Positions 1-50,856 of a stretch of DNA of 50,856 bases are shown one piece after another. The DNA comes from Thermovorax subterraneus. GTDB lineage: Bacteria; Bacillota; Thermosediminibacteria; Thermosediminibacterales; Thermosediminibacteraceae. Every line of letters begins with the position of its first letter. The first letter of the stretch is position 1. Both the position numbers and the translations under genes were made by a program. The notes below the pieces were generated by a model. The model was not told where the DNA came from. It made no database searches and saw nothing but the letters and a program-made list of their open reading frames with translations. Where the stretch lies: contig JAKIHM010000018.1 in assembly GCA_021608145.1 (NCBI GenBank), forward strand, positions 1 through 50,856, in the 5' to 3' direction.

Positions 1-1
1 G

Positions 2-85
2 TATTATATTCAGGGCAAGTGGGAAGACCCGGCTAAGGGGCGCGAGTTCCTGCTTCTTGGGGCAGGGACTATGGGAGTGCTTTAA
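2..85 (+). pseudogene. C-terminal tail of an unidentified ORF, possibly a transposase
   Basis: An open frame enters from the left edge and ends at TAA 83-85, giving 27 residues ending GTMGVL. I do not recognise the family. A transposase is plausible because the next 100 bp hold two small hairpins and then a truncated gene. It is cut by the window edge, so nothing upstream can be judged. Confidence 0.3.
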
Positions 86-136
86 TACCGCCTGCTGGGA
101 ATGAGCACTCTCTGAAAGGGCGGAATACAAATAGCC

Positions 137-166
137 CAGTCTTCCAGACTTGTGCACTTTTGCACA
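137..166. repeat. Two adjacent small inverted repeats, possible mobile-element end
   Basis: AGTCT-tcc-AGACT (137-149) is followed directly by TGTGCA-cttt-TGCACA (151-166). They lie between the tail of the left-edge ORF and the remnant of a glycosyltransferase. This is where the terminus of an inserted element would be expected, but no target duplication can be shown. Confidence 0.35.
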
Positions 167-182
167 GTTTGGATGACCAGGT

Positions 183-502
183 ATGAAGCGCCATGTGGAG
201 TACCTTATTCGAGGCCTTGACAAAGACAAGTTCGACATTATCCTGTTATTATTTGCAGAAAGCCCGTCGTAGCCACCGACGTGGGTGGAAATCCAGAAAT
301 AGTAAAGAACGGAATCTCAGGGATACTTGTACCGCCGGCTGACCCCAAAGCCCTTGCAGAAGCTATGGAATATATCATAAAAAACCACGGTGCCGCCGAG
401 AGAATGGCCATTAACGCCCGCCATATGGTAATGGAACGGTTTTCCCATGAGCACATGGTAGACGCCTTGCAGAATCTTTTTAATTCGTTAATTTTTTGTT
501 GA
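183..502 (+). pseudogene. Glycosyltransferase family 4 remnant with internal deletion
   Basis: Two pieces of one GT4-type gene lie side by side in different frames. The N-terminal piece starts at ATG 183 (MKRHVEYLIRGLDKDKFDI, typical of the GGMKRHV donor-loop start) and stops at TAG about 17 codons past the match. The C-terminal piece (about 259-502) reads KPVVATDVGGNPEIVKNG and continues as the usual GT4 nucleotide-sugar-binding end. The roughly 230-260 residues normally between them are missing. Upstream of the ATG the frame meets TGA (174-176), next to mobile-element-like sequence. I infer a dead gene produced by insertion and deletion. Confidence 0.75.
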
Positions 503-527
503 TCTTTTCTCCGGTTTATGGTATTAT
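499..527 (+). promoter_or_regulatory. Probable sigma-A promoter of nikR
   Basis: TTGATC (499-504), a 17-nt spacer, then TATTAT (522-527). The -10 hexamer matches consensus at 5 of 6 bases. A candidate NikR half-site lies just downstream at 530-542, where it could block transcription. Confidence 0.55.
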
Positions 528-529
528 TT

Positions 530-542
530 TAGTAGCACAAAA
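530..542 (-). promoter_or_regulatory. Shared 13-mer upstream of nikR (candidate NikR site)
   Basis: On the minus strand this reads TTTTGTGCTACTA. The identical 13-mer is found on the plus strand at 1046-1058, upstream of the ECF-type gene. It overlaps the likely transcription start of nikR. NikR proteins usually autoregulate and bind dyads; no good inverted partner is evident, so the assignment is tentative. Confidence 0.4.
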
Positions 543-574
543 GTTAGAAAAAGTGACTATTATTGGAGGATATT

Positions 575-982
575 ATGTCTGATACCACCAGGTTTGGAAT
601 ATCTATGAGCCAGGATTTGTTGGAAAAATTCGACAGGTTGATACAAAAAAAAGGTTATACCAGCCGTTCGGAAGCTCTAAGGGATTTAGTGAGAAACGCT
701 CTTATCGAAGATATGTGGGAAAATGAGAGTGGAACCCTTGCCGGCACCATAACTATTATCTACGAGCATGACGCCCACGGGATTACTGATACTCTCACCC
801 ACATACAGCACGGTTTCCATCATTTAATTATATCCACAGTCCATGTGCATTTCGACGAAAAAAACTGCCTTGAAGTACTTATAGTAAGGGGCAAGGCGCA
901 AGACATAAAAAAGCTCTATGAAAAGGTCTCTTCCCCGAAAGGCGTAAAACACTCGAGATTGTCCGTTACCGCAATAATTTAA
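575..982 (+). CDS. nikR: Nickel-responsive transcriptional regulator NikR
   Basis: Encodes 135 residues. An N-terminal ribbon-helix-helix (TRFGISMSQDLLEKFDRLI) is followed by an ACT-like metal-binding domain. The nickel ligands of the family are present with correct spacing: H79, H90, H92 (HVH) and C98. NikR binds Ni(II) as a tetramer and represses nickel transport or homeostasis genes. ATG 575 was chosen because GGAGGA (565-570) is a proper ribosome site in front of it; a longer reading from TTG 563 would run through that site. The next gene encodes an ECF-type membrane protein in the same direction, and both upstream regions share a 13-mer. This suggests that NikR controls itself and that gene. 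Confidence 0.95.
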   Translation: MSDTTRFGISMSQDLLEKFDRLIQKKGYTSRSEALRDLVRNALIEDMWENESGTLAGTITIIYEHDAHGITDTLTHIQHGFHHLIISTVHVHFDEKNCLEVLIVRGKAQDIKKLYEKVSSPKGVKHSRLSVTAII

Positions 983-1007
983 CCGACGGCAAATCTATAA
1001 TTTTTTT

Positions 1008-1031
1008 CACTATATTTTTTGGCATATAGTG
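1008..1031. promoter_or_regulatory. Dyad upstream of the ECF gene
   Basis: CACTATA (1008-1014) and TATAGTG (1025-1031) form a perfect 7-bp inverted repeat with a 10-bp spacer, between nikR and the ECF gene. GTGTTAC (1029-1035) overlaps its right arm, and a variant, GTGCTAC, recurs exactly 21 bp later (1050-1056), about two helical turns. This could be an operator; it could also be a short hairpin. Confidence 0.4.
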
Positions 1032-1045
1032 TTACGATTTGATTA

Positions 1046-1058
1046 TTTTGTGCTACTA
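1046..1058 (+). promoter_or_regulatory. Shared 13-mer upstream of the ECF gene (candidate NikR site)
   Basis: TTTTGTGCTACTA, identical to the minus-strand sequence at 530-542 upstream of nikR. It ends 19 bp before the chosen ATG 1078, so bound protein could occlude initiation. Confidence 0.4.
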
Positions 1059-1077
1059 TTCAAAGGGGGATGAATTT

Positions 1078-1617
1078 ATGCAAAGCAAAGTAAAAAATTT
1101 AGTAGCCGCAGGCCTTTTAGTTGCCGCGGGAATTCTGCTGCCAATCGCTTTCCACACATTCAAGCTGGGCGGGCCCGTATTTCTACCCATGCATATACCG
1201 GTGCTTCTAGGTGGTTTTATGCTTCCAAAAAATCTGGCAGCTTTGGTAGGCCTTTTGACTCCATTTCTGAGTTTCCTCATAACCTCGATGCCATCTTTTC
1301 CCTTTGTCTTCGCCATGATGGCTGAACTTGCTACATACGGAATTGTAAGTTCATTCCTTTATCGTGACCTAGAATGGAGGATTTACCCGGCCCTTTTCGG
1401 AGCGATGGTTTCCGGAAGGATTACCTCTATAATAGCCACGTGGTTGATAACCGCCGGGATATTAGGAATGCCCTTCAGCCTGGCAAAAGTAATGACTACG
1501 CTGTTCATAACCGGCCTGCCCGGAATTTTAATTCAACTCATACTCATTCCAGGATTGGTGAAGCTAGTGGAAGGACAAAGCGGGAAGGACAAAGAGGGTT
1601 ATAAAAGCAAAGTATAG
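1078..1617 (+). CDS. ECF transporter S-component-like membrane protein
   Basis: About 179 residues, strongly hydrophobic, with roughly five to six membrane segments and the compact architecture of ECF substrate-specific (S) components. The segment HIPVLLGGFMLPK is typical of that superfamily. No energising T or A components lie nearby, so it would share a general ECF module. Start ATG 1078 follows AAGGGGG (1063-1069). It sits between nikR and a methyltransferase and has a candidate NikR site upstream, so nickel or a nickel chelate is a reasonable guess for substrate. Sequence alone does not show the ligand, and vitamins are the usual cargo of this superfamily. Confidence 0.7.
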   Translation: MQSKVKNLVAAGLLVAAGILLPIAFHTFKLGGPVFLPMHIPVLLGGFMLPKNLAALVGLLTPFLSFLITSMPSFPFVFAMMAELATYGIVSSFLYRDLEWRIYPALFGAMVSGRITSIIATWLITAGILGMPFSLAKVMTTLFITGLPGILIQLILIPGLVKLVEGQSGKDKEGYKSKV

Positions 1618-1644
1618 GAAACGCGAAAAGGAGGTTAGGACCTA

Positions 1645-2247
1645 TTGGAATCTCTGCGTCAATTTTTCAACGAGATGGCCTCTATATGGGATGAGAAAGT
1701 ATTTCATCCTTCTGACAAGATAAGGTTTATATTAGACCTTATGGATATCTCCAAGGGATTTAAAATCCTTGATGTAGGCTGTGGCACCGGGGTGCTCATC
1801 CCGTATTTAATTGAAAAAATCGGGTCTTCTGGCGAAATTATCGGGATAGACATTGCTGAAAAAATGTTGGAGATAGCTCGGGCAAAATTTCCTGAAGATT
1901 CTTTTCCTAATGTAAAATTTGTACACGCAGATGTTATGGATTTTGAATATCAAGGTAAATTTGACATTATCATTTTTTACTCGGTATTTCCTCATATACA
2001 GCACAAACAAAAGTGCATAAAAAAAGCCGCCTCCTTATTAGCCGCAGGAGGCAAACTCGCCATATGCCATTCGGAGAGTCGGGAAAAGATAAATTCAATC
2101 CACCAAATGACAGGTTTTCCTGTATCCCATGATCTACTTCCGTCCGCTCAGGAAGTAGCTAATTTCATGAAGCAAGCCGGCTTTGAAGTATTACATTGTA
2201 TTGACAATGACGACTTATACGTAGTAATCGGTTCGCTTTCGAATTAG
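1645..2247 (+). CDS. Class I SAM-dependent methyltransferase
   Basis: 200 residues with a Rossmann methyltransferase fold. Motif I is LDVGCGTGVLIPYL (about residues 41-54), the acidic loop is IIGIDIAEKM, and a motif II-like HADVMDFEY follows. Translation probably begins at TTG 1645, placed 9 nt after a strong AAAGGAGGT. It is 27 bp downstream of the ECF gene and probably co-transcribed. The substrate is unknown; UbiE-like small-molecule methyltransferases are the closest in style. The last 4 bp overlap the convergent pyrophosphatase gene. Confidence 0.8.
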   Translation: MESLRQFFNEMASIWDEKVFHPSDKIRFILDLMDISKGFKILDVGCGTGVLIPYLIEKIGSSGEIIGIDIAEKMLEIARAKFPEDSFPNVKFVHADVMDFEYQGKFDIIIFYSVFPHIQHKQKCIKKAASLLAAGGKLAICHSESREKINSIHQMTGFPVSHDLLPSAQEVANFMKQAGFEVLHCIDNDDLYVVIGSLSN

Positions 2248-3875
2248 GATATGGAATTTATTGCCGATATAATTTTCGGAATAACCTGCTTTTTCCTGGA
2301 AACAACACCGGGCAGTATAAAGCTGTTCTCTTCAACATCCACGCCGAAAGCCCTTTTAATTAATTCCTTGTGATTACCTACAAATAGAAACTCGGAGACC
2401 TCATTTATTATATCCGTCAACATGAGGAGCAGGAAGTCGTATTCTTCTTCGCTTCGCATTTTTTCCATAAATTCTATCAGGCGATTTTTGAGAGGTTCCG
2501 GGCTATTATAAAAAATATTCACCTGACTTACGCCGAACTTGTAGTCTCCTATTTTAAACTCTTTAAAATCAATAAAAAATATTTCCTCTTCGGTTTTCCC
2601 TTCAAGGGATGTCCCGGCTTCAAACATGGTTTTCCCAAATTTCTCAATCTCGATGCCCGCTATTCCGGCAAGGAGTTTGGCCGCCCTTACATCCTCAGAT
2701 GTGCAGGTAGGGGATTTGAACATAAGGGTATCAGAGAGTATTGCGGCACACATCAGGCCCGCTATTTCTTTCGAGGGAACGATATTTTTTCTCTCGTAGC
2801 TCTCTAAGATTATAGTCGCGGTACAGCCCACAGGCCGGTTGATAAAAACTATGGGCTGCTCGGTCTCCGGACAACCAATCCGGTGGTGGTCGATGATTTC
2901 GAGGATATCCGCCTGTTCGATGCCTTCCGCCGACTGGGATTTTTCATTGTGGTCTACTAGTATGACTTTTTTCCTGGAATAGTTCAATATGTGGTGTCTT
3001 GCCAGCATACCCACAGGCCTTTTTTGACTGTCGAGAACCGGAAAATTTCTGTATTTGTATTTCAACATCGTTTCCTTAACATCATCGATGGTATCATCCA
3101 GCCTAAAGCTTACCACATCTTTGGTTTTCATTATATATCTTACCGGAATGCTTTGATTTATCAATTTCACCGTGTCGAAAGTGTCGTAGGGCACCTTTAT
3201 TACCATGGCATCATTTTCCCTTGCCGCCGCCAGCACATCATCCTCAACATCGTGCCCTCCAGTGACAATCAGCACTTTTATGCCGCTTTTGACAGCCATG
3301 AGCTGGACTTCTTTTCTGTTGCCTACAATCAATAAATCGCCTTTTTTTATTCGTCTTCGAATATCATCCATTTGCATGGCGGCCACTATTATATTCCCGC
3401 TAAAAATCTCTTCCTTTTTCGGTACGAGAACCTCACCGTTTAAGGTCTTTACAAAATTCAACACCGACACTTCGTATTTTGAAAAACCCGAGGAAGACTC
3501 CAAATAGACCTTCGCGACATCCCCCAGCGTCGCAAGCCCGCAAAACTTCCCTTCATCATCGACGATATTTATCGTCCTGACATTCTTATTTATAATTTCC
3601 TTCCAGGCTTCAAACATAGAAGCATTTTTATTGATATTAACCGGTTCATCGAAATTTATATCGGATACCTGGGTGTAAACATTCTCCATCAAGGCGGGCA
3701 CGGGTACACTAAAATATTCCAGCACGAACTGAGTTTCCCGGTTAACGGGCCCTAGCCTCACCGGCACGTAACTATCTTCTTTTTCAGTCAGGTTTTTAAA
3801 TTCGCTGTATGCTACGGCGGAGCAAATCGAATCGGTATCGGGATTTCTGTGTCCGAAAACGTATACTTCTCCCAT
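2244..3875 (-). CDS. CBS-domain Mn-dependent inorganic pyrophosphatase
   Basis: 543 residues, the length of the regulated family II pyrophosphatases. The DHH catalytic part begins with FGHRNPDTDS (residues 7-16) and continues after an insertion with VDHNEKSQ and IIDHHRIG near 320-340. A DHHA2 region follows (about 400-540). The insertion holds one CBS half (about 78-125), a DRTGG-like segment and a second CBS unit (about 245-300). It hydrolyses PPi to phosphate. In related enzymes, adenine nucleotides and diadenosine polyphosphates act through the CBS-DRTGG module. ATG 3875 has GGGGGG upstream. It converges with the methyltransferase with a 4-bp overlap. Confidence 0.9.
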   Translation of the reverse strand: MGEVYVFGHRNPDTDSICSAVAYSEFKNLTEKEDSYVPVRLGPVNRETQFVLEYFSVPVPALMENVYTQVSDINFDEPVNINKNASMFEAWKEIINKNVRTINIVDDEGKFCGLATLGDVAKVYLESSSGFSKYEVSVLNFVKTLNGEVLVPKKEEIFSGNIIVAAMQMDDIRRRIKKGDLLIVGNRKEVQLMAVKSGIKVLIVTGGHDVEDDVLAAARENDAMVIKVPYDTFDTVKLINQSIPVRYIMKTKDVVSFRLDDTIDDVKETMLKYKYRNFPVLDSQKRPVGMLARHHILNYSRKKVILVDHNEKSQSAEGIEQADILEIIDHHRIGCPETEQPIVFINRPVGCTATIILESYERKNIVPSKEIAGLMCAAILSDTLMFKSPTCTSEDVRAAKLLAGIAGIEIEKFGKTMFEAGTSLEGKTEEEIFFIDFKEFKIGDYKFGVSQVNIFYNSPEPLKNRLIEFMEKMRSEEEYDFLLLMLTDIINEVSEFLFVGNHKELIKRAFGVDVEENSFILPGVVSRKKQVIPKIISAINSIS

Positions 3876-3894
3876 TGATTACCCCCCAACAAAA

Positions 3895-3915
3895 AAGCGT
3901 TCATTACGAACGCTT
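3895..3915 (-). terminator. Intrinsic terminator after the OAD beta/gamma-like pair
   Basis: AAGCGTTC (3895-3902) and GAACGCTT (3908-3915) form a perfect 8-bp stem with a 5-nt loop. On the minus strand it is followed by a T run. It ends the 4037-3915 gene; the stop codon of that gene touches the stem. Confidence 0.85.
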
Positions 3916-4037
3916 CACTTTTCTTCAGGAAAGATTCTCACCATGAGTTTTATTATAATATAAAAAAGCGATATCGCCAAGAATATTCCCGTCATACCCT
4001 GAACCATGATTTTTATTGCCTCAAAAAATACATCCAC
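3915..4037 (-). CDS. Small OadG-like membrane protein (40 aa)
   Basis: A 40-residue ORF: GTG start at 4037 with AAGGAG upstream, TGA at 3915-3917. It has one membrane segment (GMTGIFLAISLFYIIIKLMV) and a basic/acidic C-terminal tail (RIFPEEK). It lies directly downstream of the OAD beta gene and upstream of a strong terminator. Known OAD gamma subunits and OadG-related small proteins have one N-terminal helix and anchor or stabilise the decarboxylase complex. I infer the same role here: position and topology fit, but the usual extended hydrophilic tail is absent. Confidence 0.7.
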   Translation of the reverse strand: MDVFFEAIKIMVQGMTGIFLAISLFYIIIKLMVRIFPEEK

Positions 4038-4055
4038 CCCTTTTCACTCCTTCCT

Positions 4056-5159
4056 CTATTTTACCAGTGTGAGTATTAGACCCCCGGCTATGATCGAACC
4101 TATCTGTCCCGCCACGTTAGCCCCGACCGCTTGCATAAGCACAAAATTAGAAGGGTCTTCCTGCTGGGCTATTTTCTGAATTACCCTTGCCGACATGGGA
4201 AAGGCGGATATGCCGGCCGCTCCAACCATAGGATTGATTTTATTTTTCAGGAAAAGATTAAGGATTTTTGCGAAAATAACACCACCTGCAGTGTCAAAAA
4301 TAAATGCCACAAGACCCATTGCAATTATCAATAACGTCGAAGGGTTTAAGAACTGTTCTGCGGTCATCGTAGAACCGATAGTAATTCCCAAAAGCAGCGT
4401 AACGAGGTTGGCAAGTTCATTCTGCGCCGCTTTGGAAAGCCTGTCCAGAACGCCCGAAACTCTTATTAAATTGCCGAACATCAGTGAACCGACTAGCGCC
4501 ACGCTGATAGGAGCGAGTATTCCTGCAATTATGGTTGTTACTATAGGAAAAAGGATTTGTACGGTCCTCGAAATCTTAACGTTGAATTCTGGCTTCATGT
4601 GAATTCTTCTTTCGGCAGGCGTCGTAAGCAGTTTGATAACCGGCGGCTGAATAATGGGTACCAGCGACATGTAAGAATAAGCTGCAACGGAAATAGGAGC
4701 CAGCAAGTGTCTTGCAAATTTAGTCGCAACGTAAATGGAAGTCGGCCCATCCGCCGCCCCGATTATTCCAATGGAAGCGGCTTCCTTCAGGTCGAAACCG
4801 AATAGCGCCGCCATGGCCATGGTAAAAAATATACCGAACTGAGCCGCGGCACCGAAGAAAAGCATGAAAGGTTGCTGTAAAAGGGGAGTAAAATCGATCA
4901 TAGCCCCCACGGCGATGAATATCAAGATCGGGAAGAGCTCAGTGAGAATACCGCTTTTAAAAAGCAGTGTCAAAAAGCCTTCTTCTCCTATTGCCGATGA
5001 AAAAGGTATATTTGCAAGTATCGCGCCAAAACCGATGGGTAAAAGAAGCATTGGTTCGTATTCTTTTTTAATCGCAAGATATATAAGTATGCCGCCGATT
5101 ATAAACATGACTATTTGAGAAAAACTCAAAGCTTTAAGACCATAGAACAATTGATCCAT
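4056..5159 (-). CDS. oadB: Sodium-translocating decarboxylase beta subunit
   Basis: About 367 residues, with the multi-spanning fold of the OadB/GcdB/MmdB family. The conserved region IGAADGPTSIYVA carries the membrane Asp used in Na+/H+ translocation, and the second half contains FDTAGGVIFAKILN and GAAGISAFPMSARV. In complete pumps the beta subunit couples decarboxylation of carboxybiotin to Na+ export. ATG 5159 is preferred because GGGAGGTC sits just upstream; an earlier ATG would start inside that ribosome site. No carboxyltransferase alpha or biotin carrier gene is in the window, so this beta plus the 40-aa protein is an orphan pair that must use partners encoded elsewhere. Confidence 0.93.
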   Translation of the reverse strand: MDQLFYGLKALSFSQIVMFIIGGILIYLAIKKEYEPMLLLPIGFGAILANIPFSSAIGEEGFLTLLFKSGILTELFPILIFIAVGAMIDFTPLLQQPFMLFFGAAAQFGIFFTMAMAALFGFDLKEAASIGIIGAADGPTSIYVATKFARHLLAPISVAAYSYMSLVPIIQPPVIKLLTTPAERRIHMKPEFNVKISRTVQILFPIVTTIIAGILAPISVALVGSLMFGNLIRVSGVLDRLSKAAQNELANLVTLLLGITIGSTMTAEQFLNPSTLLIIAMGLVAFIFDTAGGVIFAKILNLFLKNKINPMVGAAGISAFPMSARVIQKIAQQEDPSNFVLMQAVGANVAGQIGSIIAGGLILTLVK

Positions 5160-5211
5160 TTTTTGACCTCCCATCTTAGAATTTCTTCATGCAAACACAA
5201 AAGGAGCCTCT

Positions 5212-5241
5212 ATTATAATTGCATGCGGTGTACATTGTACA
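5212..5241 (-). promoter_or_regulatory. Promoter -10 and palindromic operator upstream of oadB
   Basis: A perfect minus-strand TATAAT lies at 5217-5212. TGTACA-T-TGTACA (5229-5241) is a palindrome in the -35 region, and a third TTGTACAA occurs at 5279-5286. This arrangement is typical of a repressor site over a promoter. The regulator is unknown. Confidence 0.5.
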
Positions 5242-5343
5242 ACCTGAATTTTCTTAAAGCAAATTCAAATTAAAATGATTGTACAAACTGTTCCCCTATT
5301 TTTCTCCAAATTTCGTCAGCAAACACGGATAAGCAAACGAAAA

Positions 5344-5362
5344 ACCGGCTTTAATTGCCGGT
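5344..5362 (-). terminator. Intrinsic terminator after the S41 protease gene
   Basis: ACCGGC (5344-5349) and GCCGGT (5357-5362) pair with a 7-nt loop and are followed on the minus strand by TTTTTCG. The hairpin starts 3 bp beyond the protease stop codon. Confidence 0.85.
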
Positions 5363-5365
5363 CTT

Positions 5366-6526
5366 TCATGCAGCATTATCCATCTTCCTGCTCATGAGCT
5401 TCCTCAAAATTTCCAAAGCCCTTTCAAGTTGCAAATCATGCTGTCCTCCGTCAACACCCATTGCCTGCTTTACCTCTATGTCGGGGGATATGCCGCTCTT
5501 ATTTATATCGACTCCCCCGGGAGTAACATACTTTCCGACCGTTATCTTTATGCCGCCAAGGGGGCCCAGGTCGACAATTTGCTGGACGGTGGCCTTGCCG
5601 AAAGTCTTCTCACCTATTAGTATCCCCGATTTTCTGTCCTTTATGGCCCCGGCCACTATTTCAGAAGCGCTGGCCGAACCGCCATTGACAAGTACCACAA
5701 GCTTAAAAGGCAAAGGCCCCGATTCGGAATTGTATACTATGGTTCTGCCACTTTTAAAAACCACCTTTACAATCGGCCCTTCGGGAACAAAACATTCTGC
5801 CACTTTCACGGCCTGCTGAAGGATTCCCCCCGGATTATTTCTTAAATCAAGTATGATTCCCCGCACATTGTTTTTTTCAAAAAAATCCAGGGCCTTTTTT
5901 ACGTTTACAGCTGTTTTTTCGTTAAATTCGCTAATTCTTATGTATCCTATGTCCTTTTCCAAAATGCTGAAAACTACCGGGTTTATCGTAATTATTTCCC
6001 GGGTCATAACAAAATTCAACATTTTACCTTCTCTTTGAACACCCACGCTTACTTTAGTCCCCACAGCACCTCTCAAGAGAGATGCTATCTCCGAGATGCT
6101 TAAGTTTCTCACGTCCTTTCCATCAATCTCCACTATCCTATCCCCAGGCATCATACCGGCTCTGGCAGCGGGAAAATCATCAATTACCGAAACTACAGTG
6201 GCAAAATTATCTCTGGATGTTATGACTATCCCTATGCCGCCGAAACTCCCCTTAGTTTCCGTCTGAAACTCTTTTAATTCTTCCGGAGTTAAATATTCGG
6301 AATACGGATCACCCAGCGATTCCACCATCCCCCGAATGGCCCCCTGGATTAATTTCACATTGTCCACTTCGCCGGCGAAATTGTCGTTGATGAAGTCAAC
6401 AATACTCATTATAAGTTCTGCCTCGGCAGAGCCTTCCTGTCCAGCGGCTTTAGCTGGCAGCATAGGCAAAAAAGTAAGTAAAATAACCAAAACGAGTAAA
6501 AATGCTCTGCATCTTTTTTTATTCAT
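5366..6526 (-). CDS. S41 family carboxy-terminal processing protease
   Basis: About 386 residues: signal peptide (MNKKRCRAFLLVLVILLTF...PAKAAG), PDZ domain (about 90-170, with SFGGIGIVI), then the S41 catalytic domain. The nucleophile Ser is in NGGSASASEIVAGA and the general-base Lys in GEKTFGKATVQQ. Such proteases cut the C-terminal ends of exported substrates outside the membrane. The usual C-terminal peptidoglycan-binding domain of CtpA-like proteins is absent. ATG 6526 (MNKK) was chosen because AAGGAAG and GGAGG precede it; the longer start would put charged residues before the signal peptide. It lies 27 bp downstream of the UbiB-like gene, probably in one operon. Confidence 0.93.
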   Translation of the reverse strand: MNKKRCRAFLLVLVILLTFLPMLPAKAAGQEGSAEAELIMSIVDFINDNFAGEVDNVKLIQGAIRGMVESLGDPYSEYLTPEELKEFQTETKGSFGGIGIVITSRDNFATVVSVIDDFPAARAGMMPGDRIVEIDGKDVRNLSISEIASLLRGAVGTKVSVGVQREGKMLNFVMTREIITINPVVFSILEKDIGYIRISEFNEKTAVNVKKALDFFEKNNVRGIILDLRNNPGGILQQAVKVAECFVPEGPIVKVVFKSGRTIVYNSESGPLPFKLVVLVNGGSASASEIVAGAIKDRKSGILIGEKTFGKATVQQIVDLGPLGGIKITVGKYVTPGGVDINKSGISPDIEVKQAMGVDGGQHDLQLERALEILRKLMSRKMDNAA

Positions 6527-6553
6527 ACTTCCTTCCTCCATCACACAATTTTC

Positions 6554-8218
6554 TCACATTATACCTGTTTTCAATATAGAAATCAACAATCCCAGCCCCA
6601 ACAAACCGGCAAGGACAAACCCCAATATTCCCATCAGAGGCATTCCTCCGACGGTAGGGCCTATCCCAGCTCGGACAACTAGCGATGAACCAACTATTAG
6701 CGCCGCCACTATCATGCTGAATACAAGCCTGTTGGCCATTCGGTTGAGCTCGAATGCAAATTTTTCAAGGCCGTTGTACTCAAAATCAATTTTTATACTT
6801 TCTCTCTTCACTTTATTGTAAATTTCATCAATCAGGTCAGGCAAAATGGCAGAGGATCGCACAATATTTGTTATATTTTTCCTGATTTCCTTTGTAAAAT
6901 ACTTTGGATTATATCTTTCCCTAAAAAGTTGCCTTACAAAGGGCTTCGCCACTTTTATAAAATCGAATTCTGGATAAAGCTGTCTTCCGATGCCGTCAAT
7001 GGTCAATATGGCTTTGCAAAGCAGCGCAAATTTCGAAGGTATTTTTATACCATGTCTTCCGGCGGTAAGGAAAATTTCGTTGATGAGTTCCGGCATATTT
7101 ATTTCCTTCAAGGTTTTACCGTAATACCGGTCAAGAATATCTTGCACGTCAAGCATTAATTCCTCCAAGTTGCCACGCTCCTCGGAATCCCCAATCTCCA
7201 GGAGGAGATTCACGATTCTCTCTTCATCTTTACTTATGACTCCCAGCATTATTTCAGCCATCTTTCTCATGGTACTGCGGTCTATCCTGCCCACCATTCC
7301 GAAGTCGATAAATGCTATACTGCCGTCCGGCCGCACCAATATATTGCCGGGGTGAGGGTCTGCATGGAAAAAACCGTGCACGAAAATCTGCTTTAATATT
7401 GCCCTAGCACCGTTTTCCGCTATCTTTTTTTTAGAAATTCCCGTTTTGGAAATCTTATCTATCTGGTCAACCCTGACACCTTCCACATATTCAATGGTTA
7501 AAACCTTTCTCGTAGTGTATTCCCAAAAAACTTTCGGCACGTAAACGGTCATGTCGCCTTCAAAATTTCGCCTGAACTTTTCTACGTTCCACGCTTCCTT
7601 AGTAAAGTCAAGTTCTTTCTGCATGGCCATGGCAAATTCGGACACCAGACCTACCGGATCATATAAGCGGCTTTCGGGTATATGTTTTTCGGTAAGCTTT
7701 GCCAGGTTATGCAGGATATCCAGGTCCGCCCTGATTATCCTTTCTATACCAGGCCTCTGTACCTTTACTACCACCTCCTGCCCGCCCTTTAACATAGCCC
7801 TGTGGACCTGAGCTATCGAGGCGGCAGCAAAGGGATGGGGGTCAAAAAAAGAATACACCTCTTCTATGGCCTTTCCCAATTCCTTTTCAACCTGCCTCTT
7901 TATACTCTCGAAACCGAATCCGGGAATTCTGTCGTGCAGCTTTTTTAGTTCTTCTATGTAATCCTGAGGAATTAAATCTGGTCTGCTCGCCAGGATCTGA
8001 CCGAACTTGATGAAAGTCGGCCCCAGTTCTTCCAGCATCAACCTCACTCTTTCCGGAGCCGTCAATCTCCCGAGCTCCCGGTACTTTTCTCTTTTAATCA
8101 AGCGAGCGAGTCCCACCTTTTCCACCAGAAATCCGAAACCGTACTTGACTATTACGTTTATTATTTCTTTGTACCTTTTCGCGTGAAGATAAGTGGTATT
8201 GAGCTGGCTGAACCGCAA
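6554..8218 (-). CDS. UbiB/AarF/ABC1 atypical kinase-like protein
   Basis: 554 residues. The ADCK/UbiB signature is present: the KxGQ motif in KFGQILASRPDLIP (about residue 72), the ASIAQVHRA nucleotide loop, and IDFGMVGRID, which replaces the canonical kinase DFG. Two C-terminal membrane helices occupy about 500-550 (FSMIVAALIVGSSLVV... and GILGFVLAGLLGLGLLISIL). The family has ATPase activity linked to isoprenoid lipid handling. In anaerobes lacking ubiquinone the role is unclear. The start is TTG 8218, 8 nt after GAGGAGG. A TTGCAT-N17-TAACAT promoter candidate lies upstream at about 8233-8265. Confidence 0.9.
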   Translation of the reverse strand: MRFSQLNTTYLHAKRYKEIINVIVKYGFGFLVEKVGLARLIKREKYRELGRLTAPERVRLMLEELGPTFIKFGQILASRPDLIPQDYIEELKKLHDRIPGFGFESIKRQVEKELGKAIEEVYSFFDPHPFAAASIAQVHRAMLKGGQEVVVKVQRPGIERIIRADLDILHNLAKLTEKHIPESRLYDPVGLVSEFAMAMQKELDFTKEAWNVEKFRRNFEGDMTVYVPKVFWEYTTRKVLTIEYVEGVRVDQIDKISKTGISKKKIAENGARAILKQIFVHGFFHADPHPGNILVRPDGSIAFIDFGMVGRIDRSTMRKMAEIMLGVISKDEERIVNLLLEIGDSEERGNLEELMLDVQDILDRYYGKTLKEINMPELINEIFLTAGRHGIKIPSKFALLCKAILTIDGIGRQLYPEFDFIKVAKPFVRQLFRERYNPKYFTKEIRKNITNIVRSSAILPDLIDEIYNKVKRESIKIDFEYNGLEKFAFELNRMANRLVFSMIVAALIVGSSLVVRAGIGPTVGGMPLMGILGFVLAGLLGLGLLISILKTGIM

Positions 8219-8308
8219 GAGAAAAACCTCCTCGATCGTCCTTCAGCTATTATGTTATCACCGCTTACTGGAAAATGCAATTTATCCCGTTAAATCTTAC
8301 AAAAAAAA

Positions 8309-8329
8309 TCACCCTTAAAATCAGGGTGA
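8309..8329 (-). terminator. Intrinsic terminator at the end of the TDT gene
   Basis: TCACCCT (8309-8315) and AGGGTGA (8323-8329) form a 7-bp stem with 7-nt loop, followed on the minus strand by eight T residues (8308-8301). The stop codon of the transporter lies inside the hairpin. Confidence 0.85.
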
Positions 8330-9268
8330 GACATCTTGAGTTCTGGTTTCGGACAGAATGAAAATGACGTACCTGATGAATACGTAAATAACCATCGCTA
8401 TAGCCCATAACTCTAGCAACCTGACAAAGTACAAAAACTGCGGATATAACTTCAAAGTTTTTGTCAAAAAATTAAACGCACCCTTCATGGCAACGGCTGT
8501 TATGACAAAGGGAAATGTAAGAGCCGAATAGCTTGGATAAAACTTTAATCTCATTATCCCGGGGATATACATAATTGCTAAAAAAAACATGGATAATGAA
8601 AGCAAGCTCAGGAAAACGATCAAATTCAAACTTTTATCTTGAAACGAATTAAGGTAACCCGCAAGGCATAAACTAGCTGGTGCCGAAAGTATGGCAATCG
8701 TCGGAAATGCCGGTTCCGGCAGTCTTCCTATAGCCAAAACCCTATACAATATCAACGGAAGCAAAATCAAGTAAGCGATAAATCCGAACCAGAATAAGAA
8801 CCGTCCAAGGCTGATGAAGCCGAACGCTGGAGAAGTTACGCTTCCGCAAACTATCCCCACATAAACTACAAAATAGCTCGGGAAAACTTTTTCTATTTTA
8901 AGGTTCAAAATGTACTTTTTCGTGAAAAAATACATCATGACGAGGTGCAGGCATAAACCCGAAAACTACACTAAATATGCTGCTCCGTAAAAGTAATCTT
9001 TTATATACGTTGCCAAAATCATTACCCCCATGGAAAAAGTAGGCATCACGCCGGCAACCGCAGGGTTCTCAAAACTTTCCAACACCGACTTCGGCACAAT
9101 TATTATTTTTGCAACAACTAAAACGAGAATGACTGCCGACAGAAACCCGAAAATATTTTTGTATACACTACCGTACTGCGCCAACAAGTTTCCCGCTGCA
9201 GCCACACCGAGCATGAGGCCGGCTATCGGAATAGGTACACTTTTAATTATCCTGTCCATTGTTCTCAC
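8321..9268 (-). pseudogene. TDT/SLAC1-like exporter interrupted by one in-frame amber codon
   Basis: Two parts of one protein (about 100 and 205 residues) are in the same frame, separated only by TAG at 8966-8968. Read through, the sequence is GAAYLV-stop-FSGLCLHLVMM. In TDT (tellurite-resistance/dicarboxylate transporter) proteins this is a conserved transmembrane helix of pattern W-x-G-x-x-L-H-L, so TGG to TAG is the simplest explanation. Total length of about 315 and ten predicted helices fit the family. The start is GTG 9268 or ATG 9259. No frameshift is needed. Either the gene is dead or the TAG is suppressed; the second part could reinitiate at the ATG pair at 8936-8938 but would lack the first helices. 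Confidence 0.75.
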
Positions 9269-9279
9269 CGGCGTTAAAT

Positions 9280-9507
9280 TTAATTAAAGGCCTCATAAAT
9301 TCTAGGAGCAATTTCGGGATCTTCGAGCAGTTTTTCAGCTATCCATGCCGCAACCTCACCCGTTATTTTTACGCAATGCGCCTTCCTTTCCGAGCTGGAA
9401 AATTCGTAGTCTTTAACGAGAACGCGACAGCAGGTGCTTTTATACATATGAAATCCGGATCCGAACCGCTGGCAAAGGTCCTCACAACTTGCTTTCAGGA
9501 AAAGCCG
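9280..9507 (-). CDS. Cys-rich unknown ORF overlapping the CMD gene end
   Basis: A frame of about 70-75 residues reads SCEDLCQRFGSGFHMYKS, then a TCC pair, ...ERKAHCVKITGEVAAW and a helical C-terminus. It has five cysteines, which may bind metal, but I do not recognise the family. It overlaps the 3' end of the CMD gene in another frame and has no convincing start: an earlier TTG at 9543 lacks a ribosome site, and otherwise only CTG or a late ATG is available. I suspect a 5'-truncated gene fused to the CMD gene by deletion; coupled translation from the CMD stop is the alternative. The start given is approximate. Confidence 0.35.
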   Translation of the reverse strand, partial: RLFLKASCEDLCQRFGSGFHMYKSTCCRVLVKDYEFSSSERKAHCVKITGEVAAWIAEKLLEDPEIAPRIYEAFN

Positions 9508-9787
9508 CTGAATACGAAGCCAAAATGGAATTCCCGAAGGCAAAATAAGCTATTCGAATCGCCTCTCTTATCTCTTCATCCGTCACTCCCATGCTCCTCA
9601 GCTGCCTTGCTATGTTCGTTACCCCTTGGGTTGCTCCATGTGCGGCATCCACAGCCAGCGCGATCAAGAGCTTCGTCTTCTGGTCCAGCGCCCCCTCTCC
9701 CATGGCCAAAGAATATACGTCTTCAATGGCCTTCCCAAAATCAGGGTCGTTTTTCCCTACCGGCGCCAGAAAAGGCGGTAACGGCAT
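9482..9787 (-). CDS. Carboxymuconolactone decarboxylase (AhpD-like) family protein
   Basis: 101 residues, the length of a single CMD domain. It has the helical pattern LDQKTKLLIALAVDAAHGATQG...ARQLRSMGVTDEEIREA of the family. The redox CxxC of AhpD-type members is not present: AVDAAHGAT keeps the His but lacks both cysteines, so peroxidase-partner activity is unlikely. ATG 9787 follows GGGAGGGGG. A TATAAT (minus, 9827-9822) upstream suggests its own promoter. Function unknown. Confidence 0.8.
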   Translation of the reverse strand: MPLPPFLAPVGKNDPDFGKAIEDVYSLAMGEGALDQKTKLLIALAVDAAHGATQGVTNIARQLRSMGVTDEEIREAIRIAYFAFGNSILASYSAAFPESKL

Positions 9788-9845
9788 ATGTCCCCCTCCC
9801 GATTGAATGGTTTGTTCTAATATTATACCACAACACCTTTTAAGA

Positions 9846-10670
9846 TTAATTATCGAACCTGACCATCATATAATCATCGTAATGGGAAAACCCAAGCCTT
9901 TCATAAGCTTTTACAGCAGGAATATTATATTTTTTTACCATAAGTACCGGTTTTTTACCCCTTTTTATAATCCTTTTACAAAGTTCTGTTACCATTGTTT
10001 TACATATTCCTTTATTTCTGTATTTTTCCCTTGTATATACCCCGCCGATTTGGTTTGCCAAATCCGTTGACACCTGAATATATGCCTGCCCTACGATTTC
10101 ATCATTGTAGATTGCAAATATGTAATCCTCATCTTTTGACCTTTCTTTAAAAGTTTTTATTTTTTCTTCAATACTTACCTCCATATCAAATCCCTTTTTT
10201 GAAGCTTCCACAGCAAAGGTGGCAGCTTCTTCTAAAGGAAGTTCATGAAAATCCATGATTTTTATTTTCGAATTTTCATAGGGTGTTAATTTTTCATTAA
10301 CTTGAAAGCTATCTTCATCGCATAATTTTATTTTTTTTACATCTTTAATTTTGTCAAATAAGGGCAATATTACTTTTTTCATTCCCAGCAAGAACTCCAC
10401 ATTGTATTTTATTATCAGTTCCGAAAAAGCCTCAATACACTCCTCATCCTCATAATGCGGTGTCGAACTTCCTAAGTTATAGAAGGGAATAATGCCTACC
10501 AGCCTGCCGTTTTTAAAATAACCGTAGTAATCCCCGCATCTTCTTATATTTCTATCATTTTCAATGCTGAAATTAGAAATATTTCCCTGGATAAAGGTGG
10601 TTTCAAAGGGGTATTTTTTTATGTACTCCGTTATAATTTCTCTATCTTTTTCGGTTAATAATCTAAGCAA
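9846..10670 (-). CDS. GNAT family N-acetyltransferase
   Basis: 274 residues. The C-terminal half carries the GNAT core: IYNDEIVGQAYIQV, then GGVYTREKYRNKGICKTMV (acetyl-CoA pyrophosphate loop, R-N-K-G variant), then VKKYNIPAVKAYERLGF. The N-terminal half (1-140) resembles the degenerate GNAT-like extension of two-domain members. TTG 10670 is placed 9 nt after GGAGGGGG. The gene is visibly richer in A+T than its neighbours (near 30 percent GC in several lines), suggesting later acquisition. The acyl acceptor cannot be predicted. Confidence 0.8.
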   Translation of the reverse strand: MLRLLTEKDREIITEYIKKYPFETTFIQGNISNFSIENDRNIRRCGDYYGYFKNGRLVGIIPFYNLGSSTPHYEDEECIEAFSELIIKYNVEFLLGMKKVILPLFDKIKDVKKIKLCDEDSFQVNEKLTPYENSKIKIMDFHELPLEEAATFAVEASKKGFDMEVSIEEKIKTFKERSKDEDYIFAIYNDEIVGQAYIQVSTDLANQIGGVYTREKYRNKGICKTMVTELCKRIIKRGKKPVLMVKKYNIPAVKAYERLGFSHYDDYMMVRFDN

Positions 10671-10766
10671 GCAAGACTACCCCCTCCTAAATTGCAGGAC
10701 AATTTAACGACCAGGTAATTCCGAAAGAAAAAGACTTGCTCTATTTTATTTTTAAAAAGGTCCGGA

Positions 10767-12006
10767 TTATTCAGAAGGAGCCTGGAATTTTTGCTTGTCG
10801 AATTCCTTCAGTACAAACTTTGAAACGGCCATAACACCCAGCGGGTCACCGGTAACGTTAAGCATTGTGTTGAACATATCAATAACTACGTAAATACCTG
10901 CTATCCACCCTACCGGGTCCAAAGGCAGTCCTAAGGTCTGTAATGTCAAAGCCGCGATCATTATACCTCCGCCCGGCACTCCGGCACACGCTGCCGCACC
11001 GAAAACCCCCATCATCAGAGCCACCACAATGTGAGCTGCAGTTAAATTAGCTCCATGCATCTGGGCTACCCATACCGCATATATTGGCATTTCTGCAGCC
11101 ACCGCCTGCATATTGATGGTAGCAGCAAGGGGTATAATTACATCCGCAGCATCTCCCGGAACTCCAAGAGTTTTTGTAACCCTTAAAGTAATAGGCAACG
11201 TAGCTGAACTGCTTTGCGTAACAAAGGCTGTTAACATTGCAGGATATACTTTTTTCCAGAATATTATAGGATTTACACCTAAGACCAGCATCATAAACAG
11301 AGGATGAATAACTAACAGCATTACAAAATATGCTACCCATTGGGTAAATACCATTTTACCAAGGGATGCTAACCCCATGGTTCCAACCGTACCTACCAAA
11401 TTCGCCATCAATGCAAAGATTCCTATCGGAGCATACCATAAAATAATGTCTACAATTTTATAAATCAATGCCTGTAATGAGCCGAATAGTTTTTTAGAAA
11501 ATCGTGTTCCTCGGGAGCAACGTTGTTCAAAAACGCAATGGCAAAACCCGTTAATAAAGCACAGATAATTATTTGCATAGTGTTAAGTTCTAAAAACGCC
11601 CTCACGGGGTTATTAGGTATAAAGCTTAGTAATACCTGAGCAGCAGAAACTTGAGCCAATTGTATCTCCTTTGCTCCCAATTGAACTCCTACACCGGGTT
11701 TCATGATATTAGCCATGGTGTAACCTATGATTGCTGCTATAAGTCCGAAGATAAACCAGTAAACCAAAAATCCACCGAATATTTTCCCCAGTCTTTTAAA
11801 ACTTTGCACCGTAGTTACTGCCGTTGCAATTGAAACAAAAATCAACGGTCCCACAATAAATTTCAACAGCGCAATAAAAACATCACCCAGCGGTTTAAGA
11901 ACCGAAACACCGGGGCCTATTATCCACCCCGCAATAGCACCTATAAAAACCGCTATCAGGGCGTATAAAGGCCTTTTACCAAGTTTTAAAGTCTGCTCTA
12001 CCCCAT
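10767..12006 (-). pseudogene. Glutamate/aspartate:cation symporter (GltP/DAACS) with two frameshifts
   Basis: Three frames add up to one full-length DAACS transporter of about 410 residues. After ATG 12006 the frame hits TAG at once; the protein continues one base out of phase (VEQTLKLGKRPLYALIAVF), consistent with one G lost from the run at 12001-12004. A second shift lies at 11490-11495, where six T on the plus strand (seven expected) move the frame before LFGSLQALIYKIVDIIL. The C-terminal part has the conserved signatures TQSSSATLPITL and GVPGGGIMIAALTL. Both breaks are homopolymer indels: recent decay or sequencing error. It lies downstream of asparaginase, so aspartate or asparagine uptake would fit. 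Confidence 0.8.
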
Positions 12007-12039
12007 AATAATACCCCCTTTAATTTAATTTTTTTGTAC

Positions 12040-12058
12040 CTACATAAATGTCCTCCTT
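12040..12058 (-). promoter_or_regulatory. Strong ribosome site with an ATG-TAG start-stop pair
   Basis: AAGGAGGA (12058-12051) is followed at ideal distance by ATG (12045-12043) and then immediately by TAG (12042-12040). This lies between asparaginase and the symporter gene, whose own ribosome site AAAGGGGG is about 30 nt further on. It may be a decayed start or a minimal ORF that holds ribosomes. Confidence 0.4.
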
Positions 12059-12070
12059 ATTTCATTAATA

Positions 12071-13078
12071 CTATTTTAAATGTTCTTTTATACTAAATTC
12101 ACCGGCATAGTTTGTCATCATAATTTTTCTTACCTCTTCCAAATTTTCTGAATGGCCTAAAGCCCACATAAGTTTAGTTGTAATTGCTTCGGTAGTCATG
12201 TCGTAAGCCGGAATCACTCCTGCTTTTAAAGCCTTTACCCCTACTTCGTAAACTGTCAAATCACTACCGTCAAGCAAGCATTGGGTGGTTACAACAACTG
12301 CAACTCCTTCCCTTAATGCTTTTTCAATTTCGGGAATAATATTTCTTCTGAAATTAGGCACTCCTCCCAGCCCAAAACCTTCAATGATCAACCCCCTGAA
12401 TCCCAGTTTTAAAACTGCGGGAATAACCTCGGGCATAAAACCGGGAGTTAGTTTTAATAGCAAAACCCTTGGATCAAATTTATCATCGAGCTCTATCTGA
12501 CCTTCAGGCACTTTATTAATACCGTGTTCAATAATGACCTTTCCATTTTCGACTTGGCCGACATACGGATAATTAATGCTTTTAAAAGCATCAAAACCTA
12601 AGGTTCTTACTTTTGATGAGCGCACACCTTTAATTATTTTACCATCGAAAACTATATATACTCCTGCCAAACCGGATACGGCCACTTTAAAAGCGTCGAT
12701 AATATTTCTCTTCCCATCCGTTTGCGGATGCTCAATCGGAAGTTGTGAACCGGTAAATATTACGGGTTTGTTCAAATTGCGCAACATAAAAGATAATGCA
12801 GAAGCGCTGTACGCCATAGTATCCGTCCCGTGAGTAATAACTATACCATCATATTCTTTCAGACCTTCAAAAGCCTCGCGACCAATAATAGCCCATTCTT
12901 CCGGTTGAATATTCGTACTGTCAAACTTCATTATTTCCTTGCAATCAATCTCACATAGCCCTTCAAGTTCAGGAATAAATTTTATCATCTGTTCCCCTGT
13001 TAACTTCGGGACCAATCCATCTTCTCCCAAAGCCGATGCTATAGTTCCGCCTGTTGAAAGCAATAGTATTTTTTTCAT
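12071..13078 (-). CDS. ansA: Type I L-asparaginase
   Basis: 335 residues, intact. The first catalytic Thr is in LLLSTGGTIAS (residues 5-15) and the second in ITHGTDTMAYSASAL (about 80-94). It is cytoplasmic (no signal peptide) and hydrolyses L-asparagine to aspartate and ammonia. ATG 13078 overlaps the stop of a 33-aa ORF as TAATG, so translation is probably coupled. An aspartate/glutamate-type symporter gene follows 65 bp downstream, so the operon looks like an asparagine/aspartate use unit. Confidence 0.93.
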   Translation of the reverse strand: MKKILLLSTGGTIASALGEDGLVPKLTGEQMIKFIPELEGLCEIDCKEIMKFDSTNIQPEEWAIIGREAFEGLKEYDGIVITHGTDTMAYSASALSFMLRNLNKPVIFTGSQLPIEHPQTDGKRNIIDAFKVAVSGLAGVYIVFDGKIIKGVRSSKVRTLGFDAFKSINYPYVGQVENGKVIIEHGINKVPEGQIELDDKFDPRVLLLKLTPGFMPEVIPAVLKLGFRGLIIEGFGLGGVPNFRRNIIPEIEKALREGVAVVVTTQCLLDGSDLTVYEVGVKALKAGVIPAYDMTTEAITTKLMWALGHSENLEEVRKIMMTNYAGEFSIKEHLK

Positions 13079-13179
13079 TAATTACCACTCTCCATCTTTT
13101 TTGCATAATTTATTAGTCCTTCTAAAATAAATGTCACACCCCCGGCATCTTCGCTGACCAGCCTTACAAGTTCAGCCAT
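13078..13179 (-). CDS. Small coupled ORF (33 aa) before asparaginase
   Basis: ATG 13179 overlaps the stop of the upstream conserved gene by 8 nt; TAA (13080-13078) overlaps the asparaginase ATG by one base (TAATG). The peptide is MAELVRLVSEDAGGVTFILE followed by GLINYAKKMESGN. A 33-codon frame that fits exactly between two genes with overlap at both ends is unlikely by chance. It may be an accessory peptide, a translational-coupling device, or the displaced C-terminus of the upstream protein after a frameshift. Confidence 0.55.
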   Translation of the reverse strand: MAELVRLVSEDAGGVTFILEGLINYAKKMESGN

Positions 13180-14117
13180 AATTGTGTACTTTATCTATTG
13201 CACTACCTACTTTTTTAAGTTCTTCTGCAAGGGCAATAATTTTGTCTGCCAATTCTATTGTAGCTTTTTGAAGAAAACCTGGAGATATGGGTATAGCAGA
13301 ATTGCTGAAATAGTACGGTATATTATTATACTTTGCAGCACTTAGTAAACAATTAGCAAGGTCAATATTATCAATATTTTCTTGGGCGCGAACATAAATT
13401 TTCTCTACGTCTACATCCTCAGCCATCGATGGTACATAAGCCTTGCTTTCAACAACAACAGCAGGTATCCTGTCAAGCCCCACTTCGTTCATAATCCTTC
13501 CTTTTTCCATCCACATGGTGTTTCCCTCATAATCTTCGTCTGGTCCTATTCCGCCTTCTCTAAAATTAATTACAAGCATTATTGAAATTGGTATTCCCTC
13601 CATATCTATGACCGTAGCGGCAGCGGTATCAAGTTTATTGGGAAGTTTTTCCTTCATAACCTTAAATTCTTCCGGAGCTGATTTAATAAAAGTGTCCAGT
13701 GCTGCAAGCGCACAAGCTCCTTGAAAAGCCGTTGCCGTTTCGCTGACTCCCTGTCCGTAAATACGCCCGAAAACCTTCACCGCTGCAACCTGGGAAAAAA
13801 CTGCATCGAGGCCTGTAGCACGTTCCGCCATCATCTCAGCTTTAACAGGGGTAATGCCCCGGCGAGGAATTGCTTTTCCAATTCCTCCACCGTTAGTTTT
13901 TACCAATATTTCACCGGTTATAACATCAGCTGTTACATTTGAAATTGCTGTATCAACCGGCAACGCTTTTTTTAATATTGAAGCTACTACCGCAAAACCT
14001 GCAGAATCATCCTGTACAAAACCACTGTGACTGTGAACATGCCCAACGCCTACGTGGCCGGAAATACCAAGAATGCCTTTAGATTTTTTTTGAAAAACTT
14101 ATATTGTAATATTTCAT
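13172..14117 (-). pseudogene. Conserved hypothetical protein with 5' frameshift
   Basis: The long frame (from about 14090 to 13172) reads SKGILGISGHVGVGHVHSHS at its start, then GFVQDDSAGFAVVAS, NGGGIGKAIPRRG and ATAFQGACALAALDTF. The only credible start, ATG 14117 after GGGAG (14128-14124), is in another frame and stops at TAA in the run of eight T at 14084-14091. Removing one base from that run restores MKYYNISFSKKSKGILG. I do not recognise the family. The GHVHSHS cluster could bind metal. It heads the operon with the 33-aa ORF, asparaginase and symporter. It is either a frameshifted gene or a homopolymer sequencing error. Confidence 0.6.
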
Positions 14118-14220
14118 GACAATCTCCCACAATACTTTTAATTTAAAAATTCGACTTTAAAATGCTTTTTCCTTCTTAATTTTTTTATTTTTCTGCGCAA
14201 TACTTCCAAAGAAATTTAAA

Positions 14221-14284
<64 letters not shown>

Positions 14285-14530
14285 TAAACCGGTATCTTTT
14301 TATACGCTCCCTTTCTAATTAACAGTTCGTATTGAAAATTTCTTTACAAAACAATCCATTTACGCAAACTTTAAAATTAACTGCATTTGTTTTTTCCTTA
14401 GTCAAAACAACATAAGTTTATATTGACATAGCTTTTGAGAATAGCTATCTAATTTATATCCATAGATTTCCATTTTATTGTAGCTATTTTTACTTTTATT
14501 AAGCCTGCACAAAAGTGAGCCCTTACGTCA

Positions 14531-14683
14531 TTAATAAAGCTTCCTTTCAAACCTGCGGCCGAGCACCCATATTAAGATTAGGGAAACCGCAAGGGCCGGA
14601 AGCATAAGCAGGCTATTTCCTTCCTTGCAAAGCTTCGCCGCCCAAAAAGAGGGAAGAAAAGCTACAAGATACTGTGCGTCAGT
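14531..14683 (-). pseudogene. C-terminal remnant of an ABC-2 type permease
   Basis: A minus-strand frame with no start codon reads YLVAFLPSFWAAKLCKEGNS, then one membrane helix (LLMLPALAVSLILIWVLGRR) and a basic end, stopping at TAA 14533-14531. The pattern LP-x-FW-A-A followed by a last helix and RRFER is typical of the C-terminal end of drug or lipid ABC-2 permeases. It runs into the rlmD stop in another frame, so the rest of the gene has been deleted. Confidence 0.5.
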
Positions 14684-16034
14684 TTACATTTATCATCAAC
14701 GCCACGCACTCCACGTGATGGGTGAATGGGAACATGTCTACGGGCTGCACCAGTTCGATTCTATAGCCCCTGTCTTCCAGGAAACGCAGGTCCCTAGCAA
14801 GTGTGGCCGGGTTGCATGAAACGTACACCATCCGGGAAGGATTCATCTTGACAGCAGCCTCGAGCAGCCCTTCTTCACACCCCCTTCTCGGAGGGTCCAT
14901 AACTATAACATCGGCTCTAACACCCTGTTTTAGTAGCCGGGACATTACTTCTTCCGCCGCTCCCTCTATAAATTCCACATTCTCGATTCCGTTTAACCGG
15001 GCGTTTTTTCGGGCATCTTTTACCGCATCGGGGACTAATTCTATGCCGTAAACCTTCTTTGCCTTTTTTGCCAAAAAAAGGGTTATAGTGCCTATACCAC
15101 AGTAGGCATCGATAACCGTCTCTCCGCCGGTAAGGGCTGAGTATTCTAAAGCTTTGCTGTAAAGCACCTCCACCTGCACCGGATTTACTTGGAAAAAGGA
15201 GTTGGGAGAAAGGGTGAACTTAATTTCACCAATAAAATCCATTATATAGGGCTTTCCGTATACCAGTATGTTTTCTTCGCCTAAAATCACATTTGTCTTC
15301 TTCGTGTTTATGTTCAAATAAACGCTTGTAAGTCCCTCTACATTTTTCTCCAAGACATCTACAAGCTCTTTTAAATGAGGAATTTCCTTTCCATTAATTA
15401 CCATTATCGCCATAACTTCACCAGTCTTTGCCCCAATCCTCGTTACTACGTGCCTTAAAAGACCTTCATGCTTTACCTCATCGTAAACCGGTATTTGATA
15501 TTTTTCCACCCATTCTCTGACCAGCTCCGCCACTTGCCAGCTCAAATCATGTTGTATTAGACAGCTTCTTATCGGCACGAGTTCATGGCTCCTTTTCTTG
15601 TAAAACCCAAGTACAGCCCGGCCATCCTTTTTCCCCACCGGATACTGGGCTTTATTTCTGTATTTAAATGGAATGTCCATTCCTATAGTTTCGAGCACCG
15701 TAGTATGTATATGCCCTATCCTCTCCAAATTGTCCTTGACTTTTTGAGTCTTGAAATCAAGCTGTCCTTTGTACGAAAGGTGCTGCAGCGAACATCCGCC
15801 GCATTTTTCCGCATAAGGGCATGGCGGTTCAACCCTTTCGGGCGACGGCACGATAATCTTTTCAACCCGGGAAATGGCGTAATTTTTAGATACCTTCTCT
15901 ATCCTTGCAAGAACCTTCTCGCCTTTTAAAGCTCCTTCGACAAAGACTGCAAGACCATTAACTCTCCCTACTCCCTGTCCTTCATGGGCCATTCCCGTTA
16001 TTTCCATTTCAACCTTTTGCCCTATTTGAAGCAT
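14679..16034 (-). CDS. rlmD: 23S rRNA (uracil-C5)-methyltransferase, RlmD/RumA family
   Basis: 451 residues. An N-terminal TRAM domain (1-60) binds RNA; the 4Fe-4S cluster ligands are in CPYAEKCGGCSLQH with a fourth Cys in IRSCLIQHD. The SAM domain has VIDAYCGIGTITLFLA, DPPRRGCEEGLL, and the catalytic Cys in YVSCNPATLARDL. It methylates a uracil at C5 in 23S rRNA; whether it modifies U1939 alone or also U747 (RlmCD) cannot be told from sequence. Start ATG 16034 follows GGTGAAG. It is the third gene of the PHP phosphatase-trmL-rlmD run. Confidence 0.92.
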   Translation of the reverse strand: MLQIGQKVEMEITGMAHEGQGVGRVNGLAVFVEGALKGEKVLARIEKVSKNYAISRVEKIIVPSPERVEPPCPYAEKCGGCSLQHLSYKGQLDFKTQKVKDNLERIGHIHTTVLETIGMDIPFKYRNKAQYPVGKKDGRAVLGFYKKRSHELVPIRSCLIQHDLSWQVAELVREWVEKYQIPVYDEVKHEGLLRHVVTRIGAKTGEVMAIMVINGKEIPHLKELVDVLEKNVEGLTSVYLNINTKKTNVILGEENILVYGKPYIMDFIGEIKFTLSPNSFFQVNPVQVEVLYSKALEYSALTGGETVIDAYCGIGTITLFLAKKAKKVYGIELVPDAVKDARKNARLNGIENVEFIEGAAEEVMSRLLKQGVRADVIVMDPPRRGCEEGLLEAAVKMNPSRMVYVSCNPATLARDLRFLEDRGYRIELVQPVDMFPFTHHVECVALMINVN

Positions 16035-16061
16035 AACTTCACCGCCAAAGATTAATTTTTC

Positions 16062-16544
16062 TCATTTCGGCGAGGGACCTTTGATTTTTAAACCTCTAAA
16101 ATCGTTCTGCCTTAACGCTTCATAAAGCACTATAGCCACAGAATTTGAAAGGTTCAACGACCTTGCTTCTTCCAGCATTGGTATCCGTACGCATCTTTCC
16201 CAGTTGGCTTTTAAGAGTTCCAAAGGAAGGCCCGCCGTTTCCTTTCCGAAAACAAGATAGGTGCCCGGCTCGTATTTTACATCGGCATAGCATTTTTCCG
16301 CTTTCGTCGTGAGAAAGTAAGCCGAAATACCGGGGTTTTTCTCCTCAAACTCCCTATAATTTTCGTAATACCTTACATCCACCAAATGCCAGTAATCAAG
16401 TCCCGCCCTTTTGAGGTACTTGTCTTCCAATGAAAATCCAAGGGGACCTACAAGATGGAGCACCGCCCCGGTCGCTGCGCAGGTGCGGGCGATATTTCCG
16501 GTATTTTGAGGTATTTCCGGTTCTACTAGCACGACATGAAACAT
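16062..16544 (-). CDS. trmL: tRNA (cytidine(34)-2'-O)-methyltransferase
   Basis: 160 residues, a single SpoU/TrmD-fold (SPOUT) domain. The family N-terminus is VVLVEPEIPQNTGNIARTCA with the catalytic Arg region; motif II is YLVFGKETAGLP and motif III is RIPMLEEARSLNLSNSVAIV. TrmL proteins 2'-O-methylate the wobble base of tRNA-Leu isoacceptors. It is 14 bp downstream of the PHP gene and 27 bp upstream of rlmD, so the two RNA modification genes are probably co-transcribed. Confidence 0.95.
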   Translation of the reverse strand: MFHVVLVEPEIPQNTGNIARTCAATGAVLHLVGPLGFSLEDKYLKRAGLDYWHLVDVRYYENYREFEEKNPGISAYFLTTKAEKCYADVKYEPGTYLVFGKETAGLPLELLKANWERCVRIPMLEEARSLNLSNSVAIVLYEALRQNDFRGLKIKGPSPK

Positions 16545-16558
16545 TTATACCGCCTCTT

Positions 16559-17383
16559 TTATATTTTGTAGAAAAACCTTTTCCTTTTTTCAAAATAGCA
16601 TAGATTTTTAATGCCGAAAGACCTTACGTATTCCAAAGCTTTATCAAAATCCCTTCCCACATCTTCCGGCCGGTGAGCATCGGAGTTTATGATTAAAGGA
16701 ATTTCGTAGTTTTTGAGTTGAATCATGATGTCCGGCGATGGATAAATCTCTCCTACCGGTTTCCTGAGGCCAGCGGTGCTGACTTCCGCGCAAACCTTTG
16801 ACTTTTGCATGGCTTTTGCTACTTTTTCGTATATCGGAGACAGGTCCCTTTCGGTTTTGTGGCCGAAAACTTTTATTACATCAATATGGGCAATTATATC
16901 AAAAATCCCTGAAGATACCGCGTTTGTCAGCACCTCGAAGTACTCGATATAGGTTTTATAAATGTCCCTTGATTCCCATTCGCCCATAAAATTCGGATTG
17001 TCAAATCCAAAGTCACCCAGCCAGTGAACCGCCCCGATCACGTAGTCAAAGGGGTAAAACGAAACAAAATACTTTATTTCATCTTCCCATTCCGGAATAT
17101 AGTCCACTTCAATACCGAGCTTTACCGGAAAACCCTGCTTTTTTGCATCTTCCACGAGTTTGATGTACTCCTCGATATCTTCGGTTGCCCTTTCCTCGTG
17201 CCATCTTCCTCTCGGCCCGTCACTTCTCCAAAGATGCTTTGCCTGGTAAAACCTGTAGCAGTGTTCCGAAAAACCGATTTCCTTTACAGACCTTTTTTTA
17301 CCCTCTTCTAAAAATTTTTTCACCCATTCGATAGTGTAAGGTCCTTGTTCCAGGTGAACGTGGTAATCCCTGAGCTCCATCAT
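16559..17383 (-). CDS. PHP-domain phosphatase, HisJ-like
   Basis: About 274 residues. The PHP metal motifs are visible: DYHVHLEQG (residues 6-14), FSEHCYRF, VIGAVHWL, IIAHIDVIKVFGH and INSDAHRPEDVG. Members include histidinol-phosphatase and other phosphoesterases using two or three metals. No histidine genes are nearby, so the substrate is uncertain. ATG 17383 and 17380 are adjacent; the second has the better distance from AGAAGG. It heads the trmL-rlmD unit; its promoter is probably the TATAAT at 17434-17429. Confidence 0.8.
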   Translation of the reverse strand: MMELRDYHVHLEQGPYTIEWVKKFLEEGKKRSVKEIGFSEHCYRFYQAKHLWRSDGPRGRWHEERATEDIEEYIKLVEDAKKQGFPVKLGIEVDYIPEWEDEIKYFVSFYPFDYVIGAVHWLGDFGFDNPNFMGEWESRDIYKTYIEYFEVLTNAVSSGIFDIIAHIDVIKVFGHKTERDLSPIYEKVAKAMQKSKVCAEVSTAGLRKPVGEIYPSPDIMIQLKNYEIPLIINSDAHRPEDVGRDFDKALEYVRSFGIKNLCYFEKRKRFFYKI

Positions 17384-17428
17384 TTCCTTCTCCCTTGCTC
17401 CTTCCTGTAGTTTTTTGCGACATATTTT

Positions 17429-17434
17429 ATTATA
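17429..17434 (-). promoter_or_regulatory. Extended -10 promoter of the PHP-trmL-rlmD unit
   Basis: Minus-strand TGCTATAAT (TATAAT at 17434-17429) is a consensus extended -10; no good -35 is seen. It lies 46 bp upstream of the PHP start. Confidence 0.55.
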
Positions 17435-17469
17435 GCATACTTTGCATCACAAAGAGATAAGCCCGTGCC

Positions 17470-17508
17470 AAAGTTGCTTTTTGAAAATACAAAAAGACCG
17501 CCAACTTT
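17470..17508. terminator. Two-part stem-loop downstream of the methionine gamma-lyase
   Basis: AAAGTTG (17470-17476) pairs with CAACTTT (17502-17508), and inside it CTTTTTG (17477-17483) pairs with CAAAAAG (17490-17496). There is no long T run on either side, so termination is only possible. Confidence 0.35.
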
Positions 17509-17535
17509 TATCGACGTTCTTAAAAAGCAGCATGA

Positions 17536-17680
17536 TTAACTAACCGGCTTCCTCGCCGCTTTTGGAAAATCAAAGGCTATCGCCGCCAGGGTAAATAATC
17601 CGAGAAGGTACGGGTAATAAAGACGCGGCTCTTGTATTTTTCGGTTGATCAAGTTTAACAGGTAATCTATACCGCCTAAG
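17536..17680 (-). other. Possible short ORF or gene remnant after the gamma-lyase
   Basis: A minus-strand frame reads [20 protein letters not shown], then a likely membrane helix YPYLLGLFTLAAIAFDFP and a basic end, to TAA at 17536. It looks protein-like, but there is no start codon or ribosome site, and the upstream frame lies antiphase inside the gamma-lyase gene. It is most likely a degraded gene end. Nothing else is seen in 17538-17675. Confidence 0.3.
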
Positions 17681-18863
17681 CTTGCAAGCTTTCCTGAACC
17701 CGCCTTAAAGCCTGGTCCAAATCCGCTATTATATCCTCCACATCTTCTATACCGACCGAAAGCCTCACAAGGCCATCTGTAATACCAGCTTTCAACCTTT
17801 CCTCTCTCGGCACGGGAGAATGCGTCATTGAAGCCGGATGCTGAATCAAGGAATCCACGCATCCCAAACTCACCGCAAGGGTTATCAATTTAACGCTGTT
17901 CATTAAGAGCTTGCCTGCCTCTATTCCGCCTTTGAGTTCAAAACTTATCATGCCGCCGAAGCCATCCATCTGCCTTTTTGCCAGTTCGTGTTGCGGGTGA
18001 GAAGGAAGCCCAGGATAGTAGACCTTTTCTATAATTGGATGGTTCTCCAAATATTCCACCACCTTCTGAGCATTCTGGCAGTGACGGTCCATCCTAAGGC
18101 CTAGAGTTTTTATCCCTCTCAAAAGGAGCCATGCATCAAAGGGGCTGATTACTCCGCCTATATCCTTAAGATACGGCATCTTCATTTCGGTTATCAAATC
18201 CTTCGGTCCGACGATTATACCCGCAATTACATCGCCGTGGCCGCCTATATACTTGGTGGCGCTGTGGACCACAACGTCAACTCCGTGCTCGATGGGCCTT
18301 TGCAGGTACGGCGTCATAAAGGTGTTGTCGACGACCACCTTCGCACCCGCCCTGTGGGCTATTTCTGCCGTCCCCTTGAGGTCCACCAGCTTCAAGGTGG
18401 GGTTGGCTGGAGTTTCCACATATACCACTTTGGTGTTTGGCTTGATGGCTTTTTCGAGATTCGAAAGGTCAGAAAGGTCAGTAAACGTAACTTCTATCCC
18501 GTATTTGGGAGCTATATGGCTCAAAAAGCTGTGGGTGCATCCGTAAAGGGTGTCGTTGGCTACGATGTGTTCCCCCTGCTTTAGCAGGGTAAACAGCACC
18601 GTAGAAATGGCTGCCATACCGGAAGCGGTGGCTATAGCCGCCTCACCGCCTTCCAAAATCGCCATTTTTTCTTCCAGTTCCGTGACGGTGGGATTGCCTA
18701 GCCTGGTGTAAATATAACCTCCTTCTTCACCGGCGAAGCGCCTCGCACCCTGGTCGACGTTTTCAAAAACGAAGGTCGAAGTCTGGTAAATCGGCGTAAC
18801 ATGGGCCCCGGTCACCGCGTCATGCTTTTGTCCGGCGTGAATGGCCTTTGTGTTAAAACCCAT
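17676..18863 (-). CDS. Methionine gamma-lyase / cystathionine gamma-synthase family PLP enzyme
   Basis: 395 residues, complete. The PLP lysine is in [12 protein letters not shown] (about residue 208). YTRLGNPT and SGMAAIST are the conserved cofactor-binding loops. LYGCTHSFL carries the active-site Cys typical of methionine gamma-lyases, favouring degradation of methionine to methanethiol, 2-oxobutyrate and ammonia over cystathionine synthesis. ATG 18863 follows CAGGAGGG. The upstream region has a sigma-54 promoter and three TyrR-like dyads, and a TyrR-like activator gene lies immediately upstream. This points to induced amino acid catabolism; 2-oxobutyrate could enter the ferredoxin oxidoreductase-Ptb-Buk route at 26-31 kb. 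Confidence 0.88.
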
Positions 18864-18903
18864 AAAAATTCCCTCCTGAGTGATTTTCTACACAAAACTC
18901 CTT

Positions 18904-18919
18904 CGCAAAAACCGTACCA
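18904..18919 (-). promoter_or_regulatory. Sigma-54 promoter (-24/-12) of the gamma-lyase gene
   Basis: Minus-strand TGGTAC (18919-18914), 5-nt spacer, TTGCG (18908-18904), against consensus TGGCAC-N5-TTGCW. It lies about 41 bp upstream of ATG 18863. The neighbouring activator has the GAFTGA sigma-54 contact motif. Confidence 0.8.
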
Positions 18920-18949
18920 TCGCTTCCGGGGCCGGATTTAGGCCTTTTC

Positions 18950-19017
18950 GGTAAATTTTTTTACCATTCTGTCGCCTTTGCCGGTTAATAATATTACCTT
19001 TGGTTATTTATTTTACC
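18950..19017. promoter_or_regulatory. Three 16-bp TyrR-box-like dyads (activator sites)
   Basis: Minus strand, from distal to proximal: GGTAAAATAAATAACC (19017-19002), GGTAATATTATTAACC (18998-18983), GGTAAAAAAATTTACC (18965-18950). All fit GGTWA-N6-TWACC. Centres are 19 and 33 bp apart and lie about 50-105 bp upstream of the -12 element, as expected for enhancer sites. The E. coli TyrR box TGTAAA-N6-TTTACA is similar. Confidence 0.75.
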
Positions 19018-19031
19018 ATTTCCTCAGACCA

Positions 19032-20609
19032 TCAGGTTTCTTTCTTTATCCCGTAACTTCTCATCTTATTCAATACGGTAGCATGGGTCACCCCAAGCAG
19101 CTTTGCGGCTTCCCTTATGCTTTTTGACCTCGAGAGAGCATCGAATATGGCCCTTTTTTCGGCTTCCTCCACCACCTCTTTCAGATTCTTACAGGGCGTT
19201 TTACCGCACGGCTGTTTGACGTAAAGCGAGTCGCTCAACTCTTCTTCTTTTAATACTAAATGTTCGACTCCGATGACTTCATCGTCGCACAGGTTTATGG
19301 CCCTCTCTATCACGTTTGAAAGCTCCCTCACGTTTCCGGGCCAGTCATACTCCATAAGTTTTTTCATCGCTTCGGAGCTTATACCGTTAATCCTTTTCCC
19401 CACCTTTTGGCTCAGCTTCTTTATTAAATGCCTCGCTAAAATCGGAATGTCTTCCTTCCGGTCCCTGAGGGGTGGTATGAAAATGGGAATGACGTTTAGC
19501 CTGTAATAAAGGTCCTCCCTGAACTGGCCCTCTTTCATGAGTTTTTCTAAGTTTCTGTTGGTCGCGGCAATTATCCGAACATCCACCGGGATTTCTTCGT
19601 TCCCGCCTACCAGCCTAATTTTACCCTCCTGGAGCACCCGGAGGAGCTTCACCTGCAGGTAGGTGGAAAGCTCACCTATCTCGTCCAGAAAAAGAGTACC
19701 CTTGTCGGCATATTTAAAAAGCCCCTGCTTTCCGCCTTTTTTCGCCCCCGTAAAAGCGCCTTCCTCGTAGCCGAAAAGTTCGCTCTCTAGAAGAGTATCC
19801 GGAATTGCAGCACAGTTTACGGCGACGAAGGGTTTATTCTTCCTCGGGCTTGCCATGTGAATGGAACGGGCGAAAAGTTCCTTGCCCGTCCCGCTTTCGC
19901 CTCTTATTAGCACGGTAGAATTACCTTTTGCAGCAATCTTGGCTATCTCCTTTATCCTTCTCATCTTCTCGCTTTCGCCGAGAATTTCCTCAAAGGTTAT
20001 CATCGCCGGCTGGGCAAAGGAATATACGAGTTCCATCACGTTTTCAATATCCTGAAGCGACGCCACAACTCCCACAGGATTGCCGTCCTGGTCCAGGATG
20101 GGACGTCCCGAGGTTATATAGTGACTTTTGGTCTTTTGGTTATTCAAAACGATTTCCACGTTGTCATAACTTTCTCCCGTCTGCAAAGTCCTCAACATCG
20201 GTATGTCCGGGGCGAGTATTTCCGCCACAGGCCTGCCGATGGCTTCTTTAGCCTTGATTTTTAGTATTTTTTCTGCCGCTGGGTTGAACGCAGTGATTAT
20301 GCCGTTCCTGTCTATGGCGATTATGCCTTCAACCGCTGCATCCAAGACGGCCTTTATTTCTCTTTCCTTTTTCTCCTGGGGCATCATTTTTATCCTTTCA
20401 ACTTCCAACACATCTTTTTCCTGAAGCAGCTGTTCCTTCAAAAAGTCGAAAAAAAGGCCTTCGGCCTTTTCTATTTTCAAAAAGGCTAATCCGGGTGCCA
20501 CTTCCATGGCCTTCAGGTTTATACCATGCCTGTAGAGTACTTTTAACATGTCGAGGGCCATACCAACCCTGTCTTTGGTCTTCACCACAAAACAAATTGT
20601 TTCGCCCAT
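19032..20609 (-). CDS. TyrR-like sigma-54 activator (ACT-PAS-AAA+-HTH)
   Basis: 525 residues. An ACT-like amino acid-sensing domain (1-75; [17 protein letters not shown]) is followed by PAS (about 88-190; [19 protein letters not shown]) and the AAA+ domain (208-440) with Walker [15 protein letters not shown] and Walker [11 protein letters not shown]-terminal TyrR-type HTH ([20 protein letters not shown], about 498-517) completes the TyrR layout. Unlike E. coli TyrR it keeps GAFTGA, so it should activate sigma-54 polymerase. It sits beside the gamma-lyase gene, whose promoter has TyrR-box-like dyads, and divergent to a HutP-family gene. The inducer is probably an aromatic or sulfur amino acid; this is inference. 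Confidence 0.9.
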
Positions 20610-20686
20610 ATTATCACCTCTTTAATTTTACAAAAATAATAAACTCATTCCCCACTTGAGAAATTAAGGAAATATTTTTATTGGCA

Positions 20687-20695
20687 TGCTATAAT
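20687..20695 (+). promoter_or_regulatory. Extended -10 promoter of the HutP-family gene
   Basis: TGCTATAAT (20687-20695), consensus extended -10 with a weak -35. The predicted start near 20702 excludes the in-frame TTG at 20681 as a start codon. Confidence 0.6.
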
Positions 20696-20725
20696 AATTT
20701 TAAAAAAGTCAAAGAGGTGGGAGAT

Positions 20726-21139
20726 TTGGAAAGCATCGATGTGGCGAAAATCGCCATAAAGATGGCTCTTTCGAGCCGGGAAGAGGAAATGGAGTTTAAG
20801 GAGAAATATTCGAAAATGCACGTCAGGGCGGCTGCCGTCGACTTCGGAGGAGATTTCAATAACTCCATCAAAAAAATCATAGAGCGGACTTTGGTGGCCG
20901 CAAAACGAGAAGGAGTAATCGAAGAGGGAAAGCACGTGCAGGAGGGAGCTTTGATAGGTGCGGCAAGAGAAGCCCTCTCTCAGGTGACGCAAAAGGCCCT
21001 GGGATTAAACGTGGGAGGAAAAATAGGCATGGCAAGGTGCGGCGAACATATATGCGTTGCCATGTTCTTCGGCGTGGGGTTCCTTAACCTCAACGAAGTG
21101 GCAATAGGCCTCGGACACAGGTCTATTCCGAGTTTTTAA
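20726..21139 (+). CDS. HutP-family RNA-binding antiterminator-like protein
   Basis: 137 residues, close to B. subtilis HutP (about 150). Shared pattern: a helical half (KKIIERTLVAAKREGVI, then EGALIGAAREALSQVTQKAL) and a beta-rich C-terminal half ending FLNLNEVAIGLGHRSI, as in the HutP end GLEHETFGVGINHI. HutP is a hexamer that binds UAG-repeat RNA with histidine and Mg2+ and prevents termination in the hut leader. TTG 20726 follows GAGGTGGG. No hut genes are present; instead the next transcription unit has a leader with three GGUAG repeats and an intrinsic terminator. This is the obvious candidate target. Confidence 0.85.
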   Translation: MESIDVAKIAIKMALSSREEEMEFKEKYSKMHVRAAAVDFGGDFNNSIKKIIERTLVAAKREGVIEEGKHVQEGALIGAAREALSQVTQKALGLNVGGKIGMARCGEHICVAMFFGVGFLNLNEVAIGLGHRSIPSF

Positions 21140-21149
21140 ATCTAATGTA

Positions 21150-21179
21150 TTGACACCGAACGGATTTGAAATATATAAT
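21150..21179 (+). promoter_or_regulatory. Near-consensus sigma-A promoter of the ABC importer operon
   Basis: TTGACA (21150-21155), 18-nt spacer, TATAAT (21174-21179). Transcription should start near 21186, giving a leader of about 125 nt before ATG 21311. Confidence 0.85.
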
Positions 21180-21199
21180 ATTATTCAAAATTAATATCA

Positions 21200-21284
21200 C
21201 GGTAGGGCGGTAGTATGGTAGGAGAACGTTTTTAAAACACTCTTACCGAGTGTTTTTTTGTTTTTCTCCCCCATACTTACCGTA
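21200..21284 (+). promoter_or_regulatory. Leader RNA attenuator with three GGUAG repeats
   Basis: GGTAG occurs at 21201-21205, 21209-21213 and 21217-21221, an exact 8-nt period, so UAG triplets are 5 nt apart (4 nt in the B. subtilis hut target). CGGTAG (21200-21205) can pair with the loop and stem of the downstream terminator (TTACCG, 21243-21248), a possible antiterminator. A second helix joins 21208-21224 to 21266-21282 (three blocks of 5, 6 and 4 bp) and encloses the terminator. No T-box elements are visible. Confidence 0.65.
21235..21265 (+). terminator. Intrinsic terminator inside the importer leader
   Basis: AAACACTC (21235-21242) and GAGTGTTT (21248-21255) form an 8-bp stem with loop TTACC, followed by T runs to 21265. 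It lies between the promoter and the first gene, so it must be regulated or leaky. Confidence 0.85.
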
Positions 21285-21310
21285 TAAAAAAGAAAAGGGG
21301 GTAATTTTTT

Positions 21311-22296
21311 ATGAAAAAGCTTTTTGTGATTTCTTTAGCATTTCTTCTTGTCATTTCCCTTTTTCTTGCAGGATGCGGAGGACAAAAAAAGCAGAGCAAA
21401 AAGGTTTTAAAATCGGCATATCCCAGTTTGTAGAACATCCGGCCCTGGATGCAGCGCGGAATGGATTCATCGATGGCTTGAAGGAAGCGGGTTTTGAAGA
21501 AGGTAAAAACGTCACCTTTGTGATAGAAAACGCTCAGGGCGATTTTCCGACCGCTCAAACCATAGCAAACAAATTCGTCGGTGAAAAGGTGGATATGATT
21601 TTGGCTATAGCCACGCCTTCCGCCCAGGCAGCGGCCAACGCAACTAAAGATATACCCATTCTAATAACCGCAGTGACCGACCCCGTAGCTGCAGGCCTTG
21701 TCAAAAGCCTTGAAAAACCCGAAACCAATGTAACCGGAACTACTGACATGAATCCCGTGAAGGAACAGCTCGAGCTTTTAAAAGAAATACTCCCGGATGC
21801 GAAAAACGTGGGAATACTTTACAACGCCGCCGAAGCCAACTCCAAAGTTCAGGTGGACTTGGCCAAAAAAGCGGCAGGAGAACTTAATCTCACCATCCAT
21901 GAGGCAACCGTAGCCAGCAGCAGCGAAGTAAACCAGGCTGTCCAGTCCCTTTCCGGAAAAGTGGATGCCATATATGCGCCTACGGACAACACCATTGCCT
22001 CTGCCATAGGCGCGGTAGTCAAGGTCTGCAACGATGCTAAAATCCCGGTGATAGCGGCCGAAAGAGGTATGGTGGAAGGCGGTGCCTTAGCGACGCTTGG
22101 AATCGATTATTACCTCTTGGGAAAGCAGACTGGCGCCATCGCCGCTCGAGTTTTAAAGGGTGAAAATCCCGCCGAAATACCCGTGGAGGGTTCAAAGGAA
22201 TATAAGCTCATAATTAACAAAAAGGCCGCCGAAAGGCTGGGCATAAAGATACCGGATGCCGTAATGGCAAAAGCCGATGAAATAATAGAAAAATGA
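21311..22296 (+). CDS. ABC importer substrate-binding lipoprotein, frameshifted at a slippery heptamer
   Basis: The lipoprotein signal (MKKLFVISLAFLLVISLFLA then GCGG) starts at ATG 21311 with AAAAGGGGG upstream. That frame stops soon after; the mature protein (KIGISQFVEHPALDAARNGF onward, PF04392-type binding protein) is in the -1 frame. The switch point is an A7 run (21384-21390) read as CAA-AAA-AAG, the dnaX-type A-AAA-AAG heptamer, and a -1 slip gives exactly the right frame. Either programmed frameshifting or a lost A in a homopolymer explains it. With the permease and ATPase downstream it forms a TrpXYZ-type importer, known in Firmicutes for tryptophan or tyrosine. Length fits the family at about 325 residues. 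Confidence 0.8.
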
Positions 22297-22320
22297 TTTC
22301 TTGCAATTGAGGTGTCTTAG

Positions 22321-23235
22321 ATGTGGCAAAATATGTTATTAAAATCCGTAGAACAGGGCCTTGTTTTCGGCATAATGGCTCTTGGAGTTTACATTACCTT
22401 GAAAATACTTAATTTCGCCGACCTTACCGTTGACGGAAGTTTCCCCCTTGGGGCGGCTGTGGCCGCATCACTAATCATAAGCGGCCACAGCCCTTTCACG
22501 GCAACGGCAGCCGCCATCCTCGCAGGGGCCCTTGCGGGCTTGATTACCGGCATTTTGAACACCGGTGCGAAAATAAGCGAACTTTTATCCGGAATCCTTA
22601 CCATGACTTCCTTATACTCCATAAACTTGAGGATCATGGGGCGGCCAAACATACCGCTTTTGAATGAACCCACCATTTTCACGGGCTTACAGGAATTTGT
22701 AAAAGTCCAGTTTCCCGGCTTCCCGTTGGAGTATATTTACCTCGTAACCTTTCTTCTTTTCGTGGGTACGATAGAACTCATGCTTGTCTTGTTTTTGAAA
22801 ACTCAGCTAGGTTTGAGCCTCAGAGCTACAGGCGATAATCCTCAGATGATCCGGAGCCAGGGGGTAAATACGAACGTAACCAAAATTATAGGGCTTTGCA
22901 TTTCAAACGCGCTCATTTCGCTTTCCGGTGCTATCGTTGCCCAGTATCAGGGTTTTGCCGACGTGGGGATGGGAATCGGAACAATAATAGCCGGGCTTGC
23001 TTCCGTCATAATAGGCGATGCCCTTTTGGGCGAAAGGTCCATATTAACCAGCACGCTTGGTGTGATACTGGGCTCAATTTTATACCGTTTCAGTATCTCC
23101 CTTGTGCTTTCCTTCAGACTGGCACAAGCTTCTGACCTGAAACTTCTCACAGCCATAGTCGTGGTAATCGCCCTCACAATCCCCAGGTTCAAAAATTTAA
23201 TGAGGGGGTCAATTATTCCTTCAGAAAGGGGATAG
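22321..23235 (+). CDS. ABC importer permease, TrpY-like
   Basis: 304 residues, about eight to nine membrane segments, in the branched-chain amino acid/sugar permease superfamily. It has typical signatures: KILNFADLTVDGSFPLGAAV near the start, and ATGDNPQMIRSQGVN, the cytoplasmic coupling segment. It starts at ATG 22321, 24 bp after the binding protein stop. It forms the channel with the ATPase 6 bp downstream. Substrate prediction (aromatic amino acid) rests on family precedent only. Confidence 0.88.
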   Translation: MWQNMLLKSVEQGLVFGIMALGVYITLKILNFADLTVDGSFPLGAAVAASLIISGHSPFTATAAAILAGALAGLITGILNTGAKISELLSGILTMTSLYSINLRIMGRPNIPLLNEPTIFTGLQEFVKVQFPGFPLEYIYLVTFLLFVGTIELMLVLFLKTQLGLSLRATGDNPQMIRSQGVNTNVTKIIGLCISNALISLSGAIVAQYQGFADVGMGIGTIIAGLASVIIGDALLGERSILTSTLGVILGSILYRFSISLVLSFRLAQASDLKLLTAIVVVIALTIPRFKNLMRGSIIPSERG

Positions 23236-23241
23236 AAAGTC

Positions 23242-24036
23242 ATGCTGGTCCTGGAAAATATCTCTAAAACGTTCAATGCCGGTACCCCCAATGAAAATCG
23301 CGTCTTTGAAGGCCTTTCTCTAGAAGTAAATGAGGGGGACTTTATCACCGTCATCGGCAGCAACGGCGCCGGAAAATCCACGTTGCTGAACATCATAGCG
23401 GGAGTTATTCCGGTGGACGGCGGAAAAATATATCTTGACGGAAAGAATATAACAAATCTCCCCGAATACAAAAGGGCCGCTTTTATCGGACGCGTATTTC
23501 AGGACCCCATGCTGGGAACTTCTCCATCCATGACGGTGGAAGAAAACCTGTCGCTGGCTTATGCAAGGGCCTGCAACATTTCCCTGAGATGGGGGCTAAC
23601 TGCTAAAAAACGTCAGATTTTCAAAAGATACCTTTCCAACATCTCCCTTGGCCTTGAAGAGCGCCTTTCCGAAAAAGTCAAGAGCCTCTCAGGCGGACAG
23701 CGTCAGGCGTTGACGCTGATCATGGCCACCATGAAAAAGCCGCGGATTTTGTTGCTTGACGAGCATACCGGTGCCCTGGACCCCAAAACGGCAATAATAG
23801 TCAACGATTTGACCGAAAGGATCGTAAAGGAAGAAAAAATAACGACAATTATGGTCACCCATAACCTGGAAGACGCCATAAGGATGGGCAACCGGCTTTT
23901 GATGATGCATCACGGAAAAATAGTGCTGGATATCAGGGGTAAGGAAAAGGCCGCAATGACCATCGAAAGGCTCTTAAAGAAATTCGAAGAGGTACAGGGG
24001 GAAAAATTCGCCGAAGATCGCATGATGCTGGCATAA
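23242..24036 (+). CDS. ABC importer ATPase, TrpZ-like
   Basis: 264 residues with Walker A GSNGAGKST (about residues 39-47), signature LSGGQRQALTL, Walker B ILLLDEHTGALDP, and the switch His in VTHNLEDA. It energises the adjacent permease. The D-loop region reads LDEHTGALDP where most ATPases have LDEPT; this Pro-to-His form is seen in this subfamily. Start ATG 23242 follows AAAGGGGATAG. It is the last gene before a bidirectional terminator. Confidence 0.92.
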   Translation: MLVLENISKTFNAGTPNENRVFEGLSLEVNEGDFITVIGSNGAGKSTLLNIIAGVIPVDGGKIYLDGKNITNLPEYKRAAFIGRVFQDPMLGTSPSMTVEENLSLAYARACNISLRWGLTAKKRQIFKRYLSNISLGLEERLSEKVKSLSGGQRQALTLIMATMKKPRILLLDEHTGALDPKTAIIVNDLTERIVKEEKITTIMVTHNLEDAIRMGNRLLMMHHGKIVLDIRGKEKAAMTIERLLKKFEEVQGEKFAEDRMMLA

Positions 24037-24047
24037 ATCGCACTAGA

Positions 24048-24076
24048 AAGGAACTGCAAGTTTGCAGCTCCTTTTA
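24048..24076. terminator. Bidirectional intrinsic terminator between convergent operons
   Basis: CTGCA (24054-24058)/TGCAG (24063-24067) with outer AAGGA/TCCTT, one mismatch, followed by TTTT on the plus strand and TTTC on the minus strand. It ends the ABC importer operon and the minus-strand NSS/MetS operon. Confidence 0.8.
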
Positions 24077-24086
24077 ATTACTTAAT

Positions 24087-24188
24087 TTATTTGGCCTGAT
24101 ACTTTACCAGATTGCTCAGAGTAATGTAACAACCTCCAAGTATCACTGCCCATGCCAATATCATGAAAAACAAAGCACCACCTGACAT
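24087..24188 (-). CDS. MetS-like small subunit of NSS transporter (33 aa)
   Basis: ATG 24188 lies 20 bp after the NSS transporter stop, with GAAGGAGGG upstream; TAA at 24089-24087. The peptide has one helix, MSGGALFFMILAWAVILGG, then CYITLSNLVKYQAK. Methionine/alanine NSS importers (MetP) work with a single-helix MetS subunit of this size and start pattern. Position, size and topology agree. Confidence 0.8.
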   Translation of the reverse strand: MSGGALFFMILAWAVILGGCYITLSNLVKYQAK

Positions 24189-24208
24189 TTTCTTGCCCTC
24201 CTTCGGCA

Positions 24209-25789
24209 TTAAGCATTTATGCTCTTCTGCACTTGAGCGCTCTTACCGTACTTTTTCTGTATGGTGTAATACGCCTCGATGAATCCCAAAGTTAGGATTC
24301 CAACAAGCAACAGGCGCGCTCCCTGAACCCACGGGACAAGGACTGGCGTTCCTTCAACAAAGCTAGGTACCCATTTGAAATAACCGCTCTCGATATAACT
24401 CTTTGTCGAGAAAATTAGCAGCACAGCAATTGTAATAGGAGTAATATACTTGATCATCAAGTTGAAGAAAGCAGAAGACAATTTCCAATAGCTTCCGGAA
24501 TTTATTTCCTCGAGGGTCTTCTTTTCACCAAACAGCCAGCCAACTACTATTGCTTCCAAAAGGCCTACTACTACAAGGAAATAGCTACCCACCCAGTTGT
24601 CCAGTTCTGTGAGGAAAGCAAGGTCGGCAGTTTTGGTCACGATCGGTTCTAGTGCTGACGGCAGTCCCACCACTATATAAAAACCGAATACCAATATGGC
24701 AGCTAACTTTCTCGGCACGTTGAGGTCTTCTTCAAGGATGGTTATCAGGTAGTTGTACATCGCAATCGCCGACGTAAAACCTGCAAAGAACAATACCAAG
24801 AACCAGAAAGCGCCAAAAAACTGTCCCCCAGGCATCATCCTGAATACGTTTGGAAGCGCTATAAACGAAAGCCTAACGCCACCTGCTACGCCTTCAGGGC
24901 CAAGAAAAGTAAAGGCTATCGGTATCGCGATGGTACCGCCCAGGATAACTTCTGCAAATTCATTCAAAAACACCGTAGTAGTTGCCGAAAGAACTATGTC
25001 GTCATCGGGTTTCAAGTAAGATGCATAGTTTTGGATGATTCCCATTCCAAGGGATAAGGTGAAGAATATCTGACCTGCAGCCGCCAATGCCGATTCCCAT
25101 TTGAGTTCATTCCACTTCGGACTCCAGAGATAGTCGAGTCCTTTTATGGGAGACCAATCGGGGTTTACCGGCGAACCTAAGGTCAAAGCCCTTACAATAA
25201 GGATTAGTCCGAATAGGTAAAGAAGCGGCATCATAACTTTTGCCCATGCTTCAATACCTTTTTGAACTCCGCGAGCAAGGGCATAAGCAAGCATAGCCAG
25301 AGCCAAAGCCCAGAATCCAAGGGACATCACTGGATTTTGAATATAACTTACAAAAACTTCTCCTGTAGACTTAGCCGCGTCCATGTAGCCGCCCGTCAAT
25401 GAAAGATAAGAATACCCAAGAGTCCAACCTATTATCTGCGTATAATAAGCATTTACCAAAGTTGTCACTGAAAACACAAGCATTCCTACAAGCGCTCCCA
25501 AGAAGGCCGCAGTTGCATGCCCTACTTTCTCCCGTGCCTGCAGGTAGGTCATGCAGCCTACGGTGCCGTGGCCGTATTTTCCGCCGAACCGGCCCTGCAT
25601 CCATTCCACGTACATAAGAGGAATTCCAAGAAGGAGTAATGCAGCAAAGTAAGGAAGCATGAAAGCGCCGCCGCCGTTTTTGGCGACCTGGTAGGGGAAC
25701 CGCCAGAAGTTGCCAAGGCCTATGGCGTTCCCGGCCATTGCAAGGATGAGTCCTAATTTTGTACCCCAATTTTCCCTGTTATTTGCCAT
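24209..25789 (-). CDS. Neurotransmitter:sodium symporter family amino acid transporter, MetP-like
   Basis: 526 residues, 12 predicted helices. Helix 1 holds the Na+ and substrate site GLILAMAGNAIGLGNFWRFP (residues 12-31), diagnostic of the NSS/LeuT family. It imports amino acids with Na+. Start ATG 25789 follows AAAGGGAGGG. The promoter is TTGAAA-N17-TATAAT at 25825-25853. A MetS-like small subunit follows, favouring methionine, alanine or other neutral amino acids as cargo, in keeping with the methionine gamma-lyase 5 kb away. It lies downstream of iorB in the same direction but has its own promoter. Confidence 0.93.
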   Translation of the reverse strand: MANNRENWGTKLGLILAMAGNAIGLGNFWRFPYQVAKNGGGAFMLPYFAALLLLGIPLMYVEWMQGRFGGKYGHGTVGCMTYLQAREKVGHATAAFLGALVGMLVFSVTTLVNAYYTQIIGWTLGYSYLSLTGGYMDAAKSTGEVFVSYIQNPVMSLGFWALALAMLAYALARGVQKGIEAWAKVMMPLLYLFGLILIVRALTLGSPVNPDWSPIKGLDYLWSPKWNELKWESALAAAGQIFFTLSLGMGIIQNYASYLKPDDDIVLSATTTVFLNEFAEVILGGTIAIPIAFTFLGPEGVAGGVRLSFIALPNVFRMMPGGQFFGAFWFLVLFFAGFTSAIAMYNYLITILEEDLNVPRKLAAILVFGFYIVVGLPSALEPIVTKTADLAFLTELDNWVGSYFLVVVGLLEAIVVGWLFGEKKTLEEINSGSYWKLSSAFFNLMIKYITPITIAVLLIFSTKSYIESGYFKWVPSFVEGTPVLVPWVQGARLLLVGILTLGFIEAYYTIQKKYGKSAQVQKSINA

Positions 25790-25824
25790 ACGAACCCTCC
25801 CTTTAAAAATTATATTTGAGTTAA

Positions 25825-25853
25825 ATTATACATAAGAAAAATTCCCTTTTCAA
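25825..25853 (-). promoter_or_regulatory. Sigma-A promoter of the NSS transporter
   Basis: Minus-strand TTGAAA (25853-25848), 17-nt spacer, TATAAT (25830-25825), 36 bp before the ATG. Confidence 0.8.
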
Positions 25854-25939
25854 CACAATTATCTTACCTTTGAATAATTGAATAAATGGTTGCTTTTTAA
25901 AATATTCTATAACTTTTTACCAAAAAAATATCAAACGCT

Positions 25940-26521
25940 TCATATCACACCCATGTCCCACCCTCTTTCAAAAGCCATTATATTTACATCGACATATTTT
26001 TCTGGTACGACATCTCTTATTACACTTATTAAAGCATCTTTGGGCCATCCCATAACTTTAGCCAAGACACCTACTAATACCATATTTTGAGACCTTATCT
26101 CCCCGCATTCTTTTGCAATGCCAACCGCATCTACCACTATCGTATTTTCTATTTTTTCCTTTAGTCGCTCCACGATATCAGCGGGATACTCCTCCTTGCC
26201 TATCAATACCGATGCCGGAGACATCTCAAGGTCATTGACTATGAGAATGCCTTTCGGTGCAAGATACTCCACATACCTTACTGCCTCGAGCTTTTCAAAA
26301 GCTAATAGCACATCCGCCTTTCCTTTTTCGATGAGTGGCGAATAAACCTTATCGCCATATCTTATCTGGGTTATCACGCTTCCTCCTCTTTGGGCCATCT
26401 CGTGAACCTCGGACATCTTAACATCGTAGCCAAGATTAACTAAAACAGTGGTTATAACCTTCCCAGCTAAAATCGTCCCTTGCCCGCCAACACCTGAAAT
26501 GAATATGTTTTTTGCCGCCAT
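25940..26521 (-). CDS. iorB: Indolepyruvate ferredoxin oxidoreductase beta subunit
   Basis: 193 residues, the gamma-type domain of 2-oxoacid:ferredoxin oxidoreductases, starting NIFISGVGGQGTILAGKVI. It contains SEVHEMAQRGGSVITQIR, typical of IorB. With IorA it decarboxylates 2-oxoacids to acyl-CoA and reduces ferredoxin. The ATG (26521) overlaps the iorA stop as TAATG, so synthesis is coupled. It is the last gene of the leucine dehydrogenase operon. Confidence 0.95.
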   Translation of the reverse strand: MAAKNIFISGVGGQGTILAGKVITTVLVNLGYDVKMSEVHEMAQRGGSVITQIRYGDKVYSPLIEKGKADVLLAFEKLEAVRYVEYLAPKGILIVNDLEMSPASVLIGKEEYPADIVERLKEKIENTIVVDAVGIAKECGEIRSQNMVLVGVLAKVMGWPKDALISVIRDVVPEKYVDVNIMAFERGWDMGVI

Positions 26522-28275
26522 TAATCATCACCTGCCTTTTCTATTGCGCCGAAAGGACAAACCTGGGCGCATACCGCGCACCCAACGCAGCTCAAGGGGC
26601 TAATGAACAACCCGTCGCCTTTGACCTGGATCGCAGGACATCCCAGCCTCAAGCATATTTTGCACTTCCTGCACTTTTCCTTATTTACGGCATAGATTCC
26701 CTTTGGTCCTTTCCCTTTCAGTAACGCACAGGCTCTTCTCGCTATTATCACGCTCGGACCGTTTCTGTATTTCATCGCCTCTTTTACCGCGTCTTCTACC
26801 GCTTTCAAATCGTAAGAATCTACCACAACCACCTTTTCAACGCCGATGGCCCTGCAAATTGCTTCCAGAGATACCGCTGGAGCGGGTTCTCCTTTTGCGT
26901 TGTACCCCGTACCGGGATGGTGCTGGTGGCCGGTCATTGCAGTAATACTGTTATCTACAATTATATTTATGGTGTTGCTTCGGTTATATACAGCATCCAT
27001 TAGGGACGTAATGCCCGAATGCAGAAAGGTGGAATCTCCTATGACCGTTATCACTGTAACATCTTCTCCGTTGACTTCAAAAGCCTTTTTAAATCCGTGA
27101 CCCATGCTTATGCTCGCACCCATACACAGGATGCTGTCGATGGATTCCAAAGGAGGAAGCACACCCAGGCTATAACACCCAATATCGCTGGTCACTACCG
27201 CTTTCATCTTTTTTAGAACGTAGAAAACACCCCGATGCGGGCATCCCGGACATAACACCGGAGGCCTTGAAGGCAGCTGAGCAAATAGTCCGAAGTTATT
27301 ATTCTGCTTTTCCCCTTTAAGTTTTTCCCTAAGTATCTCAGGGGTTAATTCACCTATTTCCGGAATCAGCTCCTTGCCCCTTACCTTGAATCCCATCGCC
27401 CTTATCTGGTTTTCGAGGTACGGATCTAGCTCCTCAACCACATAGAGTTCCTTTACCTTTTCTGCAAAAGCGGCAATGAGTTTTTTGGGAAGGGGGAAGG
27501 TCATCGTGAGCTTCAACACACTTACTTCATCGCCGAAGACTTCCTTGACGTACTGGTAACTGATACCGCTCGTTATTATTCCTATTTCACTATTTTTTCC
27601 CCACTCTACCTTGTTGTAAGGGAACTGTTCGCTAAAATCCTCGAGTGCTTTAAGTCTCTCCTTTAAATTAATTCTTCTTTTCCTTGCAAATCCGGGGATC
27701 ATGGCAAATTTTCCCGGATTCTTGAAATAAGGCTTCATTCCAAAAGAACTTCTCTCCCCCAACAGGACAACGCTTCTGCTGTGCGAAACACGCGTTGTTG
27801 TCCTGAAAAGAACCGGGGTATCGAACATCTCGCTTATTTTCAAAGCTTCGCCAATCAGGTCCTTTGACTCCTGACTGTCAGAAGGTTCCAACATAGGAAT
27901 TTTCGCAAAGGGGGCAAAATTTCTGTTGTCCTGTTCATTTTGGGAGCTATGCATACCCGGGTCATCGGCAGTTACAATGATAAGACCTCCATTAACTCCA
28001 GTGTATGCCAGAGTAAAAAGGGGATCAGCCGCCACATTTAAACCCACGTGCTTCATCGAAACTATAGCCCTTGCGCCGGCCATAGAAGCTCCTGCTGCAG
28101 CTTCGAGGGCTACCTTTTCGTTTGGGGCCCATTCAGCATATATTTCGGGGTATTTTGCTATATTTTCCAATATTTCAGTGCTGGGAGTTCCCGGATAGGC
28201 AGATGCAAAACTTACTCCGAATTCATAAGCACCTCTGGCTATCGCCTCGTTCCCGGTAAGAAATGCTTTCTTCAA
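26521..28275 (-). CDS. iorA: Indolepyruvate ferredoxin oxidoreductase alpha subunit
   Basis: 584 residues. The N-terminal pyrimidine-binding domain begins with FLTGNEAIARGAYEFGVSFA; the TPP-binding domain has GDSTFLHSGITSLMDAVYN and IIVDNSITAMTG (about 395-430). The C-terminus holds two 4Fe-4S clusters (CRKCKICLRLGCP and CVGCAVCAQVCP). IorA is known for aryl pyruvates; its position with leucine dehydrogenase, Ptb and Buk suggests branched-chain 2-oxoacids are also used here. The TTG start (28275) overlaps the ptb stop by 4 nt. Confidence 0.94.
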   Translation of the reverse strand: MKKAFLTGNEAIARGAYEFGVSFASAYPGTPSTEILENIAKYPEIYAEWAPNEKVALEAAAGASMAGARAIVSMKHVGLNVAADPLFTLAYTGVNGGLIIVTADDPGMHSSQNEQDNRNFAPFAKIPMLEPSDSQESKDLIGEALKISEMFDTPVLFRTTTRVSHSRSVVLLGERSSFGMKPYFKNPGKFAMIPGFARKRRINLKERLKALEDFSEQFPYNKVEWGKNSEIGIITSGISYQYVKEVFGDEVSVLKLTMTFPLPKKLIAAFAEKVKELYVVEELDPYLENQIRAMGFKVRGKELIPEIGELTPEILREKLKGEKQNNNFGLFAQLPSRPPVLCPGCPHRGVFYVLKKMKAVVTSDIGCYSLGVLPPLESIDSILCMGASISMGHGFKKAFEVNGEDVTVITVIGDSTFLHSGITSLMDAVYNRSNTINIIVDNSITAMTGHQHHPGTGYNAKGEPAPAVSLEAICRAIGVEKVVVVDSYDLKAVEDAVKEAMKYRNGPSVIIARRACALLKGKGPKGIYAVNKEKCRKCKICLRLGCPAIQVKGDGLFISPLSCVGCAVCAQVCPFGAIEKAGDD

Positions 28276-29180
28276 ATATCTTCACCTCGCTTGATAAGAC
28301 ATGCTAAAACTATCGACATCAATTTGGAAAGGGGTGAATCCGCACGCGACGGCAGGACTATCGGTGCCTTTGCTCCGACGACTATACCTGCCATAAGACC
28401 CCCTGCAAGAAATGTCATGGACTTGCCCAAAGCATTGCCCGTCTCAATATTGGGAACCAGGATTAGGTCAGCTTTGCCGGCTACCGGGCTTTTTATTCCC
28501 TTATGCAAAGCCGCTTCCTCACTTACGGCGTTGTCTAAAGCCAAGGGTCCATCTATCAAAGCACCTTTTATCTGATTCCTTTCGGCCATCTTTGAGATGA
28601 TGGCAGCATCTATAGAGGATTGCATCTTCAGGGAAACGGTTTCCACTGCAGAAAGCACTGCTACTTTTGGTTCATCATATCCGATGGCTCTTAAAGCTTT
28701 TATTGCGTTTTTCAATATAGAGACCTTTTCTTCGAGGTTTGGCGCGATATTTACGCCGCCGTCGGTTACGAAAATTATCCTGTCGAAGTTGGGCACTTCA
28801 AAGGCCGCCAAATGGCTTAGAAGCTCGCCAGTCCTCAACCCAAAATCGGGATTTAGGACAGCCTTCATGAAAACGGCAGTATCAACCAGCCCCTTCATGA
28901 GCACGTCGGCTTTGTTCTCCCGTACCAAGCGAACACCGGTAAAGGGGGCTTCCTCCGTTGAACAATCTACAATTTCGACATTTTTTAAAGAAAATCCTGC
29001 TTTCAGCGCCTCTCTTTGAATTTTTTCTTTTTCCCCGACTAAAATCGGCTCGATTATCCCCTCGTCACAGGCATCCTTAACGGCTTCCAATACTACGGCA
29101 TCGGCGGCCTGTACTACACTTATGCGCAAGGGGGGAAGGTTTCTCAATTTTTCCAGCATATCGGTAAATTTTTTAAACAT
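28272..29180 (-). CDS. ptb: Phosphate butyryltransferase
   Basis: About 302 residues, phosphate acetyl/butyryltransferase family, with KADVLMKGLVDTAVFMKAVL and VTDGGVNIAPNLEEK as in clostridial Ptb. It exchanges CoA of (iso)butyryl-CoA or related acyl-CoA for phosphate. ATG 29180 (MFKKF) is chosen because GGAGGAATTTC is just upstream; it overlaps the butyrate kinase stop by 8 nt. It sits between buk and iorA, so acyl-CoA from 2-oxoacid oxidation would be turned to acyl phosphate. Confidence 0.93.
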   Translation of the reverse strand: MFKKFTDMLEKLRNLPPLRISVVQAADAVVLEAVKDACDEGIIEPILVGEKEKIQREALKAGFSLKNVEIVDCSTEEAPFTGVRLVRENKADVLMKGLVDTAVFMKAVLNPDFGLRTGELLSHLAAFEVPNFDRIIFVTDGGVNIAPNLEEKVSILKNAIKALRAIGYDEPKVAVLSAVETVSLKMQSSIDAAIISKMAERNQIKGALIDGPLALDNAVSEEAALHKGIKSPVAGKADLILVPNIETGNALGKSMTFLAGGLMAGIVVGAKAPIVLPSRADSPLSKLMSIVLACLIKRGEDI

Positions 29181-30258
29181 ATTGAAATTCCTCCCCGTAA
29201 CACAAAACTTCCTCTTCACCTTTCATCACTCGACATGCCGCCTCTGCCAATGCCCTCATTTCCTCCTCGCCCGGAATCCTCCTTACCGGCGCAATAAATT
29301 CTACTCTTTCTGATATGGCATCGCAAATCCGCTCGGACCTGGCGATACCCCCTGTAAGAACTATAAAGTCCACTTTCCCCTTCAAAACTGCCGCCATCTC
29401 TCCTATGCCTTTAGCTATCTGGTATATCATGGCATCTAAAAGGTGTGCGGCTTTTTTATCGCCATTTTGTGCCCTTTCTTCAATTTCTCTTACATCTTTT
29501 GTGCCGAAGTACGAATAAAGTCCACCTTCCTGGATTAACTTTCTTTTTATCTCTTCTTTCGTATATTTACCGCTGTAACACAATTCTACCAGTTCCAGTA
29601 TGGGTAGCCCGCCTGTTCTTTCAGGAGAAAAGGGCCCTTGGCAGTTTGAACTCTCCACATCCACCATCCGCCCTTTTTCGATCGCAGCGATGGAAATTCC
29701 TCCCCCAAGGTGGGCTACTATGAAATTTAGCTCCCCAGGCTTTTTCCCTACTTCCTGCGCTATTTTATACACGACGCGCCTGATATTGAGTGCATGGGAA
29801 AGGCTCTTTCTTTCTATTCCGCATAGCCCAGAAATCCGCGCCACATCCTCCATTTCATCAACCGAAACCGGGTCCACTACGTACGACGGGATGCCCTTTT
29901 CTTTTGCTAAGCGGTGGGCGATGAAAGCCGAAACGTTAGAAGCGTGCTCTCCTCCCACTGCATTTTTTAAGTCTTCGAGCATCCTTTCATTTATGCGGTA
30001 CGTCCCGGCCCTCACAGGCCGCATTATTCCTCCTCTCGCTATAACTACATTTATTTTGTCTAGGGAAAATCCTCTTTCCTTTAAAGCATTTATTATGGCT
30101 TTATAACGGTAGTCCTGTTGATCTATAACTTTTTTGAACTTCTTCAATTCTTCATAATCGTGCACGATATTCTCGGTGAAAACTTCGTTTTCACCATCAA
30201 ATATCGATATCTTAGTAGACGTTGAGCCCGGATTTATTGCAAGTATATATAACCCCAT
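29173..30258 (-). CDS. buk: Butyrate kinase
   Basis: 361 residues of the acetokinase family. The first phosphate loop is ILAINPGSTSTKISIFD (residues 4-20); VARGGIMRPVRAGTY, VAHLGGGISIAAI and LTGGIARSERI are the substrate and nucleotide motifs. It makes ATP from acyl phosphate, ending the fermentative branch. Start ATG 30258; the gene lies 13 bp after leucine dehydrogenase. Confidence 0.95.
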   Translation of the reverse strand: MGLYILAINPGSTSTKISIFDGENEVFTENIVHDYEELKKFKKVIDQQDYRYKAIINALKERGFSLDKINVVIARGGIMRPVRAGTYRINERMLEDLKNAVGGEHASNVSAFIAHRLAKEKGIPSYVVDPVSVDEMEDVARISGLCGIERKSLSHALNIRRVVYKIAQEVGKKPGELNFIVAHLGGGISIAAIEKGRMVDVESSNCQGPFSPERTGGLPILELVELCYSGKYTKEEIKRKLIQEGGLYSYFGTKDVREIEERAQNGDKKAAHLLDAMIYQIAKGIGEMAAVLKGKVDFIVLTGGIARSERICDAISERVEFIAPVRRIPGEEEMRALAEAACRVMKGEEEVLCYGEEFQYV

Positions 30259-30271
30259 AAGACCATCCCGC

Positions 30272-31369
30272 CTATCTTTTTACGTAATTGGTCTTAAGTT
30301 TTCCGATAACTTCTATTCTTTCTTCGGCAAGCCTATCAGCTACCTTGTGCGGAGGAATATTTTGTTCCTTGCTTATTGTGAATATCTTGAGGAGTATATC
30401 ATAAATGGCAGCAGCCTTCATCATTACCCTCTCATGCCTTTTTTCATCATCCTTGTATTCTAGTTCGTCAGCTACCTGTATTAACCCTCCCGCGTTTATT
30501 ACATAATCGGGGGCATATAGGATGCCTTTTTCGTGAAGAATATCTCCATGGCGCGGTTCTAGTAGTTGGTTGTTGGCAGCACCGGCTATTATTTTGCATT
30601 TTAATCTCGGTATGGTATCATCGTTCAATATCCCACCAAGGGCACAAGGAGCAAATATATCGCATTCTACATCGTAAATCTTTTCAGGTTCTACTACTCC
30701 CACTTGAGGATGCTTCCCTTTGACCTTCTCAATATTTTCATCTATTATATCTGCTATTATTATCTTCGCTCCCTCTTCGGCGAGATAATCCACTAAAATC
30801 TGACCGACCTTGCCTACCCCTTGAATAGCTACTTTTAAGTCTTTCAAAGATTCTGTTCCAAAAACTACCTTGGCAGCAGCTTTCATGCCTTTGTAAACAC
30901 CGTAAGCCGTCGGAAGAGCAGAATTTCCGCTACCTCCATATTCCTCAGGCAACCCCACAATATAGTCGGATTCTCTGCTGGCATACACGAAATCCATTCC
31001 TGTAGTTCCTACATCGGTACCGGGGTAGTACCTTCCCCCTAAAGTCTGAACAAACCTGCCCAATGCCCTAAAAAGCGCCTCCGACTTGTCTTTCTTCGGG
31101 TCACCTATGACTACCGTCTTCCCGCCTCCGAAATTGTTGTCCGATATGGCACATTTATATGTCATGCCTTTTGCAAGCCGCATGGCATCAATCAGGGCTT
31201 CATCCTCCGATTCGTAAGGCCACATACGGCAGCCCCCGAGCGCGGGACCTAAAGTGGTATCGTGAATGGCTATAATCGCCTTAAGTCCTGTGGTCTTATC
31301 GTAATTGAAAATTATCTGTTCGAAGTCGTGTTTTTCCATTTCTTTAAAAATATCTATCTTCAAAATCAA
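30272..31369 (-). CDS. Leucine/branched-chain amino acid dehydrogenase
   Basis: 365 residues, Glu/Leu/Phe/Val dehydrogenase family. The substrate site is LGPALGGCRMWPY, the catalytic Lys region MTYKCAISDNNFGGGKTV, and the NAD site IQGVGKVGQILV. Length and motifs fit leucine dehydrogenase better than the longer glutamate dehydrogenases. It deaminates Leu/Val/Ile to 2-oxoacids. It heads the operon with buk-ptb-iorAB. The start is TTG 31369 or, with better spacing from GGAGGG, TTG 31363. The promoter is sigma-54 type. Confidence 0.92.
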   Translation of the reverse strand: MILKIDIFKEMEKHDFEQIIFNYDKTTGLKAIIAIHDTTLGPALGGCRMWPYESEDEALIDAMRLAKGMTYKCAISDNNFGGGKTVVIGDPKKDKSEALFRALGRFVQTLGGRYYPGTDVGTTGMDFVYASRESDYIVGLPEEYGGSGNSALPTAYGVYKGMKAAAKVVFGTESLKDLKVAIQGVGKVGQILVDYLAEEGAKIIIADIIDENIEKVKGKHPQVGVVEPEKIYDVECDIFAPCALGGILNDDTIPRLKCKIIAGAANNQLLEPRHGDILHEKGILYAPDYVINAGGLIQVADELEYKDDEKRHERVMMKAAAIYDILLKIFTISKEQNIPPHKVADRLAEERIEVIGKLKTNYVKR

Positions 31370-31406
31370 TCAACCCTCCCCTTTCTCTTTTCGAATAAAT
31401 AAAAAA

Positions 31407-31422
31407 AGCAAAAAATATACCA
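31407..31422 (-). promoter_or_regulatory. Sigma-54 promoter of the leucine dehydrogenase operon
   Basis: Minus-strand TGGTAT (31422-31417), 5-nt spacer, TTGCT (31411-31407), against TGGCAC-N5-TTGCW. It is 38 bp before TTG 31369 and next to a sigma-54 activator gene. Confidence 0.75.
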
Positions 31423-31456
31423 ATCGGCCGAACACCTTGAGGGGAGGGTTTCCCGT

Positions 31457-31545
31457 GTAATTTTGTTCTCACTAATGTATACTTTTGTTCTCATTCATTA
31501 TTTTGCAAGGCATTAATACACTATTAATGTATACTATTGTTCTCA
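31457..31545 (+). repeat. Direct-repeat activator sites upstream of the leucine dehydrogenase operon
   Basis: TAATGTATACTTTTGTTCTCA (21 bp written in two parts: TAATGTATAC and TTTTGTTCTCA) lies at 31473-31493 and, with one change, at 31525-31545, 52 bp apart. A third TTGTTCTCA core is at 31463-31471, 22 bp from the next. Spacings are near whole helical turns. They are 40-140 bp upstream of the promoter, suitable enhancer sites for the BkdR-like activator. Confidence 0.7.
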
Positions 31546-31566
31546 TTTTTTTCGCAATCGTTGCAT

Positions 31567-32970
31567 TTATTCGATTGTTTCGTTACTTTCTAATAACTTC
31601 AACTTTTTATAAAGTGCCCTTCTTGTTATTCCGAGGTCTTTTGCCACTTCTGTTTTTGACTTTCTCTTACTCAGAAAATAACTGATGACCTTTGTCTCAA
31701 ACTCTTTTTTCACTTGCTCCCAATTCTTGCCATTCAAATTTATAATAATCTCGCCGTCCTCGAGTTGCCTCATGATCCCTTGCTGTTCCACTAACTCCGG
31801 TAGGTATTCGGGTTTTATCTCCTTATCAGAAATATCCATGTTTATCATTGCCCGGCTTATCACATTTTCTAACTCTCTCACGTTTCCAGGCCAGTCATAG
31901 GCCATTAAAATCTCCAGAGCTTTTTTTGATATAGAATTAACTCCTCTTCCATACTTTTGGTTGTACTTTTTTATTATGTTCTTGCAAAGGAGTGGTATAT
32001 CTTCCTTTCTTTCCCTCAAAGGCGGTATTGTTATCCTCACTACGTTGAGTCGGTAATAAAGGTCGTGTCTGAAATTTCCCTTTCGCACTTCTTCTTCCAA
32101 ATTACGGTTGGTTGCCGCTATAATCCTAACGTCGACTTTCTTCGGAACGGTGCTACCTATCCTCATCACTTCTTGCTCTTGAAGCACCCGCAAAAGCTTT
32201 GCCTGAGCAGGAAGGCTGAATTCGCTTATCTCATCTAAAAACAGCGTCCCGCCGTCAGCCTGTTCAAAATATCCCTTTTTCCCATACCTAAGCGAACCGG
32301 TGAATGCACCCCCTTCGTATCCGAAAAGCTCGCTTTCCAAAAGTTCTTTATTTATTGCAGCACAGTTAACCCTTACAAACGGTCCTGAAGCCCTTGGGCT
32401 CATATTATGGATGGCGTGCGCGAAGAGTTCCTTGCCGGTTCCGCTCTCTCCAACGAGCAATACCGTTGCCGACACGCCGGCACAGGCTTTAGCCTCCTCT
32501 TTTGCCTTCAAGATCTTTTCGCTGTTTCCCAGTATATCATCCAGCGTATATTTGGACTCCAAGTTGCGAAGCATCCTCGTCTTTTGTTCCAATTCCCTGC
32601 TCATCCTTTTAATCTCTGAAATGTCGTGCATTACGCCTACGCTTCCCACCAGTTCTCCTTTGATGTAAATCGGTTTTGCACTGCAAAGGACCTCTCGCTT
32701 GTCTGGACCCACCCGACGGAGGAGGTTGGAAAATTCCCTTTTTTCGCGAATCGATTTGATGAGAACGCTGTCACTTTCCGCTATGTCGACATCCGCTGGT
32801 TTTCCCACCACATCTTCTTCCGAAAGACCGCTCAAGTTTTTATAAGCCTGGTTTACCATTATGCAGTTTCCTTCTCTGTCGGCCACCATAACGGCATCCG
32901 GGATCATTTCGATAATATTTTTTAAAAGCTCTATCACATATTCCGCCTCGCCTTTGAGAGAGGGAACCAT
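31567..32970 (-). CDS. BkdR-like sigma-54 activator (PAS-AAA+-Fis HTH)
   Basis: 467 residues. PAS (about 15-125; [20 protein letters not shown]), AAA+ (145-380) with [14 protein letters not shown] (a variant of the sigma-54 contact motif GAFTGA) and LFLDEISE, then a Fis-type HTH ([20 protein letters not shown]). Start ATG 32970 follows GGAGGGGT. It is the usual arrangement of BkdR-type activators next to branched-chain amino acid genes. Expected targets are the sigma-54 promoter and repeats in 31407-31545. Confidence 0.9.
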
Positions 32971-33069
32971 AGATACCCCTCCAAAGTGATGTTTTAATAT
33001 GCTATAATTAATTATAATTTAATATTGATCTAAAGTTAAAACAAAAATTTGGTAAGTGGGGGTTATAAT

Positions 33070-33747
33070 TTGGATAATGAAATATTCAATATATTAACTT
33101 CCATCGAGAAAAACTTAAACTCCTCCATTTCACCGAGAATTCGAGCTTCACTGAGGAGGGAGCTTGTAAAGGCAAAAAGTTGTTACTGTAATTTTAATGC
33201 CAGTTTGATAAAAGGGGAAACTAAAAAACAGGTTTATGAATCCCTCATGAAAAAAGGCAAAGCTTTGCTAAAAAACGGCAACAACTTAAATGAAGTTTAC
33301 TCTTTTTTGCGGTACGCCAATGCCGCCTATTTTGATTTCACCAATTCCTTGGAACCGTTGAATACGGGAATTAGGCTTTTTACTCTAACCTCAGCCCTAC
33401 TTATAGCCCTTTCACCGCAATTTCTCGGTGCAATTTTTTCCTTCGTCTTGGTGCTCCCAATTTTCTTGGGGTTAAACGCTTTGAAGAAAAGGAGTTCCTT
33501 TGGTTACATTATGGCTTCGTTTATATTTCCAGTTTCCCTTGTGGTATCCACACTCTGGCTCAGGTTCGGATACCGGGTTTTAAAGGACTACTCCGGGGTG
33601 CTTATTGAAACTGTCCAGGCAATAGGAAAACCGCCAGAAATCGCTCGGTTTTTGATTACAATCCCGCCCATACTTTCGCTCTTGCTCCTTATTTCGGCCT
33701 GTCTTATGATGTACAAACTATATAAAATGCGGGATGCGTTAATATAA
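33070..33747 (+). CDS. Hypothetical membrane protein
   Basis: About 225 residues: a charged helical N-terminal half (1-95; possible coiled coil) followed by four membrane helices (about 100-225: TGIRLFTLTSALLIALSP, FLGAIFSFVLVLPIFLGL, FGYIMASFIFPVSLVVSTLW, FLITIPPILSLLLLISACL). I do not recognise the family. TTG 33070 follows GTGGGGG; an earlier in-frame TTG lies before that site. It is divergent from the BkdR-like gene and ends at a strong terminator, so it is a single-gene unit. Confidence 0.75.
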   Translation: MDNEIFNILTSIEKNLNSSISPRIRASLRRELVKAKSCYCNFNASLIKGETKKQVYESLMKKGKALLKNGNNLNEVYSFLRYANAAYFDFTNSLEPLNTGIRLFTLTSALLIALSPQFLGAIFSFVLVLPIFLGLNALKKRSSFGYIMASFIFPVSLVVSTLWLRFGYRVLKDYSGVLIETVQAIGKPPEIARFLITIPPILSLLLLISACLMMYKLYKMRDALI

Positions 33748-33767
33748 TCTCAATATAATTCAAAATC

Positions 33768-33800
33768 AAACCCCCGGGCATTATGCCCAGGGGCTTTTAA
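33768..33800 (+). terminator. Intrinsic terminator after the membrane protein
   Basis: CCCC-GGGCAT-t-ATGCCC-a-GGGG stem followed by CTTTTAA. It can also serve the minus-strand amino acid ABC operon ending at 33820. Confidence 0.8.
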
Positions 33801-33819
33801 TGGGAGGGGTTTATCAATA

Positions 33820-34542
33820 TTACAGTATCTTGCTTAAAAACTCCTTTGTCCTCGGATTTTGCGGGTTTTCGAAGATTTCTTCCGGGGTGCCTTCTTCCAG
33901 TATCTTTCCTTCATCCATGAAAAGCACCCTGTCTCCCACTTCCCTCGCAAACCTCATCTCGTGGGTAACTACCACCATAGTCATACCATCCGAAGCCAGG
34001 TCCTTCATTACATCCAGAACTTCTTTTATCATCTCCGGATCTAGGGCAGATGTTGGCTCGTCAAACAGCATAACTTTCGGATTCATAGCTAGGGCTCTTG
34101 CAATGGCGACCCGCTGTTTTTGCCCACCTGAAAGGGAAGCGGGAAAACATTCCGCCTTATCGGCAAGGCCCACCCTCTCCAGCAATTCCATCGCTCTTTC
34201 TCTGGCTTCATTTTGGGATAACCCTTTAACTTTAATAGGCGCAAGTGTTATATTTTCTATTACTGTCTTATGGGGGAAAAGGTTAAAATGCTGGAAAACC
34301 ATCCCCACATCCTGCCTGATTTTGTTTATATCTGTGGACGGATCGAGTAGTGACTTGCCCTCTATTTTTACCTCTCCTCTTGTAGGTCTTTCCAGTAGGT
34401 TAAGGCATCTTAAAAAAGTGCTCTTTCCTGAGCCACTGGGGCCTATGACTACAACGACTTCTCCTTTTTCTATCTTTGCATCTATACCTCTTAAAACTTC
34501 AAGTTTTCCAAAATTCTTATGAAGGTCTCTTACTTCAATCAC
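33820..34542 (-). CDS. Polar amino acid ABC transporter ATPase
   Basis: About 240 residues, GlnQ-type. Walker [10 protein letters not shown], signature [15 protein letters not shown], Walker [15 protein letters not shown], switch His in [12 protein letters not shown] 34542 (MIEVRDLHK) is chosen because AAAGGAG lies 11 nt upstream and the homologous N-terminus starts there; it overlaps the permease stop by 8 nt. It energises uptake with the adjacent permease and binding protein. Confidence 0.93.
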
Positions 34543-35197
34543 TGGCCGCCAGTCTCCTTTCGACAATCGACATAAGCCACGAAAAACTCACCGTCATGAC
34601 GAAGTAAAACGCCGCTGCCGTCAAATAAGGCTCAAAAGGCCTGTAGGTGTTTCCGGCTACGATCTGGGCAGCCCTGGTAAGTTCCGGAAATCCTATAGTT
34701 GTGGCAAGAGATGAGTTCTTTAAAAGCGTCACAAACTCATTGCCCAAAGGAGGAATCATCTTCTTAAACGCCTGCGGCAGTATAATATACCTCATGGCCT
34801 GAGCATACGTCATCCCCAAAGACCTTGCCGCTTCCATCTGCCCTTTGTCTACAGCGAGGATTCCTCCCCTTACTATTTCGGCCACATAGCCCCCGCTGTT
34901 AATACCCAGTGCCAGCACGGCTGCCGGAAATTCGGGTATGGTAAACCCCAAAATTTGCGGAAGGCCGAAATAGAATATGAGTAGTTGGACAAGGAGGGGA
35001 GTGCCCCTTATTACTTCCACATAAGCGCTACACAAAAATCTCACCACAAAAATTCGGGACATCTTCCCCATTCCCATAAACGTCCCTATGACTATGCCGA
35101 TGAGCACCGCAAGCAGAGTAATTTCAAAGGCTGTGAGAGCTCCTCTGAAAAATAGGTGAATGTAAGGTATGACTATTGAAAAATTCAATTTGTCCAA
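34535..35197 (-). CDS. Polar amino acid ABC transporter permease
   Basis: 220 residues, HisM/GlnP family. The EAA loop is [22 protein letters not shown] and the N-terminal helix [21 protein letters not shown] 35197 is placed 9 nt after AAAGGAG. About five membrane segments; it functions as a homodimer in most single-permease systems. Confidence 0.93.
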
Positions 35198-35224
35198 CTG
35201 AATTTTCTCCTTTCAGTGTTAAAA

Positions 35225-36073
35225 CTAATTCGACGGCTTAAAATCTACAAACCATTTTTTAACGAGTTTTTCATGCTCCCCGCTTTCCTTGAGGTCCTTT
35301 ATAACCTTATTCACCACTTCGAGGAGTTTTACATCTTCTTTTCTCAATACTACAGCTTTTGCTGCATCGTCTAACATATCACCGATGAGTTCCAATTTAC
35401 CTGGATTACTTGCAGCATAAGCCTGTGCTACTGCAAAATCTATAATGACTGCTTCGATGCGCTTATTCAAGAGGTCCATCATTGCCGCATCTACCGTATC
35501 AAACTGCTTCAGTTTTGCACCTTCAATCTTTTTTGCTTCTTCTTCACCGGTCGTGCTTATCTGCACCCCTATGGTCTTGCCTTTAAGGTCTTCTTTGCTT
35601 TTGACGCCACTTCCTACATAAGTTATAATTTGCTGTCCTCCTTCTAGGTATGGCTCAGAAAAATTTACGCTCTTTTTCCTTTCCTCTGTTATAGTAAAGC
35701 CTGCAATTCCGATATCGACAGTCTTTGTAAGCACCGCAGGAATTATGCTCTTAAAGTCCATATCCTTTATTTCCAGTTCAACTCCCAGCTCATCCGCTAT
35801 GGCTTTTGCTAAATCGATGTCAAAGCCTACTATTTGATCCTTTCCATTTACCACCTGGTGAAATTCAAAAGGCGGATAATCAGCACTGGTACCAACTACC
35901 AGCTTTCCCGCTTTCTTTATCCTTTCTACCTCATCTTGAGCACTTTCTTGGGTATTTGCACTCCCCTGAGCATTTTGCTCACTCGCCGTCTGCTTCTGCC
36001 CGCATCCTGCAGCCCCGAAAGCAAACACCGCTGCAAATACTATGATCGCCAGTATTGTGAAGATTTTTTTCAT
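35225..36073 (-). CDS. Polar amino acid ABC transporter binding lipoprotein
   Basis: About 282 residues. A lipoprotein signal (MKKIFTILAIIVFAAVFAFG, then AAGCGQ) is followed by a type II periplasmic-binding fold with SADYPPFEF, VGFDIDLAKAIADELG and DIGIAGFTITEERKKSVNFS, typical of glutamine/arginine/cystine binding proteins. ATG 36073 follows AAAGGAGGC; the longer start would bury the signal peptide. The promoter is TTGAAA-N17-TATAAT at 36110-36138. First gene of a three-gene importer. Confidence 0.92.
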   Translation of the reverse strand: MKKIFTILAIIVFAAVFAFGAAGCGQKQTASEQNAQGSANTQESAQDEVERIKKAGKLVVGTSADYPPFEFHQVVNGKDQIVGFDIDLAKAIADELGVELEIKDMDFKSIIPAVLTKTVDIGIAGFTITEERKKSVNFSEPYLEGGQQIITYVGSGVKSKEDLKGKTIGVQISTTGEEEAKKIEGAKLKQFDTVDAAMMDLLNKRIEAVIIDFAVAQAYAASNPGKLELIGDMLDDAAKAVVLRKEDVKLLEVVNKVIKDLKESGEHEKLVKKWFVDFKPSN

Positions 36074-36109
36074 TACAACTTTGCCTCCTTTTTCACGCTT
36101 TTGGGTATA

Positions 36110-36138
36110 ATTATACATTGCTCGGAATAATATTTCAA
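36110..36138 (-). promoter_or_regulatory. Sigma-A promoter of the polar amino acid importer
   Basis: Minus-strand TTGAAA (36138-36133), 17-nt spacer, TATAAT (36115-36110). Confidence 0.8.
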
Positions 36139-36159
36139 TACGTTTTTAAAAAAAATAAA

Positions 36160-36179
36160 AGGTCCGGTATTCCGGACCT
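36160..36179 (-). terminator. Intrinsic terminator after the zinc-ribbon gene
   Basis: AGGTCCGG (36160-36167)/CCGGACCT (36172-36179), 4-nt loop, followed on the minus strand by TTTATTTTTTTT. Confidence 0.9.
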
Positions 36180-36210
36180 CTATTTTGCGCAAGTCACCTT
36201 TTAACCTTGC

Positions 36211-36519
36211 TTAAAGTTCGCTTGCAACCCTGTGCTTCCTGAAGCATTCGCTGCAGTACACCGGCCTGTCATTTCTTGGCTTGAATGGAACCTTTGTCGG
36301 TGCCCCGCAGTCGGCGCAAACCGCATCGTATAGCGTCCTCTGCGCTGGTTTTCGCCCGCCAAAATCCCTCCTGTTTGCCTTTCTCGCATCTCTGCATGCC
36401 TTGCAGCGGCTGGGCTCATTTTCGAAGCCCTTCTGCGCGTAGAATTCCTGTTCGCCTGCTGTAAAGACGAACTCCTTCCCGCAGTCTTTGCATACTAATA
36501 CCTTGTCCTGGAATGCCAT
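36211..36519 (-). CDS. Zinc-ribbon protein
   Basis: 102 residues with two Cys4 zinc sites: VCKDCGKEF with SRCKACRDARK (residues 9-47), and AVCADCGAPTKVPF with PVYCSECFRKH (about 67-96). The second half matches the CxxCx-ssCxxC class of short zinc-ribbon proteins of unknown function in Firmicutes; nucleic acid binding is likely from fold and basic charge. ATG 36519 follows GTGAGGGG and a T7 run. A structured leader of about 150 nt precedes it. Confidence 0.8.
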   Translation of the reverse strand: MAFQDKVLVCKDCGKEFVFTAGEQEFYAQKGFENEPSRCKACRDARKANRRDFGGRKPAQRTLYDAVCADCGAPTKVPFKPRNDRPVYCSECFRKHRVASEL

Positions 36520-36553
36520 TAAAAAAACCCCTCACTTTGATTTAGATTCTTCC

Positions 36554-36672
36554 GGCATTCCTTAGCTGACCTGGTCATCCCCTCCGTTGGCCGCCCTGGG
36601 TGTTAACACCCCTGAGGGAGTCGCTTTGCCCGCGGCAGGCTTCGACTTTCAACCACAGACCTAAGCAATGCC
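36554..36672 (-). ncRNA. Structured leader RNA or small RNA upstream of the zinc-ribbon gene
   Basis: On the minus strand GGCATT-G-CTTAG (36672-36661) and CTAAG-G-AATGCC (36565-36554) close a domain of 119 nt with 11 bp. Inside are AGTCG/CGACT enclosing a GC-rich hairpin, and CCCT/AGGG enclosing the perfect palindrome GGGTGTTAACACCC (36599-36612). The predicted transcription start (TATAAT just upstream) is 8-10 nt before the closing stem. GC content is far above the flanks. It matches none of the classical riboswitches I can recall; a raiA-type RNA is one guess. Confidence 0.6.
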
Positions 36673-36679
36673 TTACGCT

Positions 36680-36708
36680 AATTATATACCTTAAAAAGAA
36701 AAAAGCAA
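36680..36708 (-). promoter_or_regulatory. Promoter of the structured leader
   Basis: Minus-strand TTGCTT, 16-nt spacer, TATAAT (the latter at about 36687-36682), placing the start just before the leader closing stem. Confidence 0.6.
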
Positions 36709-36753
36709 GAAAAATTTGTTTTTCGATTGCAGTGTTTTTCGTCGTATCACCTT

Positions 36754-38199
36754 TTATTTGCCCAGTTTCTGCAGCTCATATATTACCAGTGCGTTACTGA
36801 GTTCTCTTCCTGGTGTAGTTAAATAGCTACCTTTGTAATATAATCCACTCGAAGCACCGCCATCAAGATTCATTGCATTATATGCTCCCAGCGATTTCAT
36901 GATCTCTGCCAGTTCCCCTATGGTTGCACTATTTACGGTTACCAGGAGCAGTTTATTGTCTTTTGTTACACCAACGGCACTTCTTGCCATTGAATATGTT
37001 AAAATCTTTTCGCTTGAGAAACCTTCACTTACCGGATCTACCGTTATCTTCCCATCTGTTATTAACCTGGGGCCCGCACCTAGAGCGCATGAAACGCCTT
37101 TCCAGAATGAAATATCCGTTTTTACCGGCTCAAAATCGACGGTAAAGTCGGCTTTTGCACCTTTGGGAAAACGGTCAAGATAGCGGATTTCCGTTCCAAT
37201 AAGCTTTAACACAAAACCGTTTTTCGGTATAGCAGCATCACCTTCTACGATATTTTTAATAACTCCATCCTCAATAATGACGGAAGTTCCGTAAGGCACG
37301 CGTGTATAGTCTCCTCTTTCCGGTGTATAAAGCACAATCGTATTAAGGTCTGGGGCGGGCGTTCTGTTCATAGCATACGCTACCCATTTTATTTCTCTTC
37401 CATTGTCGTTTGTAATGCCGTTTATCTTAAATCTCACTATATCGAATCCAACTTCATTGTCATCGGTAAAGCCAATCGTTGTTCCAAAATTGCCCAGGTG
37501 AATCGGTTTATGGTTCACCATAATATTGCCTACGGGTTCTTTTATTTCTTCATAAGCATTGAAATATGTACCATTAATGGCAACTACCGCGCCATGTCTT
37601 TCCGCCATACTCTTTAGAGGCTCTACTTCACCAATCCTATCCTTTGCCAGCACCACTTTTACTCCTACTTTGTCGTTGTTCAGATCAACTTTTACTATGT
37701 TAACTTTGAATGTTTTTCCAGCCATTTTTAACTGTGTTGATTCTGAAGATATGTACGGTCCTTTGCCAATATAGATGGATCTGCTGACCTGATCCCATTC
37801 TACTTTTTCGCCCAGAGCTTCGCTGACAAAACGAAGTGGAACCATGGTCTTCTCCTTATATATAAATGGTGCCGCATCTATCTTTATTGGAGTACCATTC
37901 ACCGTGGAGTTATAGTCTCCTATTCTTAGTTTTATCTCTACCTGACCACGCCGTGCGGTAATTTCCTTTTTTTTACCGTCCCATGATACCACCGCCCCCA
38001 GACTTTCAAAAATATCCCTCATCGGTATAAAAGCCCTGCCATTAATCACTATCGGGAGTGTCTCAAACTTCATCTCCTTCCCATTGATATAAACCCGAAT
38101 ATTATCCGGGGGCGACGCTTTAATGAATCCCGTTGTCGAAAAAACGGAAAGCATTAGAGTAATGGCAATGAAAACAGCTAGCAATGTTCTTTTATACAT
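36754..38199 (-). CDS. Secreted NAGPA-domain (phosphodiester glycosidase) protein with copper amine oxidase N-like repeats
   Basis: 481 residues. A signal peptide (1-28) is followed by a copper amine oxidase N-terminal-like domain (about 33-145; VYINGKEMKFETLPIVINGR and TMVPLRFVSEALGEKVEWD), common in Thermoanaerobacterales surface proteins. The NAGPA (phosphodiester glycosidase) domain spans about 195-478, with AINGTYFNAY and NLDGGASSGLYYKG. The domain hydrolyses sugar-phosphodiesters in known members; here it probably acts at the cell wall. ATG 38199 has no good Shine-Dalgarno; the leader forms a hairpin instead. Confidence 0.85.
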   Translation of the reverse strand: MYKRTLLAVFIAITLMLSVFSTTGFIKASPPDNIRVYINGKEMKFETLPIVINGRAFIPMRDIFESLGAVVSWDGKKKEITARRGQVEIKLRIGDYNSTVNGTPIKIDAAPFIYKEKTMVPLRFVSEALGEKVEWDQVSRSIYIGKGPYISSESTQLKMAGKTFKVNIVKVDLNNDKVGVKVVLAKDRIGEVEPLKSMAERHGAVVAINGTYFNAYEEIKEPVGNIMVNHKPIHLGNFGTTIGFTDDNEVGFDIVRFKINGITNDNGREIKWVAYAMNRTPAPDLNTIVLYTPERGDYTRVPYGTSVIIEDGVIKNIVEGDAAIPKNGFVLKLIGTEIRYLDRFPKGAKADFTVDFEPVKTDISFWKGVSCALGAGPRLITDGKITVDPVSEGFSSEKILTYSMARSAVGVTKDNKLLLVTVNSATIGELAEIMKSLGAYNAMNLDGGASSGLYYKGSYLTTPGRELSNALVIYELQKLGK

Positions 38200-38213
38200 A
38201 AAAATCGCAAACC

Positions 38214-38257
38214 GGAAGCGAAAGTCTGCACCTGAAGGCAGACAACCTTCCTACCTG
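38214..38257 (-). promoter_or_regulatory. Hairpin in the NAGPA gene leader
   Basis: On the minus strand GTCTGC-N8-GCAGAC is enclosed by GGAAG/CTTCC, immediately before the start codon region. AGGAGG-like sequence is absent near the ATG. It may be a translational control element; no known riboswitch class recognised. Confidence 0.35.
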
Positions 38258-38292
38258 TACACCTCCCTGCACTATATATTAAGAGTTTCAGC

Positions 38293-38327
38293 CTGCTCAA
38301 GGAAACAGAGCAGGCTTTGAAACCAAA
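38293..38327. terminator. Strong hairpin downstream of the transglycosylase gene
   Basis: GTTTC-a-GCCTGCTC and GAGCAGGC-tt-TGAAAC pair across a 9-nt loop, 14 or more pairs. The T run is weak, so it may act as terminator or transcript stabiliser. Confidence 0.55.
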
Positions 38328-38331
38328 AAAT

Positions 38332-38889
38332 TTAATTTTCTTTCATGCTCATGTAATATTTCATTACCTTTTCCACATACTCCTGAGTCTCCCTGAAGGG
38401 GGGAATTCCTCCATATTTCTCGACATTAAAAGGCCCGGCATTGTATGCCGCCAAAGCTTTAACCACATCACCGTCGTAGCGTTCGAGGAGCTTTTTTAGA
38501 TAAAAAACCCCTCCCAGCACGTTTTCTTGCACATCGTAGGGATTCACCCCTAAACTCGCTGCAGTAATCGGCATGAGCTGCATTATTCCCACTGCGCCTT
38601 TACTGGACACGGCATTCTGCTTAAAATTAGACTCCGCCTTGGCTACCGCAAGGGCTAAATCCGCATCCAAACCTAACGCCCTTGCTGTTCGTTCTATAAT
38701 TTCCTTCGCCTTCTTTTCGGAGATATCTGCCTCCTGTATATTATCTTTCGCTTTGTTTAGCTTTGCCTCATATTCATTTATCGCATTTTCTAAAATTCCG
38801 CCGAAACTCTTTTCTCTATTTACAATAAACCTTGCTTTTATCTCCTCTATTCGAGAGATTACCCGGTGTAGGCCCGTCAAATCAATCAT
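38332..38889 (-). CDS. Lytic transglycosylase (SLT domain), flagellum-associated
   Basis: 185 residues. The SLT fold occupies about 68-185: catalytic Glu in VAKAESNFKQNAVSSKGAVG, then IMQLMPITAASLGVNP and ALAAYNAGPFNVEKYGG. It cleaves peptidoglycan glycan strands. It has no signal peptide; a helical N-terminal part (1-65) precedes the domain. Its place at the end of the flagellar gene run suggests a role in making room for the flagellar rod, similar to clostridial flagellar transglycosylases; export would be through the flagellar system (inference). Confidence 0.88.
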   Translation of the reverse strand: MIDLTGLHRVISRIEEIKARFIVNREKSFGGILENAINEYEAKLNKAKDNIQEADISEKKAKEIIERTARALGLDADLALAVAKAESNFKQNAVSSKGAVGIMQLMPITAASLGVNPYDVQENVLGGVFYLKKLLERYDGDVVKALAAYNAGPFNVEKYGGIPPFRETQEYVEKVMKYYMSMKEN

Positions 38890-38960
38890 ATTTAAAACCC
38901 CGCTCCCAAAAAAAATACTATTCTCTTCTATCGATAAAAAAACCTTCGCCGAAATTCGCT

Positions 38961-39341
38961 TTACTGAAGGGGTCGGTATATCGTTGCGTCACTTTTTTTG
39001 CAAAGTTTAAATCGCGGAGCTTTCCCTCGATGCTTGAATAAAGTTTTTTTTGCCAGCTTACTGACTTCTTCATCGTGCATCTTTATCTCCAAGAGCTTTT
39101 CTTCAATAGTTTTTTTTAAGCGTTCTATTTCCTTAGGCCCCCCGGCAAATTCTCTCTTTATCTTCTCATCTATCTTCCCGGAAATTTCCATGAGCTGACT
39201 TCTTTTTCCCAACAGCTCCAACAATGCTGATGTATCCTCAGCAATTACCGCTTCTTCCATTTTTAAGGTAATAGCTAAAATTTCCTCTAGGTTTTTTATC
39301 TTTTCGCAAAATAGCGCTTTCATAAAATCGTCTCTTTTCAT
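38961..39341 (-). CDS. FliT/FlgN-like flagellar chaperone candidate
   Basis: 126 residues, almost entirely helical with heptad-like spacing (LEEILAITLKMEEAVIAEDT, then LLGKRSQLMEISGKIDEKIK), as in FliT/FlgN export chaperones. ATG 39341 overlaps the fliS stop by 4 nt. Sequence similarity alone is weak; position after fliD-fliS is the main argument for a FliT-type role (FliD chaperone). Confidence 0.65.
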   Translation of the reverse strand: MKRDDFMKALFCEKIKNLEEILAITLKMEEAVIAEDTSALLELLGKRSQLMEISGKIDEKIKREFAGGPKEIERLKKTIEEKLLEIKMHDEEVSKLAKKTLFKHRGKAPRFKLCKKSDATIYRPLQ

Positions 39342-39724
39342 AATGCCGCCCTTTTTGCCTTCATGACCTCGACGTAGGCTTCCTGCCAGGCTTCCTTTAG
39401 CCCTTCCAGCAACCCTTCTACCTCTTCCAATTTACTTAAATCTTTTTTTATATTCGCCTCTATCAGCTTCTCGTAGATGAAGTTGTAAAGGCTTCTCAGA
39501 TTTTTCGAAAGCTCGTAATTCATGTCGAGACTCATGTTAAGTTCCATTATTATATCTTCCACTCTCATAATGTAGTTATTTGCATCGGCATAATTTTTTT
39601 CTTCCACGGCCTTTTTGGCAAGCCTCAAAAACCTGAGCGCACCTTCATAAAGCATCAGCACCAGCCTTTCCGGCGATGCCGTCATTACCTGATTTTCCTG
39701 ATACTGCTGGTACGGATTCACCAC
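39338..39724 (-). CDS. fliS: Flagellar export chaperone FliS
   Basis: 128 residues. The conserved N-terminus NPYQQYQENQVMTASPERLV and the LMLYEGALRFL helix identify FliS, which binds the flagellin C-terminus before export. Start GTG 39724, or GTG 39721 giving the family-typical MNPYQQY; GGGGG lies upstream. Located 22 bp after fliD. Confidence 0.96.
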   Translation of the reverse strand: MVNPYQQYQENQVMTASPERLVLMLYEGALRFLRLAKKAVEEKNYADANNYIMRVEDIIMELNMSLDMNYELSKNLRSLYNFIYEKLIEANIKKDLSKLEEVEGLLEGLKEAWQEAYVEVMKAKRAAL

Positions 39725-39745
39725 CGAAGACCCCCTTTTTTTTCA

Positions 39746-41671
39746 TTATGAATTTGAGCTATAAAGCCCCAACTGGCTTGCGAGCCACATGCTCTGCTGG
39801 TTCATGGCCGCTATGGCCTTTTCCATCTCCGTAAACTGCCGCCAGTAGCGGTCCTCAATTTCTTTGAGCTTTTCTTCCATTATTTTAATTTTATCGTCTA
39901 CTTCCCTTATCCTCTGTGCGAGAAAACTGTTGTCGAAAACCTCAAAATCCCCGCCTCCAGCCTTGTCCGTAATGCTCTTAATCCCTGCTTTGAGTGCATC
40001 GTAAAGACTTACCGCTATTCCCTTTCCGGTAGAGCTATCGCCTGGGTTCGTAAATAGCCTCATCACCGCTTCGGGGTTTTTAGCTAAAGCCTCCCGCAAT
40101 TTCGCCTCATCTAGGTACAGCTTTCCTTTTTCGTAATAAGATCCAGTTTTTATGCCTATGTCCAGAAGCGAATCGAATTCGGCAGAAAGTCCTTCCACCG
40201 GAGTATAAAGGATCTGTCTCATCTTATCCCGTATGGACATCACAACCTGGTCCGAACGCAAAAGACCGCTCCTTGCCTTTTCCTCCCACTTTTTGATTTC
40301 GTCTTCGGTTAGTTCCTTCTTCTGTTCATCGGTTAGAGGAAGGTAGTCTCGATATCGCTCTTCGGTTAGTTTTTTATTTATGGCATCTATAGTGTCATTA
40401 TAGAGGTTGATGAAGTTTTTCACGGTTTCTACAACGGAATCCACATCTCTCGCTATTGTTAGAGTCGCAGTCTTGTTTGCGTCCGCATTTTTTAAACTAA
40501 ACTGTATGCCGCTTATTGTGAAGGTATTGGTGTTTTTTGAGATGTCAACGTCATCTATTGAAATTACTGCATTATTGCCGTATACCACGTTATTACTCCC
40601 ATACTTTATTCTTAATGCCCCCGTTTCTCCAAAGAAATTGGCAGTATTCCCTTCTAATACATTTATTTCTACTTTTGCAGCGGTTCCCGTTTCTTTCGAT
40701 TTGAATACTATCTTGTCCGTAATGGCATCGTAATAGGCAGTAACCCCCGCATCGGCATCTTGAGAGATTTTAGTCAAAACGTCATTTAGTGTGTAATCCT
40801 TCGCATTTCCCGAATCGCTAAAATCGAAATAAAACTCCTTTCCATTTATACTAAATTTGAGTATATACCCTCCGCTTGAAAAAGGATCGTTTACAAATTT
40901 TGAAGCTTCATCCCTTAACTTGGCGTATATATTTATCTTTGAACTTACTCCATTTGTAAACCCAAGATCATCGAGAATATTCGCATCAAGTGAATTTTTT
41001 AACACAATGTTAGGTTTATAAACTCCATTATATGAAGACCCAGGGGCGAATTCTATCCTATTATTAACAACCGATACCGTAATCTGTCCTGTTCCAAAGG
41101 CTTTATTTATCTTGTCCTGAATATCGTTTTTGAGGTCCTCTAATGTCTTTCCGGTGGAACCATCATACGTTATTCCTTTCGTAAGCTCAATAGTTTTTTC
41201 CACACCATCAAGGACAATAGTAAATTTGTAATTGGTCTCATCTACTACAATACTATTATCCGCAGAAAGGTTAAGCTCGTTTCCCAAAATATAATTTTTA
41301 GAAATCGAATCTAAGCTTTCTATCTTGGCTTCTTGGGCAATCTGTTTTACCACCACCGAATAAGTGCCCGGTATGGCAGTAGAACCTGGTGTTGCGGCAA
41401 ATAAACTGTCCGAAGCGGTTCCGTCGCTGTAAGACACTGTTGACTTGTATTTTAAATACGTGCCCTGAAGCTTCATGTTAAAGACGAAATCGTAAAGGGA
41501 CTTTAACTTCAGATTTATGTTCCGGTAATCTTCCTTTTGCCACTCCAAAAGCTGTTTTTGCTGGTAGAGCCTGTCAACCCTTGTACGCTCTACTTTCATT
41601 AGGTCCGAAATTATCTGGTCAATGTCAATTCCCGAGGCAAGGCCACCTATCCTCAAGTTGCTGTAAGCCAT
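39746..41671 (-). CDS. fliD: Flagellar filament cap protein FliD
   Basis: 641 residues. N-terminal GLASGIDIDQIISDLMKVER (about 9-28) and the C-terminal coiled coil (AQRIREVDDKIKIMEEKLKE, ending MNQQSMWLASQLG) are the two conserved ends of FliD; the variable middle (about 120-470) forms the exposed domains. It caps the filament and promotes flagellin polymerisation. Larger than many FliD proteins (about 460-500) because of the middle part. ATG 41671 follows GGGTGGTG. Confidence 0.96.
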   Translation of the reverse strand: MAYSNLRIGGLASGIDIDQIISDLMKVERTRVDRLYQQKQLLEWQKEDYRNINLKLKSLYDFVFNMKLQGTYLKYKSTVSYSDGTASDSLFAATPGSTAIPGTYSVVVKQIAQEAKIESLDSISKNYILGNELNLSADNSIVVDETNYKFTIVLDGVEKTIELTKGITYDGSTGKTLEDLKNDIQDKINKAFGTGQITVSVVNNRIEFAPGSSYNGVYKPNIVLKNSLDANILDDLGFTNGVSSKINIYAKLRDEASKFVNDPFSSGGYILKFSINGKEFYFDFSDSGNAKDYTLNDVLTKISQDADAGVTAYYDAITDKIVFKSKETGTAAKVEINVLEGNTANFFGETGALRIKYGSNNVVYGNNAVISIDDVDISKNTNTFTISGIQFSLKNADANKTATLTIARDVDSVVETVKNFINLYNDTIDAINKKLTEERYRDYLPLTDEQKKELTEDEIKKWEEKARSGLLRSDQVVMSIRDKMRQILYTPVEGLSAEFDSLLDIGIKTGSYYEKGKLYLDEAKLREALAKNPEAVMRLFTNPGDSSTGKGIAVSLYDALKAGIKSITDKAGGGDFEVFDNSFLAQRIREVDDKIKIMEEKLKEIEDRYWRQFTEMEKAIAAMNQQSMWLASQLGLYSSNS

Positions 41672-41702
41672 ATTTTCACCACCCGTCTTAATTTTAAACC
41701 AA

Positions 41703-42077
41703 TTATACCTTTTTATCTATAATTAGTCCCACCTGTTTCCAGATGTTCGCTATGAGGTCTAAAAACTTTTCCGGAGGTATCTCGCTTATGAGCTCGTTGC
41801 TTTCCTTATCGTAGATTCTCACTATGACTCTCTTGGTCTCTTCGTGAATGGAAAACTCAAACCTGGTGTTTTTTATCTCTATTGCAAAATCTTCCAGATC
41901 CTCTGCTATGTCTTTTAAGTCATTTTCCGTAAATCTTTTAATCGAGGCATCCGAAACGGCCTCCGGGATTCCCGGGCTTTTTTTGAAGTTCTCACTATTA
42001 ATCTCCGCTTCTTTTGACACCTTAGCATTTACATTAACGACGGGAATATCAATACCTTTTACACCTTCTATACGCAT
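41703..42077 (-). CDS. flaG: Flagellar protein FlaG
   Basis: About 124 residues. The C-terminal half (LEFDFAIEIKNTRF-like region reading FAIEIKNTRFEFSIHEETKR, then VIVRIYDKESNELISEIPPE) is the FlaG domain. ATG 42077 with AAAGGG 8 nt upstream is preferred over GTG 42086. It is the first gene of flaG-fliD-fliS-fliT-like and has a SigD-type promoter upstream. Confidence 0.93.
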   Translation of the reverse strand: MRIEGVKGIDIPVVNVNAKVSKEAEINSENFKKSPGIPEAVSDASIKRFTENDLKDIAEDLEDFAIEIKNTRFEFSIHEETKRVIVRIYDKESNELISEIPPEKFLDLIANIWKQVGLIIDKKV

Positions 42078-42110
42078 AACCTTCACCCTTTGAGTTTTCT
42101 TTTAATTTTA

Positions 42111-42137
42111 ATATCGAACAGGAAAATAAAAAATTTA
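42111..42137 (-). promoter_or_regulatory. SigD (sigma-28 type) promoter of the flaG-fliD operon
   Basis: Minus-strand TAAA (42137-42134), 15-nt spacer, TTCGATAT (42118-42111), against B. subtilis SigD consensus TAAA-N15-GCCGATAT. It overlaps the terminator of the preceding MobB unit and lies 34 bp upstream of ATG 42077. Confidence 0.75.
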
Positions 42138-42168
42138 AGCCGAAATATTGTTAATTTCGGCTTAAATT
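42132..42168 (-). terminator. Intrinsic terminator after the MobB-like gene
   Basis: TTTAAGCCGAAAT (42134-42146)/ATTTCGGCTTAAA (42154-42166), perfect 13-bp stem, 15 with flanking A-T pairs, 7-nt loop, then T-rich on the minus strand. Confidence 0.85.
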
Positions 42169-42229
42169 ATTCTAAAATCAAGTTAAATACCTCATTTTCT
42201 TTGTCAATTGCTTTTTTCAATATTTTCAT
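42167..42229 (-). CDS. Possible 20-aa ORF coupled to the MobB-like gene
   Basis: ATG 42229 overlaps the MobB-like stop (ATGA) and has AAAGGAAGGA directly upstream; it encodes MKILKKAIDKENEVFNLILE and ends at TAA in the terminator stem. The coupling and ribosome site are good, but the length is too short to be sure. It may be a leader-type peptide or chance. Confidence 0.35.
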   Translation of the reverse strand: MKILKKAIDKENEVFNLILE

Positions 42230-42942
42230 TCCTTCCTTTTTACAATGACCTTTATATCTCCATTCTCAAACCCCTTTAATTGGGAGAGGAAAGCCGTTAT
42301 CACCGCTTCAAAAGTTTTCTGGACAAAAGGCACCATCGGTACTTCTTTGCCGTTTATCCACACTTTTACGGAATCCTTTGCTCTACAATCTTCCCTGGAA
42401 GCCCTGTTTTGCAGTATATCTTCTGCCATCTTTCTGCAACTTTTCCCACAGCTTCCACAACCTTCCCCTTCAAGGTCTGGAAGCTTTTCAAAAACTCTTT
42501 CTTCGATGAAGTCCACAAGTTCTTTTGCATTTGTTTCTGCATTTATAACAGGAATATCACCATATTTTTTTATCTTGAGAGAAATAGCACCGCTTATTGC
42601 AAAAACAGTTCCATCTATATATTTCGCTATTTCCTCTTCGCTTTCTGCGCAAAGCAGCTTCGGAGCCGCATCAGCCGGTATATCTTTCAATATAACAAAA
42701 TCCTGCGTGTAAAAACTTATAATTTCATTTAGAGAAAACTTTCTCGAAAATGAAATTGTCGTGCTCTCCCGACCCAAGAAAGCGGTTACATCCGCATCAT
42801 CTATTTTTTCAGAATTATCTATTAAATTTTCTCCGCCCTTCAAGATGCCAATAGTATAACCCCTAAGCCTGAGTTCTTTTGCTATTTTGTTAATGAGCCT
42901 GTTTCTATATTTGGCAATACCAACTACGGAAAATACTTTCAA
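42226..42942 (-). CDS. MobB-like protein with degenerate P-loop and C-terminal Cys cluster
   Basis: About 238 residues from TTG 42942 (MKVFSVVGIAKY; AGGAG 10 nt upstream; an earlier ATG at 42975 is possible). The N-terminal 1-160 follows the MobB (molybdopterin-guanine dinucleotide synthesis) pattern, but the Walker A is lost: GIAKYRNRL stands where GxSGSGKTT is expected. After it come GCGSCGKSCRKM with a further Cys (REDCRAK), a likely Fe-S or metal site, and a C-terminal domain VKVWINGKEVPMVPFVQ. It lies 13-47 bp after tupA, so it probably serves W/Mo cofactor delivery or sensing rather than GTP-dependent synthesis. Confidence 0.7.
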   Translation of the reverse strand: MKVFSVVGIAKYRNRLINKIAKELRLRGYTIGILKGGENLIDNSEKIDDADVTAFLGRESTTISFSRKFSLNEIISFYTQDFVILKDIPADAAPKLLCAESEEEIAKYIDGTVFAISGAISLKIKKYGDIPVINAETNAKELVDFIEERVFEKLPDLEGEGCGSCGKSCRKMAEDILQNRASREDCRAKDSVKVWINGKEVPMVPFVQKTFEAVITAFLSQLKGFENGDIKVIVKRKE

Positions 42943-42988
42943 AAATACCACTCTCCTGGAAACCAAAATTTTCATGCTATATTGAATA

Positions 42989-43903
42989 CTATTTTAAATT
43001 TAAAAGCTCTTCTTCACCCTTTCCGGCGTCGGGGAAAAACAGCGGTTGTCCGAATTTATCCTTCCCGAATTCCCCAATAATTTTTTGAGCTTCTTCGCTT
43101 ACCATGAAATCCACAAAAGCTTTTGCACCTTCATAGTTTATCATTCTTGCCGCATTCGGATTGGTCTTTTCTACGTATTCAGGATTTGTCTGCATGACGT
43201 GGTATATATTGAGAAGCTCCTTAGCGCCTTCCACTAATATTTCCAAGCGAAGGTCATCCTTTTTTGCAAGGTATGTCCCCCTATCGGTGAGGGTGTAGCC
43301 TCCTTTTTCGGAAGCTATATCGAGCGTAGCTCCCATGCCCTGACCCGTAGATTGGTACCATTTACCCTCCGGATTTTCAACCCCCGCCTGTTTCCATATC
43401 TGGAGTTCCTTTTTGTGGGTGCCGGAATCGTCGCCCCTCGATATGAAGAGAGCCTGCTTTTGTGCAATCAATTTGAAGGCTTCCGCAGCGCTTTTGGCCT
43501 TTCTTATACCTGCGGGGTCCTCCGGCGGCCCTACCACCACGAAATCGTTGTGCATGACCAGCATCCGGTTAATCGCAGCACCTTTTTTAACCAGTTCCAT
43601 CTCCGCTTCCGGCGCATGAACCAGCATTACATCCGCATCGCCCCTTTCTCCCATTGCAAGGGCCTGCCCCGTCCCCACCGCTATGGTCTTAACCTTGTAA
43701 CCGGTCTTTTGTTCAAAAAGCGGGATGAGCACGTCTAAAAGTCCCGTATCCTGGGTGCTTGTGGTAGTAGCAAGGATTATTTCTCCTTTCCCTTGATTGC
43801 CTAACTTTGAATCTGAAGTATTATTTTTGTTTCCACAGGAAATCATCACAAAAGCAACCAGACATATTAATATAGACAAAAAAACAGCTTTTCTTTTAAC
43901 CAT
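42989..43903 (-). CDS. tupA: Tungstate-binding lipoprotein TupA
   Basis: About 304 residues. A lipoprotein signal (AFVMISCGNK) is followed by IILATTTSTQDTGLLDVLIP, the oxyanion-binding TTTS motif of TupA, and VHAPEAEMELVKKGAA. It binds tungstate at the cell surface. ATG 43903 follows GGGGAGGATG; earlier in-frame starts precede the signal peptide. The tupB permease and tupC ATPase genes are absent here. Tungstate import fits the AOR gene 4-5 kb away. Confidence 0.93.
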   Translation of the reverse strand: MVKRKAVFLSILICLVAFVMISCGNKNNTSDSKLGNQGKGEIILATTTSTQDTGLLDVLIPLFEQKTGYKVKTIAVGTGQALAMGERGDADVMLVHAPEAEMELVKKGAAINRMLVMHNDFVVVGPPEDPAGIRKAKSAAEAFKLIAQKQALFISRGDDSGTHKKELQIWKQAGVENPEGKWYQSTGQGMGATLDIASEKGGYTLTDRGTYLAKKDDLRLEILVEGAKELLNIYHVMQTNPEYVEKTNPNAARMINYEGAKAFVDFMVSEEAQKIIGEFGKDKFGQPLFFPDAGKGEEELLNLK

Positions 43904-43953
43904 GCACATCCTCCCCGTTATGTCTTTTTTAGCATATCGCTTTAATAAATATA

Positions 43954-43973
43954 ACATATATTTCAAAATATGT
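43954..43973. promoter_or_regulatory. Dyad over the tupA promoter
   Basis: ACATAT-N8-ATATGT, perfect 6-bp arms, inside a TTGTCA-N17-TATATG promoter candidate on the minus strand (about 43960-43990). It could be an operator for oxyanion-dependent control. Confidence 0.4.
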
Positions 43974-44005
43974 AAAGTGACAATTATCTTAATTTTTTGC
44001 TTTGC

Positions 44006-44341
44006 CTATGGCTCTATATTTCCATTACCCTGCTTGCAATCAGCAGTCCTTAACATTTCAATCTCCCTTTTTGCATCCCCCAGCTGTTTTTCCAATGCTG
44101 AGACCTTTGCATTGAGTTCCCTGATTTTAAAAGCCATTCGTATCCTTGATATCAGACCTAAAAGAAGTGTTACCAGCGCTCCAAATGCCGCTGCCCCCAA
44201 AATTACGATTGCTTGAGAGACACTATATACAGTACCGAAAAACCTTATGTCGACTTTCCCGGCATTTGAAATCGCAAAGACCGCTACCAACAGGGCAAAA
44301 ACAAGAGTCAGTACCAGAATAATCTGGACTTTGTCACCCAT
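44006..44341 (-). CDS. LapA/DUF1049-domain small membrane protein
   Basis: 111 residues: two membrane helices (VQIILVLTLVFALLVAVFAI and AIVILGAAAFGALVTLLLGL) with the family motif NAGKVDIRFFGTVYSVS between them, then a coiled-coil tail (IRELNAKVSALEKQLGDAKR). ATG 44341 follows TTGGAGG. Related proteins help assemble lipopolysaccharide in Gram-negatives; in Firmicutes the role is unknown. Confidence 0.85.
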   Translation of the reverse strand: MGDKVQIILVLTLVFALLVAVFAISNAGKVDIRFFGTVYSVSQAIVILGAAAFGALVTLLLGLISRIRMAFKIRELNAKVSALEKQLGDAKREIEMLRTADCKQGNGNIEP

Positions 44342-44529
44342 TAATTTTCCTCCAATTTCAATTGTAATATAATTGTAAATAGTAAATTCTACATTATTTT
44401 TACTTTTTCCTTCCTTACATAGACTTTTAGATTTAAAAATCCTATAATCATTTTTTGATAAAAGTGTTAAAATTGAAATATATATAATTTGCACTTGCGG
44501 AAAGGCGGATGCCCATGGAGGTAAATTCT

Positions 44530-46518
44530 CTTGGCAAAATCTTACTGGTTGAAGACAGCAGATTGAGCGCAAAAATTACCGAGGATATCCTTAAAAAATA
44601 CGGCTTTGAGTTGGACACTGTGCGCAGCGGTGAAGATGCTCTTGAGAGGATTAAAAGAGGCAATAAGTACATCCTCGTTTTAATGGACATCGAACTCATA
44701 GGTAAGCTCAATGGAATTGACACAGCTTTGCTCATCCAAAAAATCACGGATATTCCAATAGTATTCTTCACATCCCACGTGGACAGAGAAATTATGGAAA
44801 AAATTAAATCAGTTACTAGTTACGGTTACATAAAAAAAGGCTCTGATGAAAATGTGTTGATTTACACTATAGAGACTGCCTTAAAACTACACGCTGCAAA
44901 CAAGATGATTAGACAAAGTGAAGAACTTTTCAGGAACATGTTCGAAACTAATAAACTAGTGATGATCTTGGTAAATCCAAAAAACGGCAAAATAATCGAA
45001 GCAAACAAATCAGCCCTTGAATTTTATGGTTATGAAAAGAGTAAATTATTATCGATGAAATTAGAAGATATTTCTGCTAAAAAAATAGGCAAGAAAAGTT
45101 GCGAGAAAAATTGTCTGGAAGTCCTAAAAGAAGAATGTAACCCTTGCCTTTGCTCTCAACGCATTTCTGATGGCTCTATCCGCTTTGTCGAGGTCTACTC
45201 ATCGCTAATAAGCTACCAGAATAAAGAATGTTTGTACCTGATAATTTTTGATGTTACAGACAGGCTAAAAGCGGAAAATGAACTTAAACTCTACAAAGAT
45301 TTATTCGAATTTTCCCCTTATGAAAAATTCATTTTCTACCCAGATACCTTTAAATTTTTCTCGGCAAACAAAAAGTTTTTGGAAAACTGTGGATATAGCT
45401 GGGATGAGCTCAAGGAAAAGACCCCTCTTGATATCCATAAAGAAATGACGGAAGAATCTTTCAGAAGTCTTCTAGAGCCTCTCAACACGGGAGAAAAAGA
45501 GGTAATTATAATCCCCACAAACAATTACAGAAAAGACGGATCGCAGTATCCCGTAGAGGTTCACATAATGGCCGAAGAATTCGCTGGAAAGAAAATCTTT
45601 TCAGCTGTTGCCTTCGATGAGACAAAATGTCTTAATCTAGAAAGAGAGCTTCATGAAACTGAAGAAATCCTGCATACAATTTTGCAACACGCTGGAGATG
45701 CCATAGTTATTACGGATGAAGGTGGCTCCATTATATATTGGAACCCCTCTGCAGAACGCATGTTCGAATACAAATCGCAAGAAGCTATCGGAATGGAACT
45801 TCAAAAATTATTAGCCCTAAACGACTCGTTCCTTTCAAAATTGAAAGACCTCATAAATAAAAGCGGGCAATCTTCTCAAATCAGCAAGTTTGAATTTGAG
45901 ACAAAAAGGCGAGACGGAAGCTCTATAGAAGTGGAACTTTCTCTTTCCACTGTAATTATAAACGGAAAGTGGCATGCTATAGCAATTTTCCGAGATATAA
46001 CCGAAAGGAAAAAAAACGAGAGGCTTCTCTTTCTCCAGGCTATAACAGACCCTTTGACAGGAATATACAACCGCCGGTACATAATACAGATGATAGAAAA
46101 CGAAGTTCTCCGCTTTAAACGGACTGGAAAACCTTTTTCGCTTATTATATTCGACTTGGATCATTTTAAAAAGATAAACGATACCTTCGGCCACGCTGCA
46201 GGAGATATGACTTTGAAAAAGGTTGCAGATGTAATTAAAAAAAGAATCAGAAAAACTGACATATTAGGGCGTTGGGGCGGCGAGGAATTTATAATACTTT
46301 TGCCCGAAACTCCAATTGAAAATGCTACATCTTTGGCAAACGAATTGAAGGATAAATTAGAAGGGGTAAGCTTTCCAAAAATAGGCAGGATTACGGCCAG
46401 TTTTGGCGTCACTTCAAGTAGACCTGAGGATGACGTGGACTCAATCATTTCTAGAGCTGACGAGCTTTTGTACAAAGGAAAAGCTTCGGGGAGGAATTGC
46501 GTTATAAGCGACACTTAA
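44530..46518 (+). CDS. Response regulator-PAS-GGDEF diguanylate cyclase
   Basis: About 662 residues. Receiver domain (1-120; ILLVEDSRLSAKITE, phosphate-accepting Asp in LVLMDIEL), three PAS-like domains (about 130-250, 255-370, 375-500), then GGDEF (about 505-660). The catalytic motif is intact as GGEEF (RWGGEEFIILLPE) and the RxxD product-inhibition site is present five residues before it (RKTD). It should make cyclic di-GMP. The first PAS has a Cys-rich stretch (SCEKNCLEVLKEECNPCLC) that may bind a metal or sense redox. TTG 44530 is placed 8 nt after GGAGGT; ATG 44509 is less likely because that site would fall inside the gene. Confidence 0.92.
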   Translation, partial: LGKILLVEDSRLSAKITEDILKKYGFELDTVRSGEDALERIKRGNKYILVLMDIELIGKLNGIDTALLIQKITDIPIVFFTSHVDREIMEKIKSVTSYGYIKKGSDENVLIYTIETALKLHAANKMIRQSEELFRNMFETNKLVMILVNPKNGKIIEANKSALEFYGYEKSKLLSMKLEDISAKKIGKKSCEKNCLEVLKEECNPCLCSQRISDGSIRFVEVYSSLISYQNKECLYLIIFDVTDRLKAENELKLYKDLFEFSPYEKFIFYPDTFKFFSANKKFLENCGYSWDELKEKTPLDIHKEMTEESFRSLLEPLNTGEKEVIIIPTNNYRKDGSQYPVEVHIMAEEFAGKKIFSAVAFDETKCLNLERELHETEEILHTILQHAGDAIVITDEGGSIIYWNPSAERMFEYKSQEAIGMELQKLLALNDSFLSKLKDLINKSGQSSQISKFEFETKRRDGSSIEVELSLSTVIINGKWHAIAIFRDITERKKNERLLFLQAITDPLTGIYNRRYIIQMIENEVLRFKRTGKPFSLIIFDLDHFKKINDTFGHAAGDMTLKKVADVIKKRIRKTDILGRWGGEEFIILLPETPIENATSLANELKDKLEGVSFPKIGRITASFGVTSSRPEDDVDSIISRADELLYKGKASGRNCVISDT

Positions 46519-46527
46519 AAATTTTTG

Positions 46528-46558
46528 CCCCTTGTGTTTTTTATGCACAAGGGGCTTA
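46528..46558 (+). terminator. Intrinsic terminator after the diguanylate cyclase
   Basis: GCCCCTTGTG and CACAAGGGGC pair (10 bp, loop of about 9 nt), followed by TTATTTATT. Confidence 0.85.
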
Positions 46559-46573
46559 TTTATTAAACTTAAT

Positions 46574-46936
46574 CTATTTCTCCAAATGCTGGGGTAGCGG
46601 AGGAGCATAAGCCCAGATGACTTTAATCGGTTCATCCCCCGTATTTACTATCTCGTGCTTTACCCCGCAGGGAGCAAAAATAGCAGTCCCGGGAGTCAAC
46701 TCATATTCTCCTACGCCTTCCACAATCAGCTTTCCCCTTCCTGAAACTATAAACATCGCTTCTTCCGAATCCTCGTGACAGTGCATGGGGATTTTACTTC
46801 CAACTTCGGTTACATTTACACCCATCGAAATTTTAGTCGCTCCTACTGTCTTATTGCAAATCAATACCTTTGAAACCCGGGGTGGTATTCTCCTTTCACC
46901 CTCAATTTCGCTTTCATGAACAGTAAATTTTGCCAT
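46574..46936 (-). CDS. Cupin domain protein
   Basis: About 120 residues, one cupin barrel. Metal-binding motif 1 is MHCHEDSEEAMFIVSGRGKL and motif 2 is PGTAIFAPCGVKHEIVNTGD. ATG 46936 is 9 nt after AAAGGAG. It is the last gene of the tctB-tctA-AOR-MoaD-like run. Substrate unknown; such cupins often act on small acids or sense them. Confidence 0.88.
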   Translation of the reverse strand: MAKFTVHESEIEGERRIPPRVSKVLICNKTVGATKISMGVNVTEVGSKIPMHCHEDSEEAMFIVSGRGKLIVEGVGEYELTPGTAIFAPCGVKHEIVNTGDEPIKVIWAYAPPLPQHLEK

Positions 46937-46964
46937 TTTTGCCATCTCCTTTCAAAATATAATC

Positions 46965-47198
46965 TTAACCCCCTAAATATTGGGGAAATATTTCTATTGA
47001 ATCTCCATCGCTTAACCTGCTTTTAAAGTCCTGCCACTTTCCGTTAATTATGACTATTCCCACTTCTTCTTTGGGTATGCCTAGCTTTTCTATAAGTTTT
47101 TCCACATCAAAATCCTCGCAAAAAGGACCTTCTAATTCTACAACGCCATCGTTTCCCACATACTTTTTGAAAAAAAGATGAACTTTTACCTTAATCAT
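46965..47198 (-). CDS. MoaD/ThiS-like sulfur-carrier protein
   Basis: 77 residues with a ubiquitin-like fold and the required C-terminal GG (FPQYLGG). It begins 15 bp after the AOR stop. MoaD-type proteins give sulfur to molybdopterin; AOR genes are often paired with a dedicated MoaD copy, so this one probably supplies dithiolene sulfur for the tungsten cofactor. Confidence 0.9.
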   Translation of the reverse strand: MIKVKVHLFFKKYVGNDGVVELEGPFCEDFDVEKLIEKLGIPKEEVGIVIINGKWQDFKSRLSDGDSIEIFPQYLGG

Positions 47199-47213
47199 TA
47201 AGGGTCATCCTCA

Positions 47214-48920
47214 TTAAATTATGGCTTTTTCCACTTCTTTCTCAGGCACGTCAAAAGTAGCTCCTGTGGGCGGCAGAGCTTCGCTGTAGAAAAATTCGTT
47301 TAATTTATCTCTGTATGGGCTTACCCCAGCTTTAATGTTAAATTCCCTTTCAATCTTCAAGGTATTTATACCTATTTCCCAAACCTGATCTATCGTGAGT
47401 TTTTCCCCTGTGAGGTAATATATCATGTCAGTCAGCGTAGATGTATCCTTAAATAGCGGCCCTCTTGCAAATATACAGAATCCCAGGCTGTCTAAAGTCG
47501 TCATCCTTATCTGGAGATTTCTCGAAAGGTCTCCTTGCTTTTCCCTGCCCAGCGGATTCACCTCATTTCTCGATCCAAAGGCGTTGCCTGCAGTATGATC
47601 CGCCCCCATGGGCGAAGTAGCGTATAGCACTCCATTTCCTTTCAATGCCCTTGGATCGTATCCGGGAATCCCTTGACCTTTCGCCTCAGGAATCCTCTTT
47701 GCACCTAAGACCTTACCAGTTATTTCCACGCCGTTTCCAAGAACTCTGCCTACGACACTGTTCTTTCTTATCTCATTCAAAAGTGCTAAGCAGCTTTCTT
47801 CATCGCCGAATTTTGCCAATCCCGCATCAATTGCAACTCCCAATACACAACCCATCTCGATAGTGTCAAGTCCAAGGTCGTTGATTTCCCTGTTCAGCTT
47901 TGCCACCGAATCCAGGTCCTCAAACCCAAGGTTGGAACCTACAAGGGCAATCGTCTCATACTGTAAATTCGAGACTATTCTCTTTCCTTCCTTGTCCGGA
48001 TAAATATTCCCGCATTGGATTACGCATCCAGGCATGCACGGGACTCCAGTTTTGCCTTCACCTTTTCGTTCCTGCACCCGCTCGTACAACTTCTCTCCTG
48101 AGAGATTCGCCGCATGTTCAAAAGCCCCAAATCTAAAATTCTTCGTTGGCAGAGCACCAATTGCGTTTACAGCATTAACTATCTGAGCAGTTCCATACTT
48201 TTTATATGCATCGCCTGTCTTAGGATCAGCCATCAATTCTTTATTTACTCTCCGGGCAACGTTTAAAAATCCTTCTCTGTCAAAGTAAGTTACACTTCCC
48301 TTAGAATTTTTAACAACAATAGCTTTTACACCCTTGCTTCCCATTACGGCGCCTGTACCACCTCTTGCGCAGAATTTTAGCTCACCATTGTGATCGGTCA
48401 CTATAATACTGGCTGCCCTCATTTTGTTTTCTCCCGCAGGACCTATGCACATTATTGCTGCATCTTTACCGTATTTTTCAAAAAGCCTTTCGGTCGTCTC
48501 GTAAGTTCCTGCATTCTTTAAGCTTTCGTCCGCAGGGATTATATTGACCTTCTCTTTTTCAATCTCGATGACGTACATTTTGTCATCTTCCGGCTGGCCT
48601 TCAATTATTATCGCCTTTATCCCTTCTCTTGCAAGGTATGTGGCCACCAGCCCTCCGCTATTTGACTCCTTTATTCCATTTGTAAGAGGGCTTTTACATC
48701 CTACGGAGATCCTACTTGCGCTCGAGACTGCCGTCCCGCCTAGCAAACCAGGGGCGATTACCAGTTTGTTCTTTTCTCCAAGCGGGTCGCAGTCAGCTGG
48801 CACCTCGTCGTATACTATTCTCGAAGTAAGGGCCCTCCCACCTAAAAGCTTATATTCTTTTTTTACTTCTTCGAGCGAAACACTCTTATCTTGCATGTTT
48901 ATCCTTATAATTTTACCCAT
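47214..48920 (-). CDS. aor: Tungsten-dependent aldehyde:ferredoxin oxidoreductase family protein
   Basis: 568 residues, slightly shorter than the archaeal enzymes (about 605). The N-terminal pterin-binding domain starts IIRINMQDKSVSLEEV with LLGGRAL. The 4Fe-4S ligands are CMPGCVIQC (about 289-297) with the fourth Cys in LGFCIFARGP (about 490). YATSPMGADHTAG is the pterin loop. It oxidises aldehydes to acids with ferredoxin; the exact aldehyde is unknown. ATG 48920 follows GGGGAG and GGAG. Its neighbours (MoaD-like, tupA, MobB-like) support tungsten use; a tricarboxylate transporter precedes it. Confidence 0.93.
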   Translation of the reverse strand: MGKIIRINMQDKSVSLEEVKKEYKLLGGRALTSRIVYDEVPADCDPLGEKNKLVIAPGLLGGTAVSSASRISVGCKSPLTNGIKESNSGGLVATYLAREGIKAIIIEGQPEDDKMYVIEIEKEKVNIIPADESLKNAGTYETTERLFEKYGKDAAIMCIGPAGENKMRAASIIVTDHNGELKFCARGGTGAVMGSKGVKAIVVKNSKGSVTYFDREGFLNVARRVNKELMADPKTGDAYKKYGTAQIVNAVNAIGALPTKNFRFGAFEHAANLSGEKLYERVQERKGEGKTGVPCMPGCVIQCGNIYPDKEGKRIVSNLQYETIALVGSNLGFEDLDSVAKLNREINDLGLDTIEMGCVLGVAIDAGLAKFGDEESCLALLNEIRKNSVVGRVLGNGVEITGKVLGAKRIPEAKGQGIPGYDPRALKGNGVLYATSPMGADHTAGNAFGSRNEVNPLGREKQGDLSRNLQIRMTTLDSLGFCIFARGPLFKDTSTLTDMIYYLTGEKLTIDQVWEIGINTLKIEREFNIKAGVSPYRDKLNEFFYSEALPPTGATFDVPEKEVEKAII

Positions 48921-48945
48921 TTTCCTTACTCCTCTCCCCTTTCTT

Positions 48946-50406
48946 TTATTGTTGTTCTAATTTCATTATTTTTGATTGCGCAGCATAAGTTAAAATAATC
49001 AAAACAAGCAATATTAAACTTATAGGTCTTGTGAAGAAAGAGATTATGACATTCCCAAACCCTCCGGCACTTATCAAGGCCTTTCTAAAGTTCGTCTCTA
49101 TCATCGGGCCTAAAATTATGGCAAGTACAATCGGACTTACCGGATATCCCGCTTTTTCCATCACGTATCCAATTAACCCGAACATAATCATGAATATAAC
49201 GTCATTTATATTGTTCTGTAGAGAGTAAGAGCCAACTATGCAGAGGATGCTTATAAAAGGTAGAAGTACCCATTTAGGAAGGTTCAGCATCTTCAACATT
49301 ATATTGCTCCCAAATATACCTACAAAGTAAGCTATGAATGTACTTATAGTCAAAAATACCAATATCATATAGAAATACTTTTTCTCCGTCATCATGAAGG
49401 TTGGTCCCGGAAGCAGCCCGTGAAGATAAAATGAGCCAAGCATTATCGCAGTAACAGAATCCCCCGGAATTCCAAGTGTAAGCAGGGTTATTATAGCTCC
49501 CCCAATTGCCGCGTCATTTGCTATCTCAGGAGCTGCAACGCCCTCGTAAGCTCCTTTGCCAAAAGGCCTCGATGGTTTTTTAATTATTTGTTTTGATACG
49601 CCGTAAGATACCAGTGAGGCAATATCCCCTCCGGTCCCTGGCAACAATCCTATGATTGCACCTATTGGAGCAGACCAAAGATAAGTCACAATGCTCTTTT
49701 TTACTATATCCAACTTTGGAAACAAGTCCCTTATTCTATAAGTGAAGTCATCCACCTTAAATGTTCGTTTATTGCTCAACTGCACGAAAACTTCTTTCAT
49801 TCCAAAAAGGCCAATCATTGCCACAATATAGTTAATTCCTCCACTCAATATCCTAGAACCAAAGGTAAATCTCATTAATCCAGTAATAGGGTCCATTCCA
49901 ATCATAGATATCAAAAATCCTAGAGATGCGGCAGCCAAGCCTTTTAGCAGGTTTTCTTTGCTGAGCACGGCTACTAATGTTATGCCCCAAAGGCAAATCA
50001 GAAAATACTCCTGATTTCCGAATTTCAAAGCGATACTTCCAAGTAGAGGTCCGAGCACTGCTAAAAAGATTATCCCGAAAAATCCACCCAAAAGGCTCAC
50101 AAAAAGCGCAAGGCTTAACGCATTTGCAGCTTCTCCTTTTTGTTTGAGCGGAAAACCGTCGAATATAGTAGCAACAGCGGCGGCCGTTCCGGGTATATTC
50201 AATGTTATCGCAGAAATCGACCCACCCATTACGCCACCGCAAAACGCGCCTATTATAAATGCTAAAGCGTCAACCATCGGCCACCCAAATGTCAATGATA
50301 CAACCAATGCAATCGTCATCGTAACTGTGAGGCCTGGCAGTGCCCCCATGATTAATCCAATAATCGCTCCAACTATCATGTATATAAGGAGTATCAAATA
50401 ACTCAT
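48946..50406 (-). CDS. tctA: Tripartite tricarboxylate transporter, TctA family large subunit
   Basis: 486 residues, 11-12 membrane helices. Conserved TctA segments: GALPGLTVTMTIALVV, AFCGGVMGGSISAITLNIPG and GLLPGTGGDIASLVSYG. It imports carboxylates with Na+ or H+ using a TctC binding protein. No tctC gene is in the window. ATG 50406 follows AAAGGAG. It lies 30 bp after the truncated tctB. Confidence 0.93.
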   Translation of the reverse strand: MSYLILLIYMIVGAIIGLIMGALPGLTVTMTIALVVSLTFGWPMVDALAFIIGAFCGGVMGGSISAITLNIPGTAAAVATIFDGFPLKQKGEAANALSLALFVSLLGGFFGIIFLAVLGPLLGSIALKFGNQEYFLICLWGITLVAVLSKENLLKGLAAASLGFLISMIGMDPITGLMRFTFGSRILSGGINYIVAMIGLFGMKEVFVQLSNKRTFKVDDFTYRIRDLFPKLDIVKKSIVTYLWSAPIGAIIGLLPGTGGDIASLVSYGVSKQIIKKPSRPFGKGAYEGVAAPEIANDAAIGGAIITLLTLGIPGDSVTAIMLGSFYLHGLLPGPTFMMTEKKYFYMILVFLTISTFIAYFVGIFGSNIMLKMLNLPKWVLLPFISILCIVGSYSLQNNINDVIFMIMFGLIGYVMEKAGYPVSPIVLAIILGPMIETNFRKALISAGGFGNVIISFFTRPISLILLVLIILTYAAQSKIMKLEQQ

Positions 50407-50436
50407 GCTTCTTTCTCCTTTCTACCCCGATCAGAT

Positions 50437-50736
50437 TTACGGGAGGATAATTTTAAATACCCCTGTAAAGACAAACCGAATAGACGCAACTAATATCAAT
50501 GATGTTAAAATTATCCTCCACACTGGTGCCCTGCCTTCTTTTCCGTACTTTGCCAGCGTATACATCCCAAAAACCATTGCAACGAACGTAGCAACTTCAA
50601 AATGTAATTTTTTAACGGCTAGAATATATACGACCAAGCCTACAAAATACATTAGCACACCCTTTAATTCATCTATTAGCTCTTTTTCTGATGAGTCGCC
50701 TTCTTTTGTTTGCCTCCATTTCCATATTTTGTAATG
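50437..50736 (-). pseudogene. tctB: TctB small subunit, 5'-truncated
   Basis: The frame to TAA 50437 reads ELIDELKGVLMYFVGLVVYI, then ...EVATFVAMVFGMYTLAKYGK and a last helix, matching the C-terminal two thirds of TctB (about 150 aa). Upstream it runs to a TGA at 50739-50737 without a start, so the first 45-60 residues are missing. The break lies next to mobile-element-like sequence at the right edge. A short product from GTG 50658 is possible but would lack the first helices. Confidence 0.6.
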
Positions 50737-50786
50737 TCAAATTAGGGCACCAAATTCACATACCTATGGCCTCTAAAACATTGAAA

Positions 50787-50855
50787 CTAAAAGTTTTTCG
50801 GAAAAAAGGAGGATTCCCTCCCCTTGGTGTCGTAGGTAGTAGTTGCCAAAACAAA
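50787..50855 (-). pseudogene. C-terminal tail of an ORF at the right edge, possibly a transposase
   Basis: A minus-strand frame entering from the right edge reads FVLATTTYDTKGRESSFFPK then NF and stops at TAG 50789-50787. Between it and tctB (50740-50786) there is no gene. The abrupt join to a truncated gene suggests a transposon end; I cannot assign the family. Confidence 0.3.
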
Positions 50856-50856
50856 T

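Follow-up and report, generated by a model that had tools for sequence, protein, structure and literature searches.

A putative sigma-54 enhancer and promoter before the methionine gamma-lyase gene of Thermovorax subterraneus, with a TyrR-like activator encoded upstream

The methionine gamma-lyase gene (mdeA) of Thermovorax subterraneus lies behind a sigma-54-type promoter and a cluster of dyad sites, and these in turn follow the gene of a TyrR-like activator. Very probably, this arrangement is the form taken in this bacterial class by the clostridial MdeR regulon, with mdeA expressed from a sigma-54 promoter and enhancer under the activator encoded upstream. Support for this explanation comes from the adjacency of activator and mdeA, the conservation of the dyads and promoter, the presence of rpoN, and the domain make-up of the activator. 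For Clostridium, Nie, Dong and Yang predicted in 2019 that MdeR controls mdeA-metT through sigma-54 (PMC6615313); their Table 1 lists MdeR for Clostridium only, with sites of the form TGT-N10-12-ACA.

The features of interest fall within one part of the window, by which we mean the whole stretch of 50,856 nucleotides that was analysed. In the order of transcription they are as follows.
19032-20609, minus strand: TyrR-like sigma-54 activator, 525 aa (Pfam, similarity to 2jhe and 1g2h, GAFTGA read directly)
19002-19017 (18-bp frame 19001-19018), no strand assigned: distal dyad GGTTATTTATTTTACC, centre at about -116 from the predicted start, aligned in nine family genomes
18983-18998 (18-bp frame 18982-18999), no strand assigned: middle dyad GGTTAATAATATTACC, centre at about -97, aligned in nine family genomes, the most degenerate of the three
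18950-18965 (18-bp frame 18949-18966), no strand assigned: proximal dyad GGTAAATTTTTTTACC, centre at about -64, arms nearly invariant in nine family genomes
18904-18919, minus strand: candidate sigma-54 promoter TGGTAC-N5-TTGCG (-24/-12), TGGTACGGTTTTTGCG, GG-N10-GC spacing, aligned in 9/9 family genomes
17676-18863, minus strand: mdeA, methionine gamma-lyase, 395 aa (TIGR01328, 599.3 bits, cutoff 549.7)
17539-17677, minus strand: metT remnant (Na+/H+ antiporter-family transporter; blastn and tblastn against the metT of L107)

Both genes are read from the minus strand with the activator first, so the roughly 170 bp between them form a co-directional rather than a divergent intergenic region: the activator stop codon is followed by the three dyads, the -24/-12 element and then mdeA. 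A preliminary description of this DNA had placed the dyads and the promoter between the gamma-lyase gene and a TyrR-like activator, and both the positions and the genes are borne out by the sequence. On its other side the activator gene adjoins a divergent HutP-family gene (20681-21139 in the window).

The three dyads that had been proposed are exact matches to GGTWA-N6-TWACC, beginning at 18950, 18983 and 19002, and the window holds no others. They are above chance: 100 dinucleotide shuffles of the window gave a mean of 0.18 dyads, and none gave three or more. Exact dyads occur at 18 places in the genome, whereas the pattern reversed as a control occurs at 7. The idea that such dyads mark a wider regulon here was considered and rejected, as the places examined outside the window (all but five, most of which are at contig ends) lie within open reading frames; these genome-wide regulon searches consisted of pattern matching only. 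Dyads at most 20 bp apart were found in 6 of the 9 family genomes, always and only at the activator-mdeA locus, while the reversed control pattern gave no such pairs in the family genomes.

The dyads are better described in an 18-bp frame, TGGTAA-N6-TTACCA, than in the 16-bp one. The larger frame keeps the geometry of the TyrR box, in which an invariant G and C stand 14 bp apart (PMC4374768). A reading of the sites as 16-bp GGT-N10-ACC elements, unlike the 18-bp TyrR box, was set aside; when the centres are aligned and the flanking T and A included, the two frames are identical. Dyad arms are A+T-rich and 5-6 bp long, and the dyad centres keep conserved distances of about 19-20 and 33 bp, which approximate whole turns of the helix.

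The promoter claimed in the preliminary description, TGGTAC-N5-TTGCG, is present on the minus strand from 18919 to 18904 (TGGTACGGTTTTTGCG) with the GG-N10-GC spacing of sigma-54 promoters. Its -12 element would put the mdeA start near 18893, and the dyad centres would then fall near -64, -97 and -116. Relatives carry the form TGGCAC..TTGCA/G, which is nearer to the published consensus than the element in the window. The sigma factor itself is encoded: the DNA-binding domain of rpoN is found at C1:35679 (E 1.7e-63), so the genome combines rpoN with a -24/-12 promoter at the target gene. Strong sigma-54 activator domains are found in about 18 of its proteins. Elsewhere in the window (31408-32970), a second sigma-54 activator gene (31567-32970) is followed by a sigma-54-like promoter (31422-31408). 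The genes after it resemble a Leu/Phe-type dehydrogenase, butyrate kinase, phosphate butyryltransferase and indolepyruvate oxidoreductase (iorAB), a grouping similar to the ZypR regulon of the literature (tyrB-iorAB-butK).

Judged by its domains, the protein encoded upstream of mdeA is a TyrR-type sigma-54 activator, and by NCBIfam it is neither TyrR itself nor PrdR. Its AAA+ sigma-54 domain (PF00158) scores 244 bits and, as had been claimed, retains GAFTGA, read directly at residues 284-289, as expected of a sigma-54 enhancer-binding protein. Residues 11-178 match the N-terminal structure of E. coli TyrR (2jhe, E 9e-10), consistent with an ACT-PAS arrangement, of which Pfam reports the PAS domain and not the ACT. 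The C-terminus is a TyrR-type helix-turn-helix (HTH; PF18024, 61.8 bits, cutoff 27) with weak similarity to Haemophilus TyrR (1g2h, E 0.003), and its recognition helix carries A510. Against the equivalog for TyrR proper (NF008085) the protein scores 353.8 bits, short of the cutoff of 576. Its best NCBIfam score, 441 bits, is to PrdR (NF041552), the regulator of proline reductase in Clostridioides difficile, and lies well below that family's cutoff of 795.

A lack of the dyads before orthologous gamma-lyase genes had been named as what would refute the proposal, but they are conserved there across the family and the order. Orthologues of the activator occur in all nine family genomes, 80-97% identical to that of the window and with mdeA next in every case, and the alignment of the nine intergenic regions runs through all three dyads as well as the promoter. 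Columns in the dyad arms have a mean identity of 0.95, as do those in the promoter, against 0.73 in the dyad centres and 0.70 elsewhere between the genes; some of these genomes have an imperfect middle dyad. In order-level orthologues (67-71% identity) both the adjacency and the dyads are kept, with spacings of 19 and 33-34 bp and a canonical promoter, for example TGGCACATATCTTGCA. Taken together, these patterns most likely reflect a working and well-conserved sigma-54 enhancer and promoter. L085, an orthologue at greater distance, still has mdeA and the promoter, with boxes that are less clear and that overlap a hairpin. At L085 (3070-3120) and downstream of the activator at L118, TyrR-type boxes lie within long terminator-like inverted repeats, and enhancer and activator transcript end may overlap there.

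Farther afield, a sample of the phylum yielded activator relatives at 50-57% identity over the whole protein, and a scan of named genomes gave relatives mostly 32-60% identical over the N-terminal part of the activator. At about 39 named loci mdeA comes immediately after the activator gene, and a strict pattern finds a promoter at 37 of these; in 38 such loci 64 boxes reached a score of at least 5.5, compared with 1.4 expected from shuffles. Most of these loci carry TGTAAA or TGGAAA boxes rather than TGGTAA, so that the GGTWA arms given in the preliminary description hold for the window's own lineage and not for the other orthologues. Four loci with close activator relatives (L089, L090, L097 and L122) continue instead with a patatin-like gene, with no sigma-54 promoter between the two by the pattern used.

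As for the target, the lyase scores above the curated methionine gamma-lyase cutoff of TIGR01328 (599.3 vs 549.7 bits). In the sister genomes L107, L111 and L113, mdeA is followed by a Na+/H+ antiporter-family gene that fits metT, which matches the published mdeA-metT operon of MdeR. The window itself holds a mere remnant: relative to the gene of L107 it lacks two internal stretches, so that a 53-bp piece and the 30 C-terminal codons are left. No other close copy of metT was found in the genome, the best other match being only 29% identical, and the remnant may stem from an assembly fault. A locus of Clostridium ganghwense (L144 6764-9890) has two near-identical tandem copies of mdeA and then a gene with a metT-like start.

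Most likely, then, the window's system is the MdeR regulon in another class. As in the published regulon, a sigma-54 activator is encoded near its target mdeA-metT, with several upstream sites. The identification with MdeR rests on the Clostridium loci found here, which match the published description: these orthologues share the gene order and carry TGTAAA-N6-TTTACA boxes, of the form TGT-N12-ACA. The window's clade differs in having TGGTAA-N6-TTACCA boxes and Ala in place of a recognition-helix Thr; its GGT-N10-ACC sites depart from the TGT-N10-12-ACA motif at two positions of the arms, which counts against the identification.

Nor is the general design without precedent. GcsR of Pseudomonas aeruginosa is likewise a TyrR-like sigma-54 activator of amino-acid catabolism that adjoins its target, and three 18-bp boxes upstream of its RpoN promoter make it a direct precedent, although it is Gram-negative, acts on glycine cleavage and has the box TGTAACG-N4-CGTTCCG (PMC4894688). 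PhhR of Pseudomonas, a TyrR homologue with GAFTGA, activates a sigma-54 promoter for amino-acid breakdown, the amino acids being aromatic and the target a different one (PMC1173090). Enteric TyrR shares the order of ACT, PAS, AAA+ and HTH domains and the 18-bp frame with G and C 14 bp apart, but lacks GAFTGA, works with sigma-70 and governs an aromatic amino acid regulon from boxes with TGTAAA arms, where the window has TGGTAA. Thus the earlier statement that Gram-negative TyrR works mainly with sigma-70 is right for the enteric protein and not for the whole family (PMC1173090). By the same token, the idea of a TyrR-type protein acting as a true sigma-54 regulator fits the GAFTGA motif, rpoN, the promoter and the conserved enhancers, but cannot be called new, with PhhR, GcsR and MdeR preceding it.

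What does seem new is a covariation between box and recognition helix, since Ala at the helix and TGGTAA in the sites each occur only in the window's clade. The relatives share an 18-bp frame, TG-XY-AA-N6-TT-Y'X'-CA, in which XY is TA in Clostridium, Caloramator and others (the TyrR box), GA in several lineages, GC at most loci where the target is alanine dehydrogenase (ald), and GT in the window's class. Loci were sorted according to the residue that follows the conserved His in the recognition helix; the box score omits positions X and Y, so the comparison of residue with XY is not built in. Half-sites read GT in 14 of 16 cases where the residue is Ala and in 0 of 138 where it is Thr. Along a stretch of 40 HTH residues, no column but this one has letters exclusive to each group (Ala in 11/11; Thr in 49 and Arg in 1 of 50).

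The ald loci themselves, five of them named, have that gene downstream of an activator relative instead of mdeA, with 12 boxes at a score of at least 5.5 vs 0.33 expected. The window's own genome has such a paralogue before ald at C14:29940. Its locus (L040 9927-12742, C14) holds one perfect TGGAAA-N6-TTTCCA box (TGGAAACTTAAGTTTCCA) and a sigma-54 promoter (TGGCACAAATTTTGC); its loop reads GTFTGA, not GAFTGA, and it keeps Thr where the mdeA activator has A510. Ald regulators of this type are absent from Table 1 of Nie et al. (PMC6615313), and in Desulfovibrio ald is known to have a sigma-54 regulator (PMC4641369). One tentative scenario, which we think somewhat doubtful, is that the Thr to Ala change (A510) switched the box from TG(T/G)(A/C)AA to TGGTAA in the ancestor of the class, preventing cross-talk with this alanine dehydrogenase paralogue and its TGGAAA box. 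That said, a tree from which the HTH was left out shows one change of this residue, and since this is a single event and all features of that clade are intercorrelated, any cause assigned to the covariation is hypothetical.

In the mechanism that we favor, dimers of the activator would occupy the 18-bp TGGTAA-N6-TTACCA boxes, all three of them, near -64, -97 and -116. The signal would come from inside the cell, most likely as methionine or a metabolite related to it, and be sensed through the ACT-PAS part, upon which the AAA+ domains would assemble, presumably as an oligomer, and the GAFTGA loop would remodel sigma-54 polymerase at the -24/-12 element, turning methionine breakdown on. Two observations sit less easily with this account, namely the closeness of the proximal site to the promoter, compared with the usual enhancer distance of 100-250 bp (Nie et al., PMC6615313), and the less clear boxes of L085.

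The dyads might instead be bound by a different regulator, activator or repressor, with the neighboring TyrR-like protein acting elsewhere. The genome offers about 18 candidates with strong activator domains, and operators often have the shape of such dyads. We consider this improbable in view of the restriction of paired dyads to the place beside activator and mdeA, the fit of their TyrR-box geometry to a TyrR-type HTH, the covariation of box and recognition-helix residue across orthologues, and the separate, different box that the closest paralogue has beside ald. Still less credence attaches to TyrR-style regulation, in which the activator would repress or activate mdeA at a conventional sigma-70 promoter. 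Its homologue enteric TyrR does just this, and a site at about -64 would suit class I activation as well, but GAFTGA, missing from the sigma-70 type of TyrR, is intact here, and every family genome keeps the -24/-12 element, which in relatives is nearer to the published consensus. Lastly, the suggestion that the dyads act in RNA, as a leader or as a terminator after the activator gene, finds some footing in the hairpin-forming sequence around them in two distant relatives (L085 and L118) and is nonetheless scarcely credible, with the dyads placed before the promoter, where the predicted mdeA transcript does not reach, their arms A+T-rich and short, their centers spaced near whole helical turns, and no Rfam match in a search of the window at the gathering threshold.

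With the regulation of mdeA by the TyrR-like activator as the preferred reading, a predicted sigma-54 regulon of methionine breakdown in the clostridia would extend to an anaerobic class for which it had no earlier listing, and would be tied firmly to the TyrR-like group of proteins. The relatives also provide a natural series of boxes (TA, GA, GC and GT at half-site positions 3-4) matched to nearly identical recognition helices, so that a rule for how the TyrR-type HTH reads bases may be tested by a single point mutation.
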